A stretch of DNA of 64,000 nucleotides from Flavobacteriales bacterium (GTDB lineage: Bacteria; Bacteroidota; Bacteroidia; Flavobacteriales_F; PHOS-HE28): NCBI GenBank assembly GCA_024103275.1, contig JAGFIV010000095.1, forward strand, positions 1 to 64,000, in the 5' to 3' direction. Both the position numbers and the translations under genes were made by a program. The first letter of the stretch is position 1; the number at the start of each line of letters is the position of its first letter. Shown piece by piece: positions 1-64,000 of the stretch. Below the pieces are notes generated by a model that had not been told where the DNA came from, searched no databases, and was given only the letters and a program-made list of their open reading frames with translations.

Positions 1-570
1 ACGGTTGTAGACCCGACGCCAACAAAGGCGGCGGCATCGGCGACTGCAGCGGCCTCGCCGACCCGGCGGGCCACAGCCGGGCCGTCGCCAACGCGGACGC
101 CGACAAGTACGCCAACGATGACTCCGACGCCAGGGGATGCGGAGCCAACACCAACACCGGCGCCGGCGGTTCTCGACAGTTCGGCGGATGCTCCGACCCC
201 GACGCCCGTGCCCGTAGAGCCGACCCCTACGGCGACGCCGGAGCCGGTGGTTTCTACGGGGCAGTATTGCGACACGATTTCGGCGACAGCGCCGCCGACC
301 ACAGTTGCGGGAACGCTCACGGTCGGCGGATTGCCGGCGCCCGCGGACACGACCGTATACCTGGCGTTCGATGGGGCTGCCGGGCCTGCGGCATACGTGG
401 TGGTTGACGGCGCAACGACGGGCTATTCCGCGGCGTTCAACACAGGCTCTGCCGGGTGCAGCAACCAGGTCGGCGCGTCCATCGGCATCATCGTGAACGG
501 CGTGTACTACGCGACCGGCTACACGATAGGCGGCGGCGACCCGTTCATCCGCTTCGACATCGCCCAGTAG
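1..570 (+). CDS. Thr/Pro-rich surface protein, 5'-partial
   Basis: The frame is open from the first base, so the true start lies outside the window and at least 189 residues are present. The first ~90 residues are low-complexity TP/PTPTP repeats with Ala, of the kind seen as cell-wall or surface linkers in Chloroflexota. The last ~100 residues form a compact Gly/Ala/Thr-rich domain with two Cys, ending in a beta-rich segment (GGGDPFIRFDIAQ). It looks secreted or surface-anchored, with the repeat as a stalk, but no function can be assigned. It converges on the amidase gene one base after its stop. The composition is unlike any Bacteroidota gene to the right. Confidence 0.65.
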   Translation, partial: TVVDPTPTKAAASATAAASPTRRATAGPSPTRTPTSTPTMTPTPGDAEPTPTPAPAVLDSSADAPTPTPVPVEPTPTATPEPVVSTGQYCDTISATAPPTTVAGTLTVGGLPAPADTTVYLAFDGAAGPAAYVVVDGATTGYSAAFNTGSAGCSNQVGASIGIIVNGVYYATGYTIGGGDPFIRFDIAQ

Positions 571-571
571 G

Positions 572-2017
572 TCAGCTGACCGGCGCACCTTTCGGGAGGG
601 CGTCCCATTCGAGGGCCCAGTTGGGGTGCCAGGGACGCTCGCGTTCGAATTCTGCCGCGAGCTGGAGGACGAGGTCGTCGCGATGACGCGGTCCGACGAT
701 TTGCATGCCGAAGGGCAGGCCTGTGGTGGTCATGCCGGCCCGGACGGTGGCCGCGGGGTGCCATGAGAGGTTGAAGGGGATGGTGAAGGAGCCGACGTTC
801 GACCACGGCTGCTTGCGGCCCTCGGTTTCCATCGGGTAGGGGCCCTCGGCGGCGAAGGCTTCGACGGGGACGGTTGGCGTGACGAGGAGGTCGGCGTCTT
901 CGAAGCGGGCGTCGATCCAGGCGGCGACCTCAGCGCGGCGTTCGGCGGCCTGCTGCCAGCGCTCGGGGGTCATGTCGTAGCCCTGGCGGATATTGTTGAC
1001 CATCCCGCGGGAGAAATCGGCTTCGTGGTTTTCGAGGAGGTGCCCGAGGCGGGCGGCGAAGAAGAAGCTGCCGGTAATGCCCCAGGTGGGACCGGCTTCG
1101 GGAGGACCACCTTCGACGGGGACGATGGTGTGACCAAGGGCGGCGAGCTGGCGCACGCAGTCTTCGACGCCGGCTGCGATGTCCGACTGGACTGCTGCGT
1201 AGCCGAGGTCTGGTGAGTAGGCGATGCGCAGGCGCCGTGGGAGGCCTTCGGCGACTCGTTCGGAATAGGAGTAGCCGGGATGGGGCAGGCTTTGCGGGTC
1301 GTGCGGCGAGGCGCCGGCGGTGATGTCCAGCAGCAGGGCGGCGTCGGCGACGGTCTTCGTGAGCGGGCCCCAGTTGGAGACGTCGGCGAACTCCCACGCG
1401 TCCGACGGGCCACGGGGCACGCGGCCGTAGGAGGGCTTGAGGCCGAAAGCACCGACGAAGGCGGCCGGGATCCGGATGGAGCCGCCGCCGTCGCTGGCAG
1501 TCACGAGGGGAAGCATGCAGCTGGCGAGAGCGGCGGCTGCGCCACCGCTTGAGCCGCCGGGTGTGCGTTCGAGGTTCCAGGGGTTTCGGGAGGCGCCGAA
1601 GACGCGGTTCTTTGTGAAGGCCGGCGCGGCGAATTCGGGGACATTGGTTTTGCCGACGACGATGGCGCCGGCGTCCCGGAGACGGGCGACCTGGACGGAG
1701 TCGTGTTGGGCGACGGCGTCCTGGAAGACGAGCGAGCCGTGGGTGGTGGGAAGCCCTTTCGCGTCCTCGATGTCCTTTACGCCGACGGGGATGCCTTCGA
1801 GGGCGCGCGGCGAGCCGTTTGCATAGCGGAGCTCGGCCATCTCGGCTTCGGCGAGGAGCGCTTCGCGTTCGCGGCGGTTGACGACGGCGTTGAGAGCCGG
1901 GTTGCATTCATCGATGCGGTCGAGGACGGACTGCATCAGTTCGAAGGCAGATGCTCGCCGCTGGCGGAGTGCGGCGAGCAGTTCGGTGAGGGTGAGCGTG
2001 AGCAGTTCGTGGGACAT
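572..2017 (-). CDS. Amidase signature family enzyme
   Basis: A 481-residue member of the amidase signature family, which hydrolyses carboxylic amides in the cytoplasm with a Ser-cisSer-Lys triad. Lys81 (GIPVGVKD), Ser156 (TPGGSSGG) and Ser180 (DGGGSIR) are all present. Full family length is about 450-500, so it looks complete and active. The open frame reaches 2041, but I chose the ATG at 2017 because GGAGG lies six bases upstream and the encoded MSHELL start fits the family. It follows uvrB on the same strand after 58 bp. The substrate is unknown. It could be annotated as GatA-like, but no gatB or gatC neighbour is seen. The use of a Shine-Dalgarno site contrasts with the genes beyond 4 kb. 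Confidence 0.9.
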   Translation of the reverse strand: MSHELLTLTLTELLAALRQRRASAFELMQSVLDRIDECNPALNAVVNRREREALLAEAEMAELRYANGSPRALEGIPVGVKDIEDAKGLPTTHGSLVFQDAVAQHDSVQVARLRDAGAIVVGKTNVPEFAAPAFTKNRVFGASRNPWNLERTPGGSSGGAAAALASCMLPLVTASDGGGSIRIPAAFVGAFGLKPSYGRVPRGPSDAWEFADVSNWGPLTKTVADAALLLDITAGASPHDPQSLPHPGYSYSERVAEGLPRRLRIAYSPDLGYAAVQSDIAAGVEDCVRQLAALGHTIVPVEGGPPEAGPTWGITGSFFFAARLGHLLENHEADFSRGMVNNIRQGYDMTPERWQQAAERRAEVAAWIDARFEDADLLVTPTVPVEAFAAEGPYPMETEGRKQPWSNVGSFTIPFNLSWHPAATVRAGMTTTGLPFGMQIVGPRHRDDLVLQLAAEFERERPWHPNWALEWDALPKGAPVS

Positions 2018-2075
2018 CGCAGCCTCCGGGGCGCGGCCCATTGTACTTCTGGATTACCTCCGGCGGCTGAGCCTT

Positions 2076-4160
2076 TTAGCGGCGGTAGCGGCGGGAGCGG
2101 TCGCGGCCGCCAGCCTGGCTCCGACCATAACGGACGGGTCCAGAGCGACCGGCGGCCTGGGCAAAGGCTTCGAGCTGCTCTTCGTCGCTGCCGGCGTACT
2201 GGCGGCGGAGCTCGACGATCTGGTCGCGCATGGCGGCGGCTTTTTCGAACTCGAGGTTCTTCGCCGCGGCCTTCATGGCAGATTCGAGGTCCTTGATCAT
2301 GCGTAAGGCGTCGGCTTTGGCGAGGTCTTGCGGGACGCCGTCGTAGGGCGCGGGCGCTTCGGCGGCCATGCGGACCTGGTCGGTGATGTCGCGGATGGCC
2401 TTGGCGATACCGCGAGCTTCAATTCCGTGGGACTCGTTGTACTCGGCCTGGATGGCGCGACGGCGGTAGGTTTCGTCGATGGCCTGCTGCATGCTGGCGG
2501 TGACCTTGTCGGCGTACATGATGACGCGGCCTTCGAGGTGGCGGGCGGCGCGACCGACGGTTTGGATGAGCGAGCGATTGGAGCGGAGGTAGCCTTCCTT
2601 GTCGGCGTCGAGGATGCAGACGAGCGAGACTTCGGGAAGGTCGAGACCTTCGCGGAGGAGGTTGATGCCGACAACGACGTCGTAGACGCCGAGCCGGAGG
2701 TCGCGCAGGATTTCGACGCGGTCGAGGGTTTGGACTTCGCTGTGGAGATAGTGGGTCTTGATGCCCATTTCGGTGAGGTAGTCGGCGAGGTCCTCGGCCA
2801 TCTTCTTGGTGAGGGTGGTGACGAGCACCCGCTGGCCTTTGTCAACGGTGAGCCGGATCTCGGCCATGAGGTCGTCGACCTGATTCTGGGTGGGGCGCAC
2901 CTCGATTTCGGGGTCGAGCAGGCCCGTGGGGCGGATGATCTGTTCGACGACCTGTGTGGAGCGCTTGAGCTCATAGTCGCCGGGGGTGGCGCTGACGTAG
3001 ATGGCCTGCCTGATGTGCTGGTCGAACTCTTCGAAGGTGAGGGGCCGGTTGTCGACGGCGCTGGGGAGTCGGAATCCGAATTCGACGAGGGTGTCTTTGC
3101 GGGCCCGGTCGCCGAAGTACTGTCCCTGGACCTGCGGCAGGGTGATGTGCGATTCATCGACCACCAGGAGCCAGTCGTCGGGGAAGTAGTCGAGGAGGCA
3201 CCAGGGGGTTGAGCCGGGCTCCCGCGCCTGGAGATGGCGCGAGTAATTTTCGACGCCGGCGCAGTAGCCGGTCTCACGAAGGGATTCGATGTCGTAGTGG
3301 GTGCGCTCTTCGAGGCGCGCGGCCTCGAGGATCTTTCCCTGGCTGCGGAACCATTCGAGGCGGCCGGCGAGCTCCTCTTCGATGCCTTTGATGGCCCCTT
3401 CGAGGCGGTCGGAAGTGGTGACGAAGTGCTTGGCGGGGTAGATGTCGACTTCGTCTCGTTCGCTGACGATTTCGCCGGTGAGGGGGTCGAGCTCGACGAT
3501 GCGCTCGACCTCGTCGCCCCAGAAGTCGATGCGGACGGCGAGTTCGTCGTAGCTGGGGAGGATGGTGAGCGAATCGCCGCGGAGGCGGAACTTGCCGCGC
3601 ACCATGTTCATGTCGTTGCGCTCGTACTGCATGCCGACCATGCGGCGGGTGGCTTCGGAGCGGGAGAATGTCTTGCCGCGTTCGAAGTGGAGGACGAACT
3701 CCTGGTACTGGGCGGGTTCGCCGAGGCCGTAGATGCAGCTGACGCTGGCGACGATGATGACGTCTCGCCGGGTGAAGAGAGAGCGGGTGGCGGCGTGGCG
3801 CAGCTTGTCGATCTCTTCGTTGATATCGGCGTCTTTGGCGATATAGGTATCGGTGCGAGGAATGTACGCCTCGGGCTGGTAGTAGTCGTAGTAGCTGACG
3901 AAGTACTCCACGCGGTCGTGCGGGAAGAAGTGCTTGAACTCGCCATAGAGCTGCGCCGCCAGCGTCTTGTTGTGGCTGAGCACCAGCGTGGGACGGTCCA
4001 GCCGGGCGATGACGTTGGCGATGGTGAAGGTCTTTCCCGATCCGGTGACGCCCAGCAGCGTCTGGAAGGGCATGCCGTCATTCACGCCATCCACCAACTG
4101 GCGGATGGCCTCGGGCTGGTCGCCGGTGGGCGCAAATTCCGAAATGAGGTCGAACGGCAT
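2076..4160 (-). CDS. uvrB: Excinuclease ABC subunit UvrB (apparently chimeric)
   Basis: UvrB, 694 residues: the damage-verifying helicase-like subunit of UvrABC nucleotide excision repair. Visible are Walker A (GVTGSGKT, residues 37-44), the beta-hairpin region [12 protein letters not shown] (about 90-101), DESHITLPQ, the motif VI region GRAARH, and a C-terminal UVR domain around 640-675 that contacts UvrC. The reading frame is intact. Residues 1 to ~84 ([10 protein letters not shown]) read like Bacteroidota UvrB and are preceded by a TATTTTTG promoter box four bases before ATG. From about residue 102 on ([24 protein letters not shown], the C-terminal Arg/Gly tail) it reads like Chloroflexota UvrB. 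The switch lies in the near-invariant stretch between 3858 and 3911. Confidence 0.95.
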
Positions 4161-4164
4161 GGTG

Positions 4165-4172
4165 CAAAAATA
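4165..4172 (-). promoter_or_regulatory. -7 box TATTTTTG before uvrB
   Basis: Perfect Bacteroidota TAnnTTTG box ending four bases before the uvrB ATG. This predicts a leaderless or nearly leaderless transcript and marks the 5' end of uvrB as Bacteroidota DNA. Confidence 0.6.
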
Positions 4173-4200
4173 CCGCGCCGTGCGGGGCCCTGCCGCAGGC

Positions 4201-5442
4201 TCAGGGGTCCGCCCGCTTCATCTCGGTCCAGTTCCGGTCCTGGAAAATCGCTGCTGGATCAAAGCCGGGCTTATTGCTCAGGATATAGGTGGTGCCGTCG
4301 CCGCGGCTCCACGCCTGGTCGTAGCCGGCGCTCATCTCCACGGCGGTGCCGGAAGCGTCCTTCCAGGTCTCCACCTCGCGGATGGTCTGCACGAATGCCT
4401 TGTGCTGGCGGTCCTGCGAGGCCTGCTGCCGTTCCCAGGAGCGCATCTGTGCATCCATCGCATCCATGCGCTGCTCGTGGCGCGCGGTGTTGGCCTGGCC
4501 CTGGGCCCGGATATCGGCCATGCGCCGGTTGTGCGCGGCGGTGTTGGCGCGGGTCTGCGCATCGATGGCGGCGATCCGTTCGCGGTGGAGGATGTCCTGC
4601 CGGTTGCGCATCTGTTCCATGTACTGCTCCACGGCCTGCTTCCACGCGGGATTGGTGCGGTAGCTGCCTTGGATGGTGGCCAGCACCTGCTCCGCCTCGG
4701 CCTTGCGGCCGGCGGGGAAGCGGATGTAGCTGCGCATGGCCGCCACGCTGGTGGACAGTTGCTGGAAGCCGCCGGTGTATATGTCCTGCATGGTGATGAA
4801 GATGTTCATCACGGACACCAAGGCGATGCCCTGATCGCCATTGGGCCATTGCAGCGTGCCGTTCACCGCGCTGTTGCGCACCTCGGCCTGTCCGCCGTAC
4901 TGCATGATGGCATTGCGGGTGCGTTGGCTTTGGGCGTCCAGCTCGGCGCGTGCCGCGGCATTGTCCTGCACCGTGGTGACGGAGGCCCCGTCCATCTCCC
5001 CGGCCAGCACCTGGCGCAGATACCGCTCCGCCTCCATCGGTTCCCCGAAGGCGCAACCGCCCTGCTGGGCCTGCATCATCATGCTTTGTTGCATCATGGG
5101 GTCGGAGGCACCACCCCAGGTGCGCAGGGGCAGTGCCACGAAACGGATGGCGCCGTCCGGCGAGGAGGCGCTCCATGGAGCCGTCACCAGCTCGCCCCGG
5201 CATTGTTGCAAGCTCCCCCAGCGGATGCCGCCCTCATGCTTCCAATCCCGGGGCAGCAGCACGCTGAACGCCTCGGCCGGCTCCTGGAAGCCGTCATTGT
5301 CCATGAAACGCACGCGCTGCATCACGGTGTAGTCCCGGCCTTCCACGTATGCTCCGCCACTGGCGGAGGACTGTCCGCCGCTCTCCGAGCATTGGCAGAG
5401 CACCAAGGCAAGAAAAAGGCTGAGGGTGATGTGCCGGCGCAT
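4201..5442 (-). CDS. Lipoprotein with Gln/Arg-rich helical middle, unknown function
   Basis: A 413-residue protein I do not recognise. The open frame extends to 5571, but the ATG at 5442 gives a clear lipoprotein signal ([21 protein letters not shown], lipobox cysteine near residue 18), so that start is preferred. Residues ~30-150 look globular. Residues ~240-360 are rich in Gln, Arg, Ala and Met ([20 protein letters not shown], then similar heptad-like blocks), suggesting a long helix or coiled coil. The last ~60 residues form a compact domain with [13 protein letters not shown]. It probably sits on the periplasmic face of a membrane. It stands alone between uvrB and a divergent small membrane gene. 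Confidence 0.75.
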
Positions 5443-5560
5443 GACTCTGGGGTTTTGTGCGAAGTTCCATCCGGATACCCGCCTGCCCAAGAAGCAGCCA
5501 TCCCATTTTCGGGGGAGTCCGCACTTTTCACATCTTCGCGGTCGCCAAGTGCGCCCCGCC

Positions 5561-5722
5561 ATGTTCCTCAAGCGGATCCTCTACTACCTCAACCCGGCCA
5601 CGCTGTTCACCCCGTCGGACGGCGACAGGAAGATGCGCTTCATGAACGGCGTGAACCGGTTCAGCATCTTCGTCTTCCTCATCTGCCTGGTGGTGATGAT
5701 CGTGCGGGCGTTGAGGCACTGA
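5561..5722 (+). CDS. Small membrane protein, 53 aa
   Basis: A short protein starting MFLKRILYYLNPATLF, with one hydrophobic segment near the C-terminus (FSIFVFLICLVVMIV) and a short basic tail. The start at 5561 is preferred to an upstream in-frame ATG because the upstream extension is Arg/His-rich shadow-like sequence. The layout (amphipathic N-terminus, NRFSIF motif, single C-terminal TM) recalls small conserved Bacteroidota inner-membrane proteins of DUF6728 type, but that recollection is unverified. No function can be given. It ends six bases from the convergent NlpE-like gene. Confidence 0.55.
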   Translation: MFLKRILYYLNPATLFTPSDGDRKMRFMNGVNRFSIFVFLICLVVMIVRALRH

Positions 5723-5727
5723 GCCCG

Positions 5728-6435
5728 TTACCGGCACGCCTGCAGGTCCAGCACGCCTTCCAGCCGATCGATGTGCAGGTAGTCCTCCGTCCCCGATCCC
5801 TCCATCGCCGGTCCCTCGCGCATGGAGGCCGTCACCTGCACGTACAACGGCTGCGGTGGCTCCTTCACCTGTTTGGCGTATGTCTTCTCCATCTCCGGCC
5901 CCGCCCCGGGGCTGCCGGCGGGGTCCATGGCCACGGGCAGCGCAAAGCCCGCCCCGCATGGCGTGAAGCTGTGTGAATCGGCGAAGTAGACGTACCCGCC
6001 CGTGAGGTGCATGGGTAGCGGATCGATGTGCGCCACTTTCCGGATGGTGTAGTTCAGCGGGCTGTCAATGGGCTTCCCGTCGGCATCCAGGCGATGAAGC
6101 CCGTCGCTTTCCATCCGCCATTCCATGGGTTTGTGGAAGGTGGCCAAGGTGACCACATCGCCTTTCACGCTCCATTTGCCGATGGTGCCGTACGGAATGG
6201 AATCCCGCTCCAGATAGCGTTCTCGGAGCACGTAGGTGCTGTCCGCCCGAAGGTCCAATTGGGTGAGGATGCCCGGGCAATCGGCGCAGGGCAGGGTATC
6301 GGCATACAGGCCGGTCCATTCCACCACGGGCACCACGGGTGCCAGTGCGGGGGCCGGCGTCGGCTCCTGTTCTTGGTTGCCTTGGCAGGATGCAAGGATC
6401 ACGAGGCATGCGGGGATGAAGCGGACCGGTTTCAT
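5728..6435 (-). CDS. NlpE-like lipoprotein
   Basis: A 235-residue lipoprotein (lipobox LASC, Cys17) with an N-terminal NlpE domain: WTGLYADTLPCADCPGI, carrying the CxxC pair at about residues 50-53, followed by LDLRADSTYVLRERYL and a beta-strand-rich core. In enterobacteria NlpE is an outer-membrane lipoprotein that signals surface and copper stress to Cpx. Bacteroidota homologues have no proven role. The C-terminal ~90 residues are an extra domain. The CxxC could bind a metal or form a disulfide. It is divergent from wbqC. Confidence 0.8.
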   Translation of the reverse strand: MKPVRFIPACLVILASCQGNQEQEPTPAPALAPVVPVVEWTGLYADTLPCADCPGILTQLDLRADSTYVLRERYLERDSIPYGTIGKWSVKGDVVTLATFHKPMEWRMESDGLHRLDADGKPIDSPLNYTIRKVAHIDPLPMHLTGGYVYFADSHSFTPCGAGFALPVAMDPAGSPGAGPEMEKTYAKQVKEPPQPLYVQVTASMREGPAMEGSGTEDYLHIDRLEGVLDLQACR

Positions 6436-6494
6436 TGGCCGTGTTTTTCAATTCGTGGTGCAAAGCAACAAGAACGGGGCGACCTTTGTTCCGC

Positions 6495-7130
6495 ATGCCC
6501 GGCACTCCCCTGTTTTCCGCGTTCTACTTCGGGAGCGTGGAACACTACGCGTTGATCGCCCGCCATCCGCGGATCATCATCGACACCGGTGAGCACTACC
6601 TGCGGCAGAGCTACCGCACGCGCACCGGCATCCTCGGGGCCAACGGCATGCAGCAGTTGCAGGTCCACATCGCCCGGCAGGGCGGGCAGAAGATGCCCAT
6701 GCACGGCGTGGGCCTTTCCTACGATGAGCCGTGGCATGCGCGTCACCTGCACGCCATCCGGAGTGCCTACGGCAAAACGCCTTGGTTCATCCATTTCATC
6801 GGGGACATCGAGGCCGTGCTGCGCCGCCGCCATGACCGCCTGGTGGACCTCGACCTGGCCACCCTGCACATGGCCTTGGGATGGCTGGGCATGAAGACCG
6901 GGGTGGAGGTCCGGGAGCGCTACGTGGAACAGGAGGAAGTGGCGGCCCTTGACCTGTTGGACCTGCGCACGGCGTTGCACCCGAAGAAGGCGCTGCCGCC
7001 CGCCATGCCTGCCGTGGCCCCTTACACCCAGGTCTTCGCGGACCGCCACGGCTTCCATGGCCGCCTCAGCATCATCGACCTGGTGATGAACTGCGGCCCC
7101 GAGGCCTGCCGGGTGCTGGCCCGCTGCTAG
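6495..7130 (+). CDS. WbqC-like family protein
   Basis: A 211-residue WbqC-like protein. Recognisable pieces are FYFGSVEHYALIARHP near the N-terminus, then GEHYLRQSYRTRTGILGANGMQ and a Trp/His-rich helical part. The family is common in Bacteroidota and sits in polysaccharide gene clusters, but its reaction is unknown. The frame opens at 6435. The ATG at 6495 is preferred because it starts the family motif and lies six bases after a GACCTTTG -7-like box. Its TAG stop overlaps the convergent sulfatase stop inside a CTAG palindrome. Confidence 0.85.
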   Translation: MPGTPLFSAFYFGSVEHYALIARHPRIIIDTGEHYLRQSYRTRTGILGANGMQQLQVHIARQGGQKMPMHGVGLSYDEPWHARHLHAIRSAYGKTPWFIHFIGDIEAVLRRRHDRLVDLDLATLHMALGWLGMKTGVEVRERYVEQEEVAALDLLDLRTALHPKKALPPAMPAVAPYTQVFADRHGFHGRLSIIDLVMNCGPEACRVLARC

Positions 7131-9004
7131 GGCAGGGCCAGTTCGTTGTCGTGCATGGCCTGGCCGAACCGTTGGATCACGGCCTCCATCCGCAGCTGCA
7201 TGGTATCCGCCGTGGCCGGTTCCGTGCGCAGCAGGTCCGTGGTGAACAACGTATCCGTCCCGTAGGCAAACAGGCCCACCGGTTTTTCCCCGTTGAAGAA
7301 GAGCAGGCGGTCCCCCTGGATCATCTGGTACTGCCCGTTCGCGTACTGGATGGCATAGGGGATGCGGTCGTTCTTGAACAGGCTTCGCCCGAAGGTGTTG
7401 ATGTCGCCTTCAAATCCCACGAGGTCGAGGATGCTGGGGATGATGTCCAGCTGCTGCGCCACCGAGGCATCGCGCCCCTTCAGGCTGCCGTCGCCCCGGA
7501 AGAACATGATGGGGACGGCGAAACGACCGGCGGGATTGGTGAACCAAGGTGGGTGGATGTTCCACGGATAGGTGTGGTCCGCGGTGATGACAAACAAGGT
7601 ATTGGCGTACCAATCGCTCTTGCGGGCCCGCCCGAAAAAGTTGCGGAGGGCCATGTCCACATAGCCGAGTGATTCATGGATCTCCTGGTCGCCCTTGGGG
7701 AAATGGCCTTTCCACCGCGCTGGAACGGGGAACGGGTCGTGGCTGGACAGGGTGAAGACCGCGGCGCCGAACGGTTTTTTCTCCCGGTCCAGGCGGTCGG
7801 CCATGAACTGGAGCCACTCTTCGTCGTAGATGCCCCAGTGGCCATCGTACCCGGCCTTGTCCGGGTATTGGTCCTTGCCATAATAGGTGTCGAACCCGGC
7901 GGTCCTGGTAAAGGAGTCGAACTTGTATTCGCCATTGAACCCGCCATGGAAGAAGGAGGTGGAATAGCCCATTTGCTTCAGCCTCTTCCCCAGCCCTTCC
8001 ACGCGGTTGTCGGCATAGGCCGTGTTCATGAAGGCATCGTCCATCAGCGAGGGGATGCCGCCCAGGACGGCGCAGATGCCCTTGTTGCTGCGCTCGGCGT
8101 TGGCGAACGCATTGGTGAACACGGCCGACTCCCCGGCAAGCGAATCCAGGAAGGGCATGTAGGCCGTTTCACCGCTGATGGCGCTGACATATTCCCGGCC
8201 CAGGCTTTCCACGATGATGACCACCACATTGTCGGGCCGGTCGCCGGCATCGTGCCGGATGGTGTAGCGCAAGGGCATGCGGCGGTCGAGCTCCTGCCGG
8301 CTGAAGTAGGCATGCTGCGCCAGCTCGGGTTTCGCCAAGGAATAGACAAACGTGAACGCGGAGTTGGTCACCAACGGGGAATAGGGCACGTCCACATGGT
8401 CGGCGGCACTCGCGGGCGACAGGGCTTGGTATTGCCATCCTCCCCTTCCCGCCACGAAGAGAATCCCGAGGCCCGCCAGGGCGGCCGCCGTCTCCGGGGC
8501 CCAGCGCATGCGATCTTGCCGTCGCCGCAGGCGTGGGTAGGCTTTCCACATCACCACGAGGGCCACCGCAAAGACGGCGGCCACCCACGTGTGATCGGCG
8601 AGGAACGACGGCAGGTTGCGGATCCCCGGCCCCAGCTGGCCGAGCAGGTCGCGCCCCACGCGCTTCAGGTTGAAGCCGAAGAAAGCCAGGTCGATGGTGC
8701 AGACCAGGAACAGCAGGCCGTTGGCCACCATGAACCAGCTGAACAGCAGGCGCTGGGCCAGCCGCGTGTTGCGCCACGGCAGGGGCAGCAGGTGGAGCAG
8801 GATGAAGGGGATGTTCCACCACGTGATCGTCGCCAGGTCGAAACGGAACCCTTGGAGCAGCACCTGCAGGCCCTGGCCCGGGGGTAGCGCCGGGAACAGG
8901 TGCCGGTAGACGAGGAAAAAGAGCAAGCGCAGTGCGGTGAGCAGGCCCAACAGCAGGCCCAGGCGCAGGGCCAGCAACCGCAGGTGGACGAACCTTCCCG
9001 GCAT
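7127..9004 (-). CDS. LTA synthase-type membrane sulfatase/phosphotransferase
   Basis: A 625-residue protein with about five N-terminal transmembrane helices (residues ~8-185) and a periplasmic alkaline-phosphatase-fold domain. Active-site features are VVVIIVESLG (metal-binding Glu), ERSNKGICAVLGG where the nucleophile Ser/Thr sits, FHGGF and ITADHTYP (metal-binding Asp-His). The family transfers phosphoglycerol or phosphoethanolamine to lipids or glycans. In Gram-negative Bacteroidota the substrate is unknown and lipoteichoic acid is unlikely. It is the last gene of a probable three-gene run after the two M16 peptidase genes, 34 bp downstream of them. Confidence 0.88.
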   Translation of the reverse strand: MPGRFVHLRLLALRLGLLLGLLTALRLLFFLVYRHLFPALPPGQGLQVLLQGFRFDLATITWWNIPFILLHLLPLPWRNTRLAQRLLFSWFMVANGLLFLVCTIDLAFFGFNLKRVGRDLLGQLGPGIRNLPSFLADHTWVAAVFAVALVVMWKAYPRLRRRQDRMRWAPETAAALAGLGILFVAGRGGWQYQALSPASAADHVDVPYSPLVTNSAFTFVYSLAKPELAQHAYFSRQELDRRMPLRYTIRHDAGDRPDNVVVIIVESLGREYVSAISGETAYMPFLDSLAGESAVFTNAFANAERSNKGICAVLGGIPSLMDDAFMNTAYADNRVEGLGKRLKQMGYSTSFFHGGFNGEYKFDSFTRTAGFDTYYGKDQYPDKAGYDGHWGIYDEEWLQFMADRLDREKKPFGAAVFTLSSHDPFPVPARWKGHFPKGDQEIHESLGYVDMALRNFFGRARKSDWYANTLFVITADHTYPWNIHPPWFTNPAGRFAVPIMFFRGDGSLKGRDASVAQQLDIIPSILDLVGFEGDINTFGRSLFKNDRIPYAIQYANGQYQMIQGDRLLFFNGEKPVGLFAYGTDTLFTTDLLRTEPATADTMQLRMEAVIQRFGQAMHDNELALP

Positions 9005-9038
9005 GGCTCACACCGGGCGGCGGCCCGGCGGGCAAGGC

Positions 9039-11195
9039 TCACTCCACCGAGAAGACCGCGGCATCAATGCCCTTGTTCACCAGGATCTCCTTGGCGGTGA
9101 GCGTCATCTCCATGCCCCCCGACTGGTGCAGGGAGAAGGGGAACAACACGCCGTCCACCGCGCGGTAATCGCCGTAGTCCGTGATCACCTGCACATAGCC
9201 GCCACCGTCCTGGGATTGGAAGTCCTTGCGGCGGACTTTCAACCCCGTGGCCACATCATAGTATTCGTCGAATGACCCGCCGGGCAACGTCTTCACGTTC
9301 ACACGGTAGGCCTTCTTGCCGTTGATGTCCACAATGCCCAGCAGCCTTGCGGAATATTCCAGCTCGGGGTAGCGCAGTTCGGGGAAGAGGTAGGCGCTTT
9401 GTTGCATCTCCTCCAGGTCCACGCCCACGAGTTCCTTGTCGCCCATGAAGCTTTCCACCTTGGCCTTTTCCCCGCCGTCGTACTTGATGCGCTGCAGCAG
9501 CATGTCCCCCACCTTCATCTCCATGCCGTACTTGTTGGGTTGCTGGAAGCGTTCCTCCAGCGTGGCCGCCATGCCCTGCACCGTGGTGCCATAACGCAAG
9601 CGCGCATTGCCCACTTTTTGCACGGCCGCCTTGCCGCCGATGGCCTTGATGTACGCATCAAGCACGTCCTGGGCGGTCATGCCCTTGGGGGCCGGCGTGG
9701 CCCCCTCGGTGGGGTCGAAGCGCACGATGTCGCCGTTGGCGTCGAAGTCGATCACGTTTCCTTTGGGGCTGAGCCCCTTCAAATTCTTGGCCACCTGTTC
9801 CTTGTCCCCCACCACCAGCACGGTGCAGCTATCGGGATGCAGGAACCGTTGTGCGGCCTGCTGGATCTCGTCCGCCGTAATGGCGTCCAGCTGCTTCAGG
9901 TAGGTGGCATAATAGTCCTTCGGCAGGTCGTTCAGGTAGGTGTTCAAGGCAAAGCGCGCCACGGTGCGCGGATCCTCCAGGCTTCGTGCAAAGCTCCCCG
10001 CCATGTAGCTCTTGGCCAGGGCCAATTCATCCGCCGTCACCTTGTCATCGCGGATGCGGTGCAGTTCCTTCATGATCTCGGCCGCCGCGCTGTCGGTCAC
10101 CTCGTTGCGCACGCTGCATCCGGCGCCGAAGGAGCCGCACCAACGGTCGGAGGTCAGCGTTGAATAGGCCCCGTAGGTGTACCCTTTGTCCTCGCGCAGG
10201 TTCTGCATCAGGCGGGCGTTGAACACCCCCCCGCCGAGGATGGTGTTGAGCACTTGCGCCTGCAAGGCTGCCGGATCGTTGGGCTTCAGTTCAACCGGGA
10301 ACACCACGCGGATCACGCTTTGTGCGCTTCCGGGACGGTCCACGAAGGCCACGCGCACTTCATGCGGCAGGCGCGGCTGTTTTCCAGCGGGGATGATCGG
10401 CCCCAGGTCCTTCACCACGTCATGGCCCTGTTCATCCTTGGTCACGGCCAGCTCCGCCCCTTTCCAATTGCCGAAATAGTGCTCGGCCATCTCGCGCCCT
10501 TTGGCGGGGGTGATATCACCCACCAGCACGAGGTAGCCCCGTTCCGGCCGGAAGAAATAGCGGTAGTATTGGTAGGCCTGTTTGCGGTCCACCTTTTCCA
10601 AGGAAGCCATGGTGGTCACCTCACCGTAGGGATGGCCCTTCCCGTAGGTCAGTGCCTGTCCCACCACCTCGCCGATCTGGTCGGGGTCGTCGCTGCGCGC
10701 CTGCACCTGCGAGGCCAGGCGGGTCTTGGCCTTGTCAAATTCCTCCGACGGGAAGGTGGCGCTGGCGACCACCTCGTATACCAGGTCCATCACGTCCTTG
10801 AACTTGTCGGTGAGGCTGGTGGCATAGATGCCATTGGAACTGGCGCTCACCTGCGCGCCCAGGCCGTCCACGCGTTCGTCGAACTGTTCCTTGGTGTGGC
10901 GGGCGGTGCCGCTGGTGAGCATCTCGCCCACGAGGTCCTTGTAGCCCACCCGATCGCCTTGCAGGATGGGCGGGATGTCAAAGCGCACCTGTGCACTGAT
11001 GATGGGGGCCTTGTGGTCCTCCACCACGATCACGCGCATGCCGTTGGGCAAGGTGAAGGTTTCATGTTTCCCCAGCTGTACCTCCGGGGCGGGGCCCGGC
11101 TTGGGGGCCTTGGAGCGGTCCACTTGTGCGGTCATCATGGCCGGTATCAGGAGTGTAGCGGCCAACGTAAGGGTATGAAGCGGCTTGCTGTTCAT
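9039..11195 (-). CDS. M16 peptidase-like protein, non-catalytic subunit
   Basis: A 718-residue secreted protein (signal peptide ending MMTAQ). Residues ~35-470 are two M16 (insulinase/pitrilysin) halves: TFTLPNGMRVIVVEDHKAP, then the fold partner with LREDKGYTYGAYS. The zinc motif HxxEH is missing (GYKDLVGEM stands there), so it should be the inactive half of an M16B heterodimer. Residues ~510-718 are an added beta-rich domain resembling outer-membrane lipoprotein sorting or DUF4292-type folds. It lies 17 bp after the catalytic M16 gene, and the two products probably assemble in the periplasm. Confidence 0.9.
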   Translation of the reverse strand: MNSKPLHTLTLAATLLIPAMMTAQVDRSKAPKPGPAPEVQLGKHETFTLPNGMRVIVVEDHKAPIISAQVRFDIPPILQGDRVGYKDLVGEMLTSGTARHTKEQFDERVDGLGAQVSASSNGIYATSLTDKFKDVMDLVYEVVASATFPSEEFDKAKTRLASQVQARSDDPDQIGEVVGQALTYGKGHPYGEVTTMASLEKVDRKQAYQYYRYFFRPERGYLVLVGDITPAKGREMAEHYFGNWKGAELAVTKDEQGHDVVKDLGPIIPAGKQPRLPHEVRVAFVDRPGSAQSVIRVVFPVELKPNDPAALQAQVLNTILGGGVFNARLMQNLREDKGYTYGAYSTLTSDRWCGSFGAGCSVRNEVTDSAAAEIMKELHRIRDDKVTADELALAKSYMAGSFARSLEDPRTVARFALNTYLNDLPKDYYATYLKQLDAITADEIQQAAQRFLHPDSCTVLVVGDKEQVAKNLKGLSPKGNVIDFDANGDIVRFDPTEGATPAPKGMTAQDVLDAYIKAIGGKAAVQKVGNARLRYGTTVQGMAATLEERFQQPNKYGMEMKVGDMLLQRIKYDGGEKAKVESFMGDKELVGVDLEEMQQSAYLFPELRYPELEYSARLLGIVDINGKKAYRVNVKTLPGGSFDEYYDVATGLKVRRKDFQSQDGGGYVQVITDYGDYRAVDGVLFPFSLHQSGGMEMTLTAKEILVNKGIDAAVFSVE

Positions 11196-11212
11196 GGTCT
11201 TCCGGTGGCTTG

Positions 11213-12532
11213 TCAGTTCTTCTTGGCTTGGGGCAGGTAGTGCAACACCACGCGGTTCTCCGGCATGAAATACTTGCGCGCCGCCCGCTGCAGGTCGTCG
11301 GCCGTCACGGCCAGGTAGTGTTCCACCTCGGTGTTCACCTTGTCGGTGCCGCCCAGGAACGTGTAGGCATTGGCCAGGTTGTTGGCGATGCCGGCCATGC
11401 GGGTGTTCTCCATCGCGTGCTCGGTCTCTATCTGCACCTTCAGCTTGGCGAGCTCGGCCTCGGGCACGGGCTCGTTGCGCACCCGCTCAAACTGCCTGTT
11501 CATGCTGGCTTCCAAGCTGTCGGGGTCCACGCCCATGTTGGCCACGGCAAAGGCGATGGCCAGTCCGGGGTCCTCAAAGGGCAGGCTGAAGGAACCCACG
11601 AAGACGGCCTTTTGCTCGGCCTCCTTCACGTTCCTCACCAGGCGGCTGCTGTTGCCGTTGCTCAGCAGGCGGTTCAGCATGTCCACGGCATAGAAGTCGG
11701 GCGTGCCCAAGGCCGGGATGCGGTAGGCCTGCACCACGGCGGGCAGCTGGATCTTGTCGTATACCACATCACGGACCTCCCCTTTCAGCGGCGGCTCCAC
11801 CACGCTGTTGCGCGGGACCTCCGCACCCTTGGGGATGGGCCCGAAATATTTGGCCAGCTGGTCCTTGGCCTGCTTCGGGTCGAAATCGCCCGCCAGCACC
11901 AGCACCGCATTGTTCGGCACATAGAACGTCCGGTAGAAGCGCTGGTAGTCCTTCTCGGTGGCCGCGTTCAGGTCCTCCATGTACCCGATGGTGGGCCACT
12001 GGTAGGGGTGCTTGGTGTAGGCGCGTGAGAGCACCTCGGGCAGGATGCTGCCATAAGGCTGGTTCTCATAGCGTTGGCGCCGTTCCTCCTTCACCACCTC
12101 GCGCTGCGTCTCGATGCCCTTGGTGTCCACCTTGGCGTGCATCATGCGTTCGCTTTCCAGCCACAGGCCCAGTTCAAGCTGGTTGCTGGGCAGCACCTCG
12201 TAGTAATAGGTGCGGTCGCCCGTGGTGTTGGCGTTCAGCACGCCGCCCGCCTTCTCCACGTACTTGGCGAATTCGCCCCGCCCGATGTTGTCCGAGCCCT
12301 CGAAGAGCAGATGCTCGAAGAAGTGCGCGAACCCCCGCCGGTCCCTCGCCTCATCCTTGCTGCCCACATGGTACATCACGCCCACGGCCACGATCGGGGT
12401 GCTATGGTCCTCATGAAGGATGACGTGCAGGCCGTTGGGCAGGTCGTACTCGGTGAATTTGATCTGGCGGGTCTGGGCCGTGGCGGTGATCGTGGCCATG
12501 GTGAACACGGATAAGGGGATGAATGCTTTCAT
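11213..12532 (-). CDS. M16 zinc metallopeptidase, catalytic subunit
   Basis: A 439-residue periplasmic M16B peptidase. A signal peptide (MKAFIPLSVFTMATITATAQ) precedes the catalytic domain with the inverted zinc motif HFFEH (His70, Glu73, His74), followed by the usual downstream acidic region and the C-terminal Arg/Tyr half (about 240-420). The frame runs open far upstream to 14278, but that part is antisense to the malate synthase-like gene. The ATG at 12532 begins the signal peptide. A TAAATTCG box lies 29 bases upstream. It is the first gene of the M16-M16-sulfatase run. Confidence 0.93.
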   Translation of the reverse strand: MKAFIPLSVFTMATITATAQTRQIKFTEYDLPNGLHVILHEDHSTPIVAVGVMYHVGSKDEARDRRGFAHFFEHLLFEGSDNIGRGEFAKYVEKAGGVLNANTTGDRTYYYEVLPSNQLELGLWLESERMMHAKVDTKGIETQREVVKEERRQRYENQPYGSILPEVLSRAYTKHPYQWPTIGYMEDLNAATEKDYQRFYRTFYVPNNAVLVLAGDFDPKQAKDQLAKYFGPIPKGAEVPRNSVVEPPLKGEVRDVVYDKIQLPAVVQAYRIPALGTPDFYAVDMLNRLLSNGNSSRLVRNVKEAEQKAVFVGSFSLPFEDPGLAIAFAVANMGVDPDSLEASMNRQFERVRNEPVPEAELAKLKVQIETEHAMENTRMAGIANNLANAYTFLGGTDKVNTEVEHYLAVTADDLQRAARKYFMPENRVVLHYLPQAKKN

Positions 12533-12561
12533 GCTGCTCGGCTTTGGCGCGGAAGGGGTCG

Positions 12562-12569
12562 CGAATTTA
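12562..12569 (-). promoter_or_regulatory. -7-like box TAAATTCG before the M16 gene
   Basis: One mismatch from TAnnTTTG, 29 bases before the start of the catalytic M16 gene, in the divergent 189-bp gap with the malate synthase-like gene. No convincing box was found for the latter. Confidence 0.4.
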
Positions 12570-12721
12570 GGCATTCCGCCGCCGGGCACCCCTCCGGTCG
12601 GCAGGGCTGCACGCGGCCACGGCCTCCCGCTTCCGCAATGGCCGCCGATGCCCGAAATTCGCACCGCGCGGCCCGTTGAACCCGCTCTTCCCGGTTGGCG
12701 TAGAATGGGCCGCCGACGACC

Positions 12722-14269
12722 ATGGGAACCTCCGCAAACAGCCTCCGGGGCCAGCCGCCCGTACCGGATGAAGCGCTTGCGCTGCTCGCGGCCATGGAGG
12801 AGCAATTCGGGCCGCGCCGCGCGGACATCCTGCAGGAGGCCGCCGGCCGCAGGGAACGGCTCATCGCGGAAGGACCGGGGTTGCTTACCGAAGCGCGTGA
12901 CCCAGCCGAATGGCACGCCGACCCTGCACCTGCGGAATTGATGGAGCGGCGGGTGGAATTGATCGGCGGATGCGGGCGCAAGGCGTTGGTCGATGGCATG
13001 AATGCGGGTGCCAAGAGCTACGTGGCCGACCTGTGGAACATGACCTGCAACGAGCCGGAGGCCATCTGGCGCGCCCACAAGAACATCGCCCGGGCCACCG
13101 ACCTGCACCTGATGTACATCGGCGATGGCGGCGAACGCATTCGGCTCAATCCCAGGAGCAGCACCCGGCTGACGCTGGCCCCGAGGCCACTGCAAGTCCA
13201 TGACCGGTCGGGCCTGCCAGGCACTTCCGCGCCGGCGGCCTTCGTGGACCTGGCGGTCCATGCGGTGAACAATGCGGCCAAGTTGGTGCGTCGCCAAGGT
13301 GTGGTTTCCCTTTTCCTGCGCGGGGTCCGTGGATGCCATGAAGCGCGTCTCTGGGCCGACCTGTTCATTTTCCTGGAGAAGCGTCTTGGGCTGGCCCGCG
13401 GAAGCTTCCGCGCAACGGTGATGCTGGACAGCCTGGCCGCGGTGATCGATGCGGACGGCATCCTTCGGGAACTGAAGCATCACTCCGCGGGCCTCTCGCT
13501 GGACCCGCAGGGCTACGCGGCGGACCTTGTGGCCTTGTTCAGCACGCTGGACGGCCCTTTGATGCCGGACCGTGAGCACATCGGCATGGATGCCCCCTTC
13601 CTGCGTGGCGTCAGCCTGCGGGCCATCAGCATCTGCCACCGCCGCCAGGTCCATGCCATGGGCGCGCCGGCCTTTGTGCTGCCGCCCGACGGACATGGCA
13701 CGCTCAACGCACGCTACCTGGAGATGCTGGGCGACAAGGAACGCGAAGCGGTGGACGGCCATGACGGCACCTTGGTGGCCCATGCGGGCCTGGTGAACCC
13801 GGCGATGACGGAATTCAACAAAAGCATGCCCCGCGCCCACCAGATGTACTACCAACGGGAAGACAAGTCCACGTGGGCCGAGCTGACCGCCAAGCCCGAA
13901 GGGGAGCTGACCACCGAGGGCATGCAGCGCTGCATCCGTACGGTGCTCAAGGGGATGGTCCTGTTCCGGGAGCAGGGGCTGGTGGTCCAGGGCGGCCGGC
14001 TGCACGACCGCTCCTCCATCCGGTTGGCCACCGTGCTGCTGTGGCATTGGGCCCACGGGAAAGGCAGCTTCAGCACGGGGCTGGAGATCCACGAAGGGGT
14101 GGTGAAATACCTGATCCGCAAGGAAGGCGACAAGCTGTTCGCCATGGAAGGTGCCGAACTGCACGACCGCGCCGTACAGGCCGCCCAAAGGCTGACGCAG
14201 GTGGTGCTGGCACCCCATGTGCCGGCCGACCTGCTCGAAATGGGCCCGCAACTGGTGGACAACCGATGA
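12722..14269 (+). CDS. Divergent malate synthase A-like protein
   Basis: A 515-residue protein matching the malate synthase A fold end to end: RRVELIGGCGRKALVDGMNAG, ATVMLDSLAAVIDADGILREL, HSAGLS, CHRRQVHAMGAPAF and GHDGTLVAHAGLVNPAM. Malate synthase condenses acetyl-CoA with glyoxylate in the glyoxylate bypass. Compared from memory with E. coli AceB, the presumed catalytic Arg (APRP) and base Asp (RLHD) can be placed. However, the Mg-binding Glu of IETL is Asp here, the GRWDY aspartate region reads DPQGY, and the usual ADFEDS motif reads ADLWNM. Activity is therefore doubtful. No isocitrate lyase is nearby. Its TGA overlaps the ATG of the DUF551 gene. Confidence 0.75.
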   Translation: MGTSANSLRGQPPVPDEALALLAAMEEQFGPRRADILQEAAGRRERLIAEGPGLLTEARDPAEWHADPAPAELMERRVELIGGCGRKALVDGMNAGAKSYVADLWNMTCNEPEAIWRAHKNIARATDLHLMYIGDGGERIRLNPRSSTRLTLAPRPLQVHDRSGLPGTSAPAAFVDLAVHAVNNAAKLVRRQGVVSLFLRGVRGCHEARLWADLFIFLEKRLGLARGSFRATVMLDSLAAVIDADGILRELKHHSAGLSLDPQGYAADLVALFSTLDGPLMPDREHIGMDAPFLRGVSLRAISICHRRQVHAMGAPAFVLPPDGHGTLNARYLEMLGDKEREAVDGHDGTLVAHAGLVNPAMTEFNKSMPRAHQMYYQREDKSTWAELTAKPEGELTTEGMQRCIRTVLKGMVLFREQGLVVQGGRLHDRSSIRLATVLLWHWAHGKGSFSTGLEIHEGVVKYLIRKEGDKLFAMEGAELHDRAVQAAQRLTQVVLAPHVPADLLEMGPQLVDNR

Positions 14270-14553
14270 CCCGGCCAAACGCGGAGTGGATATCCTGTGC
14301 GGACCGGTTGCCGGCCGATGGACAGCGCGTGCTCTGCTGGGTGCCGGGCAACCTGGTGCACCTGCCCGGCCTCGATGAACGTGAACCGCGCGAGGTGGTG
14401 ATCCTGCGTTTCGCGGAGGATTGGTTCATCAAAAACCCGAGCAAGACGGGCCGCAAGACCCACCGCCACTTCTGGCTGGGCGAGGGCAGCAGCAATTTCT
14501 TTTTCGAGCGCGTCTCCCATTGGCAGCCGCTTCCCGGCGGGCCCGCCTCCTGA
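14266..14553 (+). CDS. DUF551-like protein
   Basis: A 95-residue protein opening EWISCADRLPADGQRVLCWVPG and closing FFERVSHWQPLPGGP, which is the DUF551 pattern (WIsv-RLP--g--VL- ... -THW-PLPe). The family is mostly known from phages and mobile DNA and has no established function. It starts inside the end of the malate synthase-like gene (ATGA overlap), so translation is coupled. The middle differs from phage copies by an insert rich in basic residues. A perfect hairpin terminator follows seven bases after its stop. Confidence 0.65.
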   Translation: MTRPNAEWISCADRLPADGQRVLCWVPGNLVHLPGLDEREPREVVILRFAEDWFIKNPSKTGRKTHRHFWLGEGSSNFFFERVSHWQPLPGGPAS

Positions 14554-14559
14554 AAATGC

Positions 14560-14588
14560 GGCAGGGCCCGGGAATGCCGGGCCCTGCC
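14560..14588. terminator. Perfect 12-bp hairpin between convergent genes
   Basis: GGCAGGGCCCGG pairs fully with CCGGGCCCTGCC around the loop GAATG. It lies between the convergent DUF551 and FKBP genes and can serve both strands. Confidence 0.75.
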
Positions 14589-14606
14589 TTTGCCTTCGCG
14601 CGGTGC

Positions 14607-15332
14607 CTACTTCTTCACGATGTCCAACAGCTCCACCTCGAAAATGAGGGCGCTGTTGCCGGGGATGTCCGCCCCCGCACCGTGCTGGCCGTAGGCCAAT
14701 TCACTGGGGATATACAGCTTCCAGCGGGAACCCACGGGCATCAGCTGCAGGGCTTCCGTCCAGCCGGGGATCACGGCATTCACCGGGAATTGGGCCGGTT
14801 GGCCACGATCATAGGAGCTGTCGAACTGCTTGCCGTTGATCAACGTGCCCCGGTAGTTCACGCTCACGGTCTCGTCCGCTGTGGGCCTCGGCCCCGTGCC
14901 CTGTTGCAACACCTCGTATTGGAGGCCGCTGGCCGTGGTGACCACCTCCGGCCGCTGGCCGTTCTTCGCCAGGAAGGCCCGCCCTTCGATCAAGTTCAGG
15001 GAATCCTTGCCGGCCTGTTGCGCCATGAGCTTCTTCTGCACCTCCAACATGTAGGCCTGCACCATGGACTTCACGGCGTCGGAATGGATCCGTTCATTGC
15101 TGTCGATGGCATCGCGCATGCCCGCGAACAGCGCATCCATGTTCAGCGAATCCATGCCAGCCTGCTTCAGGTTCATCTGCAGGTTGCGGCCCACATCGGT
15201 CCCCACGCCGTAGCTCACCGAATCCACGGTGGTCTTCAGTGGGATGTTGCGGCCGAGCTGGCCGGTGGCCTCATTGGTGCAGGCGTTGAGCAACAAGGCG
15301 GCCGCGGCCAGGAACGGGAGTTTGAAGTTCAT
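14607..15332 (-). CDS. FKBP-type peptidyl-prolyl isomerase, lipoprotein
   Basis: A 241-residue protein with a lipoprotein signal (lipobox LNAC, Cys18), an FkpA-like N-terminal dimerisation region (VSYGVGTDVGRNL, about 40-130) and a C-terminal FKBP domain (VSVNYRGTLINGKQFDSSYD, then IPGWTEALQLMPVGSRWKLY and IPSELAYG). It catalyses prolyl cis-trans isomerisation and acts as a chaperone in the periplasm. The ATG at 15332 starts the signal peptide, and a TACCTTCG box lies at 15352-15359. The upstream open frame to 15668 is antisense shadow. Confidence 0.93.
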   Translation of the reverse strand: MNFKLPFLAAAALLLNACTNEATGQLGRNIPLKTTVDSVSYGVGTDVGRNLQMNLKQAGMDSLNMDALFAGMRDAIDSNERIHSDAVKSMVQAYMLEVQKKLMAQQAGKDSLNLIEGRAFLAKNGQRPEVVTTASGLQYEVLQQGTGPRPTADETVSVNYRGTLINGKQFDSSYDRGQPAQFPVNAVIPGWTEALQLMPVGSRWKLYIPSELAYGQHGAGADIPGNSALIFEVELLDIVKK

Positions 15333-15421
15333 CGGTTTAAAAAATGGGAGGCGAAGGTATATGCTCTTCCCTTTCGCGGTCCGGGATCGGGAACCTTTTT
15401 GTGCCGCACGGTCCGGCCCGG

Positions 15422-16237
15422 TCACGGTTTCTTCACCGCAAGGATGGTGCGCAGCTTGCGCCTGAAGCGCGGATAGCCGGCAAGGTCGCTGTGGTAGCCC
15501 CGCGCGAAGGTGACCAGCTCCCGCTCCACCCCGGAAGGGATGGCCGCATACAGCCGCAGGGCGCTGTTGTATGGCACCAGCGGATCCCGTTTCCCGTGGA
15601 AGATGTACACGGGGCAGGACACGCCCCTGATGGCGACATCGCTGCGGAAGAAATAGCGCAACAGCCATCGGTAAGGCAGGATGGCCAAGTAGTGGCGGGC
15701 CACATCGAGGAAGTTGGCGAACGGGGATTCCAGGATCAACAGGCGCGGATGCCGTTTCGCGGCGATGGGCACGGCCAGGCCGGTGCCGAGCGAACGGCCG
15801 TAGATCACCACGTTCGCCTCCCCGTAAAGCGCGGCCAGGCGGTCATACCAGGCCAGCGCATCCTGGTGCAGGGCCTGCTCCGAAAGCTTGCCCGTGCTCT
15901 TGCCATAGCCCCGGTAGTCGGGCATCAGCACGGCATGGCGCAGTGTGGTGAAGCGCGGGGCGCGCTTGCCCCACCGGCGCAGGCTGCCCGTGTTGCCATG
16001 CAGGTACAGCACGGCCCCAGTGGGCCGGGGCACGGTGAAATGCAGGGCATGCAGGCGGGCACCGTCGGGCCGCTGCTCCCAAAGCTCCTCGAACGGCTGC
16101 GGGAACCGGAACACATGGCGCTCCGGCAGCGGGAACCGCACGAAGATGAACCGCTCCTGGAAGATCCAATAGAACAGGCATACCCCTGCGTATACCAGCG
16201 CCAACAACCCGATCGTGTACAGGAAGAAGGCGGTCAT
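15422..16237 (-). CDS. Alpha/beta hydrolase, membrane-anchored (ABHD13/17-like)
   Basis: A 271-residue serine hydrolase with one N-terminal transmembrane helix (about residues 3-24) and an alpha/beta hydrolase domain. It shows the oxyanion region LYLHGNTGS, the nucleophile elbow GRSLGTG, an acid in FHGKRDPLVP and the catalytic His in GYHSDL. Relatives include bacterial BEM46/ABHD13-type hydrolases, whose substrates are unknown. The promoter box TAATTTTG ends four bases before the ATG, so the transcript is probably leaderless. Confidence 0.88.
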   Translation of the reverse strand: MTAFFLYTIGLLALVYAGVCLFYWIFQERFIFVRFPLPERHVFRFPQPFEELWEQRPDGARLHALHFTVPRPTGAVLYLHGNTGSLRRWGKRAPRFTTLRHAVLMPDYRGYGKSTGKLSEQALHQDALAWYDRLAALYGEANVVIYGRSLGTGLAVPIAAKRHPRLLILESPFANFLDVARHYLAILPYRWLLRYFFRSDVAIRGVSCPVYIFHGKRDPLVPYNSALRLYAAIPSGVERELVTFARGYHSDLAGYPRFRRKLRTILAVKKP

Positions 16238-16241
16238 CGCG

Positions 16242-16249
16242 CAAAATTA
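16242..16249 (-). promoter_or_regulatory. -7 box TAATTTTG, leaderless type
   Basis: Exact TAnnTTTG, four bases before the hydrolase ATG. It lies within the last codon and stop of yaaA. Confidence 0.55.
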
Positions 16250-17032
16250 CCTTGGGCCCGTGCCGGCATGCGGCCCCTGACGGATGAACGTCCACTGGTC
16301 CTCCGTGCTTTCCCCCGGGTCGAAGCGGTAGCCGTCCGCATCGTATTGCTTCAGTTCGCCAGGGTCCAGTAAACGGTGGCGTATCACCCACCGGGCCATG
16401 GCCCCGCGCTGGTGCTTCGCATGAATGGCCGCCGTGCGCAGCCCCTTGGCGGTGCGCTCCTTGAACAACGGGGTGATCATGCGGCCCGGAAGCTCCTCCG
16501 GCCGGATGGCCTTGGCATATTCCTGGGAAGCCAGGTTCAGCAGGACCGTGTCCCGGTTCGCCCGCATGGTCCTGTGCAATTCCCTGCCGATGCGGCTGCC
16601 CCAGTATGCATACAGGTCCGTGGCATCCTTTCCCATGGGAAGGTGCGTCCCCATTTCCAGGCGGTGCGGCGCCACCATGTCCAGCGGGCGCAGCAAGCCA
16701 TACAGCCCGCTGAGGATGCGCAAGTGGCGTTGTGCGAAGCGCATGTCGTCGCGGTCCAGGGAAGGGGCCGCCAAGGTTTGGTACACATGTCCGTTGAACA
16801 GCAGGATCGCGGGCTTGCGCGGTGCCTCCTTCCAATTGCGGAAACGTGCGTGGTTCAACCGGGCCAAGGCGGGGCTGATGGCCATGAGCTCCGCCAACCG
16901 GGCGGCGGAATACGTTCTCAACCGGGCAACGACCTCGTCACTGGCCTGCTGGAACACGGGCGTGGAAATGCCATGGGGCGGCTTCACCGGCGACTCGTCC
17001 AGCATCTTCGCCGGGGCAATGATCAACAGCAT
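16247..17032 (-). CDS. yaaA: YaaA family peroxide-stress protein
   Basis: A 261-residue YaaA (DUF328/UPF0246) protein: MLLIIAPAKMLDES at the start, FNGHVYQTL, LRILSGLYGLLRPLD and YRLEMGT-like blocks in the middle, then LLNLASQEYAKAI. In E. coli YaaA lowers free iron and limits oxidative DNA damage under peroxide, and a DNA-binding fold has been shown. The ATG at 17032 begins the conserved N-terminus, and the longer frame to 17587 is antisense to the phosphoribosyltransferase. It is divergent from that gene and followed ten bases later by the hydrolase start. Confidence 0.93.
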   Translation of the reverse strand: MLLIIAPAKMLDESPVKPPHGISTPVFQQASDEVVARLRTYSAARLAELMAISPALARLNHARFRNWKEAPRKPAILLFNGHVYQTLAAPSLDRDDMRFAQRHLRILSGLYGLLRPLDMVAPHRLEMGTHLPMGKDATDLYAYWGSRIGRELHRTMRANRDTVLLNLASQEYAKAIRPEELPGRMITPLFKERTAKGLRTAAIHAKHQRGAMARWVIRHRLLDPGELKQYDADGYRFDPGESTEDQWTFIRQGPHAGTGPR

Positions 17033-17116
17033 GGGCCTGGGGAACTTGGGTACAAAAATGCCGAACAGCCGGGGATGGAGGCCTTGGTCCGTCTCCGCCC
17101 ATCGGCGCAAGGCATG

Positions 17117-17124
17117 TACTTTCG
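17117..17124 (+). promoter_or_regulatory. -7-like box TACTTTCG, leaderless type
   Basis: One mismatch from TAnnTTTG, four bases before the phosphoribosyltransferase ATG. Confidence 0.45.
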
Positions 17125-17128
17125 GCCC

Positions 17129-17632
17129 ATGGCCGAGACACGGACGGTGGTCCTGGAGCATGACCGCATCCGGCGCAAGTTGCGCCGGATGGCCTACCAG
17201 GTGTACGAGCAGAACGTACACGAATCCTCGTTGGTGCTGGTGGGAGTGGCACCACGCGGGGCCCGGCTGGCGGAGCGCCTGAAGGTCCACCTGGAAGAGA
17301 TCTCGCCATTGGGCATCGAGCTGCACGAGCTGGTGCTGGACAAGGATGCACCGATGAAAAGTCCGGCCCGCCTGGGCAAGGGCGACGTGGACCTGGAGGG
17401 CCGCGTGGTGGTGCTGGTGGACGACGTGCTGATGAGCGGGCGCACCTTGATGTATGCGGCGGCACATCTGATCGGCTCCCCGCTGAAGCGGTTGACCACG
17501 GTGGTGCTGGTGGACCGTCGCCACCGCTCCTTCCCCATCCGCGCCGACATCGTGGGGCTGACGTTGAGCACCACCCTGCAGGAGCACATCAGCGTGGAAC
17601 TGGGGCGGACCGACACCGTTTACCTCTCTTGA
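17129..17632 (+). CDS. Phosphoribosyltransferase (PyrR-like)
   Basis: A 167-residue type I phosphoribosyltransferase. The PRPP-binding motif is VVVLVDDVLMSGRT (about residues 95-108), preceded by LVGVAPRGARLAERL, which binds pyrophosphate. The order and length resemble PyrR, a uracil phosphoribosyltransferase and pyrimidine regulator. No pyr genes or attenuator are nearby, so the base used and any RNA-binding role are open. It overlaps the convergent shikimate kinase gene by 13 bases. Confidence 0.85.
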   Translation: MAETRTVVLEHDRIRRKLRRMAYQVYEQNVHESSLVLVGVAPRGARLAERLKVHLEEISPLGIELHELVLDKDAPMKSPARLGKGDVDLEGRVVVLVDDVLMSGRTLMYAAAHLIGSPLKRLTTVVLVDRRHRSFPIRADIVGLTLSTTLQEHISVELGRTDTVYLS

Positions 17633-18138
17633 AGCAGGCCCAGCTTGTCCGCCATCAACAAGGCGGTCTCGGCGGGGGTGCCCGCCCCGGGCACATGCAC
17701 GGGCGCACGGCGGTACACCGGCTCGCGCACCCGCATCAGCTCGGCGATCCGGTTGTGCAAGGCCTCCCCTGCCAACCCGTGGATCAATGGCCGGTCACCG
17801 CCACTGCGCTTGGCACGTTCCACCAGGATGTGCTGCGGCACGTCCAGGTACACCACCAGGCCCTTGTCCATCATGCGGTCCATGTTGTCCGCCGCCATGG
17901 GCGTGCCGCCGCCGCAGGCCACCAGGACGTCGTCCTCCTCCAACAGGGCCGACAGCACTTCGTTTTCCACGTCCCTGAACCCCGCCTCGCCATGTTCCTT
18001 CATCCACGGCAGGATCGGGCCGATGCGCTGCTCGATCACCCGGTCGATGTCCACGAAGCGGCGCCCGGTGATCAGGGCCAGCTCCCTGCCCACGACGCTT
18101 TTGCCGCTGCACATGAAACCGATGATGAAGACCCGCAT
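17620..18138 (-). CDS. aroK: Shikimate kinase
   Basis: A 172-residue shikimate kinase, which phosphorylates shikimate with ATP in the chorismate pathway. Seen are the P-loop GFMCSGKS (residues 7-14), the shikimate-binding DID (30-32), FRDVE, the CGGGTP loop and the lid with RSGGDRPL. The frame extends to 18177, but ATG 18138 starts the family sequence (MRVFIIGFM) and lies six bases after a TACCTTGT -7-like box. It is divergent from the acetyltransferase-like gene. Confidence 0.95.
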   Translation of the reverse strand: MRVFIIGFMCSGKSVVGRELALITGRRFVDIDRVIEQRIGPILPWMKEHGEAGFRDVENEVLSALLEEDDVLVACGGGTPMAADNMDRMMDKGLVVYLDVPQHILVERAKRSGGDRPLIHGLAGEALHNRIAELMRVREPVYRRAPVHVPGAGTPAETALLMADKLGLLQER

Positions 18139-18212
18139 GGCGACACAAGGTAAGCACGGAACGGATGTTTCGGGCACAACCCATCTTGCCGGCGGTAGCG
18201 AACTTCGCGGCG

Positions 18213-19403
18213 ATGAAGATCACCGAAGCGGAAGGCGGAAAGCCCCTGAAGGATTGGATGCGGCTTCCTTGGCGGATCTATGCCGGGGACCAGAACTGGG
18301 TGCCGCATTTGAAGCAGGACATCGATCGCGTGTTCGACCCGGGGAAGAACAAATTGTTGCAGGCACGGACCGATCGGGTGGCCGGCACCATCAAGCGCTG
18401 GGTGCTGTATGACGACGGGGGGCAGGCCTGCGGGCGCATCGCGGCCTTCGTGAATCCCAAGACGGCATGGACCGATCCGCAACAGGCCACCGGCGGATGC
18501 GGCTTCTTCGAGTGCATCGACGACCAGGCCGCGGCCAACCTGCTTTTCGATACGGCGCGCGACTGGCTGCGGGCACAGGGCATGGAGGCCATGGACGGGC
18601 CGGTGAACCTGGGTGAACGCAACATGTTCTGGGGCCTGCTGATCGAAAATTTCACCGACCCGCCGATCTATGGCACCAACTACAACCCGCCTTACTATGT
18701 GCGGCTGTTCGAGGAATACGGCTTCCGCGTGTACTTCAAGCAGCTCTTCTTTTGGCGCGATGCCCTGGAACCGGCCCAGCCCATTTTCGTGCGCAAGTAC
18801 AACCAATTGCGGAACGATCCGGCTTTCCAGGTGCGCGATGCCCGTGGAATGTCGACGGAGCAACTGGCCGAGGACTTCCGTACGGTGCTCAACGGTGCCT
18901 GGGTGGACCACGACAACTTCAAGCCCATGCCCAAGGAGGTGGCCCTGAAGACCATCAAGACGATGAAGCCCGTGATGGACCCGCGCATCGTTGTCTTTGT
19001 CTACCACCAACGCAGGCCGATCGCCTTCTACATCAACCTGCCGGAACTGAACGAGATCTTCCGGCACGTGGACGGCAACCTGGATTGGCTGGGCAAGGCC
19101 AAATTCCTCTGGCACAAATGGCGGGGCACGGCCAAGACCATGACGGGCATCGTGTTCGGGGTGGTGAAGGAATGGCAAGGCAAGGGCGTGGAGGGTGCCA
19201 TGATCGCGTTCATGGGCGAGTGGCTGCAGCGCACCAAGCGATACACGGAGACCGTGCTTACCTGGATCGGCGACTTCAACCCCAAGATGCTGCGCGTATG
19301 CGAAAACCTGGGAGCGAAGAATTACCGGACCATGGCCACGTACCGGTATCTGTTCGATCGCAACAAGCCGTTCACGCGCCTGCCGATCATCGGAAAAGAA
19401 TGA
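18213..19403 (+). CDS. GNAT-like protein, 396 aa
   Basis: A cytoplasmic protein whose C-terminal half resembles an N-acetyltransferase fold (VFVYHQRRPIAFYINLPEL, GIVFGVVKEWQGKGVEGAMI, then ENLGAKNYRTMATYRYLF). Proteins of this length and pattern are widespread in Bacteroidota and Chloroflexota as GNAT-family or hypothetical proteins. Substrate and function are unknown. The N-terminal half (LKDWMRLPWRIYAGDQNWVP) is typical of the group. Start 18213 is chosen over 18165 because a GAACTTCG -7-like box ends five bases before it. Confidence 0.75.
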   Translation: MKITEAEGGKPLKDWMRLPWRIYAGDQNWVPHLKQDIDRVFDPGKNKLLQARTDRVAGTIKRWVLYDDGGQACGRIAAFVNPKTAWTDPQQATGGCGFFECIDDQAAANLLFDTARDWLRAQGMEAMDGPVNLGERNMFWGLLIENFTDPPIYGTNYNPPYYVRLFEEYGFRVYFKQLFFWRDALEPAQPIFVRKYNQLRNDPAFQVRDARGMSTEQLAEDFRTVLNGAWVDHDNFKPMPKEVALKTIKTMKPVMDPRIVVFVYHQRRPIAFYINLPELNEIFRHVDGNLDWLGKAKFLWHKWRGTAKTMTGIVFGVVKEWQGKGVEGAMIAFMGEWLQRTKRYTETVLTWIGDFNPKMLRVCENLGAKNYRTMATYRYLFDRNKPFTRLPIIGKE

Positions 19404-19408
19404 CGGCG

Positions 19409-19439
19409 TTTGGCGGTCCCTGCGAAGTGGTTACATTCG
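19409..19439 (+). promoter_or_regulatory. Promoter for tRNA-Lys(TTT): TTTG / TACATTCG
   Basis: A TTTG -33 element (19409-19412) and TACATTCG -7 box (19432-19439) stand at exactly 19-bp spacing, the Bacteroidota sigma-A arrangement. They lie 40 bp before the tRNA. Confidence 0.6.
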
Positions 19440-19479
19440 CGGCCTCAAAAACCCGGGCATGGTTTGCCTGTGCCCGTGG

Positions 19480-19555
19480 GATCCTGTAGCTCAGTTGGTA
19501 GAGCATCACACTTTTAATGTGAGGGTCCTGGGTTCGAGCCCCAGCGGGATCACCA
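19480..19555 (+). tRNA. tRNA-Lys (anticodon TTT)
   Basis: Complete cloverleaf. Acceptor GATCCTG pairs with CGGGATC, the anticodon stem is TCACA/TGTGA around loop CTTTTAA, and the T-arm GGTTCGAGCCC is standard. The terminal CCA is encoded. Confidence 0.95.
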
Positions 19556-19587
19556 AAGGCCTCGGCGACAGCCGGGGCCTTTGTTTT
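19555..19587 (+). terminator. Terminator after tRNA-Lys(TTT)
   Basis: AAAGGCC-T-CGGC pairs with GCCG-G-GGCCTTT around GACA, followed by GTTTT. The stem begins at the final A of the tRNA. Confidence 0.7.
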
Positions 19588-19657
19588 ACGTGGTCGGTGT
19601 GAACAGCCCGGCATCCCATTTTTCCAACCCTGGCATTTACCCGATCGATCTCCGACT

Positions 19658-19665
19658 TACCTTTG
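19658..19665 (+). promoter_or_regulatory. -7 box TACCTTTG for tRNA-Lys(CTT)
   Basis: Exact TAnnTTTG, 41 bases before the second lysine tRNA, so the two tRNAs are separate transcription units. Confidence 0.55.
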
Positions 19666-19706
19666 CAGCCCGTTTTGGCACCGTCCCATGGACGGCCTAC
19701 GGAAAT

Positions 19707-19779
19707 GGTCCTGTAGCTCAGCTGGTAGAGCAAATGACTCTTAATCATTGGGTCCAGGGTTCGATCCCCTGCGGGACCA
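19707..19779 (+). tRNA. tRNA-Lys (anticodon CTT)
   Basis: Acceptor GGTCCTG pairs with CGGGACC, anticodon stem AATGA/TCATT around loop CTCTTAA. No CCA is encoded (CCG follows the discriminator A), so CCA must be added. Confidence 0.95.
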
Positions 19780-19781
19780 CC

Positions 19782-19816
19782 GAAAAGCCCCGGCTTGTGC
19801 CGGGGCTTTTCATTTT
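19782..19816 (+). terminator. Terminator after tRNA-Lys(CTT)
   Basis: GAAAAGCCCCGG pairs perfectly with CCGGGGCTTTTC around CTTGTG, followed by ATTTT. Confidence 0.8.
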
Positions 19817-19903
19817 CCGCGCGGCGGGGGGCCGGCCCCCGGGCCCCTCACACGGCACCCTTGCCGGGAGGTGATCGTCACCTGCCATGCCCGCTCTTCG
19901 TTA

Positions 19904-19911
19904 TAGTTTTG
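19904..19911 (+). promoter_or_regulatory. -7 box TAGTTTTG before the metal efflux operon
   Basis: Exact TAnnTTTG, 11 bases before the ATG at 19923. It shows that the in-frame ATG at 19887 lies upstream of the transcript start. Confidence 0.55.
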
Positions 19912-19922
19912 CCGCGCGAATC

Positions 19923-20309
19923 ATGATGAGGGTGCGCAGGACCATAGCGATCCTCCTTTTGGGGGTGTTCCTCTCCAACACCATGGAGGGGCATGAGTTC
20001 CTGAAACTCCCGGCGCTTTTCAAGCACATGGCGGAACATCGGGCGGATGGTCCCATGGGATGGTCCGACTTTTTCGCCGAACATTACTTCGACGCGCCGC
20101 ACCATCCGGACCGGGGACATCACCACAACGACCTGCCGTTCCACGCGGACAACCATTGCTGTGCGCAGACGGTACAGGCGCGGCTGCCCGAAGCTCCATC
20201 CGGGGCCTTCGCCATTCTTCAGGCCTTGGACCGATGCCTGAAGCCGGTGGACGAGGACATGCCGGACAAGCACGGCACCGGCGAAGTGTGGCAGCCCCCG
20301 CGGGCGTGA
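19923..20309 (+). CDS. Small His-rich secreted protein preceding CzcA
   Basis: A 128-residue exported protein: signal segment AILLLGVFLSN, then EFLKLPALFKHMAEH, SDFFAEHY and a cluster HHPDRGHHHNDLPFH followed by HCC. About 12 His and a CC pair in a short span suggest metal binding in the periplasm. From memory, Bacteroidota czcA/cusA operons often begin with a small gene of the pattern LP-L--H--EH ... F--HY, and this fits, but the family has no described role. The start is 19923 or 19926, set by the promoter box just upstream. It leads the efflux operon, 111 bp before the RND gene. Confidence 0.75.
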   Translation: MMRVRRTIAILLLGVFLSNTMEGHEFLKLPALFKHMAEHRADGPMGWSDFFAEHYFDAPHHPDRGHHHNDLPFHADNHCCAQTVQARLPEAPSGAFAILQALDRCLKPVDEDMPDKHGTGEVWQPPRA

Positions 20310-20310
20310 T

Positions 20311-20328
20311 GTTGGCGTGAACGCCAAC
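20311..20328. repeat. Perfect 8-bp inverted repeat GTTGGCGT-GA-ACGCCAAC
   Basis: An 18-bp near-palindrome starting two bases after the stop of the His-rich gene, inside the operon. It could be an operator or an RNA element that sets the ratio of the two genes. No T-run follows. Confidence 0.5.
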
Positions 20329-20420
20329 CGGCGCGGCCCCCGGCCGTGCCCCGACCAGGCCGCCTCCGGCGGGCCGGTCGCCTGTTTCCCCATTCACGTT
20401 TTCCCGTCCGCGATACACCC

Positions 20421-24770
<4,350 letters not shown>

Positions 24771-24779
24771 GCCCTTCCG

Positions 24780-25976
24780 ATGAACACCCTTCCTTTCACT
24801 TCCTTCCCTTCCGGGCATCTCCGCCTGCGGCATGCCCTTGCGGTCCTGGTGCCGTGCCTGCTCATCCCCGCGGCCTGCGGGCCCGGCAAGCCATCCCCGG
24901 AGGATGAACAGCACCAGCATGAAGGCAGCACCGAGGTCGCTCTCACCGCCGAACAGGTCCAAGCCATCGGCCTGCTCACCGGAACCATGGAGAAAAGGGC
25001 CTTGTCCACGTCCCTGAAAGCCAATGGCCGCCTGGTGCTGCCACCTGACAAGAACGCCGAGGTAAGCGTGCTGGCAGGTGGCCTGGTGCGCGACGTGCCC
25101 GTCCGGGAAGGCCAACGGGTGGCCCAAGGCCAGGTGCTGGCCACGCTGGAGAACCTGGAGTTCCTGCAATTGCAACAGGACTACCTGGAGGCATCGGCCA
25201 ACCTGAAGGTGCTGGCTGCCGACCTGAAGCGACAGCAGGAACTCCACGGGGAGCAGATCAGCGCCACCAAGACCTTGGAACGTGCCCAGGCCGACCATGC
25301 GATCATGCAGGCGCGGCAGGCCGGCATAGCCGCCAAGCTGCGCCTGTTCGGCATCGACCCGGCCCACCTGCTCGCCGACCAGCTGAGCCCGTCGTTCAGC
25401 GTCCGTGCACCCATCGCCGGCAACCTGCAGCGCATCGCGGTCACCACGGGCCAATACGCCGAACCCAACAGGCCGCTCTTCACCGTGGTGGACAACAGCG
25501 CGCTGCACATCGACCTCAACATCTTCGAGCAGGACGTGGCGCGGGTGAAGGTGGGCCAGCAGGTGATCTTCGGCCACGCGGGCGAGCCCATCGGCCACCA
25601 CACGGCCACCATCTACGCGATGAACAAGGCCTTCGAAAGCGATCAGCAAGCGGTGCTGGTACACGCCAAGCTGGACGACGACGGCGAGGAGCTCTATGCG
25701 GGCATGTACATCGAGGCACTGATCACCATCGACGACACCTCGGCATGGAGCCTGCCGGACGGGGCCATCGTCAACAATGGCGATGAGCACTACATTTTCG
25801 TGGAACACGGACCGGACACATTCCGCCAAGTGCCGGTGGCCACCGGTGCCAGTGAGCTGGGCTACACCGAGGTCAGGCCCCTGCACCCGGTGGACACCAC
25901 GGCCCGCATCGTGGTCAAGGGGGCGTATTACCTGCTGAGCGAGCTGAACAAGGGCAGCATGGAGCACGCGCACTAA
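24780..25976 (+). CDS. RND periplasmic adaptor (CzcB/CusB family), lipoprotein
   Basis: A 398-residue membrane-fusion protein that links the RND pump to the outer-membrane channel. It has a long N-terminal signal with lipobox AAC near residue 33 and a short acidic His-containing segment (EDEQHQHEG). A lipoyl-like half (VSVLAGGLVRDVPVREGQRVAQGQVL) and a coiled-coil hairpin (EFLQLQQDYLEASANLKVLAADLKR region, cut here by other residues) follow. The second lipoyl half is FSVRAPIAGNLQRIAV, and the rest are beta-barrel and membrane-proximal domains. The protein ends EHAH. Its TAA is two bases from the palindromic element at 25979. Confidence 0.92.
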   Translation: MNTLPFTSFPSGHLRLRHALAVLVPCLLIPAACGPGKPSPEDEQHQHEGSTEVALTAEQVQAIGLLTGTMEKRALSTSLKANGRLVLPPDKNAEVSVLAGGLVRDVPVREGQRVAQGQVLATLENLEFLQLQQDYLEASANLKVLAADLKRQQELHGEQISATKTLERAQADHAIMQARQAGIAAKLRLFGIDPAHLLADQLSPSFSVRAPIAGNLQRIAVTTGQYAEPNRPLFTVVDNSALHIDLNIFEQDVARVKVGQQVIFGHAGEPIGHHTATIYAMNKAFESDQQAVLVHAKLDDDGEELYAGMYIEALITIDDTSAWSLPDGAIVNNGDEHYIFVEHGPDTFRQVPVATGASELGYTEVRPLHPVDTTARIVVKGAYYLLSELNKGSMEHAH

Positions 25977-25978
25977 GG

Positions 25979-26135
25979 GCCTGTTCAGGATCTTCCCCTT
26001 TGAAGCAAGCGGTGAGGATTGGGCGACCAGACGAGGCGCGGAATCGGAGGATAGCCTGAGCTACGTGACGATTTCGGCAACGAAGTATGGTCGCCAAAGG
26101 CCATCGCGGAGCCAATTCGGAGATCCTGAACAGGC
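25979..26135. mobile_element. MITE-like palindromic element
   Basis: A 157-bp non-coding element bounded by perfect 15-bp terminal inverted repeats (GCCTGTTCAGGATCT and its complement). The match continues three more bases outward with one mismatch. Inside is a second perfect inverted pair GGCGACCA/TGGTCGCC and an apex TAGC-CTGA-GCTA, so the whole unit folds as one long imperfect hairpin. It fills the gap between the convergent adaptor and FKBP genes, with one stop codon just outside each end. No transposase is encoded, and a clear target-site duplication cannot be seen. It may also act as a two-way terminator. Confidence 0.75.
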
Positions 26136-26136
26136 T

Positions 26137-27015
26137 CTAGGCGGGCGGGACGGCATCCCTGGCCACGACCGTCACCCGGTACAGTACCGGGGTCCATGGC
26201 GGTACGATGCCCGATGAGGACCCCTTGGGCCCGAAAGCGAGTTCCGACGGCAGGATGAAGGTGCCGCTCCCCCCGGCCGCCGGCAACAAATGGGCGGCCA
26301 CCTCCAGCCCCTTGATCACTTGATCGGGATCACCCAGCCGGAAGGTGAGCCCTCCTTCAGCCCCTCCCTGCTCATCGAACACCTGGCCGTTGTCCAGGAA
26401 CGAGGCCGTGTAGGCCAAGGTCACCAGCTCGCCGCTTTGCACGCGGGGCCCCCGCCCCGCCAGGCTGTCCAGCCGGTACCACACGCCCATGGCTTCTTTC
26501 CACGGGATGGTATCCTTCCCCAAGAATCCCCGGATGATCCGTTCTTCATCGGCCTGCGTGCGGGCCATCAGGGCAGCCTTGGCGCGTGCCCTGGATTCCT
26601 CCGGGGTGCGGATCTCCCGCAGGGACAGTTCCAATTGCACCCAGCCCGTGTCCGCGGCCGGTTGCGGCACGCTGGCACCCAACGCCGCCCATGGCACCTG
26701 CGTCGCCGGTAACAATACCGTGGCGCTGTCCCCCTGGCAGAGCCGCCGGAAGAGGAAGGTGGTGCCTAGGCCGGGCCCCATGCCGAACCAGCGTTCGGTG
26801 CTGTACAGCGAGCCCGGCGATGCGGCAGGCCGCGCCACGCGCACCCGCACGAACACGCTATCGCTGTCGCCGGCCGGTTCCTCGCCTTCCCCCAGCTGGT
26901 TCAGCCGCCAGTATACGTTCTCCGCGATGCGCTTTCCTCCCTTCAAGGGCGAACCGGAACAAGCCGCCAAGGTCATCAGCGCCAGCAGCGGAAGGATGGG
27001 TCCGGCACGTTTCAT
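26137..27015 (-). CDS. FKBP-type isomerase lipoprotein, tandem FKBP-like
   Basis: A 292-residue lipoprotein (lipobox AAC, Cys19). The C-terminal ~120 residues are an FKBP domain (LVTLAYTASFLDNGQVFDEQ, VIKGLEVAAHLLPAAGG and ILPSELAFGPKG). The N-terminal half (residues ~45-150) has a weaker FKBP-like layout (GDSATVLLPATQVPW), suggesting a degenerate second domain. It is the third gene of the nrnA-gldI-fkbp run, with a 4-base ATGA overlap to gldI. The TAG stop lies immediately outside the right end of the palindromic element. Likely a periplasmic chaperone. Confidence 0.85.
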   Translation of the reverse strand: MKRAGPILPLLALMTLAACSGSPLKGGKRIAENVYWRLNQLGEGEEPAGDSDSVFVRVRVARPAASPGSLYSTERWFGMGPGLGTTFLFRRLCQGDSATVLLPATQVPWAALGASVPQPAADTGWVQLELSLREIRTPEESRARAKAALMARTQADEERIIRGFLGKDTIPWKEAMGVWYRLDSLAGRGPRVQSGELVTLAYTASFLDNGQVFDEQGGAEGGLTFRLGDPDQVIKGLEVAAHLLPAAGGSGTFILPSELAFGPKGSSSGIVPPWTPVLYRVTVVARDAVPPA

Positions 27016-27539
27016 GGACGCAGGGCCACCAGGCCCACGTGGTAAATGACCGTGCTGCGCATGGGGATCTTGTCGCGGTCGCCCACCAGGCCGAAGGCCA
27101 AGGCGCTGGGGATCACCAACACGGCGCTGTCGCCCACGGACAGATGCTGGATGCCTTCGTGCAGGCCGCTTTCCACATCGGCGTGCTCAATGCGGAAGGA
27201 GGCCGGTCCGCCCGGCGCGGAGGTATAGGCGGTATCGCCGTTGAGCAGGAAAACCGCATAATTGATCACCGCCACCTGCCCCGGCCGTGCCGTGTCGCCG
27301 GGAACGTCGCGCACCAGCTTGTAGCGCAGCCCGGTGCCCGTGGAGACCATGGCCGTGCCCTGCCGGGCCAGCCATTCCCGGATGTCCCTCTCCTCCCGCC
27401 CTGCCATCCGCCGGTTCTCGTCCATCAGCCGGGTGTCCTGCGGCGCGGCCCGGTTGCCCACGACGGCGGGCGGTGGCGTGCGCGGCTCCCCGCATGCCGC
27501 CAGCATCAGGGCCATGACGGGGGCAATCCAGCTTTTCAT
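27012..27539 (-). CDS. gldI: GldI-like FKBP lipoprotein
   Basis: A 175-residue lipoprotein (lipobox AAC, Cys16) with an FKBP domain: GLRYKLVRDVPGDTARPGQVAVINYAV-type opening (split here), GLHEGIQHLSVGDSAVLVIPS and LAFGL. In Flavobacterium johnsoniae, GldI is a peptidyl-prolyl isomerase lipoprotein needed for gliding, probably by folding gliding proteins. Placement next to a DHH phosphoesterase gene is typical, as I recall it. It overlaps nrnA and the next FKBP gene by four bases each, so the three are translationally coupled. Without other gld genes in view, a general folding role is equally possible. Confidence 0.75.
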   Translation of the reverse strand: MKSWIAPVMALMLAACGEPRTPPPAVVGNRAAPQDTRLMDENRRMAGREERDIREWLARQGTAMVSTGTGLRYKLVRDVPGDTARPGQVAVINYAVFLLNGDTAYTSAPGGPASFRIEHADVESGLHEGIQHLSVGDSAVLVIPSALAFGLVGDRDKIPMRSTVIYHVGLVALRP

Positions 27540-28561
27540 GTGCGATGCTTGCCAAGGAAGGCCGGCAGCTCGGCGACCAACTTCGCCACGGTGGCCTCCA
27601 TGCTGTCGGTGGAGCGGCCTCCGGCGGCGTTGGCATGCCCTCCCCCCTGGAAATGGGCGGCCAGGAATTCGTTCACGGGCAGGTCACCCTTGGACCGCAG
27701 GCTGATCTTGATGCCGTCGGGGCGCTCCACCAGGAAGGCCGCCAGGCGCACGCCGCGAACGGTAAGCCCGTAGTTCACCAAGCCTTCGGTATCACCCGGC
27801 ACGAAATTGAAGCGTTCCAGGTCGTGCTTGGAAAGGGTGATCAGCGTGGCTTCCCCGCCGGCCAGCAGTTGCAGTCGTTCGTGCAAGGCAAGCCCCGTGA
27901 GGCGGAGGCGGTCGATGGTGTTGTCCTCCATGATGGCCTCGTACACGGCCTGTGGGCGGGCACCCCGCTCAAGCAGGTGCGCGGCCACCCGATGGGTATG
28001 GGGCGTGGTGCTGGGAAAGCGGAACGACCCTGAATCCGTCATGATGCCCGCATAGAGGCAGGCGGCGGCGGCGGCATCGATGCGGCCGCCCATGCCCAAG
28101 GCTTCGGCCACGTCATACACCAGTTGGCACGTGGACGACGCGGTGATGTCGCTGAACACCACATCGAAGATCGTATCCGGATCACGATGGTGGTCGATGA
28201 GCACCTTGACCGGTGCGGCGCGCAATGCCTCTTCCAGCCCTTGGACACGGTCCGCCCGGTTGAAGTCAAGGCAGAAGAGCACTTCCGCCCCGCGCACGGC
28301 CCCTTCCGCGGTTTCCTTGTGGTCGATGTGGTTGATGGCCTCGCCGTAGCCTTCCATCCAGCGCAGGTTTCCCGGTGCCGGGTTGGGCAGCACCACCTGT
28401 GTCCGGTGCCCTGCTCCCTCCAGCACGCGGGCAAGGGCCAAAGCACTGCCGATGGCATCCCCGTCCGGGTTGTGGTGCGTGGTGATGGAAATGCGCCGTG
28501 GTGCGGCCAGCAGCTTGGCCAGCGCCGCTACTTGATCGGCCGGAAGGGCGGAATGGGACAT
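27536..28561 (-). CDS. nrnA: DHH/DHHA1 phosphoesterase, NrnA-like
   Basis: A 341-residue bifunctional oligoribonuclease/pAp phosphatase-like protein. It shows the DHH-family motifs THHNPDGDAIGSA (residues 28-40), CLDFNRADRV, LIDHHRDPD and GIMTDSGSFRFPST, and the DHHA1 motif GGGHANAAGG near the C-terminus. NrnA degrades 2-5-mer RNAs and 3'-phosphoadenosine 5'-phosphate in the cytoplasm with Mn2+. It leads the operon with gldI. A TACTTTTG box ends seven bases before the ATG. Confidence 0.92.
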   Translation of the reverse strand: MSHSALPADQVAALAKLLAAPRRISITTHHNPDGDAIGSALALARVLEGAGHRTQVVLPNPAPGNLRWMEGYGEAINHIDHKETAEGAVRGAEVLFCLDFNRADRVQGLEEALRAAPVKVLIDHHRDPDTIFDVVFSDITASSTCQLVYDVAEALGMGGRIDAAAAACLYAGIMTDSGSFRFPSTTPHTHRVAAHLLERGARPQAVYEAIMEDNTIDRLRLTGLALHERLQLLAGGEATLITLSKHDLERFNFVPGDTEGLVNYGLTVRGVRLAAFLVERPDGIKISLRSKGDLPVNEFLAAHFQGGGHANAAGGRSTDSMEATVAKLVAELPAFLGKHRT

Positions 28562-28568
28562 GGGCCGC

Positions 28569-28576
28569 CAAAAGTA
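28569..28576 (-). promoter_or_regulatory. -7 box TACTTTTG before nrnA
   Basis: Exact TAnnTTTG, seven bases before the nrnA ATG. It drives the nrnA-gldI-fkbp run. Confidence 0.55.
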
Positions 28577-28715
28577 GCCCGTTGGAAAACAGTCCAGATC
28601 CGCGGCAGGCTGGAAGGGTGCGGTCCCACCGAAGGACAGCAGGGCCGGGAGTGTGGGAATCGAGGGCCGGACCGACGTGGGCCGGGGTTACCGGGGTCGT
28701 CCCGGGCAGTACCCG

Positions 28716-29273
28716 TCAGAAGCCGATGTTCGGCGTGGGCATGTGCTCGATGAGGATACCCAGGCACCCGATATCGGGGGTCACCTTCCCCTTCTTCGCG
28801 TCCTTCGGATTCTCGGGCACCCCTGGCGCCATCACCTCAACGGCGATGCGCTTGGTGGAAGTTGCCGTGAACTCCACTTCGTTGGTCATGTCATGCACCT
28901 GGTTGTCCCAGATCACCTTTTCCACATCCCCGATCTCCGCTTTTGCACGCTCACCTTTCACGCCGATGTCCTTGGTGGCGGCCGGTTTCTTCGGCCCCCT
29001 CACCTTTTCAATGATGCGGATGGCGATCTGCTCGCCCAAGATCTTCTCATCATGCACCACGGAAATGCGGTAATCCTGGCCCTTGTAGATGATGATGTTC
29101 AGTTCGGTGGGCACGCCCACTTGCACGCTGGCCGCCCGGCTTTGGCCGTTCACGGTGAACCGCGCATCCGTGGCACGGGGCGCCGACCGCCAGAACTCGG
29201 CGCATGCGCTTTGGGCCTCCACGCACACTACGGTCGTACAGGCGATGGAAATGATCAGGGATCTCAACAGCAT
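28716..29273 (-). CDS. Secreted protein of unknown function
   Basis: A 185-residue protein with an N-terminal signal peptide (MLLRSLIISIACTTVVCVEAQ), then a beta-rich domain (FTVNGQSRAASVQVGVPTEL, IIIYKGQDYRISVVHDEKI) and a short C-terminal part with several Lys-rich turns. I do not recognise a named family, though similar ~190-residue exported proteins occur in Bacteroidota. It lies eight bases after the lipoprotein gene at 29282, so the two probably share an operon and perhaps a complex in the periplasm. Confidence 0.65.
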   Translation of the reverse strand: MLLRSLIISIACTTVVCVEAQSACAEFWRSAPRATDARFTVNGQSRAASVQVGVPTELNIIIYKGQDYRISVVHDEKILGEQIAIRIIEKVRGPKKPAATKDIGVKGERAKAEIGDVEKVIWDNQVHDMTNEVEFTATSTKRIAVEVMAPGVPENPKDAKKGKVTPDIGCLGILIEHMPTPNIGF

Positions 29274-29281
29274 GATCAGGT

Positions 29282-30181
29282 TCAGCTTTGGGAGGGCTTG
29301 ATGATGTCCTCGGGGGTGATGATCGCGTCACGCACCTCTTCCACGGCGGCCGCCAGTTCCTTGAAACCCTCGGCGGTGATGACCACCAGGACATCCTCGC
29401 CCAGGATCTGCCTTCCGCTGGGCGAGGCACCGGCGTGGGCGGTGCGGATCACGGGGAAGGTATCATAGATGTTCCGCAGTTTCTGCAATTCGGCCCGGAT
29501 CTCGGCCACCTGGGGATCATCCTGGAACTGTTCCGTCAGGTCCACGAGCAGGTCCAGGCTCACCTTTTGTTCGGCCACGCGCATCACCAAGGGGTCCTCG
29601 GCGTCCACGTGCAGCACCTGCCGGGTGACGAGGTGCATGCTTTCGATCCATCCCCCGGCCAGCACCAGGGCCAGGGTGGGCCCCATCTGCTCGTCCTGCA
29701 TGCGGCGGTAGGCCCGTTCGTAGGCTTCGTTGCTGATCACGTCCAGTGAATCGCCGTGCGTCAGGTTGCGCTCCAGGCGGACGAAGTCCTTGTCCGAGAA
29801 GGAGCCGGCAAGGCCCAGTTCATCGCCCAATTTCTTGCAGGTGATGTAGTAGCGGACCACCTCGCTGGTGATCTTGTAGTTGCTGGCGTACACCAGGTCC
29901 GTGGCGTACACGCCGAAGTTGAGGGCCTTCTTGGCCGAGGTGGCATAGCGCTGCACGTTCTTGGCCGGGCTCATCATTTGCTTCTGCCCGTCGCTGCTCA
30001 TGGATCGCACGATCTGGAACAGCTCGTTGGGCGTGGGCATCTGGTAGTAGTTGTCGGCGTGATCGGAGGCATCATCGCCTCCGATCACCAGGGTGTCCGA
30101 ATGGTCCTCTTCCTTGGTTTGCGGCGTGCTGCATGCGGCAAGGAGCGCGGCGAATGCGATGGCTGTGGGAATGCGTTGCAT
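29282..30181 (-). CDS. Conserved lipoprotein of unknown function
   Basis: A 299-residue lipoprotein (lipobox AAC, Cys17 from the ATG at 30181), with an acidic linker containing [12 protein letters not shown] mostly helical domain follows ([55 protein letters not shown]). This helical pattern is common in Bacteroidota hypothetical proteins but has no known job. The frame allows ATG 30199, and 30181 places the hydrophobic segment correctly. First gene of a pair with 28716-29273, divergent from ndk. Confidence 0.7.
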
Positions 30182-30272
30182 GTTCCGGTTGGATCTCATG
30201 CCCCTGGCGCTTCCGCGTAGGGGAGATGCGAAGAAAACATCGCGTGCATGTGTTGGGGAGAGGGGATGCGGC

Positions 30273-30280
30273 TACTTTTG
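30273..30280 (+). promoter_or_regulatory. -7 box TACTTTTG before ndk
   Basis: Exact TAnnTTTG, 23 bases before the ndk ATG, giving a short leader. Confidence 0.55.
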
Positions 30281-30303
30281 CCGCCGTTTTCAACATTCCT
30301 ACG

Positions 30304-30723
30304 ATGGCAAGCAACAGAACGTTCACCATGATCAAGCCGGAAGCCATGGCCGCCGGGCATGCCGGCAAGATCCTGGACCTGATCCTCTCCAAGGGCTTCA
30401 AGCTGGTGGCCCTGAAATACACGCGCCTGTCCGAAGGGGAGGCCGGCCAATTTTACGAGGTCCACAAGGAGCGTCCCTTTTATGGCGAGTTGGTGAACTA
30501 CATGGCCAGCGGGCCCATCCTGGCGGCCATCCTGGAAAAGGACGACGCGGTACAGGATTTCCGTGCGCTGATCGGTGCCACCGACCCGGCGGAGGCTGCC
30601 GAAGGCACCATCCGCAAGCGGTTCGCCGAGAGCAAGGCCAAGAATGCCGTGCACGGCAGCGACAGCGACGCGAACGCGGCGATCGAGGGGGCGTTCTTCT
30701 TCAGTACGCGCGAGCAGTACTGA
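30304..30723 (+). CDS. ndk: Nucleoside diphosphate kinase
   Basis: A 139-residue NDK that balances nucleoside triphosphates by a phospho-histidine mechanism. The catalytic His117 lies in NAVHGSDS, and the N-terminal TFTMIKPEA and the YMASGP motif are present. The length equals the family norm. The ATG at 30304 is chosen from an open frame that starts at 30133 because the preceding codons are not family-like and lie before the promoter box. It converges on the DUF721 gene after 15 bp. Confidence 0.96.
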
Positions 30724-30738
30724 GGCGGCGGCCCGGCC

Positions 30739-31029
30739 TCAATCGAGCTGGATCTGCTGCACCACCTCGCGCCCCAGGCGCTGGTTGATGGTCTTGATCA
30801 GGCCCTCGCGCATGAAGGTCAATTCCTGCCTGAGCGGGGCGCTGTCCACCTTGATGGAAAGCTTGCCCTTGCGCAGCTTCACGGCCACGGTGTGGCGGGC
30901 CACCATGCCTCCGGCCAGGTCATCCCACAGGGTGGCCACGGCCTGTTCATCCAGCTTTTCGCGCAGGCCATAGGCATCCACCAGGCGGTCCATGGCTTCC
31001 TTCAGCGTGGTCTCGTTCCTGCGCTTCAT
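30739..31029 (-). CDS. DUF721 (DciA-like) protein
   Basis: A 96-residue basic protein with the DUF721 pattern: LREKLDEQAVATLWDDLAGG, then VKLRKGKLSIKVDSAPLRQEL and INQRLG. DUF721/DciA proteins interact with the replicative helicase in other bacteria, and Bacteroidota versions are short and usually follow recF. Here the ATG overlaps the recF stop by four bases (ATGA), so translation is coupled. The larger open frame is antisense or out-of-frame with recF. Confidence 0.85.
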   Translation of the reverse strand: MKRRNETTLKEAMDRLVDAYGLREKLDEQAVATLWDDLAGGMVARHTVAVKLRKGKLSIKVDSAPLRQELTFMREGLIKTINQRLGREVVQQIQLD

Positions 31030-32156
31030 GCGTCCTGCATGGTTGGGCGGGGCCGGTCCGCGGTGATGCCCTGATGGTCCAGGTGGAAAAAGCGCGTGTC
31101 CAGGCCCAGGCCGTCCAGCGCCTTGTGCAGCCGCTGCGCGTCGGTGTCGGTGATGATCACCTGGCCGAAGCGCCCGTCGCCCAGCAGGCCCAGCAGGTGG
31201 CGCATGCGCTGGGGGTCGATCTTGTCGAAGATGTCGTCCAGGAGCAATACCGGCTTCTTGCCTGAGCGCCGGGCGATCAGATCGAACTGGGCCAGTTTCA
31301 AAGCGATGAGGAAGGTCTTCTGTTGCCCTTGGCTGCCGAATCTCCGCAGCGGCCCGTCTCCGATGGTGAACACCAGGTCGTCCTTGTGGATGCCGCCCGT
31401 GGTGTGCATGGCGGCCAGGTCCCGCGGCCAGTTGGCCGTAAGTACCTCGCGCATGCCCCGCTCGTCGAGCTCGCTCCGGTACTGCAGGCCCACCTGCTCC
31501 GGGCCGCTGGTGATGCCTTGGTAGTGGCGGGCCACCAGCGGGATGATGGCTTCCATGAATTCCCTGCGCACGGCATGGACCGCCTCGCCATGGTGCACCA
31601 GTTGCTCGTCCCACGGCTCGGTCAGGGTGCGGTCCAGCTGGCCGTTGGCCTGCTTCAGGAGCTGGTTCCGTTGGGCCAGGGCCCGGTTGTAGCGCAGCAG
31701 GTGGTCCAGGTAAGGCCTGTCAAACTGGGAAATGAGGCCGTCCAAGAAGCGCCGTCGCACCTCGCTTCCCTCCAAGATCAGCTGGCCGTCGTAGGGTGTG
31801 ATCACCACGGCCGGGTATTTCCCGATGTGGTCGGCCAGCCGTTCGTATTCCTTGTGGTTGAACTTGAAGACCTTGCGCTGGCCCCTGCGCACGGCACAAG
31901 CCAGTTCGTCCAGGCCATCGGCCCCGTGCATCATGCCCTTGATCAGGAACCACTCCTCGCCGTGCATCACGTTGTGCATGTCCTGGGCCTCGAAGTAGCT
32001 CTTGCACATGCACAGGTAATGCACCGCGTCCAGCAGGTTGGTCTTGCCCGTGCCGTTGGGCCCCACCAGGCAGTTCACCTGCGCGCCCAGCTCCAGTTCA
32101 ATCTCCCGGTGGTTGCGGAATTGGAGCACGGAGAGACGGTCGAGGCGGACATTCAT
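31026..32156 (-). CDS. recF: DNA replication and repair protein RecF
   Basis: A 376-residue RecF, an SMC-like ATPase that helps load RecA at single-strand gaps. The N-terminus LSVLQFRNHREIELELG precedes Walker A GPNGTGKTN (about residues 34-42). The signature region is QGQQKTFLIALKLAQF, and Walker B is KPVLLLDDIFDKID. The ATG at 32156 matches the family start, and the upstream in-frame Met codons to 32282 are not conserved in character. A TATCTTTG box lies ten bases upstream. DUF721 follows in overlap. Confidence 0.94.
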   Translation of the reverse strand: MNVRLDRLSVLQFRNHREIELELGAQVNCLVGPNGTGKTNLLDAVHYLCMCKSYFEAQDMHNVMHGEEWFLIKGMMHGADGLDELACAVRRGQRKVFKFNHKEYERLADHIGKYPAVVITPYDGQLILEGSEVRRRFLDGLISQFDRPYLDHLLRYNRALAQRNQLLKQANGQLDRTLTEPWDEQLVHHGEAVHAVRREFMEAIIPLVARHYQGITSGPEQVGLQYRSELDERGMREVLTANWPRDLAAMHTTGGIHKDDLVFTIGDGPLRRFGSQGQQKTFLIALKLAQFDLIARRSGKKPVLLLDDIFDKIDPQRMRHLLGLLGDGRFGQVIITDTDAQRLHKALDGLGLDTRFFHLDHQGITADRPRPTMQDA

Positions 32157-32166
32157 GGGGGTGGCC

Positions 32167-32174
32167 CAAAGATA
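32167..32174 (-). promoter_or_regulatory. -7 box TATCTTTG before recF
   Basis: Exact TAnnTTTG, ten bases before the recF ATG. Confidence 0.55.
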
Positions 32175-32266
32175 CTCCGGGGGTGCGGCCGGGCATGGCG
32201 GACGCTGGCCTTCCGGGGGAATTTCCGCCTGGAAGTCCCTTTTGTGGCACGTTTCACCCGAAAGCC

Positions 32267-32274
32267 TACTTTTG
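32267..32274 (+). promoter_or_regulatory. -7 box TACTTTTG before the TPR gene
   Basis: Exact TAnnTTTG, 30 bases before the ATG at 32305, for the TPR-ribH pair. Confidence 0.55.
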
Positions 32275-32304
32275 CCCTCCATTTAAAATTGGCAGGCATA
32301 CACC

Positions 32305-32994
32305 ATGTCGACAAAAGTCAACGAGGGCAAGGACCTGGATATCGGGGAACTGTACACCAAGGGTGAGCTTTACCTGGAGAGGAACAAGAAGCCGATCACC
32401 ATCGCGGTGGTGGCCATCCTGGTGATCGTGGGCGGCCTGCTGGGCTACCGGAAGTTCATCTCCGAGCCGCGGGCCAAGGAAGCGCAGGACATGATCTGGA
32501 AGGCCCAGTATTATTTCGAGATCGATTCCTTGGACAAGGCGCTGAACGGCGACGGCAACTACCTGGGCTTCCTGGACGTGGCCGACCAATACGGCAGCAC
32601 CTCCACGGGCAACCTGGCCAAGTTCTACATCGCGGTGATCAAGCACCAGCAAGGCGACTTCCAGGCCGCGCTGCAGTACTACAAGGAGGCGGACCTGGGC
32701 GACGACGTGCTGCGGGTGATGGCCGTGGGCAACCAGGGCGATGTGCTGGTGGAGCTGGGGCAACCGGCCGAGGCCGCGGTCCAGTTCATGAAGGCGGCGG
32801 ACCTGGTGAAGAGCGACTACACCACGCCGATGTTCCTGATGAAGGCCGGCATCGTGTACCAGCAGCAGAACGACTGGAAGAACGCGGCCAAATGCTTTGA
32901 GCGGGTAAGCCGCGACTTCCCGAACTCGCCGGATGCCCTGATGGCCAAGAAATACGGGGCCCGCGCCCAGGCCATGGCGGGCCAGCCTTCGTGA
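32305..32994 (+). CDS. Membrane-anchored TPR protein (YfgM-like)
   Basis: A 229-residue protein: a cytoplasmic N-terminal ~28 residues, one TM helix (ITIAVVAILVIVGGLLGY, about 31-48), then periplasmic tetratricopeptide repeats (KFYIAVIKHQQGDFQAALQY, VELGQPAEAAVQFMKAAD, IVYQQQNDWKNAAKCFERV). It resembles YfgM/DUF2133-type proteins that associate with the Sec translocon in E. coli, and equivalent proteins precede ribH in Bacteroidota. Its TGA overlaps the ribH ATG by one base. Confidence 0.85.
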   Translation: MSTKVNEGKDLDIGELYTKGELYLERNKKPITIAVVAILVIVGGLLGYRKFISEPRAKEAQDMIWKAQYYFEIDSLDKALNGDGNYLGFLDVADQYGSTSTGNLAKFYIAVIKHQQGDFQAALQYYKEADLGDDVLRVMAVGNQGDVLVELGQPAEAAVQFMKAADLVKSDYTTPMFLMKAGIVYQQQNDWKNAAKCFERVSRDFPNSPDALMAKKYGARAQAMAGQPS

Positions 32995-33482
32995 TGGCCA
33001 CCACGGACCTTTCCAAATACGATGCGGCCGGTGTCCCCAAGGGCACCGGTCTGCGTTTGGGGCTGGTGGTGAGCGCCTGGAACGGGGAGATCACCGGTGC
33101 TTTGCGCGACGGGGCGGTGGAGACGCTGTTGAAGCACGGCGTGGCACTGAAGGACATCACGGAGGAACGCGTGCCGGGCAGTTTTGAGCTGGCCCTGGGC
33201 GCCCAACTGCTGGTGGAACACCGCTCCTTGGACGGGGTGATCTGCATCGGCAGCATCGTGCGCGGGGAGACGCCCCATTTCGACTTCGTGAGCCAGGGAA
33301 CGGCCCACGGCATCATGGAAGTGGGGCTGAGGACGGGCATTCCGGTGATCTTCTGCGTGCTCACGGACGACACGATGGAGCAGGCCCGTGCCCGCAGCGG
33401 GGGCAAGCACGGCAACAAGGGCGTGGAAGCGGCTGTGGCGCTGCTGCACATGGCCGACCTGCGGCGCAGGTTGGCGGGGTGA
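32994..33482 (+). CDS. ribH: 6,7-dimethyl-8-ribityllumazine synthase
   Basis: A 162-residue lumazine synthase, the penultimate step of riboflavin synthesis. Seen are the substrate loop VVSAWNGEIT, VPGSFELALGAQLL, and GSIVRGETPHFDFV with the catalytic His, followed by GIPVIFCVLT and GGKHGNKG. The start is the ATG at 32994 in a TGATG overlap with the TPR gene; a GTG at 32991 is less likely. No FMN riboswitch is seen upstream, as expected for an internal operon position. Confidence 0.96.
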   Translation: MATTDLSKYDAAGVPKGTGLRLGLVVSAWNGEITGALRDGAVETLLKHGVALKDITEERVPGSFELALGAQLLVEHRSLDGVICIGSIVRGETPHFDFVSQGTAHGIMEVGLRTGIPVIFCVLTDDTMEQARARSGGKHGNKGVEAAVALLHMADLRRRLAG

Positions 33483-33489
33483 AGGGCCC

Positions 33490-33680
33490 CTATTTGGGGG
33501 TGATCAGCCCAAAGCGGTAGTCTTTCTTGCGGCTGGCGCAGATGAACATTTCCTTGTTCTCCAGTTCCACGCAATCCATGGGCCGCTCCACCTCCGTTGC
33601 ACCTGGGTCTTGGTGATCTTCCTTTGGGCGGATAGGGGGAGGGTCAATGGAAGGAAAGCGAGGAGGGTGAGGCTTTTCAT
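33490..33680 (-). pseudogene. Small secreted-protein gene with apparent frameshift
   Basis: The ATG at 33680 opens a clear signal peptide (MKSLTLLAFLPLTLPLSAQ) followed by RKITKTQVQ. That frame then turns into Trp/Arg-rich shadow-like sequence and stops at 33504. The neighbouring frame over the same DNA reads ATEVERPMDCVELENKEMF and continues to a TAG at 33490 with protein-like composition. The simplest explanation is a one-base frameshift near 33595, either a real mutation or a sequence error. The intact product would be about 63 residues and exported. No family is recognised. Confidence 0.4.
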
Positions 33681-33772
33681 GGCTGGCATGTTGTGGATAA
33701 GAGGGTATCCAAAAGCGCGTACAATGCAACAGCCGCGGGCCCATGGCATGTGTACGGGAAAGCGGGCGCCGG

Positions 33773-34438
33773 TCAGAGCGAGGTGCCCAGGTCGTAGATC
33801 TGCCGGATCTCCCCGAGCTTTCCGGCAAAGTCGAAATGCAGGTCCACCAGTCGGCCCGTCCGCATGTCGAACACCCATGCATGGACGGCAGGGGCCCGTG
33901 TTTTGAGGTATGCCTTCTGGAACACCGCCGTCTTGATCACATTGATGCACTGCTCCTCCACATTGAGCTCCACGAGCCTGTCGTACCGTTCGTGGTCGTC
34001 GGCGATGGCGTCCAGTTCGGCACGGTGCAGGCGGTATACGTCGCGGATGCGCCGCAGCCATGGATTGAGCAGGCCCAGGTCCTGGGCCTGCATGGCAGCC
34101 TTCACGCCCCCGCATCCGTAGTGGCCGCATATCACCACGTGCTTCACCTGCAAGGCCCCGATGGCGTATTCCACCACGCTGAGGGCGTTGAGGTCCGTGC
34201 TGCCCACCATGTTGGAGATGTTGCGGTGCACGAATACCTCCCCCGGGTGTGCCCCCATGAGTTCCTCCGCGGACACGCGGCTATCGCTGCATCCCACGAA
34301 GAGCACCTCCGGGTTCTGGCCCTCCGCCAACTTGCTGAAGTAGGCGGGATCGACGGCGCTTTTCTCCGCCACCCATTTCCTGTTGTTCTCGAAGACCTTG
34401 TCGAAGAATGTCCTTTCCCGATCCGCCATGAAGTTCAT
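33773..34438 (-). CDS. Beta-class carbonic anhydrase
   Basis: A 221-residue beta-carbonic anhydrase interconverting CO2 and bicarbonate. The zinc ligands are Cys50 (GCSDSR), His106 and Cys109 (GHYGCGG), with the Asp52-Arg54 dyad. The ATG at 34438 is preferred over the frame start at 34492 because the extension (MARPRNSRTTG) is not family-like; Met4 is also possible. It follows folD by 56 bp on the same strand. Confidence 0.94.
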   Translation of the reverse strand: MNFMADRERTFFDKVFENNRKWVAEKSAVDPAYFSKLAEGQNPEVLFVGCSDSRVSAEELMGAHPGEVFVHRNISNMVGSTDLNALSVVEYAIGALQVKHVVICGHYGCGGVKAAMQAQDLGLLNPWLRRIRDVYRLHRAELDAIADDHERYDRLVELNVEEQCINVIKTAVFQKAYLKTRAPAVHAWVFDMRTGRLVDLHFDFAGKLGEIRQIYDLGTSL

Positions 34439-34494
34439 GCAATGGTTTGAAATGGGCGGTCCGGTGGTCCTGCTGTTCCGGGGCCGCGCCACGG

Positions 34495-35382
34495 TCAGCT
34501 TTGTGCGGCCTTAAGCGTGTTGAGCAGCAGGCTGGTCACGGTCATGGGTCCAACCCCGCCCGGCACGGGGGTGATCCAGCTGCATTTGGCGGCCACCGGG
34601 TCGTAGTCCACGTCCCCGCACAGGCGGAAACCGCTCTTCCGCGTGGCATCCGGCAGGCGGTGGATGCCCACGTCCACCACCACGGCCCCCTCCTTCACCA
34701 TGTCCGCCTTGATGAAATTGGCCTTGCCGATGGCCACGATGAGGATGTCCGCCTGCCGGGTGATGGAAGGCAGGTCCCGGGTGCGGCTGTGCGTGATGGT
34801 GACGGTGCAGTTTCCGGGCTGGGCGTTGCGGCTCATCAGGATGGACATGGGCGTGCCCACGATGTTGCTGCGTCCCACCACCACGCAATGCCTGCCCTCG
34901 GTGGGTATCTCGTAATACTTCAGCAATTCCATGATGCCACTGGGCGTAGCGGGCAAATAGCCCGGCAGGCCCAGCATCATGCGGCCCAGGTTCTGGGGAT
35001 GGAAGCCGTCCACGTCCTTCCATGGTGCGATGGCCAGTGTGATGCGCTCCTCATTGATGTGTGCCGGCAGTGGCAGCTGCACGATGAAGCCGTCCAGACT
35101 GTCGTCGCGGTTGAGCTGGTCCACCAACTCCATCAGGTCTTTCTCCGAGACATCGGCAGGCCGTCGCACCAACGTGCTTTGGAAGCCCACCTCCTCACAG
35201 GCCTTCACCTTGCTGGCGACGTATGTCTGGCTCGCGGGGTCCTCCCCTACCAGCACGGCGGCCAGGTGCGGCGGGCGGCCGCGCAATTTCTGGACATTCG
35301 ATGCGCCTTGGGCGATCCGTTCCATCAGGGCCTTGGAACAAGCCCTTCCATCAAGCGTACGGTAGGTGGTCGTGGTCGGCAT
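34495..35382 (-). CDS. folD: FolD bifunctional methylene-THF dehydrogenase/cyclohydrolase
   Basis: A 295-residue FolD of one-carbon metabolism. The YVASKVKACEEVG motif holds catalytic Lys58, followed by DGFIVQLPLPAHI, KDVDGFHPQN, the NADP-binding GRSNIVGTP and the C-terminal PVPGGVGPMT. The ATG at 35382 starts the family sequence. The frame open to 35760 is out of frame with the PIN gene. A TAGTTTCG box ends five bases before the start. Confidence 0.96.
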   Translation of the reverse strand: MPTTTTYRTLDGRACSKALMERIAQGASNVQKLRGRPPHLAAVLVGEDPASQTYVASKVKACEEVGFQSTLVRRPADVSEKDLMELVDQLNRDDSLDGFIVQLPLPAHINEERITLAIAPWKDVDGFHPQNLGRMMLGLPGYLPATPSGIMELLKYYEIPTEGRHCVVVGRSNIVGTPMSILMSRNAQPGNCTVTITHSRTRDLPSITRQADILIVAIGKANFIKADMVKEGAVVVDVGIHRLPDATRKSGFRLCGDVDYDPVAAKCSWITPVPGGVGPMTVTSLLLNTLKAAQS

Positions 35383-35387
35383 GGTGC

Positions 35388-35395
35388 CGAAACTA
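35388..35395 (-). promoter_or_regulatory. -7-like box TAGTTTCG, leaderless type
   Basis: One mismatch from TAnnTTTG, five bases before the folD ATG. Confidence 0.45.
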
Positions 35396-35465
35396 CGGGA
35401 TCCGATGGATCGGGCAGCTGTCCGCGCGCATTCCTTGAGGCTGCAAGAGGCACCCGACGCGGATG

Positions 35466-35897
35466 CTACCCCTTGGCGGCGTGCTTCAGCAGATAGGCCA
35501 TGGGGTCCATCACCTCCATTTCCGCGAAGTGCCAGTCGCGTTTGTCGTAGGTGACGATGGTGGTGCAGCCCGCATCCAAGGCGGAATAATACTGGAACCC
35601 GTCCTCGATGTCGGCGATCTCCGGCCGCGCCATGGTGCGTTCCACCACGGAGGCGTCCGTGCAGGTGATCTTCAGCTTGGAGGCCAGCAGGGCGATTTTC
35701 TTCCGGGCCGTCTTCTTCCCCGACTTCTTCTCGGCAAAGAAGAAGCCGATGGACAGGCACAGCGATGAGGTGTATACCTCGAACCGGTTGTCATCGGCCA
35801 GGCTGAGCACCCGCGCACAAGCCCCGAAACGGGGATACTCGTTGCAGAGAACCGCCACCAGGACGTTGGCATCGAGGAAGAGGCGCTTGGCAGGCAT
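35466..35897 (-). CDS. PIN-domain toxin (VapC-like)
   Basis: A 143-residue PIN nuclease. The N-terminal LFLDANVLVAVL supplies the first acidic residue, EDGFQYYSAL the middle ones and IVTYDKRDWHF the last. A basic insert (KKSGKKTARKK) is present. PIN toxins cut RNA in a Mg-dependent way. It lies 65 bp after a DUF6364-type antitoxin on the same strand, so the pair forms a type II toxin-antitoxin module. The RNA target is unknown. Confidence 0.85.
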   Translation of the reverse strand: MPAKRLFLDANVLVAVLCNEYPRFGACARVLSLADDNRFEVYTSSLCLSIGFFFAEKKSGKKTARKKIALLASKLKITCTDASVVERTMARPEIADIEDGFQYYSALDAGCTTIVTYDKRDWHFAEMEVMDPMAYLLKHAAKG

Positions 35898-35962
35898 GGA
35901 CGTGAATCAGGTTACCATGCAGGGGGAACATTGAAGCCCCGGCCGCGTTCCGGCAATGGGCT

Positions 35963-36223
35963 TCAACGCTTGCGGCTGGCGAGGTAATCCTTCTTGAGGT
36001 TCCGGTCGGCGGCGTTCTTGCGCACATAGACGGCTTCGCCTTCGGCCACCTGGCTGACCCAATCGCTCACGGGAAGCTCATCGAGGGAGCGGTAGCGCTT
36101 ATCGGAGACCTTGGCGAGCATGAACTCAACCAGGCGGGAGAGGCTGATGTTATTGGCTTCGGCGAAGGCCTTGGCCCGTGCGACCACGCTTTCATCGAAA
36201 CTGAGGGTGACCTTGGCATCCAT
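35963..36223 (-). CDS. DUF6364-type antitoxin
   Basis: An 86-residue protein with a ribbon-helix-helix-like N-terminus (KVTLSFDESVVARAKAFAE, then NNISLSRLVEFML) and a basic tail (KKDYLASRKR). DUF6364 proteins pair with PIN toxins in Bacteroidota. It should bind DNA through the N-terminus and the toxin through the tail. A TACATTTG box and a 7-bp inverted repeat around it lie directly upstream, fitting autorepression. Confidence 0.8.
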   Translation of the reverse strand: MDAKVTLSFDESVVARAKAFAEANNISLSRLVEFMLAKVSDKRYRSLDELPVSDWVSQVAEGEAVYVRKNAADRNLKKDYLASRKR

Positions 36224-36225
36224 CG

Positions 36226-36266
36226 TACGGAAACTTTATACGGCAAATGTAGAATAATCTTCCGTA
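36226..36266 (-). promoter_or_regulatory. Promoter with inverted-repeat operator for the TA module
   Basis: The -7 box TACATTTG (36244-36251, minus strand) is flanked by TACGGAA (36226-36232) and TTCCGTA (36260-36266), a perfect 7-bp inverted repeat. A further TACGG copy stands at 36239-36243. The region is AT-rich against its surroundings. Autorepression by the antitoxin is the likely use. Confidence 0.6.
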
Positions 36267-36275
36267 TTAAACGCC

Positions 36276-36653
36276 TCAGGCCCTGGGCCCGGTGAACAGG
36301 AGCCATCCGAAAGCCGCTACAAACACCAGGAAGACCACGCCCAAGGCCATTGGGTACAAACCGCCGCCCGGGGTTTCCGCCTTCACCAACACCAGCCCGG
36401 CCGTAAGCATGGCGGCAAGGTCGGCCACCAGCAACGGACGCCCGTAGATCCCGCCCATGGCGGCCCCGCGGGCCATCCAGTTGTTGACGGCCAGGGCGAG
36501 GGCCATGGCTCCTGCGAGTTGCGCCATCAGTTGGGGGGCCGCCCCGTCCCCGCCGCCGAACGCGGCCAACGCCGCCTCGGGTGCGAACAGCAGGAACAGG
36601 CCGGGCAATGCGAGCAGCAGCGCCGTGGCGGACAGGAGCAATCTGGTTGACAT
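36276..36653 (-). CDS. Small four-helix membrane protein
   Basis: A 125-residue, very hydrophobic protein with about four TM helices (LLLSATALLLALPGLFLLF, LMAQLAGAMALALAV, LLVADLAAMLTAGLVLV, MALGVVFLVFVAAFGWLLF). The MARGAAMGGIYGRP loop between helices 2 and 3 recalls small DUF4345-like membrane proteins, not verified. ATG 36653 lies five bases after a TACCTTGG -7-like box, and the frame reaches 36662. No function is inferred. Confidence 0.65.
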   Translation of the reverse strand: MSTRLLLSATALLLALPGLFLLFAPEAALAAFGGGDGAAPQLMAQLAGAMALALAVNNWMARGAAMGGIYGRPLLVADLAAMLTAGLVLVKAETPGGGLYPMALGVVFLVFVAAFGWLLFTGPRA

Positions 36654-36721
36654 GCCACCCAAGGTAGGAACCCCCGCGACACCGCTTCGACAGGCCGGAA
36701 TGGGGATGGCCGTCCGGGGGC

Positions 36722-38062
36722 CTATCGCCGCATGCCCTGCATCTGCTGCATGCGCTGCATCATCGCCTGCATCTTGCTCTTGTCGCCCATCATCTTCATC
36801 ATCTTGCGGGTCTCCTCGAACTGCTTCATCAGCTTGTTCACCTCGGCCACATTGGTGCCGCTGCCGCTGGCGATGCGTTGGCGGCGGCTCCCGTTGATCA
36901 CGGCGGGGTTGCGGCGTTCCTCGGGGGTCATGCTGCTGATGATGGCCTCGATGCCCTTGAAGGCATCGTCGGGGATATCGAGGTTCTTCATGGCCTTGCC
37001 CACGCCGGGGATCATGCCCATGAGGTCCTTCATGTTGCCCATCTTCTTGATCTGCTGGATCTGCTGCATGAAGTCGTCGAAGCCGAACTGGTCCTTGGCG
37101 ATCTTCTTCTGCAGGGCGCGTGCCTCCTTCTCGTCGAACTGTTCCTGGGCCCGTTCCACCAGCGAGACGACGTCGCCCATGCCGAGGATGCGGCCGGCCA
37201 TGCGGTCCGGATGGAACTCGTCCAGCGCCTCCATCTTCTCGCCGGTGCCGATGAACTTGATGGGCTTGTCCACCACGCTGCGGATGGTGAGCGCCGCACC
37301 GCCGCGTGCATCGCCGTCGAGCTTGGTGAGCACCACCCCGTCGATGTCCAGCCGGTCGTTGAAGGCCTTTGCGGTGTTCACCGCGTCCTGGCCCGTCATG
37401 GCATCCACCACGAAGAGCGTTTCCTGCGGGTTGATGGCCTTCTTGATCCGGGCGATCTCATCCATCATCTCATCGTCCACGGCCAGCCGGCCGGCGGTGT
37501 CGATGATCACGGCGGTGAACCCGTGCTGCTTGGCATGGGCGATGGCGTTGCGGGCGATGCTGACCGGGTCTTTGTTCCCCCGCTCACTGTACACCTCCAC
37601 CTCGAGCTGTTTGCCCAGCGTTTCCAGCTGGTCGATGGCCGCAGGGCGGTACACGTCGGCCGCTGTCAGCAGCACGCGGCGGCCCTTTTTCCGCAGGTAG
37701 TTGGCCAGTTTGCCGCTGAAGGTGGTCTTGCCCGATCCCTGCAGGCCGCTCATCAGCACCACCGTGGGGTTGCCGCTGAGGTTGATGCCCGCATTGCGGC
37801 CGCCCATCAATTCGGCCAGCTCGTCGTGGGTGATCTTCACCAGCAACTGCCCGGGACTGACGGCGGTAAGCACCTGTTGGCCGAGGGCCTTGGCCTTCAC
37901 GCGGTCGGTGAACTCCTTGGCCGTCTTGAAGTTGACGTCGGCATCGAGCAGTGCGCGGCGCACTTCCTTCATGGTCTCGGCCACATTGATCTCGGTGATC
38001 TGGCCGTGCCCCTTGAGGACCTTGAAGGCCCTTTCCAGTTTATCGCTGAGGTTCTCGAACAT
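36722..38062 (-). CDS. ffh: Signal recognition particle protein Ffh
   Basis: A 446-residue SRP54/Ffh GTPase that binds signal sequences and 4.5S RNA and docks on FtsY. It has the N-domain (residues 1-85), G-domain motifs G1 GLQGSGKTT (about 106-114), G3 DTAGR and G4 TKLDG, and a C-terminal Met-rich M-domain ending MMQRMQQMQGMRR with the RNA-binding SGSGT loop. The length is normal. A TACCTTTG box lies at 38081-38088. The SRP RNA was not found in this window. Confidence 0.96.
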   Translation of the reverse strand: MFENLSDKLERAFKVLKGHGQITEINVAETMKEVRRALLDADVNFKTAKEFTDRVKAKALGQQVLTAVSPGQLLVKITHDELAELMGGRNAGINLSGNPTVVLMSGLQGSGKTTFSGKLANYLRKKGRRVLLTAADVYRPAAIDQLETLGKQLEVEVYSERGNKDPVSIARNAIAHAKQHGFTAVIIDTAGRLAVDDEMMDEIARIKKAINPQETLFVVDAMTGQDAVNTAKAFNDRLDIDGVVLTKLDGDARGGAALTIRSVVDKPIKFIGTGEKMEALDEFHPDRMAGRILGMGDVVSLVERAQEQFDEKEARALQKKIAKDQFGFDDFMQQIQQIKKMGNMKDLMGMIPGVGKAMKNLDIPDDAFKGIEAIISSMTPEERRNPAVINGSRRQRIASGSGTNVAEVNKLMKQFEETRKMMKMMGDKSKMQAMMQRMQQMQGMRR

Positions 38063-38080
38063 GCGTTTTCAAAAGCGCCG

Positions 38081-38088
38081 CAAAGGTA
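38081..38088 (-). promoter_or_regulatory. -7 box TACCTTTG before ffh
   Basis: Exact TAnnTTTG, 18 bases before the ffh ATG. Confidence 0.55.
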
Positions 38089-38184
38089 ACCACCCTGCCC
38101 TGGCCGTAGCGGCCAGGCGGCCCGTCCGGTTTGCAACCTCTTCCCGCAACCACCGTAGGAGTGAACGGAATTTCAGCTCCGCGC

Positions 38185-41100
38185 ATGGTCCGGAAACTAC
38201 TTGCCTTCGTCCTTGCCATCCTGTTCTTGGCCCCTGTGGCCCGGGCAACGCACATCGCCGGAGGGGAGATCTACTACGAGTGCCTGGGGGGCAACAACTA
38301 CCGCATAACCATGGTGGTTTACCGCGATTGCGCGGGACAATACCTGGACAATTCGTACCAGCTCGATGTGCAAAGCCCCTGCGGCAACACCTCCTTCACC
38401 GTGAGTACGCCGGGTGGCACGGAGATCTCGCAATTGTGCCAGCCCATGGCGGGCAACAGCACCTGCCATGGCGGCACCCTGCCCGGGATGCAGGAGTACG
38501 TCTATACGGGAACGGTGAACCTGCCCCCGTGCAACTACTGGAACATCTCCTGGACGGCGATCTACCGCAACGGGGCCATCGTGAACCTGGACGCTCCCGG
38601 GAACAAGAACATCTACCTGGAGGCCCAGATCAATACCCTTGACGCGCCCTGCCAGGAATCACCGCGGTTCACCAACGCCGCCATCCCATACGTGTGCGCC
38701 GGCTATCCGATCTCATACAGTTACGGGGCCTACGACCCGGACAACGATTCGTTGACCTACACCTTCATCAGTGCCCGCAACGTCGGAGGCATCGTCCTTC
38801 CTTATGTGAGCCCGTACAACGGGGCCGAGCCGATACCGGGCATCACCCTGGACCCCGTTACGGGGCAGGTGAACTTCACCTTGAACCAAGTGGGCAACTG
38901 GGTGGTGGTGGTCCGCGTGGACCGCTATGACAGCAACGGGAACTGGATCGGATCGGTGATGCGTGACATGCAATTCATCGCTTATCCGTGCACCAACATC
39001 CCCCCCGACCCGGCCTCGGGCACGGTGACGAACCTCAACGGGCAGGCCACGCAAACCGGGCCGCGTTCCATCGAGATCTGCGAATCGGGGAACTTCTGCT
39101 TCGATGCGGTGATCACCGACCCCAATGCCGGGGACGTGCTGACGGTAACCTCCAACCTGGCGCAGAACCTGCCGGGGGCGACCCTGACGACCAGCGGGAC
39201 CAACCCGCTTACCGTACACGTATGCTGGACGGGCACGCCGAACGCCTCGGGCTTCTTTCCCTTCATCATCACCGCGAACGATGGGGCCTGCCCCATACCG
39301 GCCTTGCAGACCTATGTATACTCGGTGCATGTGCTGCCCGGCCTGTTGACCTATGCGCCGGACATCGTGGATGAGACATGCGCCGGCAATGGCGATGGTA
39401 GCGCCACCGTGACGATCGACGTGGGCACGCCCCCCTTCAGTTACCAATGGAGCACCGGGGCCACCACGCCCTCCATCACGGCACCCGCAGGTGACTACAC
39501 CTTGGTGATCACCGACGGGAACGGGTGCGTGGCCGGGCCCTTGGGCGTGACGATCGGGGCGGCCGCCCAGCCCAGTACGGCCGACGCCGGCCCTGACCTG
39601 GTGGGCTGCATGGACGGCCTGCCCGTAACGGTGGCCGGCGCGGTGACCAATGCCAGCGGCATCGCCTGGAGCGGGGGCGCCGGCATCATCACGGGAACGG
39701 GCCCGATGATCACCTACATGCCCACACCGGCCGAGGTCCAGGCCGGTGGTGTGGACCTGGTCCTGGTGGCCGCGGGCCATCCCAATTGCGGCGATGCCTC
39801 GGATACCGTGCACATCGCCCTGCCCAACAGCTTTGCCGGCGGCAGCGTTACCGCCACCGACCTGGGCTGCAACGGGACCGCCAGCGGGACGGCCTCCTTC
39901 CAACCTTCCGGCCCGGGCCTGCACTTCCTGTGGAGCGACCCCGCCGCGCAGACCGGCGCCAACGCCACCGGGCTTGCCGCCGGCAACTACAGTGTCACGG
40001 TCAGCGACAATTACGGTTGCGACACGGTGCTCAGCGTCACCATCACGGAACCGGCGGCGTTGGCCATCGCCAGCCTGGACGTGGTGGATGAGGCCTGTGC
40101 GGGCAACGGTGACGGCACCATCACCGCCATGGTGACCGGCGGCACGCCACCCTACCAGTACAATTGGAGCAATGGCGCCTCCGGTCCCTCCATCACGGCC
40201 GGGGCGGGCACCTACACGGTGACCATCACCGACGGCAACAACTGCACGCCGGTGCAAGGCACGGCCAGCATCATCGCATCGGGGCAGCCCAACGTGGCCG
40301 ATGCCGGGGCCGACCTGATCGGTTGCTTCACCTCCCTGCCCGTCCAACTGAACGGCTCGGTGACCAACGCCACGGGCGGCACGTGGAGCGGCGGGGCCGG
40401 CACCTTCAGCGGCAGCGGGCTTAACGTTGCCTATATGCCATCGGCCGGCGAAATCCTGGCCAATGGCATCGACCTGGTGCTCACCACCACCGGCAATACC
40501 ACCTGCCCCCCAGCCACGGACACGGTACACATCACCCTGCCCACCAGTTTCTTCGGATCAGCGGCGGGCACCAGTCCCTTGGCCTGCAACGGCGACCATT
40601 CCGGCACGGCCACCTTCACACCCAACGATCCGGCCTTCACCTACTTGTGGGATGACCCCGCCGCGCAAAGCAGCGCCCAGGCCACCGGCCTCGCTGCGGG
40701 AACGTACACGGTACACGTGACGGACAACTACGGCTGCGACACCACCGCCACCGTCACCATTACCGAGCCGGAGGCACTTGCCGTGGCCAGCATCACCGGA
40801 ATGGATCCGCTGTGCGACGGTGATGCCAACGGTTCGGCCACCGTGCAGGCCTCCGGGGGCATGCCGGGCTACTCCTTCCAATGGGGCAGCAATGCCAATG
40901 GCCAGACGACGGCCACCGCCCAAGGGTTGGGGGCAGGCGCCTATACCGTTGTGGTCAGTGATGCCAATGGCTGCCACGCCCAGGCGTCCATCACCCTTGT
41001 CGCCCCCCCGCCGCTGACACTGACCGCGCAAGTGGCGGACACCGTATGCGTGAACACGCCGGTGACGCTTTCCGCCCAAGCCACGGGCGGATCGGACGGG

Positions 41101-42279
41101 CACATCATCACCTGGGCCGGGATCGGCACCGGTACCGACATCCAGTATTCCTTCGCTGCATCCCAGGTGGTGACCGTTTCGGTGGTCGACCAGAACGGAT
41201 GTCCGGGCCCCGCACTGCAATTCCCGGTCACCGTGCTCGATCTGTCCCTGGCCACGCTGCACACGTATGGTGATACGGCATTCTGCCCGGGAGGGACGGC
41301 CACGGCAGGCGCTTGGGTCACGGGTTATCCGGGTGCGACATCCATCGCGTGGCCGGAGATCCCGGCAACCGGCAACGGTCCGTTCGCGATCACCACGGAC
41401 AACACCCGCAGCCTGACCGTGATCGCGACCGACGGTTGCATGAACAGCATCCAAGGCACGGTCACCATCATCGTGGAGACGCCGCCGTCCATCACCCTGC
41501 CCCCGGTGATCGCCCAGGGTTGCGCACCGCTCACGGTGCATTTCCCCACCGGCCTGACCAACCAACCGGTCTCCTATTTCTGGCAATTCGGCGATGGCGG
41601 CACCAGCACCTCCATGAGCCCGGTACACGTCTACCAGGCGGGTGATCACACCGTTTCGCTCACGGTGGCCACGCCCTTGGGGTGCACGGCCGATGCCGTG
41701 AACACCGGCATGGTGAACGCCTATGCGCCGCCGGTGGCAGCCTTCACCGCCAGCCCGTGGGAAACCGATGCCGACCACGCCGACGTCCAATTCACCGACC
41801 AAAGCACCGGTGACGTGGATAGCTGGCAATGGGTCTTCGGCGACGGCGGCCTGGCCACCGAGCCTGATCCAGGGTACACCTTCCTGGAACCCGGAACGTG
41901 GCCTGTTACGTTGACCGTCACGGACGGACATGGATGCACCGCCAGCGTGGAGCATCCAGTGGTCATCACACCGATCTACGACATCACGATCCCGAATGCC
42001 TTCACGCCGAACCCGAACGGCGGCGGCGGGTTCTATGACCCGTATGCCTTGGACAACGACGTGTTCTACCCCTTCATCCGTTTCGTGAAGAACTACCGCA
42101 TGCGGATCTTCAACCGTTGGGGCGAACTGGTGTTCGAGAGCGACGACATCAAGCGCGGATGGGACGGTTACTACCGCGGCCAGCTCAGCCAGCAGGACGT
42201 GTACGTCTACCAGATCTGGGTACGCTTCGTGGACAACAAGGAAATGCAGCGGCGGGGCGACCTGACCTTGTTCCGATGA
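38185..42279 (+). CDS. T9SS type B sorted surface adhesin with SprB-like and PKD repeats
   Basis: A 1364-residue secreted protein. The signal peptide is VRKLLAFVLAILFLAPVARA. The N-terminal ~380 residues form a large domain (THIAGGEIYYECLGG, then PCTNIPPDPA and a cadherin-like part). Next come SprB-type repeats (Y-WS-G-T---I---AG-Y-V-ITD--GC), duplicated as two ~239-residue units starting near 39367 and 40084. PKD domains follow (FWQFGDGGTSTS, WQWVFGDGG). The type B C-terminal sorting domain is IPNAFTPN, MRIFNRWGELVFES and YYRGQLSQQDVYVYQI. It should be exported by the type IX system and held on the cell surface. The ATG at 38185 starts the signal peptide. SprF is coupled downstream. Confidence 0.93.
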   Translation: MVRKLLAFVLAILFLAPVARATHIAGGEIYYECLGGNNYRITMVVYRDCAGQYLDNSYQLDVQSPCGNTSFTVSTPGGTEISQLCQPMAGNSTCHGGTLPGMQEYVYTGTVNLPPCNYWNISWTAIYRNGAIVNLDAPGNKNIYLEAQINTLDAPCQESPRFTNAAIPYVCAGYPISYSYGAYDPDNDSLTYTFISARNVGGIVLPYVSPYNGAEPIPGITLDPVTGQVNFTLNQVGNWVVVVRVDRYDSNGNWIGSVMRDMQFIAYPCTNIPPDPASGTVTNLNGQATQTGPRSIEICESGNFCFDAVITDPNAGDVLTVTSNLAQNLPGATLTTSGTNPLTVHVCWTGTPNASGFFPFIITANDGACPIPALQTYVYSVHVLPGLLTYAPDIVDETCAGNGDGSATVTIDVGTPPFSYQWSTGATTPSITAPAGDYTLVITDGNGCVAGPLGVTIGAAAQPSTADAGPDLVGCMDGLPVTVAGAVTNASGIAWSGGAGIITGTGPMITYMPTPAEVQAGGVDLVLVAAGHPNCGDASDTVHIALPNSFAGGSVTATDLGCNGTASGTASFQPSGPGLHFLWSDPAAQTGANATGLAAGNYSVTVSDNYGCDTVLSVTITEPAALAIASLDVVDEACAGNGDGTITAMVTGGTPPYQYNWSNGASGPSITAGAGTYTVTITDGNNCTPVQGTASIIASGQPNVADAGADLIGCFTSLPVQLNGSVTNATGGTWSGGAGTFSGSGLNVAYMPSAGEILANGIDLVLTTTGNTTCPPATDTVHITLPTSFFGSAAGTSPLACNGDHSGTATFTPNDPAFTYLWDDPAAQSSAQATGLAAGTYTVHVTDNYGCDTTATVTITEPEALAVASITGMDPLCDGDANGSATVQASGGMPGYSFQWGSNANGQTTATAQGLGAGAYTVVVSDANGCHAQASITLVAPPPLTLTAQVADTVCVNTPVTLSAQATGGSDGHIITWAGIGTGTDIQYSFAASQVVTVSVVDQNGCPGPALQFPVTVLDLSLATLHTYGDTAFCPGGTATAGAWVTGYPGATSIAWPEIPATGNGPFAITTDNTRSLTVIATDGCMNSIQGTVTIIVETPPSITLPPVIAQGCAPLTVHFPTGLTNQPVSYFWQFGDGGTSTSMSPVHVYQAGDHTVSLTVATPLGCTADAVNTGMVNAYAPPVAAFTASPWETDADHADVQFTDQSTGDVDSWQWVFGDGGLATEPDPGYTFLEPGTWPVTLTVTDGHGCTASVEHPVVITPIYDITIPNAFTPNPNGGGGFYDPYALDNDVFYPFIRFVKNYRMRIFNRWGELVFESDDIKRGWDGYYRGQLSQQDVYVYQIWVRFVDNKEMQRRGDLTLFR
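39367..40790 (+). repeat. Two tandem 239-residue repeats inside the adhesin
   Basis: Unit 1 starts VDETCAGNGDGS (39367) and unit 2 VDEACAGNGDGT (40084), 717 bp apart. Each holds one SprB-like module, a DAGPDL/DAGADL module with an SGGAG loop, and a second SprB-like module ending VTITEP. Confidence 0.8.
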
Positions 42280-43283
42280 TCATGCAGGGCCGTCATATCC
42301 GCACCTCGATCCTCGCCTTGGGCCTGGCCGCCACCGCCATGGCGCAAGACCCGCAACTCTCGCAATTCTATGCGGCGCCGATGTACCTCAACCCGGCGCT
42401 GACGGGCAACACCGTGCAGGACCGGGTGGGGCTTAACTACAGGTTGCAGTGGCCGGGCATCGGCCCGGGGTACAAGACCTACGCGGTGGCGTACGACCAC
42501 CGCAGCCCGGAGATCAACAGCGGCATCGGCGGCATGGTGATGCACGACCGGGCGGGCTCGTTCAACCTGGCCTTCACCCAAGTGTCGTTCAACTACTCCT
42601 ACGAAGCACGGCTGAGCCGGAAGCGGGCGGTGCGCGGGGGCTTGCGCGCAGGCTATACCAGCCGCACGTTCGACCAGGGCAACATGCTCTTCGCCGACCA
42701 GGTGATCCGGGACAACGCCCCGGCCAGCATCGAGGCGCCCACGATGCAAAACACCTCGTACTTCGATTTCTCCACAGGGTTCCTGTACTACTCCGAGCAG
42801 TTCTGGGGCGGTTTTTCCATCAACCACCTCAACCAGCCCCAGCAAAGCGTGTTCCTGGACGGCGATGCCAAATTGCCCATGCGCACCAGCGTGCATGCCG
42901 GCTACCGGTTCGCCTTGGATGGCCGCTCCTTCCGCTATACCGAAACCCGGATGACCCTGGCGGCCCACTACAAGGCCCAACAGAAGTGGGACCAGCTGGA
43001 CCTGGGCGGTTACGTGGACCATCGCGACCTCACCTTTGGCCTGTGGTACCGGGGCTTGCCGGGGTTGAAAGCATACCAGCCCGGCTATCCAAACGACGAT
43101 GCCGTGATCCTGATGATGGGGTACGAAACGCCATACCAGTTGCAGATGGTGTACAGCTATGATGTCACCGTCTCCAAGCTGACCGCCAAGAGCGGCGGCG
43201 CACATGAGGTCTCGGTGATCTATGAGTGGCCCCGCAACAGCAAGAAGCGGAAGCACCGCACCATCCCCTGCCCCAAGTTCTAG
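42276..43283 (+). CDS. PorP/SprF family type IX secretion membrane protein
   Basis: A 335-residue outer-membrane beta-barrel protein of the PorP/SprF family. A signal peptide ends TAMAQ, then DPQLSQFYAAPMYLNPALTGN, the hallmark opening, followed by repeated amphipathic strands (RVGLNYRLQWPG, GGFSINHLNQPQQS, LMMGYETPYQLQM). SprF is needed to bring the adhesin SprB to the surface in F. johnsoniae, and copies next to type B-sorted proteins are thought to anchor them. It overlaps the adhesin gene by four bases (ATGA). Confidence 0.93.
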   Translation: MIMQGRHIRTSILALGLAATAMAQDPQLSQFYAAPMYLNPALTGNTVQDRVGLNYRLQWPGIGPGYKTYAVAYDHRSPEINSGIGGMVMHDRAGSFNLAFTQVSFNYSYEARLSRKRAVRGGLRAGYTSRTFDQGNMLFADQVIRDNAPASIEAPTMQNTSYFDFSTGFLYYSEQFWGGFSINHLNQPQQSVFLDGDAKLPMRTSVHAGYRFALDGRSFRYTETRMTLAAHYKAQQKWDQLDLGGYVDHRDLTFGLWYRGLPGLKAYQPGYPNDDAVILMMGYETPYQLQMVYSYDVTVSKLTAKSGGAHEVSVIYEWPRNSKKRKHRTIPCPKF

Positions 43284-43286
43284 GGT

Positions 43287-45083
43287 TCACATCCGTTCGG
43301 GCACCTCGATGCCCAGGCACCACATGGCCTTCTTCACCGCGATGCCCACGGCGGCGCTGAGCTCCAGCCGCAGCTGTCGCTTGCCGGCATCCTCCTCCTT
43401 CAGCACGGGAATGGATTGATAAAAGGCGTTGTAGGCCTTCACCAGCTCATACGCCTGGTTGGCCAAGGAGGCGGGATCCATGCGTTCCGCCGCCTCGTTC
43501 AAGGCCGCCGGCAGTTGGTGCAGCAGCTTGATCACCGCCTTTTCCCCGGGTCCCAAGGATACCGCCGCGCCACGCTCCCGCTCCGCCGGACCTTCACCGT
43601 AGCCGGCCTTGCGGAGCAAGCTCCGGATCCGGGCATAGGTGTATTGGATGAACGGCCCGGTGTGGCCTTGCAGGTCGATGCTCGCCTTCGGATCGAAGAG
43701 CATCCGTTTCCTGGGGTCCACCTTCAGGAGGAAATACTTCAGCGCCGCCAGGCCGATCATGCGGAAGAGGTCTTCCTTCTCCCGGGCCGTGAAGTCGTCC
43801 AGCTTGCCCTGGGCCTGCGTGGCCCCGGCCGCGTCGGCGATCACCTCCGCGATCAGGTCGTCGGCATCCACCACCGTACCCTCGCGGCTCTTCATCTTAC
43901 CGCTGGGCAGGTCCACCATGCCGTAGCTGAGGTGGTACAGCCCGTCCGCCCACGCATAGCCCAGCTTTTTCAGGATTCGGAAGAGCACCTTGAAGTGGTA
44001 GTCCTGCTCATTGCCCACGGTATAGATCAGTCGTTTCAGTCCGGGGAATTCCTCGAAGCGGCGGATGGCGGTGCCCACGTCCTGGGTGATGTACACGCTC
44101 GTTCCGTCGCCGCGCAGCAGCAGTTTCTCGTCCAGGCCGTCGGCCGTGAGGTCCACCCACACGGAACCGTCCGGCTTGCGGAAGAAGATGCCCTCGTCCA
44201 TCCCGTCCAGCACGTCCTGCTTGCCGAGCAGGTAGGTCTCGCTCTCGTAATACAGCTTGTCGAAATCCACGCCCATGGCGGCGTAGGTGGCGTTGAAGCC
44301 ATCGTATACCCAGCCGTTCATCGTGGCCCACAGGGCCCGTACATCGGGGTCGTTCGCCTCCCACTGCCGCAGCATCTCCTGCGCCTCCAGCATGATGGGG
44401 GCCTTCTTCCCGGCCTCCTCCGGGGACAGCCCCCCGGCGACCAGCCCCGCCACCTCCTCCTTGTACACCTTGTCGAAGGCCACGTAATACTTGCCCACCA
44501 GCTTGTCCCCCTTCAGGCCGCTGCTCATGGGGGTCTCCCCGTTCCCGTAGGCCCGCCAGGCCACCATGCTCTTGCAGATGTGGATGCCCCTGTCGTTGAT
44601 GATCTGCACGCGTACCACCTCATGGCCCACGGCCTGCAGGATGCGGCTCATGGAAAAGCCCAGGAAGATGTTGCGCAGGTGGCCCAGGTGCAGCGGCTTG
44701 TTGGTGTTGGGCGATGAATACTCCACCATCACCTGGTCGCCGGTGGCGGGGAAGCGCAGGATGTCCTTCGTGCGGGCCACGTCCAGGAATTCCAACCAGT
44801 ATCCGTCGGCCACGACGATGTTGAGGAAGCCCTTCACCACATTGAAGCGGTCCACCACGGGGAGGTGGGCCTTCAGGTGTTCGCCCAGGGCGGTGGCCGT
44901 TTGCTCCGGTCCCTTGGCGCTGAGCTTCAGGAAAGGGAATACGTTAATGGTGACATCGCCCTCAAACTCCGGCCGGGTGGCTTGGAATGTAATGGCCTTG
45001 GCCTCCGGCGCTTGGCCGAACAGCTCTTGGAATGCGGCCTGAAGTGCGGGCAGCAATTGTGCTTGGAGACGGTCTTGGAACAT
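43287..45083 (-). CDS. argS: Arginyl-tRNA synthetase
   Basis: A 598-residue class I ArgRS charging tRNA-Arg. It has the N-terminal Add-1 domain (residues 1-~110), the HIGH motif as HLGH (132-135), YSSPNTNKPLHLGHLRN around it, the KMSKS-equivalent GKMKSREGT, and the anticodon-binding helical domain with GHTGPFIQYTYARI and YELVKAYNAFYQ. Length is normal. It is the third gene after arginase and CtlX, 21 bp behind the latter. Confidence 0.96.
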   Translation of the reverse strand: MFQDRLQAQLLPALQAAFQELFGQAPEAKAITFQATRPEFEGDVTINVFPFLKLSAKGPEQTATALGEHLKAHLPVVDRFNVVKGFLNIVVADGYWLEFLDVARTKDILRFPATGDQVMVEYSSPNTNKPLHLGHLRNIFLGFSMSRILQAVGHEVVRVQIINDRGIHICKSMVAWRAYGNGETPMSSGLKGDKLVGKYYVAFDKVYKEEVAGLVAGGLSPEEAGKKAPIMLEAQEMLRQWEANDPDVRALWATMNGWVYDGFNATYAAMGVDFDKLYYESETYLLGKQDVLDGMDEGIFFRKPDGSVWVDLTADGLDEKLLLRGDGTSVYITQDVGTAIRRFEEFPGLKRLIYTVGNEQDYHFKVLFRILKKLGYAWADGLYHLSYGMVDLPSGKMKSREGTVVDADDLIAEVIADAAGATQAQGKLDDFTAREKEDLFRMIGLAALKYFLLKVDPRKRMLFDPKASIDLQGHTGPFIQYTYARIRSLLRKAGYGEGPAERERGAAVSLGPGEKAVIKLLHQLPAALNEAAERMDPASLANQAYELVKAYNAFYQSIPVLKEEDAGKRQLRLELSAAVGIAVKKAMWCLGIEVPERM

Positions 45084-45104
45084 GGCGTGTGGCGCAGCTG
45101 GGGC

Positions 45105-46064
45105 TTAGGGCCGCAAAGGAAGAAAGTTCTCGGCGAGCATGCACCGGATGCTGCCGCCGCCCACGGCCTCGATGGTGGGGACGGCCACCGGCACCGGCTC
45201 ACCGTAGCGGCCCAGGCGGTGGATCTGTGCGGCATCGAAGGCCTTGAAGGCGCGCTCGGACATGAAAATGAAGTTGCCTTTGCCACTTCGCAGCTGAAGG
45301 ATGTTGGCGGCGAAATCCCGCATTTGCCCCATGCTGAGCTGCACCAGCTCCTTGCCGGAGGATGCCAGGCCCGCCGCCACGCGGTGGCGCTCGTTGAGGT
45401 CCGGGATGCAAGCGGCGCACAGCACGGCAAATCCCCCGCCGATGGTCATCAGCACGTTGGTGTGGTAGATGCGTTGGCCGTCGGCCTTGCCGTCCATGGT
45501 GGCGGTGAAGGTGAGCGGCTTGAAGCCCAGCTCATGGCACCAGGCCTCCACCGCTTCCTTGGTGGTGCGCGGCGATAGGGCGGCGTATGCGGTGCGCCTG
45601 GTGCGGTCCAGCACGAGGCTTCCCGTGCCTTCCAAGGCTTGTCCGTCCGCTTCCCAATGGGTGACGTCGAGCACATCCGTGCTGGCAAAGCCCATGTCCT
45701 TCAGCTTCCGGTGCAGGCCCAGGTCGCGCTCCCGGCGGCGGGAGGCGGTGGCCATGGGGTAGTACACCATGCGTCCTTCGCTGTCCGTGCTGAACCAGTT
45801 GTTGGGGAACACCGCATCGGGGGTGGCGGGATCCGCCGGGTCCAGCACGGTGGTCCCGATGCCACGGTCCTGCAAGGCCTTCACCAAGGCATCAAACTCC
45901 TTGCCGGCCTTTCGCACCAGATCGGGATCGGCCAGATCCCATTGGAACCCGTTGGAAGCGGCGGTCCCCGGGTCGAAGCCGAAGCCGGTGGGCCGCACGA
46001 CGATCACGCGGGAGGCCACTTGTTCCAGCGGGGGCAGGTCCTCCGCCGTCGCGTCTCCTTGCAT
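45105..46064 (-). CDS. ctlX: CtlX-type amidinotransferase-fold hydrolase
   Basis: A 319-residue member of the arginine-modifying superfamily (ADI/DDAH/CtlX). The catalytic Cys is in GGGSIRCMLAENF near the C-terminus and the His in QRIYHTNVLM. The acidic substrate-binding residues are in EGTGSLVLD and NNWFST. Francisella CtlX uses citrulline, and related enzymes act on arginine or methyl-arginines, so the true substrate here is open. The ATG (46064) overlaps the arginase stop by one base. The longer frame to 46649 lies within arginase. Confidence 0.85.
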   Translation of the reverse strand: MQGDATAEDLPPLEQVASRVIVVRPTGFGFDPGTAASNGFQWDLADPDLVRKAGKEFDALVKALQDRGIGTTVLDPADPATPDAVFPNNWFSTDSEGRMVYYPMATASRRRERDLGLHRKLKDMGFASTDVLDVTHWEADGQALEGTGSLVLDRTRRTAYAALSPRTTKEAVEAWCHELGFKPLTFTATMDGKADGQRIYHTNVLMTIGGGFAVLCAACIPDLNERHRVAAGLASSGKELVQLSMGQMRDFAANILQLRSGKGNFIFMSERAFKAFDAAQIHRLGRYGEPVPVAVPTIEAVGGGSIRCMLAENFLPLRP

Positions 46065-47005
46065 CACCGGGCGCGCAGGATGTGGAACAACGGCTCCAGG
46101 ATGGTGAGCACGTTTTCGGCCATGGCGTTCCTGGTGTCCAGGGCCGGGTTGATCTCCACCACGTCCAAGGTCATCGTCCGGGGTTCCGCGCACAGGCCGG
46201 AAAGCAGGTCCTTGGCCTCGGGCAGGAAGAGCCCGTCGGCCACCGGGGTTCCGGTGCCCACGGAGATGGAGGGGTCGAGGCTGTCCACGTCGAAGCTGAC
46301 GTGCAGCCGCTCGCATTCGCCCAGGTAGCCGAGCACCTCCTTCACGATGGCCTCCCCCCCCTTCTCGCGCACCTCCTTCACGGTGATCACCTTGATGTTG
46401 TGCTTCCTGATGATGGCGGCTTCCTCCGGCTCGTAGTCGCGCAGGCCGATGATCACCAGGTCGCGCGGCAGGAGCTTCGGTCCGTTGGGCCCGATCTTGC
46501 GGAGGCGGTCCCAGGCGTCCAACGTGAACATCTTCGGCCGGTTCCTTCCTTTCACCTCGATGTCCATCAACAAGGCCAAGGGCATGCCGTGCACGTTGCC
46601 GCTGGGGGTGGTGAAGGGGCTGTGCATGTCCGCATGCGCATCGATCCACACCACGCCCAAGCGTTCGTTGGGGAACGCCATCTTGGTGCCCGACACCGAG
46701 CCGATGGCGATGGAATGGTCGCCTCCCACCACGATGGGGAACACGCCGTTCTTCACGAACCGGTACACCTCGAAGGCCAGGTCCGATTCAAACCGGAGCA
46801 ATCCTTCGATGTGGTGCGCATTGGGCGACTGCTTGTCGTCCTCATAGAGCACGTCGTTCTCGTCGCGCAGGATGCTTTCCTCGGCATGGCCGAACAGTTC
46901 GCTGCCGTTCTTCCATGCGGCCACGCGCAAGGCGCACATGCCCATGCTGGTGCCGCGTGTGCCCGCCCCTATCTCCGAGGCGGCTTCGATCAATCTCACT
47001 TCCAT
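46064..47005 (-). CDS. rocF: Arginase
   Basis: A 313-residue arginase, hydrolysing arginine to ornithine and urea with a binuclear Mn centre. The metal motifs are VGGDHSIAIG, WIDAHADMHSP and SFDVDSLDPS, with the substrate loop NVHGMPL. It is the first gene of an arginase-ctlX-argS run whose three products all handle arginine or its derivatives. A TACCTTTG box lies at 47032-47039. The 240-bp gap to nhaA upstream shows nothing else that I can name. Confidence 0.94.
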   Translation of the reverse strand: MEVRLIEAASEIGAGTRGTSMGMCALRVAAWKNGSELFGHAEESILRDENDVLYEDDKQSPNAHHIEGLLRFESDLAFEVYRFVKNGVFPIVVGGDHSIAIGSVSGTKMAFPNERLGVVWIDAHADMHSPFTTPSGNVHGMPLALLMDIEVKGRNRPKMFTLDAWDRLRKIGPNGPKLLPRDLVIIGLRDYEPEEAAIIRKHNIKVITVKEVREKGGEAIVKEVLGYLGECERLHVSFDVDSLDPSISVGTGTPVADGLFLPEAKDLLSGLCAEPRTMTLDVVEINPALDTRNAMAENVLTILEPLFHILRAR

Positions 47006-47031
47006 GCTGGCGGGCTTTTCTGCAGGGGCCG

Positions 47032-47039
47032 CAAAGGTA
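47032..47039 (-). promoter_or_regulatory. -7 box TACCTTTG before arginase
   Basis: Exact TAnnTTTG, 26 bases before the arginase ATG. Confidence 0.5.
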
Positions 47040-47245
47040 AGGCCGCGCCGGAAGCACCATTTTCACGGCACGTGCGTCCCGGAGAACGGCAGTGTGGCAG
47101 CTTGCGGCATCCACGGATCCCGTGGCGTGGGCCCGCACCCGATGCCGCCGAGGCTCTGGAAGCCCATGCCCCCGTCCACTCCGCGTGCCGCAAGGGTTCG
47201 GTATCCGCGTGTCCCGGTTTCCGGCCGCAACCAGGCGGTAGCGGT

Positions 47246-48418
47246 TCAACGGCTTCCGGCAAGCTTCACCTTGCCACGCGCCGGCAATGCGGCATGCAGC
47301 CATATCGTGCCGATGATGCCCGCGACCGTGGAGGCGAAGAGGATGGCCGTCTTGGAGGCCACCACCACCTCGGGGTCATCGAAGGCCAGCAACGTGATGA
47401 AGATGGACATGGTGAAGCCGATGCCGGCCAATGCGCCCGCCCCCATCAGTTGGACCCATTTGATGCCCGTGGGCAGCGCGGAGATCCCCAGGGAGATGGC
47501 CGCGAAACAGAAGAGGGTGATCCCCAACGGCTTGCCCACCACCAGGCCCAGGGTGATGCCCCAACCGTTGGAGGTGAACAGGTGGCCGAACCAGTCGTGC
47601 TCGAGGATGATGCCGGTGTTCGCCAGGGCGAAAAGGGGCAGGATGCCGAAGGAAACGGGTTTCTCCAGGGCATGCTCCAACCGCATGGAGTTGGAGTCGT
47701 GGCCCGCCCCGAAGGGAATGGCAAAGGCCGTGAGCACACCGGCCACCGTGGAGTGTACGCCCGAATGCAGCATGCAATACCACATCACCACGCCCAGGCC
47801 CAGGTATGGGGCAAGGTGCTTGACCTTCGCCTTGTTGATCACCAGCATGAGGGCAAGGATGCCCAGCGCCGCGCCCAGGTAGCCCCAGTGGATGTCCGTG
47901 GAATAAAAGATGGCGATGGTGAAGATGGCGCCCAGGTCGTCGATCACGGCCAAGGCGGTGAGGAAGACCTTCAGCGGTATGGGCACGCGGTCGCCCAGCA
48001 GGGCCATGATGCCCACGGCAAAGGCGATATCGGTGGCCATGGGGATGCCGGCCCCGGAATGGAAATGCGTGCCGTGGTTGAGCAGCATGTGGATGCCGGC
48101 CGGCACGATCATGCCCCCGAAGGCGGCGATCACCGGAAGGATGGCCTTCTTCCGCTCGGACAGCTCCCCCACATGGATCTCCCGTTTCAGCTCCAACCCC
48201 ACCATCAGGAAGAAGATGGCCATCAGGCCATCGTTGATCCAGAATTCCACGTTTTGTCCCGCCAAGGGATGGTGCCACAAGCCGAGATAGAGGTGCTGGA
48301 TCCCTGAGTTGGCCAGCAGCAGCGAGATCACCGTGCACAGGACCAGCACCACGCCAGCCGTGCGTTCGTTCTCCAGCAACTGGTGGTACAATTGGATCAC
48401 TTTCAGGGAAGCGGGCAT
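47246..48418 (-). CDS. nhaA: Na+/H+ antiporter NhaA
   Basis: A 390-residue inner-membrane antiporter with about 12 TM helices. The Na+/H+ site reads FLTALAVIDDLGAI (paired Asp corresponding to E. coli Asp163/164), with ATDIAFAVGIMALLG before it and GFTMSIFI near the end. It exports Na+ in exchange for two H+. The ATG at 48418 starts the family sequence (VIQLYHQLLENE), and the extension to 48538 is shadow. It is divergent from the CDF transporter gene. Confidence 0.95.
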   Translation of the reverse strand: MPASLKVIQLYHQLLENERTAGVVLVLCTVISLLLANSGIQHLYLGLWHHPLAGQNVEFWINDGLMAIFFLMVGLELKREIHVGELSERKKAILPVIAAFGGMIVPAGIHMLLNHGTHFHSGAGIPMATDIAFAVGIMALLGDRVPIPLKVFLTALAVIDDLGAIFTIAIFYSTDIHWGYLGAALGILALMLVINKAKVKHLAPYLGLGVVMWYCMLHSGVHSTVAGVLTAFAIPFGAGHDSNSMRLEHALEKPVSFGILPLFALANTGIILEHDWFGHLFTSNGWGITLGLVVGKPLGITLFCFAAISLGISALPTGIKWVQLMGAGALAGIGFTMSIFITLLAFDDPEVVVASKTAILFASTVAGIIGTIWLHAALPARGKVKLAGSR

Positions 48419-48555
48419 GCGATGGGGATAAGAAGCGGGTGCAAGATTAAGGAACGGGGCGCGGGCGGTCGGAGCGGCCAGGGTCGGCAGGCCAGTTGGC
48501 CGCGGCCTATGGCCCAATCGGCGTAGGCGGTCGTGCACATGCCTACTTTGGCCGC

Positions 48556-49542
48556 ATGGTTGCGGGCCGGGGAAACAGGAGAATGCAGGCGTGGGTGCTG
48601 GCCGTCGGCGTGCTGCTGATGCTGGTGAAGTTCGTCACTTGGCGGATCACGCGCAGCAATGCGGTGCTGAGCGATGCCCTGGAAAGCATCGTCAACGTGG
48701 TGGCCGCCGGCTTTGCCTTGTACAGCTTGACGTTGGCCGCCAAGCCCAAGGACCGCGAGCACCCTTATGGCCACGGCAAGGTGGAATTCATCAGCGCGCT
48801 GTTGGAGGGCAGCCTGGTGGCCGCGGCCGGGGTGATCATCATCTACCGGGCCACGGAGGCCCTGTTCACCGGCGTGGAGGTGCACAACATCGGCGTTGGC
48901 CTGGTGCTGGTGGCCGCCACCGGCGGGGTGAACCTGGTGATGGGGCTGATGTTGCGGAAGCAAGGCCGTCGCAGCCACTCGCTGACCATGGAGGCGGGCG
49001 GCGTGCACCTGCTGGCCGATGCCTGGACCACGGCGGCCCTTGTCGCCGGCCTGCTGGCCATCCGCATCACCGGCCTGCACTGGCTGGACAGCATGCTGGC
49101 GCTGGGCTTCGCGGTGCTCATCATTTGGCAGGGCGTGCGCATGGTGCGCCGCAGCGTGGGCGGCATCATGGACGAGACCGACATGGCCGTGGCGGCCGAG
49201 CTGGTGAAGATCATCGATGCGCACCGCAAGCCCGAGTGGATCGACATGCACAACTTCCGCGTGATCAAGTTCGGCAGCACCCTCCACATCGACTGCCATG
49301 TCACCGTGCCCTGGTATTTCACCGTGGAGGCGGGCCACCAGGAGATCTCCGAGCTGGCCGCGCTGGTGAAAAAGCACTCCGGCCGCGAGGTGGAGTTCTT
49401 CATCCACATCGACCCCTGCATTCCCCGCTCCTGCACGGTGTGCCAGCTCTACGACTGTCCCGTGCGGCAGAAACCCTTTGTGAGGCGCATGCCCTGGACG
49501 CTGGAAAGCGTGCTGGCGGACAGGAAACATGGAGTGGAATGA
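48556..49542 (+). CDS. Cation diffusion facilitator transporter
   Basis: A 328-residue CDF family exporter (Zn, Fe, Mn or Co). About five to six TM helices are visible. The metal site is SDALES in TM2 and HLLADAW (HxxxD) in TM5, with the KDREHPYGHGKVE loop between. The C-terminal cytoplasmic domain (IDAHRKPEWIDMHNF, LHIDCHVTVPW) ends in a Cys-rich segment (PCIPRSCTVCQLYDC) unlike most CDF proteins. The start is 48556, four bases after a TACTTTGG -7-like box, or Met10 at 48583. Confidence 0.9.
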   Translation: MVAGRGNRRMQAWVLAVGVLLMLVKFVTWRITRSNAVLSDALESIVNVVAAGFALYSLTLAAKPKDREHPYGHGKVEFISALLEGSLVAAAGVIIIYRATEALFTGVEVHNIGVGLVLVAATGGVNLVMGLMLRKQGRRSHSLTMEAGGVHLLADAWTTAALVAGLLAIRITGLHWLDSMLALGFAVLIIWQGVRMVRRSVGGIMDETDMAVAAELVKIIDAHRKPEWIDMHNFRVIKFGSTLHIDCHVTVPWYFTVEAGHQEISELAALVKKHSGREVEFFIHIDPCIPRSCTVCQLYDCPVRQKPFVRRMPWTLESVLADRKHGVE

Positions 49543-49760
49543 CCGAGGCGGGCTCCTTGGAAGGCTGATCCCAAGGTGATGTGCGATTCCCCGGACCGGG
49601 CCGCGGCGCTGGCCTGCCGCAAGGAATCCCGGCCCGTGGCACAGGAATGTCCGTGCACTGGGCAATGCGTCCCGTGCCCGGCTACGCCGGCACTACCGGG
49701 GCCCTGCTTTACCTTGACCCCGGACCGGTCATGCGGCCCGGTCAAGTTCCAGGCGTCCAC

Positions 49761-51149
49761 ATGGGCATGCGCTTCTTTCTGTACGTTCTGTCGGGCTTGC
49801 TGGCCCTCGCTGTGTTTGGCGTGCTGTTCAAGTTGTTGCAGAATGAACGGGCCTACCAGGGAACGCTGGGCAAGGTCAGCCGGAACTATGTCCGCAGCGG
49901 CGGCTGGGACGATTATGTGATCAAGCAGGAATCCGTCCCCTACGTGGCGCTGACCAATGAGAGCATCCTGTCCTGGGATGCGCCCATCTATCAATGCCTG
50001 AGCAAGGGCATGTACCGCCTGGAAAACGGCTGCTACAGCAACGTCCGCTCCGCGTTCTTTCCCTTGTTTCCCCTGCTCTGGAAGGTGACCCATGCCACGC
50101 CGATCGGCATGGCCTTGCTCAATTACTTCATCTTCCTGCTCTCCGTCTCCCTGCTGGCGATCCATTTGATGCCGGGACATGGCCTTGACCGCACCCTGGC
50201 ATTCGCCCTGTTGGTCACCGTCCCCTCCACGATCATCTACCACATACCGTACAGCGAGGCGCTGTTCCTGCTCACCATGACCATCGCTGTTGTCGGCCTT
50301 ATCAAGGGCCGGTATTGGATCTTCTTCCTCGGGGCTTTCCTGACGGCCATGGTCAGGCCCGCCACGGCATTCATCCTCATCGCCTTCCTGGCGGCCGACG
50401 CGATCGCCCTGCTGCGAGGTTCGGGCTTCCGCCCATTCATCAGGAATGCACTCCTCCACGGTCTTCCGTTCCTCGCGGGCTACATCACCGTCTTCCTCAT
50501 CCAGTACCTGTACTCAGGGTCGTGGGACATCATGCGGGAAGCACAGCAATACTGGGCCGGCGGCCCCCGGCGCTTCACCTCCATTTCCGATTGGTCGGTG
50601 GAGGGGTTCGGCATGAATTCGTTCGCGATCTTCTTCATCGCGCTGCCTGCGGCCGCATTCACGCTCTTTTCCCTGGTCCGGCCAAGGCGCGGGCAGGCGG
50701 AAGCCCGGGAGCGTCCGATGGAAGATTACCTGCTGCTCGTTTCGGCCATCTACATGGCAGGCCTGCTGCTGTTCACCGTACTCACCTCCGGCGGGAACCT
50801 CCATGGTTTTTTCCGGTTCACCATGGCCACGCCGCTATTCTACATCGGTGCGTTCATCCTTTTGGGCCGTTCCCGGGAGGTCCGCCCGGCCGCCATCGCC
50901 ATCGTCCTTGGTATTCTGTCCACGCTCTTGTTCTCCTTCCTGCAGGTGGTTGAATACGGCGGCGACCGGTCACAATTCGCCTTCCTGGGGCTTTATCTGC
51001 TTGTGGCCTCCTTCCTTTTTCTCGGTCTTGGCCACAAGCTGCCGCGCCCGGCCAAACTTCCCATTTGCCTGATGATCGTGTCCGGCAACATTTTGTGGAA
51101 CACTTACCTGTTCAACATCTTCCTCAGCAACGGTTGGATCTTCACGTAA
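49761..51149 (+). CDS. Multi-pass membrane protein, mannosyltransferase-like
   Basis: A 462-residue integral membrane protein with about 10-11 TM helices. A first lumenal loop carries LSWDAPIYQCLSKGMY and SAFFPLFPLLWK, the WDA...FFP...P layout of PIG-V/GPI-mannosyltransferase-like GT-C enzymes. It then shows PYSEALFLL, GAFLTAMVRPATAFI and FRFTMATPLF. It probably transfers a sugar from a polyprenyl donor to a lipid or protein. The start at 49761 (MGMRFF) is chosen from a frame that opens at 49581. The preceding 218 bp contain a possible TACCTTGA box only. Confidence 0.75.
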   Translation: MGMRFFLYVLSGLLALAVFGVLFKLLQNERAYQGTLGKVSRNYVRSGGWDDYVIKQESVPYVALTNESILSWDAPIYQCLSKGMYRLENGCYSNVRSAFFPLFPLLWKVTHATPIGMALLNYFIFLLSVSLLAIHLMPGHGLDRTLAFALLVTVPSTIIYHIPYSEALFLLTMTIAVVGLIKGRYWIFFLGAFLTAMVRPATAFILIAFLAADAIALLRGSGFRPFIRNALLHGLPFLAGYITVFLIQYLYSGSWDIMREAQQYWAGGPRRFTSISDWSVEGFGMNSFAIFFIALPAAAFTLFSLVRPRRGQAEARERPMEDYLLLVSAIYMAGLLLFTVLTSGGNLHGFFRFTMATPLFYIGAFILLGRSREVRPAAIAIVLGILSTLLFSFLQVVEYGGDRSQFAFLGLYLLVASFLFLGLGHKLPRPAKLPICLMIVSGNILWNTYLFNIFLSNGWIFT

Positions 51150-51221
51150 CCGTCCGGGCTGAAGCTGGCGTTCCCGTGGGATCATGCCGGCCGGCAGCCG
51201 CGATGCGGCCGGACCCCGCAT

Positions 51222-51248
51222 CCAACAAAAAAGCCCCTCACGGGGCTT
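51222..51248 (-). terminator. Terminator after tRNA-His
   Basis: On the minus strand AAGCCCC pairs with GGGGCTT around GTGA, followed by TTTTGTT. It lies 11 bases downstream of the tRNA. Confidence 0.75.
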
Positions 51249-51259
51249 CTTGTTTCCTG

Positions 51260-51334
<75 letters not shown>

Positions 51335-51408
51335 ATTTCGTCCGGCACGGATGCCAAACGGGCCGCAAATATAATCCCGGTGGCCTGCCCACGTTACTTT
51401 GCGCTTGC

Positions 51409-52566
51409 ATGCACATCCTCGTCCTGCCCAAATGGTATCCGGGGCTGCCGGACCCGCAGCTGGGCGACTTCATCCGCAAGCAGATGTTGGCCGTGGCCTT
51501 GCAACACCAGGTGAGCGTGGTGCATGTCTGCGCGGTGGACGGCCTGGGGGAGGCGCGCCGCCAAGAGCTCGACACGGGGTCCGGCGCCTGGGAGCTGCAT
51601 GCGTATTACCGGCACAACCGCTCCCCCTGGGCCCCCCTGCGCAAGGCGATCAACCTCCGGCGCTACCGCAAGGCCACTGCCGCGGCGCTGGAAAGGTTGA
51701 TCCAGGAACGCGGGCGGCCGGACCTGGTCCATGCGCACATCCTCACACGGCCGGCCTTCACCGCATGGCTGCGGGCGCGCACGTGGGGCATCCCCTTCAT
51801 CATCAGCGAACAGGGCAGCACACACTTGAGAGGCACCTGGCAGCGCAAACACCCCCTGGCCAAATACATCGACCGTTTCCTGTGCCGCCAGGCAGCGGCC
51901 GTAACGGCCGTAAGCCCGCACCTGGCGGCGGCCTTGGAGAAGGCCGGGCTGGGCCGCCACCATGCCGTGGTGCCCAACGTGGTCCCCGGCATGGACCTGC
52001 CGCTCCCTCCTGCCGGACCGGCCAACCACTTCATGGTGGTGGCCGACCTGGTGGACGATGTGAAGAACGTGAGCGGCGTGCTGAACGCCTTGGCCTTGGC
52101 GCGTTCCATGGGCCATGACCTCCGGCTGGAGGTGATCGGCGGCGGGGCCGATGCAGAAAAGCTCCGCAGCCATGCGCGATCATTGGGCCTGGAGGACCAT
52201 GTGCGCTGGCGCGGGCGCCTGGCCCAATCCGAAGTGCGGCCGTTGATGGCCCGCACGGGCACGGTGGTCGTGAACAGCCGTTTCGAGACCTTCAGCGTGG
52301 TGACCGGCGAGGCGTTGGCCTGCGGCAAACCGGTGATCGCCACGCGCTGCGGCGGGCCGGAGGCTTTCATCACCCCGGTGAATGGGGTCCTGATCCCCGT
52401 GGGTGATGACCAGGCCCTCTGCGCCGCGCTGGTGCAAATGGCGGGTGAACACCGGCGCTACACGCCGGAAGCCATCCGCTCCAGCGTGGGCTCCCGCTTC
52501 AGCCCCGAGGCCGTGGCCCGGGGTTTCGACGAGGTGTACCAAAAGGCCGTTGGCCGTGGACGGTGA
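51409..52566 (+). CDS. Glycosyltransferase family 4
   Basis: A 385-residue GT-B fold glycosyltransferase. The N-terminus HILVLPKWYPGLPDPQLGDF is typical of GT4 enzymes for surface glycans, followed by DLVHAHILTRPAF and ISEQGSTHLRGTW in the acceptor domain. The nucleotide-sugar site is RFETFSVVTGEALACGKPVI, an E-x7-E motif. The sugar and acceptor are unknown. The start is 51409, seven bases after a TTACTTTG -7-like box. A flippase gene follows in TGATG overlap, so the two probably act on one polysaccharide. Confidence 0.9.
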   Translation: MHILVLPKWYPGLPDPQLGDFIRKQMLAVALQHQVSVVHVCAVDGLGEARRQELDTGSGAWELHAYYRHNRSPWAPLRKAINLRRYRKATAAALERLIQERGRPDLVHAHILTRPAFTAWLRARTWGIPFIISEQGSTHLRGTWQRKHPLAKYIDRFLCRQAAAVTAVSPHLAAALEKAGLGRHHAVVPNVVPGMDLPLPPAGPANHFMVVADLVDDVKNVSGVLNALALARSMGHDLRLEVIGGGADAEKLRSHARSLGLEDHVRWRGRLAQSEVRPLMARTGTVVVNSRFETFSVVTGEALACGKPVIATRCGGPEAFITPVNGVLIPVGDDQALCAALVQMAGEHRRYTPEAIRSSVGSRFSPEAVARGFDEVYQKAVGRGR

Positions 52567-53837
52567 TGCTGAAGGCGATCTCGGGCACGATCATCACGCG
52601 CATCATCACCACGGTGATGGGGCTGCTGGTATCGGTGATCGCGGGCCACCAATTGGGTGCGGAAGGGCTGGGCACCATCGGCCTGATCGTGCTGGGCATC
52701 ACCTTGGTGCGCCTGGGCATGGACCTGGTGGGGGGCAGCGCCTTGGTGTACTTGGTGCCCCGGGTCTCCTTGGCGCGCCTGTTGCCGCCCTGTTACGGTT
52801 GGGCGGTGGTGGCTGCTGTTGCGGGCTGGGGCATCATCGAACTGTTCCACCTTGTGCCGGCGGGCTATGGCGGGCATGTGGCCATGCTGGCCTTGTTGCA
52901 GGGCATCAGCGCCATCCACCTGAGCGTGCTGCTGGGCCAGCAGCGCATCCGTGGCAACAACTGGATCGCCGTGGCACAGTCCGTTGTGCTGGTGGTGGTG
53001 TTCGCCGCGCTGGCGCGCAGGGCGGGGAGTGATGCCCACGCCTTCGTGGATGCCGCGTATGCCTCGGCCACCACGGCACTGGTGCTGGGGACCTGGGCCA
53101 TCCGGCGTCGGGTACCGGTGGTGCGGCACACGCCGGTGGACGTACTGCGCATCCTCTTCCGGCAAGGCTTGTACATCCAGCTGGCCAATGGCACGCAATT
53201 GCTCAACTACCGCCTTTCGTACTGGCTCATCGAGAAATTCCGGGACACGGCGCAACTGGGCATCTACACCGTGGCCAACCAACTGGCCGAAGGGGCTTGG
53301 CTGGTGCCGAAAAGCCTGGCGATGGTCTTGTACAGCAAGATCAGCAACCTGCGGCAGATGGAGGTGCAGCGCAACCTCACCCTCTCTTTCCTGAAGCTGT
53401 CCATGGCGTGCGCCCTGGCCATCGTGCTGGTCCTGGTGCTGCTGCCGCCCGGGGTGTTCCAGTGGGTGTTCGGCCCCGAGGTCACGGGCATCACGCCCTT
53501 GGTCATGCTGCTGGTGCCGGGCATCCTGGGGATGGCGGCCTCCCAAGCCTACAGCCACTTCTTCAGCGGCACCGCGCGCAACGTGCACAACGTCATCGGC
53601 TCGGGGCTGGGCCTGGTGGCGACGGTGGGCCTGGGCCTGTGGCTCATTCCCCTCCACGGCCTTTCCGGCGCGGCCATCACCGCCACCTCGGCGTACTGCC
53701 TCAATGCCGTGTACCAGACCGTGGCCTTCATGCGCATCACCGGTGCGCGCTTCCGCGACCTGTGGCCCAACCGTGCGGATGGTCATCGGCTTCGCGAACT
53801 GTTGCGCGCAGGCTCCAGGCCCGACCGTGGGCGATGA
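52566..53837 (+). CDS. Polysaccharide flippase-like (MOP/Wzx) membrane protein
   Basis: A 423-residue protein with about 12 TM helices (MLKAISGTIITRIITTVMGL, AGHQLGAEGLGTIGLIVLGI and on), with the layout of oligosaccharide flippases of the MOP superfamily (ANGTQLLNYRLSYWLIEKF, LGIYTVANQLAEGAWLVPKS, GPEVTGITPLVMLLVPGIL). It should move lipid-linked sugar units across the inner membrane. Translation is coupled to the glycosyltransferase gene (TGATG). The tail is short and basic. It converges on the barrel-protein gene at 53871. Confidence 0.88.
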   Translation: MLKAISGTIITRIITTVMGLLVSVIAGHQLGAEGLGTIGLIVLGITLVRLGMDLVGGSALVYLVPRVSLARLLPPCYGWAVVAAVAGWGIIELFHLVPAGYGGHVAMLALLQGISAIHLSVLLGQQRIRGNNWIAVAQSVVLVVVFAALARRAGSDAHAFVDAAYASATTALVLGTWAIRRRVPVVRHTPVDVLRILFRQGLYIQLANGTQLLNYRLSYWLIEKFRDTAQLGIYTVANQLAEGAWLVPKSLAMVLYSKISNLRQMEVQRNLTLSFLKLSMACALAIVLVLVLLPPGVFQWVFGPEVTGITPLVMLLVPGILGMAASQAYSHFFSGTARNVHNVIGSGLGLVATVGLGLWLIPLHGLSGAAITATSAYCLNAVYQTVAFMRITGARFRDLWPNRADGHRLRELLRAGSRPDRGR

Positions 53838-53870
53838 AGGACCACCGCCCGCGCGGCGCACGCAGCCACC

Positions 53871-54830
53871 TCACTCCTGCCCGAAGCTGTATGTGAGCCC
53901 GGCCAGAAAGCGATCGCGGTTGGGCACCATGGCGGCACCCATGTCGTTGACCAATGCATGCTGCCAGGCCAGCTGCAGGCCCAGTTGCCGCCACCACACC
54001 TGCATGCCCAAGCTGCTGAACAACGTGTTGCCCCCGGTCGTGGGATCCGGCACGCCGTGCATCTCGTCCTCCAGCATGGTCTCCCCGTATACGCCTGCCG
54101 ATGGCAACAGGCTGACAGGCTTGATGGGGATGATGCGGAAGACCTCAGCCGTGAAGGTGCCCGCGTGGCCCATGCGGTGCCCGTCCGCCGCTTCGGTGTT
54201 GTAGCGCCCCACGGCACTGAGGCTTCCGCCCCAAGCCGTACTCCGTACCACATACTCCAGGCTCACCATGGGGTCCCAGGTGCCGGTGCCGGGCTGCAGG
54301 TCGTAGTCGAGCCGTTCGCCATGCTGCACCACGTCCGTGCGGCCCAAGGGTAGGCTTACGCCCAGGCCCACGGTGAAGCGGTGGCGGAGGCGCACCGTGT
54401 CCAACCCCGTGGTGGACGCAAACAACGCGTAGCGCGCGAGCAGTACGGGATCGCCCACGGCATAGAGGTCGGCGTGGGCCGCCCCGTTCACGGCTTGCAG
54501 GTTCTTCAGCAGGGGGATGCTGGCGGAAAGGCTGGCCCGGTCATTGATCCACACTTGTCCGCGCGCCTCCAGCACGGAATAGACCTCCACATATTCGGCC
54601 TGGGTCAGTTCGGGCGCACCGTGGCTGTGCCCGCCATGCTTGAGGATCCGTGTCTCCTCCACCGGCACCAGCAGGTCACCCCGGAGGTAGCGCATGCGGT
54701 ATTGCAGGCCGAAATTGTTGGCGTGGTCCTTGGGCTGCACGCCGAGCAGCAGGCCGCAACTGCACTGGTCGCAGGCCACGGAGGGCAGCGCAAAAAGCAC
54801 GAGCGCGCCCATCACGAAAAGACTCTTCAT
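53871..54830 (-). CDS. Outer-membrane beta-barrel-like protein with CDQCSCG motif
   Basis: A 319-residue secreted protein. The signal peptide ends ALPSVA and is followed at once by CDQCSCG, a CxxCxC cluster, then a His-rich loop (KHGGHSHG). Alternating aromatic/hydrophobic strands run to a terminal Phe-containing segment (RFLAGLTYSFGQE), as in outer-membrane barrels. Similar Bacteroidota proteins are labelled transporter or hypothetical. The Cys and His clusters near the mature N-terminus suggest metal contact. It is 61 bp downstream of the CHxxC protein gene on the same strand. Confidence 0.7.
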   Translation of the reverse strand: MKSLFVMGALVLFALPSVACDQCSCGLLLGVQPKDHANNFGLQYRMRYLRGDLLVPVEETRILKHGGHSHGAPELTQAEYVEVYSVLEARGQVWINDRASLSASIPLLKNLQAVNGAAHADLYAVGDPVLLARYALFASTTGLDTVRLRHRFTVGLGVSLPLGRTDVVQHGERLDYDLQPGTGTWDPMVSLEYVVRSTAWGGSLSAVGRYNTEAADGHRMGHAGTFTAEVFRIIPIKPVSLLPSAGVYGETMLEDEMHGVPDPTTGGNTLFSSLGMQVWWRQLGLQLAWQHALVNDMGAAMVPNRDRFLAGLTYSFGQE

Positions 54831-54891
54831 GGTTATTGAATGAAAGGTGGGACAAACGATGCAAAAGCCGTCCTGATGGACGTGGTTGCAT

Positions 54892-55263
54892 TCAGCACCA
54901 AGGCACCGTCGTCACCGGCCACGGATAACCCGCCAAGATGGAACCCGCCATTTCCACGCCAAGCTGCGTCGGCCCGCTTTCCGGCACGGACAGCGCCAAC
55001 GGCTCCTCAACGGGCAGTGTGTCGCCGATCCTCAATGACCGGATCTGGTCCGGCAGGTTGTGCTCCTGCGCCTTGGAGGTGGCCAACCGCTTGGCCAGTT
55101 GGCATTCCCCATGGCAGGTACGTTGCCCGTCCGGCACCATGCGTTGCACGCATAACTCGCGTTCCACGCGGCTGCGTTCCATCATGAAATCGGCCACGAT
55201 CCAACCGGGCGCGAATGTCACCGCCATGAAATGGACCAGGAGAAAAACAGCCAAGCCACGCAT
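54892..55263 (-). CDS. Small secreted/membrane protein with CHGECQLAK motif
   Basis: A 123-residue protein: a hydrophobic N-terminal signal or TM helix (LAVFLLVHFMAVTFAPGWIVADF), then ERELCVQRMVPDGQRTCHGECQLAKRL, and a variable C-terminus. The C-x~12-CHGEC-L-K pattern matches, from memory, a frequent but undescribed Bacteroidota family with the core CNGKC-L-K, often near TonB receptors. Three close Cys with His suggest metal or disulfide chemistry. First gene of the pair with 53871-54830, divergent from the TonB receptor operon. Confidence 0.7.
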   Translation of the reverse strand: MRGLAVFLLVHFMAVTFAPGWIVADFMMERSRVERELCVQRMVPDGQRTCHGECQLAKRLATSKAQEHNLPDQIRSLRIGDTLPVEEPLALSVPESGPTQLGVEMAGSILAGYPWPVTTVPWC

Positions 55264-55411
55264 CGGATCACCTTCCCAACAACACGCAGGTCAGCGCGAG
55301 GTTCATTTGCAGGGGCCCGCCATGGCCCTACTGCTTGGATGCCCGGACCGTTTTCCGGTTACGATCCATCCGGTGGCCCGGCCCTGTTGCCAAAGGTCGC
55401 ATGGCGGACGC

Positions 55412-55419
55412 TAAGTTTG
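55412..55419 (+). promoter_or_regulatory. -7 box TAAGTTTG before the receptor operon
   Basis: Exact TAnnTTTG, six bases before the ATG at 55426, in the 162-bp divergent gap. It predicts a near-leaderless operon transcript. Confidence 0.55.
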
Positions 55420-55425
55420 CACACG

Positions 55426-55785
55426 ATGCGGATGAGCCGAGCGCGCCTGACGGCCTTTTGGCTGCTGCTGCTGCCCATGGCCTTGGTGGTGGTGCCGCGC
55501 CAAGCGATGCACCATTGCGTGGTGGAAGCACAGGCGGAAGCCAATGGGCCTGCACCGGCCCAAGGCCATCACCACGGGGATGATGGCGGAACGACGGACG
55601 GCGCCCAGGTGCAGGCAGCTTGTGCGATCTGTCAATTGCATGTGATCCCGGCCGTGGCACCCGCACCGTCCATGCCCGGCCATGTGGAAGGCCTGGCCTG
55701 CCCCTTGCCGGTACTGGACATTGCCCATCCCCTGACGGCCCCGCGCCATTTGTTGGCCAACCGGGGCCCGCCAGCACGGGCCTGA
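55426..55785 (+). CDS. Small secreted His/Cys protein upstream of TonB receptor
   Basis: A 119-residue exported protein: signal segment LTAFWLLLLPMALVVVP, then MHHCVVEA, GHHHGDD and ACAICQLH, a C-x2-C-x2-H cluster. A Pro/Ala-rich tail follows. The layout recalls DUF2946-type small proteins found with copper-linked TonB receptors in Proteobacteria, though the match is only by pattern. The start at 55426 is set by the promoter box, and in-frame codons back to 55231 precede it. The receptor gene follows after 91 bp. Confidence 0.7.
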   Translation: MRMSRARLTAFWLLLLPMALVVVPRQAMHHCVVEAQAEANGPAPAQGHHHGDDGGTTDGAQVQAACAICQLHVIPAVAPAPSMPGHVEGLACPLPVLDIAHPLTAPRHLLANRGPPARA

Positions 55786-55876
55786 TCCCGGCCGCAATGG
55801 CCGGGCCGCACCGCTTCCGGTGCCTGCCTTGCCTGCAAGGCCCGTTTCCATTTTTCTTCCCAGGAATTGCTTCCCG

Positions 55877-58222
55877 ATGCGCGTTAAAGCCATCCCTGTT
55901 TCCCTGTCCTGCCTTTTGCCCCTGGCGTTATGCGCTCAAACGCCCTGCAACCTCACTTTGCACGGCCGGGTGGTGGATGAGCACGACGGCAGCCCGCTGG
56001 ATTTTACCAGTGTGGTCATCCCTGGCACCGCACATGCCGCCACCGCCGACGACCAGGGCCGGTTCACTTTGGAAGGGCTGTGCCCGCGATCGTACACCTT
56101 GCGGTTCAGCCACATCGGCTGCCTGCCACGTGAACAGCGCGTGCAGTTGCCCCATGCCGATACGCTGGTCCTTTACCTGGAACACCACGCGCTGGAACTG
56201 GCTGATGTGGAGGTGGTGGCCAAGCGGCCGGATGACCACGTCGGTCAATCGCACACCACCCTGGACCGGGCAGCTATGGAGCTGCAGGACGGCACGGGGC
56301 TCGCGGGTTTGATCGGGGACATCCCCGGGGTACAGGTGCTGCGCACGGGGCCCACCATCGGCAAGCCGATGATCCACGGCCTGGGCGGCAACCGGGTGCT
56401 GGTGCTCAACCAAGGCGTGCGGCAGGAGGACCAGCAATGGGGCAGCGAGCATGCGCCCAACCTGGACCCGCTGAGCAGCGACCGCATCACCGTGGTGAAG
56501 GGTGCGGCAGGCGTGCAATACGGCGCGGATGCCATCGGCGGGGTGGTGATCACCGAGCCGGTTGAACTTCCCGTGTCGCCGGGCCTGCGCGGCGAGGTAC
56601 AGCTGCAAGGTTCATCAAACGGGCGCGGCGGCGGTGCCGGCGGCCTGTTGGAAGGCGGCGTGAAAGGCGTGGACGGACTGGGCTGGCGCGTACAGGGCAG
56701 CGGCCTTCTGCTGGGCGACCAGCAGTCACCGGAATATGTATTGAGCAACACCGGCACCCGCGACGGCGGCGGCTCCGCGGCCATCGGATGGCGCACCCCG
56801 CGCCAAGGCATCCAGCTCTATTACAGCCTTTACCTCCGCGAACTCGGCATCCTGCGCGCCGCGCACATCGGCAACGTGGACGACCTGCAACGGGCCATCG
56901 CGACGGGAGAGCCATGGTACACCGCCCCATTCACCCATGCCATCGAAGCGCCCCGGCAAACCGTGTCCCACCAGCTTGGTAAAGCCAAGGCCTACCGTTT
57001 CCTGGGCGGGCGAAACCGCTTGGAGGCCACCTATGCCTTCCAGCTGGATGAGCGGCGGGAATACGACGTACGCCGCGGGGGCCGCAGTGACATACCCGCA
57101 CTGGACCTGCACCTGGCCACCCACACGGGCGAGGGTGTCTTCAAGCATTTCATCGGCGAACGCCTCCACGGCAAGGCGGGCATCAACGCCCTGTACCAGG
57201 AAAACCTGAACGTGCCCGGCACGGGGGTGCGGCCGCTCATCCCCAACTACCGGAAACGGAACGGTGGCGTGTTCGCCGTGGAACACCTGGACCTGGGCGC
57301 CAACCTGGAACTGGAGGCCGGTGCCCGCCTGGAAGCCACCCGGTTGGAGGTGTACAAGTACACCCTGGCGGGCGGCTTCATCACCCCGGTGCATGCCTAC
57401 ACCGACCATGCGCTCAGCTTCGGGCTGAACTGGGGTATCCGCGACAGCCTTCGCCTGCGTGCCAACATCGGCACGGCCTTCCGCCCCCCGCAGGTAAGCG
57501 AGTTGTACAGTGAAGGACTCCACCACGGCACGGCGGCCATCGAGGTGGGCGATCCCGGCCTGGGCAGCGAGCATGCCGTGAAAGCCTCCGCCGAATTGGA
57601 GGCATACGCCCTGCATGGCCGATTGCGGTTGAACCTCAGCGGTCATGGCTCGCGCCTAGGCGGGTTCATCCAACTGCAACCCGACGGCTTCCAGCTCACC
57701 ATCCGCGGTGCATTCCCGGTGTTCCGCTACACGGCCACCGATGCCTGGATCTACGGGCTGGACGGCGAGGCCGAGTGGAACTTCCTTCCGCATTGGGCAC
57801 TGCGGCCCCGGCTCAGCCTGGTGCGTGGCCGCGACCTTCAAGCCCATGCATGGCTTTATCAAATGCCCGCTGACCGGCTCGCCAACAGCCTGATCTTCCG
57901 CATCCCGGAAGCGGGCCGCTGGCATGCCTTGGAGTGCAGCCTCACCGCCACCGTCGTGTTCCATCAATCGCGTGCACCCATGGGCATCGACTTCATGGAG
58001 CCACCGCGCGGTTATCACCTCCTGGGCCTTTCCACGGGCGTGGGACGATCCTTGGGCCACGGCGAATTGCGGCTGGGGCTGGAAGGTTCCAACCTGCTCA
58101 ATGCGGCCTACCGGGACTACCTCGATGCCTTCCGCTACTATGCCGATGCGCGCGGCACGGACGTTTCCGTGTGGGTGCGCTACTCCTTCGGCGGAAAAGC
58201 ACGACCGCCGCACGGCGAATGA
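55877..58222 (+). CDS. TonB-dependent receptor, probable metal receptor
   Basis: A 781-residue outer-membrane receptor. The signal peptide ends ALCAQ. A carboxypeptidase-regulatory-like domain follows (LHGRVVDEHDGSPLDFTSVV, about 25-105), then the plug (LAGLIGDIPGVQVLRTGP, MIHGLGGNRVLVLNQGVRQ, VVKGAAGVQYGADAIGGVV) and a 22-strand barrel to the end. The HGLGGNRV plug and the small His/Cys neighbour fit zinc/copper-type receptors (ZnuD/OprC-like) better than siderophore receptors. This is inference. The start is 55877. The lipoprotein gene follows after 40 bp. Confidence 0.9.
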   Translation: MRVKAIPVSLSCLLPLALCAQTPCNLTLHGRVVDEHDGSPLDFTSVVIPGTAHAATADDQGRFTLEGLCPRSYTLRFSHIGCLPREQRVQLPHADTLVLYLEHHALELADVEVVAKRPDDHVGQSHTTLDRAAMELQDGTGLAGLIGDIPGVQVLRTGPTIGKPMIHGLGGNRVLVLNQGVRQEDQQWGSEHAPNLDPLSSDRITVVKGAAGVQYGADAIGGVVITEPVELPVSPGLRGEVQLQGSSNGRGGGAGGLLEGGVKGVDGLGWRVQGSGLLLGDQQSPEYVLSNTGTRDGGGSAAIGWRTPRQGIQLYYSLYLRELGILRAAHIGNVDDLQRAIATGEPWYTAPFTHAIEAPRQTVSHQLGKAKAYRFLGGRNRLEATYAFQLDERREYDVRRGGRSDIPALDLHLATHTGEGVFKHFIGERLHGKAGINALYQENLNVPGTGVRPLIPNYRKRNGGVFAVEHLDLGANLELEAGARLEATRLEVYKYTLAGGFITPVHAYTDHALSFGLNWGIRDSLRLRANIGTAFRPPQVSELYSEGLHHGTAAIEVGDPGLGSEHAVKASAELEAYALHGRLRLNLSGHGSRLGGFIQLQPDGFQLTIRGAFPVFRYTATDAWIYGLDGEAEWNFLPHWALRPRLSLVRGRDLQAHAWLYQMPADRLANSLIFRIPEAGRWHALECSLTATVVFHQSRAPMGIDFMEPPRGYHLLGLSTGVGRSLGHGELRLGLEGSNLLNAAYRDYLDAFRYYADARGTDVSVWVRYSFGGKARPPHGE

Positions 58223-58262
58223 CCCAACAAGAACACGAACCACGGACCTTTCACAAGACAGC

Positions 58263-58844
58263 ATGCCAATGACCAAACCGAACCTGTTCCTGCCCGTCCT
58301 TTTGGGCGCCGCCATGCTCGCAGGGTGCAACAAGGACAAGGAGGACGAACTGACCTCGCCCGCGCCGGTGAACGAGGAGGAATTGATCACCGATGCCTAC
58401 ATCCATTTCATGGATGGCGCAGGCAATACCTTCCAGTGGCATGCCCATGCCGTGGGCGGCCTGGAGGGAAGCAGCGGCCTGCAGATCGAAGCTGACACCT
58501 TGCCCGCCAACACGCAATTGCAGGCGGAGGTCATCCTGTTGAACCGCAGCGTAAGCCCGGTGGACACGGTAAGCCAGGAGGTGCTGGAGGAAGGGACGGC
58601 ACACCAGTTCTTCTTCGTGCCCAACCAAGTGCCCATCACCGTGGGCTATGCGGACCAGGACGCCAACGGGTTCCCGATCGGCCTGCACAGCGTATGGCAG
58701 ATCGGTGCGCCGGCCACCGGCGAGGTGGCTGTGCTACTGCGCCACCAGCCGATCAAGGACGCGGCCGGTGTGAGCGACGGCGACATCACCAATGCCGGCG
58801 GCAGCAACGACCTGGAGGTACACTTCCCCGCTGTGGTGCAGTAG
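58263..58844 (+). CDS. Lipoprotein of the 'type 1 periplasmic binding fold' group
   Basis: A 193-residue lipoprotein (lipobox LAGC, Cys22) with an acidic start (NKDKEDE), the block VNEEELITDAYIHF, HFMDGAG, and a C-terminal block GVSDGDITNAGGSNDLEV. From memory these blocks match a Bacteroidota group labelled 'type 1 periplasmic binding fold superfamily protein', which is usually found directly after a TonB receptor. WHAH near residue 60 could bind a metal. The role is probably ligand capture for the receptor, but no experiment is known to me. The last gene of the operon; the 218 bp after it contain nothing I can name. Confidence 0.75.
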   Translation: MPMTKPNLFLPVLLGAAMLAGCNKDKEDELTSPAPVNEEELITDAYIHFMDGAGNTFQWHAHAVGGLEGSSGLQIEADTLPANTQLQAEVILLNRSVSPVDTVSQEVLEEGTAHQFFFVPNQVPITVGYADQDANGFPIGLHSVWQIGAPATGEVAVLLRHQPIKDAAGVSDGDITNAGGSNDLEVHFPAVVQ

Positions 58845-59062
58845 CGTGGGGCATCTACGTGCATGGGCTTCAGGAAACCGCGAGGCACCCCGATCGGATG
58901 CTCAGGCGATCATCCTTGGAACCGGCCAAGGTGCAATGAAAGAGTGCTTCCCCAAAGCAAGTGGCCCGGGAGCGACCGGCACGGGCGGGGACGGCAACGC
59001 TTCCCAGCAAGGGCTGCAATGCATGCTATTGGCTCCGGAGGCGAAGTGCTTCTGGATAGGCT

Positions 59063-61603
59063 TCAAAAACTGAAACGCATGCCCGCATAGCCCGTGATGC
59101 CCTGTTGCGGCGTATAGTTGTACTCGGTGTCGAAAACCAGCCCTCCCAGTACGTCCGACCGGTCGTTGAACGGATCACCCAGGTTCACCAACAGGTGCTC
59201 CGGCACATAGTTGAACAGGTTCTTCACGCCACCATACACCTCGATGCCGTTTTTGGCATGGTAGGTCACTTGTGCATTCACTTTCGTGAACCAGGGCGAG
59301 TACCCGGGCCTGGGGTCGTCCTCCGTACCGACCACATTGCCTTCCAGGTCATACACGTTCATTTCACCTTGTACCGGCAGGCGCATCGGGCCACGCCAGT
59401 CCCCAGTAACATCCCAGGTGAACGCCTTTCCCAGGTCATGGCCCAGCGCAAACACACCGGACCAGCGTGGCGCGTATTCAAAGTCGGAGCGCTCGATGCG
59501 GTTTCCCTCCAAGGCCCCGGTCCCGGGGTCGCGCGGCAGCTCGAACAACTGTGCCTGGTTGTAGGAGATGCCTGCATTGATGCGCAGGGGGAAGATGAAC
59601 GTAAAGGCCATATCGAGTGCACCGCCCATGTTGCGGGCGTGCTCCTTTCCGGTGACGTTGTAATAGGTCAGTGTGCGCTCGGCATCGTTTCTCGTGGGAT
59701 AGATTTTGTTGAGGAAATGCGTGTAGTATGCACTGATGTTGTAGTTGACGCTCATGTGCTCAGTCACCAGCTTCACCTCGTAGTCCAAGGTCGTGCTGAT
59801 GGACTTTTCAGGCTTCAGGTCTTCGCCGAAACGCGCTTGGTACTGGCCGCTGAGCGCGCGGTGGTCCTCGCTGAAGATATTGACAACACGGTAGCCGGTG
59901 CCCAAGCTGGCCCGAAAGGTGTGCCACGGATCCCCCGCGTACTTCAGGGCCACGCGCGGCGAGTGCACCACATTCTCATGTGAACCTGACTGCGACCGTG
60001 TCCCGTCGTGGTCCACCCGGTAGCCCAGCAGCAGGCTGGCCTTGGCGCCCAAGGTCCACAGGTCCTGCACGAACAGACCCGGCATGCGGGTGGAGAATGG
60101 GTTCTTGCCGTTGTTGGAAGCGATGGTATTATCGGTAAAGTGGATCAGGCGGTAGGTGGCCCCGGTCAGCAGGTCATGTTGGCCCACCTTCCGGTTCCAG
60201 TACACTTGTGCGAAGCCGGTCTGCTGGAGGGCCATGAACAACTCGGTCCCGTATGCCGAGTTCTGGTCATGCCGGTTGTAGGAGGCTTGGATGGTAAGGT
60301 TCTCCATGAACGGCAGTTGCCATTGGCCCACGGCTTCAAGCCGGTTGGTGAAGATGGATTCGCGGTACTTCATGTCCCTGGCGATGGCCGCGCCGGGGTC
60401 GGCGTGGTGCACGGCATCGGACCACGCATCGCGGTCGGCTTCGCTGGCGAACCAGCGTGGCATGCGGAAACCGGTGGCGTATGCTTGGTTGAAGATGGTG
60501 TAACCGTTGGGCAGCACGTAGTCCGCATTAAAGCCCGGTGAGGCGTGATCGTTGTCGTATGGCACGAAGTCCACGACTCCGCGGTCTCCCGCGTTCCATC
60601 CCGCCTCCCCGCCATTACGATCCTCGTGGTAATACCGCAGCGAGATGCCGGCAGCCCGCCCCCCTCGCTGCTTGATGTCCCATTTGTTGAACACGGACCA
60701 GCGTTTTTGCAGGGTCTTGTCGATGAAGCCGTCGCGGTCCTGGTCATGTTCCACGTCGAAGTGGTAACCGTCCAAGCTGAACAGCGTGGACACCTTGTCG
60801 CCCACCTTCTGGCCGAAGCCCATATTGCCGGTCATCTCTCCCCAAGTGGAAGCATTCATGTCCATGAAGAAGCTCGGTGCCATGGTTCCGCTCTTGGTAA
60901 TCACGTTGATCACCCCGCCGATGGCCTCGGAGCCATAGAGGGATGAGGCCGGTCCCTTCACGATCTCCACATGGTCGATGATGCCGTTGGGGATGCCGTT
61001 TAGCCCATAAACCGATGAAAGTGCACTGACGATGGGCATGCCGTCAATGAGGATCATGGTGTAGGGGCCGGGCATGCCGTTGATGCCGATGTCGGCTGTG
61101 TTGCAGGCATTGCAGTTCACCTGGGGATTGATGCCGTTCACCGCGTATAGCGCATCCAGGATATTGGATGTCGGGTTGCGCTCAAAGGTCTTGGCGGACA
61201 ACAGTGTAATGGGTACCGGGCTGTCCGCCATACGCATGCCTTTCAACGTGCCTGTCACCACCACTTCGTCCAGCTCCCGGCTGGCCTCCTGCAAGCGCAA
61301 GCGCCCCAGGTCCAGCTGCTGGCCCGGCAATAGATCAAACCGTTTTTCAAGTTCATTGAAACCCATCGCCGAGACCATGAGCACCTGTCGGCCTGCAGGC
61401 ACGCCCGGCAGGAAAAAGCGCCCTTGCCCATCGGAAGTGGCCCCTTGGGCCCAGCCCTTGATCGCCACACTGGCAAACGGCACCGCTTCGTTGCCACTGG
61501 TCAACGTGCCCAATATACTTCCGGTTTGCGCGGCAGCGGCAATGGATGCGCAGCATGCCACAAGCAAGGCCGTGCGCCCAGATTTTAGTTTATTTGAATA
61601 CAT
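59063..61603 (-). CDS. TonB-dependent receptor with NCNACN plug motif
   Basis: An 846-residue receptor. The signal peptide ends AAAAQ, followed by a carboxypeptidase-regulatory-like domain (GSILGTLTSGNEAVPFASVAI), a plug with LDEVVVTGTLKGM, and the unusual NPQVNCNACNTADIGINGMP carrying a CxxC. Then come LIDGMPIVSALSSVYGLNG and VEIVKGPASSLYGSEAIGG, and a barrel ending AGMRFSF. The Cys pair sits in the plug loop facing the outside and suggests a thiophilic metal or a disulfide. A TACATTTG box ends seven bases before the ATG. It converges on the receptor operon to its left and is divergent from the receptor at 61718. Confidence 0.9.
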   Translation of the reverse strand: MYSNKLKSGRTALLVACCASIAAAAQTGSILGTLTSGNEAVPFASVAIKGWAQGATSDGQGRFFLPGVPAGRQVLMVSAMGFNELEKRFDLLPGQQLDLGRLRLQEASRELDEVVVTGTLKGMRMADSPVPITLLSAKTFERNPTSNILDALYAVNGINPQVNCNACNTADIGINGMPGPYTMILIDGMPIVSALSSVYGLNGIPNGIIDHVEIVKGPASSLYGSEAIGGVINVITKSGTMAPSFFMDMNASTWGEMTGNMGFGQKVGDKVSTLFSLDGYHFDVEHDQDRDGFIDKTLQKRWSVFNKWDIKQRGGRAAGISLRYYHEDRNGGEAGWNAGDRGVVDFVPYDNDHASPGFNADYVLPNGYTIFNQAYATGFRMPRWFASEADRDAWSDAVHHADPGAAIARDMKYRESIFTNRLEAVGQWQLPFMENLTIQASYNRHDQNSAYGTELFMALQQTGFAQVYWNRKVGQHDLLTGATYRLIHFTDNTIASNNGKNPFSTRMPGLFVQDLWTLGAKASLLLGYRVDHDGTRSQSGSHENVVHSPRVALKYAGDPWHTFRASLGTGYRVVNIFSEDHRALSGQYQARFGEDLKPEKSISTTLDYEVKLVTEHMSVNYNISAYYTHFLNKIYPTRNDAERTLTYYNVTGKEHARNMGGALDMAFTFIFPLRINAGISYNQAQLFELPRDPGTGALEGNRIERSDFEYAPRWSGVFALGHDLGKAFTWDVTGDWRGPMRLPVQGEMNVYDLEGNVVGTEDDPRPGYSPWFTKVNAQVTYHAKNGIEVYGGVKNLFNYVPEHLLVNLGDPFNDRSDVLGGLVFDTEYNYTPQQGITGYAGMRFSF

Positions 61604-61610
61604 GGTGCGT

Positions 61611-61618
61611 CAAATGTA
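61611..61618 (-). promoter_or_regulatory. -7 box TACATTTG before the CxxC receptor
   Basis: Exact TAnnTTTG, seven bases before the ATG. It lies in an AT-rich 114-bp divergent gap that also holds TTAG-N6-CTAA (61630-61643), a possible metal-repressor half-site pair. Confidence 0.5.
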
Positions 61619-61717
61619 CTATTCTTATTTTAGTTTTATCTAATTCTACAACCCTGCCAAGACAACCGTTTACTCACCGTTTAGCAGCTCCGCCAAGGCA
61701 TTTCGTAACATCGCACC

Positions 61718-64000
61718 ATGCTCAAGCCTGATCGCGGGCGCATGCCATGGCTCGCCTTGCTGCCGCTGTTGTCGATGGCACAACCCTTGGCCGCGCAACC
61801 GCCGATGGCCACGTTGACGGGGCAGGTGGTGGACAGCCGCAGCCTTGAACCGGTGCCCGGCGCGGCCGTGCTGCTGATCCCCGGGAACGTCTCGCTGGCC
61901 GCCACCAGCGACAGCACGGGGAATTTCCGGATCGCGGCCATTCCCGTGGGGCATTACGCACTGCGGGTGGCGGCCATCGGATACGACACCCTGGAAGTGC
62001 CGGAGCTTTGGCTGCGCGCGGGCAAGCAAACGGTGCAGCGGCTGGAGCTGGCCCCCGGCAGCCATGAGCTGGGGGCCGTGACGGTGAACCCGATGGCGGT
62101 GGAGCGGCTGGCCCCGCTGGGCGTAAACCCGTTCACGGTGGAGCAGAGCCTCCGCTGGGCGGCCACGTTCTTCGATCCCGGGCGGGTCGTAGGGGCCTTC
62201 CCGGGCGTGGCCGTGGTGAACGATGAGGCCAACCACCTCAGCGTGCGCGGCAATTCACCCAACGCCAACATCTGGATGCTGGAGGGTGCCGAGATCGTGA
62301 ATCCCAACCATACGGGCAACGCGGCCACGCCCAGCGACCTGCCTACCCTGAGCGGTGGTGGGGTAACCTTGCTGAGCGCCCAGATGTTGGGCACCTCCCA
62401 GCTGCTCGACGGGGTTCTCCCCATGGCCTATGACAATGCCTTGGGCGGCATCCTGGACATGCGCCTGCGCGATGGCAGCCACGAACGCCAGGAATGGACC
62501 GTGCAAGCAGGGTTGTTGGGACTGGATCTTTCCACCGAAGGACCCTTGGGCCGCGACAAGCGGGCGAGCTTCTTGGCCAACTACCGCTATTCCACCGTGG
62601 GCCTGCTGAGCAAATTGGGCGTGGACCTGGGCGATGAGGACATCACGTACCAGGACCTGAGCTTCAACGTGGCCTTGCCGCTGGGCAAACGTGGCAACCT
62701 GCACCTGTTCGGCGTTGGCGGCAGCAGCCGCAACCACTTCGAGGCGGTGCATGATGCCGCTGCATGGGAGGTGGACAAGGACAGCCGCAACATCGACTAC
62801 ACCTCCCGGATCGGCGTGATGGGGCTGCGCTTGGCGGTGCCCTTGGGCAAGGGCAGCAGCCTGCGGGGCGTGGTGGCCTGGTCAGGCTCGGACCAGGAGC
62901 GGACGGAAGAACGCCTGCGGGATGATTTCCGGACCGGCTATTCCACGGCGGCGGAATTGGCGGAGCGCAAATTGTCGGGGCTGGTGGAGGTGCGCGGCCG
63001 CGTGAACGGCCGCATGCGCTACGCCGCGGGCGTGAACGTGTTGTTGCGGTCGCTCTCGGCAACCTGGAGCGAGAACGAGCAGGTTCCCGCCATCATGCCC
63101 GGTTCACGTTGGCGGCAAGGGGATGACACCTGGACGGTGCGGCCCTGGGTGAATACGCGCTGGAGCCTGACCGAACAATTGGAAGCCTCGATCGGTGCCG
63201 GCCTGGGCCTGACCGGGTTCTCCGGCCAGGCGATCGGCGAACCCCGCGCACAATTGCAATGGCGGATGCCCAAGGGCCGGACCTTGGCACTGGCCGCGGG
63301 CATCCGGTCGCAACTGCCGCAATGGCAAGCCATGCAGGCCCAGCGGATACGATCGCAGGACGTGGTATTGGGCTACGATCACCCGTTCAATGAACACACC
63401 GTCCTTCACGTGGAGACCTACGTGCAGCACATGAAGCGCGTGCCGGTGGCGGGTCCGCACGTCCTGGTCCACGACCTGTCGCGCTTCAGCATGGTGAACG
63501 TTTGGGACGAGGCCATTATGCCGGGGCTTGACCCCGCGGGAACAGCGGACAACATGGGCGTGGAGGCCAGCGTGCAACGCCACCTCGCACGCGGCTACTT
63601 CTGGCAGGCCAATGCCTCCGTGTTCCAAAGCACCTATGGCACCCCTGGCCACCGGGACATGCCCACACGATGGGACAACCGGTACATCGTCAATGCGTTC
63701 GGCGGCAAGGAATTCAGGAAGGAAAAGGAGGACCGCGTGAGGACCTGGGGCATCAGTGCGCGGTTGTATGCCATGGGCGGCCTGCGCGAACAGCCTTTGG
63801 TGACGGGCACGCCCGGCACCTTGGCCATGGACGTATTGAACCAACCCTGGAGCAGGGAGCTGGCCCCGTTCCAACGCGTGGACCTGCGCGTATACCTGCG
63901 CAAGGACCGCAAACGGCACACCGGCCTCTGGGCATTGGACATCCAGAATGTACTGGACCGCAAGAACGAGGCCTTTCATTATTTCGACACCCGCAAGGGC
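61718..64000 (+). CDS. TonB-dependent receptor, 3'-partial
   Basis: The frame is open from the ATG at 61718 to the window edge, 761 codons without a stop. A signal peptide ends PLAAQ, then comes a carboxypeptidase-regulatory-like domain (LTGQVVDSRSLEPVPGAAVL) and a TonB plug with VVGAFPGVAVVNDEANHLSV, RGNSPNANIWMLEGAEI and DNALGGILDMRL. Barrel strands with YRYSTVGLLSKLG and many aromatic-rich turns follow. It is a Bacteroidota-type receptor whose substrate cannot be told. A weak TAACATCG box lies four bases before the start. The barrel's end lies beyond the window. Confidence 0.9.
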   Translation, partial: MLKPDRGRMPWLALLPLLSMAQPLAAQPPMATLTGQVVDSRSLEPVPGAAVLLIPGNVSLAATSDSTGNFRIAAIPVGHYALRVAAIGYDTLEVPELWLRAGKQTVQRLELAPGSHELGAVTVNPMAVERLAPLGVNPFTVEQSLRWAATFFDPGRVVGAFPGVAVVNDEANHLSVRGNSPNANIWMLEGAEIVNPNHTGNAATPSDLPTLSGGGVTLLSAQMLGTSQLLDGVLPMAYDNALGGILDMRLRDGSHERQEWTVQAGLLGLDLSTEGPLGRDKRASFLANYRYSTVGLLSKLGVDLGDEDITYQDLSFNVALPLGKRGNLHLFGVGGSSRNHFEAVHDAAAWEVDKDSRNIDYTSRIGVMGLRLAVPLGKGSSLRGVVAWSGSDQERTEERLRDDFRTGYSTAAELAERKLSGLVEVRGRVNGRMRYAAGVNVLLRSLSATWSENEQVPAIMPGSRWRQGDDTWTVRPWVNTRWSLTEQLEASIGAGLGLTGFSGQAIGEPRAQLQWRMPKGRTLALAAGIRSQLPQWQAMQAQRIRSQDVVLGYDHPFNEHTVLHVETYVQHMKRVPVAGPHVLVHDLSRFSMVNVWDEAIMPGLDPAGTADNMGVEASVQRHLARGYFWQANASVFQSTYGTPGHRDMPTRWDNRYIVNAFGGKEFRKEKEDRVRTWGISARLYAMGGLREQPLVTGTPGTLAMDVLNQPWSRELAPFQRVDLRVYLRKDRKRHTGLWALDIQNVLDRKNEAFHYFDTRKG

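Follow-up and report, generated by a model that had tools for sequence, protein, structure and literature searches.

The stretch of DNA analysed here, which we call the window, comprises the first 64,000 bases (1–64000) of contig C119 (112,074 bases), which belongs to a genome assembly (G000) of 137 contigs and 3.58 Mb that is listed as 100% complete and 1.69% contaminated. Near its left end we found a uvrB open reading frame on the minus strand (2076–4160), which encodes 694 amino acids and is open along its entire span. This uvrB shares one word of sequence with a second uvrB of the same genome, located on contig C16, and the locus on C119 was divided into the following parts.

1–570, plus strand: TPTP-rich protein, probably foreign (Chloroflexota-like), truncated by the contig start.
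572–2041, minus strand: amidase gene, probably foreign (Chloroflexota-like), assigned from NCBIfam amidase families and a homologue in genome G079.
2076–3867, minus strand: uvrB part covering about residues 99–694, probably foreign (Tepidiforma-like Chloroflexota), assigned from identity and tree.
3868–3902, no strand: 35-bp word common to C119 and C16, the longest exact match between both uvrBs and the putative crossover point of the assembly.
3903–4160, minus strand: start of the genome's own (Bacteroidota) uvrB, residues 1–86, assigned from identity and tree.
4161–64000, plus strand: the genome's own part of C119, the ordinary upstream side of uvrB, assigned from collinearity with genus-mates and from composition.

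The nucleotide query for collinearity covered window positions 1–25000, and further right the assignment is by composition. The amidase reading frame matches NCBIfam amidase families, all those shown scoring under the curated cut-offs. By eye, a GGAGG was seen 5 nt ahead of an internal ATG, which follows the start of the longest amidase reading frame by a few codons.

To place the two parts of UvrB separately, we used a comparison set of 114 sequences, consisting of C119, C16, 29 relatives, 78 of 80 Chloroflexota loci and 5 others; L073 and L089 were left out because in neither did the script find a reading frame that satisfied its motif and length settings. Residues 2–85 of the C119 protein had their top identity in this set with a genus-mate (L006, 89.3%), the best Chloroflexota sequence reaching 72.6%. 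Residues 100–640 were 85.6% identical to a Dehalococcoidia MAG (L052) and 85.4% identical to Tepidiforma flava (L054), and at most 56.0% identical to the Bacteroidota set. Separate trees of the two parts were built from 39 hand-picked rows of the 114. In the tree of the N-terminal part, which had 86 columns only and mostly weak branches, the C119 front fell inside the genus clade (SH-aLRT 97). In the tree of the C-terminal part, the C119 back fell among Tepidiforma-like sequences, with SH-aLRT values of 95, 97 and 100 on successive branches. The genomes of our collection that serve as relatives are taken as Bacteroidota on the ground that both trees group them with Bacteroides finegoldii, with support of 95 and 100. 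At the nucleotide level, identity to the genus-mate G002 was 80–86% over amino acids 2–85 and dropped to 49–70% past amino acid 99.

Both uvrBs of G000 exceeded the curated cut-offs for excinuclease ABC subunit B, as UvrB proteins do: C119 and C16 scored 1034.7 and 984.1 bits with TIGR00631 (cut-off 750.1) and 1056.2 and 1017 with NF003673 (cut-off 743). They differ from UvrB proper in that each hybrid reading frame combines pieces of two genes, and neither is apparently present in a single organism. When front and back were compared across all 114 sequences, C16 (−19.6) and C119 (−11.4) were outliers in discordance, the next value being −6.4, with no formal threshold applied.

The position of the switch was then narrowed with diagnostic bases, taken from a comparison of 25 genus-mates with 11 Tepidiforma-like sequences (L048–L058, our own grouping). 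The last clearly genus-type base was 3909 (24 of 25 genus-mates, 0 of 11 Tepidiforma-like sequences), and the first clearly Chloroflexota-type base was 3863 (1 of 25 and 11 of 11, respectively). Base 3897 of C119 matched 2 of 25 genus-mates and 10 of 11 Chloroflexota sequences, and it is uninformative because the genus-mate G032 and C16 carry the same base. When the intact genes closest to each part, those of G032 and G079, were fitted as two sources, the best split fell between 3873 and 3867, with agreement at 58 of 73 diagnostic sites for the front and at 409 of 571 for the back. A preliminary description of this DNA had claimed a UvrB with a Bacteroidota-style front and a Chloroflexota-style back, had proposed aligning the parts separately, and had put the switch inside 3858–3911 (residues 84–101). 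Both claims held, the separate alignments giving 89.3% to the genus against 85.6% to a Tepidiforma-like sequence and bases 3909 and 3863 bracketing the switch; the two parts did not place in one phylum, the outcome that had been named as counting against a chimera.

The genes to the left of the switch change along with uvrB. We found that the left 3.9 kb is collinear with contig C282 of G079, which belongs to the same family as Tepidiforma flava; there, uvrB is followed by the amidase and then by the TPTP protein in convergent orientation. On that contig the amidase homologue (62%) lies directly behind uvrB at 1556–2977, and the TPTP-protein homologue lies at 567–860 (44.9% over 98 amino acids). 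L048 (46%) and L059 (49%) also carry a convergent homologue of the TPTP protein, located behind uvrB at distances of about 0.7 kb and 3.5 kb, respectively; in all, 2 of 80 Chloroflexota loci carried one. Among the 38 Tepidiforma-family genomes searched, an amidase match turned up somewhere in 35, and G079 was the single genome in which uvrB and the amidase were neighbours. An attempt to use the amidase as proof of Chloroflexota origin through the named loci failed, with 2 of 80 matching at only 38% and 33%.

Composition switches at the same place. By three distances, the tetranucleotides of 1–3867 were farther from those of 20001–64000 than were all 56 segments of similar length to the right of 4200, a comparison that the preliminary description had proposed. 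It had also stated that the flanking genes change with uvrB, which is borne out by their collinearity in G079 and by the 12 genus-mate regions that we fetched, in none of which the amidase or the TPTP protein lies beside uvrB. Its overall claim, that uvrB joins two phyla and marks a contig chimera, is thus supported, since the parts place apart and the flanks and composition switch together.

The claim was strengthened by a complementary chimera on C16, where the second uvrB of G000 lies at 2113–4116. The back of this UvrB was 90.6% identical to genus-mates. Its front was closest to Neisseria (76.2%), followed by Proteus and the best Chloroflexota sequence (both 71.4%), with the Bacteroidota set reaching at most 66.7%; in the tree of the N-terminal part it fell outside the Bacteroidota set, between Proteobacteria and Chloroflexota without resolution. 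The left neighbour of the C16 uvrB is an aromatic aminotransferase (NF006719), for which the best relatives in the plasmid collection were from Caballeronia (65%), and no close match to the left end of C16 was found in that collection. These distant matches suggest, less surely than for C119, that the left end of C16 may come from a proteobacterium (betaproteobacterium-like). Bases 1–2360 of C16 had tetranucleotides beyond all 58 comparison segments, and the remainder of the contig resembled C119. Both foreign pieces sit at contig starts.

The longest exact match between C119 and C16 was the 35 bp at window positions 3868–3902, the second longest being 19 bp. From about 2368 onward, C16 consists of the uvrB tail of the genus and its downstream genes, so that the displaced continuation of C119 is present in the assembly. 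Furthermore, the intact uvrB of the genus-mate G032 contains the same 35-bp word and is C119-like just before it and C16-like after it. We infer that the join lies within sequence shared by the parents, which for the Chloroflexota parent is drawn from its relatives.

The intact locus in genus-mates matched this picture. In all 12 fetched regions (L036–L047) uvrB is one gene. By protein comparison, four (L037, on a 1.9-Mb contig, L040, L043 and L045) had C119 genes upstream and C16 genes downstream; the C16 side lay downstream in 10 of the 12, including six without the C119 side. Neither side was found by protein in L041 and L047. Region limits made one side unobservable in L047, which stops 0.1 kb behind uvrB, and in L044, which stops 0.2 kb before it; in L041, neither the C119 nor the C16 flank was found within about 9 kb on either side of uvrB. 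The C119 protein that adjoins uvrB (4201–5571) was unmatched in all 12 regions. By nucleotide comparison (matches of at least 150 bases), C119 DNA lay upstream in six of the 12 (L037, L039, L040, L043, L045 and L047), the matches in L039 and L047 being only about 150 bases long. The clearest case was G002 (L040), in which window positions 6478–12580 matched upstream at 75.4%, C16 2136–4131 matched over uvrB at 87.5%, and C16 4321–10278 matched behind it in two pieces (72.8% and 77.4%). Collinear pieces upstream of an intact uvrB fell within window positions 6478–15226 in G002 and 5555–14543 in G004. The simplest account of these gene orders is that C119 and C16 would be chromosomal neighbours that meet inside uvrB, each given a foreign end.

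Collectively, these data indicate that C119 is very probably an inter-genome assembly chimera from mixed-community reads, with a foreign Chloroflexota-like end that begins within uvrB. Both the complementary chimera at the identical 35 bp on C16 and the intact loci of relatives fit the preliminary description in this respect. We propose that three genomes (a Bacteroidota genome, a Tepidiforma-like Chloroflexota genome and a betaproteobacterium-like genome) would share an exact word of about 35 bp in a highly conserved stretch of uvrB, at which the assembler would have left the Bacteroidota genome on both sides. The Bacteroidota upstream side would have been continued into the Chloroflexota uvrB tail, giving C119, and the Bacteroidota downstream side would have been joined to the proteobacterial uvrB head, giving C16. 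The organism would then really have one ordinary uvrB, whose start lies on C119 and whose end lies on C16. On this reading, the hybrid uvrB is an assembly error and not a biological feature, and there is no new biology in it.

The zone of the join is one in which long exact runs concentrate. Among 2,262 pairs of Bacteroidota-set and Chloroflexota uvrBs, which are non-independent, 895 had their longest exact run in residues 86–100, a zone that makes up about 2% of the gene; runs of at least 30 bases occurred in 186 pairs, in 166 of them within this zone. Runs are rarely as long as the one seen here, with a median of 19 and at least 35 in 59 of the 2,262 pairs. For two proteobacterial references, the median run was 14 and the longest run fell in residues 86–100 in 7 of 58 pairs. 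Given the final k-mer sizes that common assemblers use, a match of 35 bp is short, even if extended to the maximum of about 45 bp that the diagnostic bases allow, so one has to assume a low-k stage, gap filling or a library chimera.

Similar errors are described in the literature. According to the metaMIC paper, inter-genome translocation is the commonest misassembly in CAMI datasets (PMC9661791), and another study lists regions that are conserved between coexisting species among the causes of chimeric assembly (PMC4782286). The join on C119 resembles the translocations described for metaMIC in that two genomes lie in one contig and are joined at shared sequence, and differs from them in that different phyla are involved, only about 35 bp are shared and both reciprocal products are in the same bin. 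A mock-community test located chimeric sequence invariably at contig ends (PMC8172020), as is also the case on C119.

The short shared word is what speaks for a library chimera, that is, for a molecule formed by amplification or ligation before sequencing that the assembler merely recorded. Template switching likewise favours short identical stretches. We consider this origin very improbable, as two complementary chimeras with two foreign genomes at the same word point to a shared graph node and hardly to random molecules. We take the sample to have been mixed and the join to have probably been made by the assembler rather than in the library.

Real recombination, in which the Bacteroidota lineage acquired the tail of a Chloroflexota uvrB together with the adjoining genes, is extremely improbable. 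In its favour, the hybrid reading frame runs uninterrupted for 694 codons and reaches the score of a full UvrB, but an open frame is expected in any case, since two parents joined at a homologous site stay in frame. In-gene recombination is an unlikely source because uvrB is cut at one word with both ends joined to foreign DNA: the organism's own uvrB tail and normal downstream genes were kept on C16, where the same 35-bp word links them to sequence of a third lineage. The acquired amidase was moreover absent from all 12 genus-mate regions, and the foreign piece reaches the contig start with a deviant composition and the gene order of the Tepidiforma family. That G000 has two uvrB genes, as paralogues or as a plasmid copy, is next to inconceivable: it does contain two full-length matches, and the plasmid collection includes entries that carry a uvrB, some being of chromosome size, but each copy is a hybrid, the halves are complementary, and the intact copy of genus-mates is flanked by the C119 side and the C16 side.

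With the assembly chimera as the preferred reading, bases 1 to about 3867 of C119 are not usable as sequence of this organism and should be trimmed, as should bases 1 to about 2368 of C16, and the uvrB of G000 should be annotated as a single gene. Neither hybrid should be taken as cross-phylum gene transfer. The value of the finding beyond caution about this record is low. A complementary pair of hybrids within one bin does provide a clean discriminator between assembly chimera and recombination that works without reads.

It is doubtful that the conserved uvrB stretch is a recurrent crossover point for assemblers between phyla, with many MAGs carrying hidden hybrid uvrBs. The zone around the word shared by C119 and C16 may be prone by sequence between Bacteroidota and Chloroflexota, yet no second case was found: none of the remaining 112 of the 114 UvrBs, a set chosen by similarity and non-random, was discordant. 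Our literature search found no paper on uvrB with misassembly, metagenomes or chimeras. Contigs that end in uvrB were present among genus and class relatives (G007, G011, G025, G030, G031 and G050). They were not taken as signs of a hotspot, as these genomes are fragmented, the breaks fall at many residues and the count is about that expected for a 2-kb gene by a rough estimate.

G037, a class-mate genome, was considered as a second reciprocal chimera, having two uvrBs near contig starts (L128 on its contig C55 and L129 on its contig C6). It was rejected, the two proteins being near-identical end to end with neighbours alike on both sides. The DNA of the two copies has diverged, with a longest exact run of 53 bp, and apparently a single locus is represented twice in the bin because two closely related organisms contributed to it. 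In G082, of the T. flava family, the uvrB match (contig C2, 17911–19676) consists of two abutting pieces of 63%, with one internal TGA, and 80%, and is possibly a broken or misassembled gene.

Some features of the uvrB surroundings were observed in passing. On the minus strand of the window, a TATTTTTG box lies at 4165–4172, just 4 nt before the uvrB ATG, and we take this motif to be a candidate Bacteroidota promoter box. If it is a promoter, the transcript would be nearly leaderless; alternatively, the box may be there by chance. On the other side of the gene, a homologue of the C16 reading frame 4156–6510, presumably a secreted trypsin-type peptidase from its appearance, follows uvrB in 10 of the 12 genus-mate regions, and a similar-looking secreted protein lies behind uvrB in G037.

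Follow-up and report, generated by a model that had tools for sequence, protein, structure and literature searches.

A ZnuD-like receptor operon with a CruR-type leader, probably for zinc uptake, abuts a separate leader-barrel operon in a Flavobacteriales bacterium

Introduction

Among metal-sensing arrest peptides, those for copper are established (CruR and CutF), and others are suspected for nickel and cobalt. CruR is a copper-sensing arrest peptide of Bordetella, and it heads cruR-bfrG/crtA-bp2921 of Bordetella pertussis (PMC9426467, PMC12914433). It has 45 residues between its CXXC and its RAPP motif, and 3 residues after the motif (PMC9426467). According to a recent survey, the arrest by CruR was shown in vitro, RGPP arrests strongly in other contexts, and RAPP/RGPP uORFs have been reported before TonB genes throughout Gram-negative bacteria (PMC12992588). 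CutF-like proteins have a CxxxC and a PP near the end and are encoded upstream of metal genes; 40% of them come from Bacteroidota after normalisation (PMC9973294). RAPP/RGPP metal leaders before TonB genes are thus already known in bulk, and so are CutF-like leaders in Bacteroidota. Our literature search found no bacterial zinc-sensing arrest peptide, which is weak evidence of absence. The nearest hint of one is CzcI, which is CutF-like, is encoded before czcCBA and lacks the proline motif (PMC9973294).

Two further systems are relevant. The outer-membrane receptor ZnuD of Neisseria has a high-affinity zinc site formed by D99 (also printed as D90), H100, E340 and H499 (PMC4557270). MopE and CorA, relatives of MbnP/MbnH, are copper-binding or copper-repressed (PMC3621798); this link to copper is taken from other families.

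Here, we analysed a 64,000-nucleotide stretch (the window) of a Flavobacteriales genome, in which five genes for small Cys/His-rich proteins, a barrel-like protein, a TonB-dependent receptor and a lipoprotein lie together.

Results

The island consists of two operons

The five ORFs lay on both sides of one divergent gap of 162 bp, at the coordinates of the original prediction (Table 1). All five genes are real and not chance ORFs, because the receptor has recognisable domains, the lipoprotein and barrel families recur, and homologues of the CHGEC protein are repeatedly encoded ahead of the barrel. Within the genus of the window, the barrel family was found in 34 of 45 genomes and the lipoprotein family in 33; among 198 sampled Bacteroidota genomes the numbers were 33 and 39, respectively. 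No other genome of the genus had the barrel and the lipoprotein adjacent, and mostly they were on separate contigs. The near-complete genomes G010 and G024 carried both on one contig, far apart. The two halves were also apart in all seven genomes of the phylum that had matches to both. In conclusion, two otherwise unrelated operons make up the island and happen to adjoin in the window genome.

The five genes had been predicted to be one complete outer-envelope metal system for copper or zinc, with the two small proteins as secreted ligands for capture or for the periplasm. The divergent gap common to both halves, the signal-peptide-like N-termini and the Cys/His content of the small proteins agree with this. 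However, the halves never occurred together elsewhere, so the complete system failed the test of co-occurrence. The five families did not recur as a unit, although a leader recurred with the receptor and the lipoprotein, and the CHGEC leader with the barrel, the latter also with MbnP and MbnH. Moreover, the leaders of the P0003 type are unconserved outside CXXC and a C-terminal [RK]xPP, which fits a nascent-chain sensor rather than a binding protein, and the stop codon stands at a fixed distance in both small-protein families. We consider both parts of this prediction probably wrong and the reading as a whole very improbable. Its more general proposal that the genes concern transition metals held.

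A second, unrelated TonB receptor (59063-61603, 846 aa, NCNACNTADIGINGMPGPYTMILIDGMPI plug) is convergent to the lipoprotein. A Zur-like gene stands at its place in the congener G043.

Table 1. Coordinates of the genes and candidate elements in the window.
Feature	Position	Strand	Remarks
Barrel-like protein P0001	53871..54830	-	319 aa; mature N-terminus CDQCSCG
CHGEC leader ORF P0002	54892..55263	-	123 aa; CHGECQLAKRL; CutF-like anatomy (CxxxC); ends PVTTVPWC-stop
Codons of VPWC, genus-conserved C-terminus of P0002	54895..54906	-	
Divergent promoter gap, 162 bp	55264..55425	.	box TGCAACNNNGTTGCA absent
CruR-like leader ORF P0003	55426..55785	+	119 aa; HHC, HHH, CAICQLH
CXXC codons (CAIC, P0003 residues 66-69), candidate metal sensor	55621..55632	+	sequence; family conservation
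RGPP codons (P0003 residues 113-116), candidate ribosome arrest site	55762..55773	+	sequence; family conservation
C>G stretch at leader end and gap, candidate Rho utilisation site	55640..55900	+	base composition
Leader-receptor gap, 91 nt	55786..55876	+	
ZnuD-like TonB-dependent receptor P0004	55877..58222	+	domains, profile match, AlphaFold model
Codon of invariant H192 (plug)	56450..56452	+	alignment counterpart of H100, a zinc ligand of ZnuD
Codon of invariant H549 (ELYSEGLHHG)	57521..57523	+	alignment counterpart of H499, a zinc ligand of ZnuD
Lipoprotein P0005, surface or periplasmic	58263..58844	+	beta-sandwich; invariant H114, H161, D183

The rightward operon starts with a CruR-like leader

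P0003 heads an operon that includes a TonB receptor gene, as CruR does. Its CAIC is followed by 43 residues, RGPP and ARA-stop, which agrees with the spacing used to recognise CruR (CXXC, 45 ± 2 residues, C-terminal RAPP) with RGPP as a RAPP-like variant. By eye, its N-terminus is hydrophobic (LTAFWLLLLPMALVVVP). P0003 scored 21.3 bits (E 5e-4) against PF11162 (DUF2946); this is under the gathering cut-off of 23.7, and therefore we left it out of that family. The leader of locus L061 scored 20.4 bits, and the other tested leaders did not match DUF2946. CrtA receptors are recognised by a PepSY_TM partner downstream, present in over 75% of their loci, and the window operon has the lipoprotein in its place.

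With P0003 alone as the query, little was found beyond one congener, since CXXC and RxPP are its only conserved parts. Leaders were therefore identified by position and not by similarity to P0003. A leader-type ORF (CXXC, spacer, [RK]xPP, short tail, stop) was found in 57 of 141 distinct lipoprotein loci. Both cysteines of CXXC were 100% conserved across the 57 leaders, and outside CXXC and [RK]xPP nothing was. The spacer between the two motifs was 43 residues in 29 leaders and 41-47 in 48 (range 41-52), and the tail after [RK]xPP was 2-3 residues in 44. The arrest-type motif was RGPP in 31 leaders, RAPP in 15, K[APG]PP in 10 and RPPP in one. The gap to the next gene was mostly 15-290 nt in the relatives. 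A strict leader with R[AG]PP and CXXC stood before 27 of 115 receptor operons; of the 892 remaining genes at these loci, 1 had such a leader. At four loci of the genus, the leader directly preceded the lipoprotein and the receptor was absent.

The base composition changes inside the leader: from 55640 on, C makes up 35-45% and G 21-33%, whereas G is at least equal to C before this point. This stretch at the leader end and in the gap is a candidate rut site, and the change resembles that in cruR. A general fold computation gave no evident CutF-type stem-loop across the start of the receptor gene. Judged by their anatomy, both small Cys-rich proteins are probably ribosome-stalling sensors and not working parts, and P0003 would work like CruR.

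The receptor is most similar to ZnuD

P0004 contains Plug, TonB and CarboxypepD domains. In profile comparison, ZnuD was its best match (1.5e-50), followed by PhuR (7e-28) and OprC (8e-27). The closest fold to its AlphaFold model (pLDDT 89) was again ZnuD (4rdt), and the copper receptor OprC was second-best. With ZnuD as its best relative by profile and fold, the receptor falls outside the siderophore and glycan groups, in line with the original prediction. The ZnuD ligands H100 and H499 aligned with H192 and H549, which are invariant in 46 receptors, and the numbering of both was consistent with one offset of 14. The Asp preceding H100 aligned with E191 of the receptor, and the region of ZnuD E340 had no alignment with it.

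Against NF038289, the NCBIfam model of ZnuD, P0004 scored 59.4 bits, far under the cut-off of 950. Its top NCBIfam score was to TonB-hemin, with 111.8 bits where the cut-off is 316.85. This score would suit haem uptake by the receptor together with a haemophore-like lipoprotein, and so would the two facing histidines, a pair which is common to haem receptors and in this respect counts against the zinc reading. However, ZnuD itself was once misread as a haem receptor owing to two facing histidines (PMC4557270), and the operon has a Zur-like gene and MerC as neighbours, with a COG0523-type GTPase gene at one locus. Haem uptake is thus highly improbable in our judgement.

The lipoprotein is linked to the receptor and to zinc-type neighbours

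Of 117 loci, 109 had the receptor and the lipoprotein side by side. The lipoprotein model (pLDDT 89) is a beta-sandwich in which H114, H161 and D183 are invariant. Fold searches gave no function, because all matches were to generic beta-sandwiches (best Z 8.1).

MerC and a Zur-like Fur paralogue were the commonest of the recurrent informative neighbours of the receptor-lipoprotein operon. Neither a copper family nor PepSY was among the 25 commonest families in the 141 immediate neighbours of leader loci. In L092, a COG0523-looking GTPase gene (about 6011-7093, -) and a MerC gene flank a leaderless receptor-lipoprotein operon.

In four loci of the genus (L293, L294, L301 and L313), a Zur-like gene is divergent from the lipoprotein gene, after which comes MerC, and the divergent gap holds one or two TTGCAACNNNGTTGCAA boxes. 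Such loci without the receptor are candidates for a compact zinc operon.

A Zur-type box takes the place of the leader in relatives

The palindrome TTGCAACNNNGTTGCAA was found in the divergent gaps between Zur-like and lipoprotein genes of the genus, often twice. It was also found about 80 nt upstream of a COG0523 (cobW) GTPase gene in genome G041 (L325:132-1421, -), as expected of a zinc-starvation regulon. It precedes the single receptor of the congener G024, which has no leader, and in many other Bacteroidota it stands shortly before the receptor-lipoprotein operon. Judging from its position before zur-like, lipoprotein and COG0523 genes, TTGCAACNNNGTTGCAA is probably a Zur box. As to the Zur-like proteins, that of Dyadobacter had FurB/Zur as its best PDB match. 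The Fur paralogue of L061 had Fur proteins as its best matches, and sequence similarity alone did not type it as Zur.

Box and leader largely exclude each other. A box within one mismatch preceded 45 of 83 leaderless operons but only 1 of 57 leader operons (Fisher 2.8e-12); the other 38 leaderless operons had none within one mismatch. It was absent from the window operon, and the whole window contained a single match with 2 mismatches, at 33587. The window genome (G000) has no Zur-like paralogue, and its one Fur is a canonical Fur. Two exact copies in this genome (contig C90, L326, 22865 and 23035) were considered as a zinc site and rejected: they form a local direct repeat, 170 bp apart and near a tRNA-like sequence, with no zinc gene after them, and are probably a coincidence.

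On the lipoprotein tree, the leader and Zur labels interleaved, with at least 18 and at least 9 forced changes. The leader/Zur and leader/box exclusion is partly clade-structured, and independent-pairs tests on the tree, which have low power, gave no significance (median p 0.25, 0.125 and 0.625). A gain of the leader because of the loss of Zur did not hold in general, since there are congeners that possess both a Zur-like gene and the leader on the receptor operon. Several congeners have both a Zur-controlled lipoprotein-MerC operon and a separate leader-controlled receptor operon. From the distribution of box and leader, the receptor-lipoprotein operon is very probably controlled by Zur in many lineages and elsewhere by the leader.

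Zinc is the favoured metal of the rightward operon

Zinc is favoured because three independent lines point to it, namely the kinship to ZnuD, the Zur-like and MerC neighbours, and the box operator, which is the strongest. Altogether we regard zinc as quite likely to be the metal of this operon, and copper as unlikely.

The case for copper would be a Bacteroidota counterpart of cruR-crtA, in which the leader senses copper and the leader- and Zur-controlled copies differ in metal. The CruR layout with a TonB receptor downstream, the DUF2946 match of P0003 and the second-best structural match to OprC agree with it. CruR and CutF, the sole relatives of the leader that have been characterised, sense copper, which counts against a zinc leader, and the congeners with both a Zur-controlled and a leader-controlled operon make two metals possible. 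On the other hand, the PepSY_TM partner is absent, and no copper chaperone or oxidase-assembly family was among the commonest families of the 141 neighbours. ZnuD also beat OprC by profile (1.5e-50 against 8e-27). Furthermore, the same receptor family has the Zur-type box in G024 and many other Bacteroidota, and copper would require many metal switches on a tree where the labels interleave, so that it is simpler to assume one metal throughout and a change of regulators. This makes a copper operon rather unlikely to us. Since the operon of relatives has a Zur operator instead, the leader most likely reads zinc, or at least does the job of Zur.

The leftward operon is probably related to copper

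The barrel family has an invariant Cys near the mature N-terminus. Of 29 barrel homologues, 5 matched PF13557, a barrel family, and the barrel profile had no significant match to solved structures. Outside the genus, the usual operon is leader, MbnP, MbnH-like di-haem CCP_MauG protein and barrel; in L153, for example, MbnP (PF20243, E 4e-56) occurs with a di-haem CCP_MauG protein. In the genus of the window, the leader is followed by the barrel and then usually by MbnP. MbnP and MbnH are present at most barrels of the genus and the phylum and absent beside that of the window; two MbnP genes are elsewhere in the window genome (contigs C43 and C133). Because its barrel elsewhere sits in MbnP/MbnH operons, the leftward operon (55263-53871) is probably copper-related.

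A member of the P0002 family (motif C[NHD]GxCxL) stands at the front of the barrel operon in 15 of 18 loci of the genus and 17 of 23 of the phylum. The stop codon of P0002 is 62 nt upstream of the barrel start. In this family, the Cys motif and the stop codon are mostly 67 residues apart, inside and outside the genus alike. The CutF-like definition asks for CxxxC and PP within 15 residues of the C-terminus; P0002 has CHGEC, and PP is absent in all 15 members of the genus, which places P0002 outside the definition. These members instead end in VP[WR]x (15 of 15). Outside the genus, PP was within the last 12 residues of 16 of 17 homologues, with the endings [FI]HPP or FRPP. P0002 therefore looks like a CutF-like leader whose arrest motif is altered in this genus. 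VP[WR]x would possibly be a new arrest motif at the stop codon, and this choice of motif is a guess.

A third Cys/His-rich small ORF (GCHGDACAAG..., ending WNPPKSC) was observed in G043 at L061:8964-9410 (+). It directly precedes an RND-like efflux gene of 1437 aa (L061:9530-13843, +), close to the leader-receptor operon, and looks like another metal leader.

Discussion

Taken together, we find it fairly probable that the rightward operon is for ZnuD-like zinc uptake with a CruR-type leader and that the leftward one is a separate leader-barrel operon, probably for copper. That the CruR-type leader senses zinc, and swaps with a Zur operator operon by operon on one receptor-lipoprotein system, has an even chance in our estimate.

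The rightward operon (55426-58844) might work as follows. When the metal is scarce, the ribosome would stall at RGPP at the leader end and cover the C-rich rut region, and RNA polymerase would go on into the genes for the receptor and the lipoprotein. Plentiful metal would instead bind the nascent CXXC and relieve the arrest. The ribosome would leave, and Rho would end transcription ahead of the receptor gene. The ZnuD-like TonB receptor and the putative metal-binding lipoprotein would together take up zinc at the outer membrane.

The apparently new elements are a receptor-lipoprotein pair that would serve Bacteroidota as a zinc system and has a candidate Zur operator, the exchange of this operator with a CruR-type leader, the zinc-sensing arrest peptide that it implies, and the VPW variant. 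The pair is widespread in Bacteroidota and was previously unannotated, and outer-membrane zinc uptake is poorly described in this phylum. If true, the leader would be the first zinc-sensing arrest peptide, with nascent-chain control of zinc uptake in place of a repressor, and the CXXC/RxPP scaffold would be a general metal sensor able to replace one. The view of such small Cys/His proteins as metal carriers would also be corrected. The same receptor under the Zur-type box (G024) and under the leader (congeners) offers ready test pairs.

Compared with the CruR system, P0003 has the same layout of CXXC, C-terminal RxPP and short tail, with a TonB receptor downstream. It differs in having RGPP instead of RAPP and a DUF2946 score under the cut-off, a lipoprotein instead of the PepSY gene, a leader-receptor gap of 91 nt instead of 162, and an operon context of Zur, MerC and COG0523 (zinc) rather than copper. 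The RAPP/RGPP uORF survey likewise describes such uORFs before TonB receptors and strong arrest by RGPP; it reports none before copper-related genes in Bacteroidota, and in the portion examined a link to zinc or a Zur operator was not found (PMC12992588).

On the leftward side, P0002 resembles the CutF-like leaders (PMC9973294) in its CxxxC, its signal-like N-terminus and its place at the head of an operon that has copper-type genes elsewhere. It is unlike them in lacking PP in the last 15 residues (VPWC-stop) and in having a barrel, not a multicopper oxidase, downstream. The usual operon partners of the barrel, MbnP (PF20243) and a di-haem CCP_MauG protein, correspond to the MbnP/MbnH (CorA/CorB, MopE) pairs (PMC3621798), although the window copy has lost both.

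The receptor differs from ZnuD in its N-terminal CarboxypepD domain and its obligate lipoprotein partner; an equivalent of E340 was not found, and the identity is about 20%. Nevertheless, ZnuD of Neisseria (PMC4557270) is its best match by both profile and fold, and in the alignment H192 and H549 of the receptor fall on H100 and H499, two zinc ligands of ZnuD.
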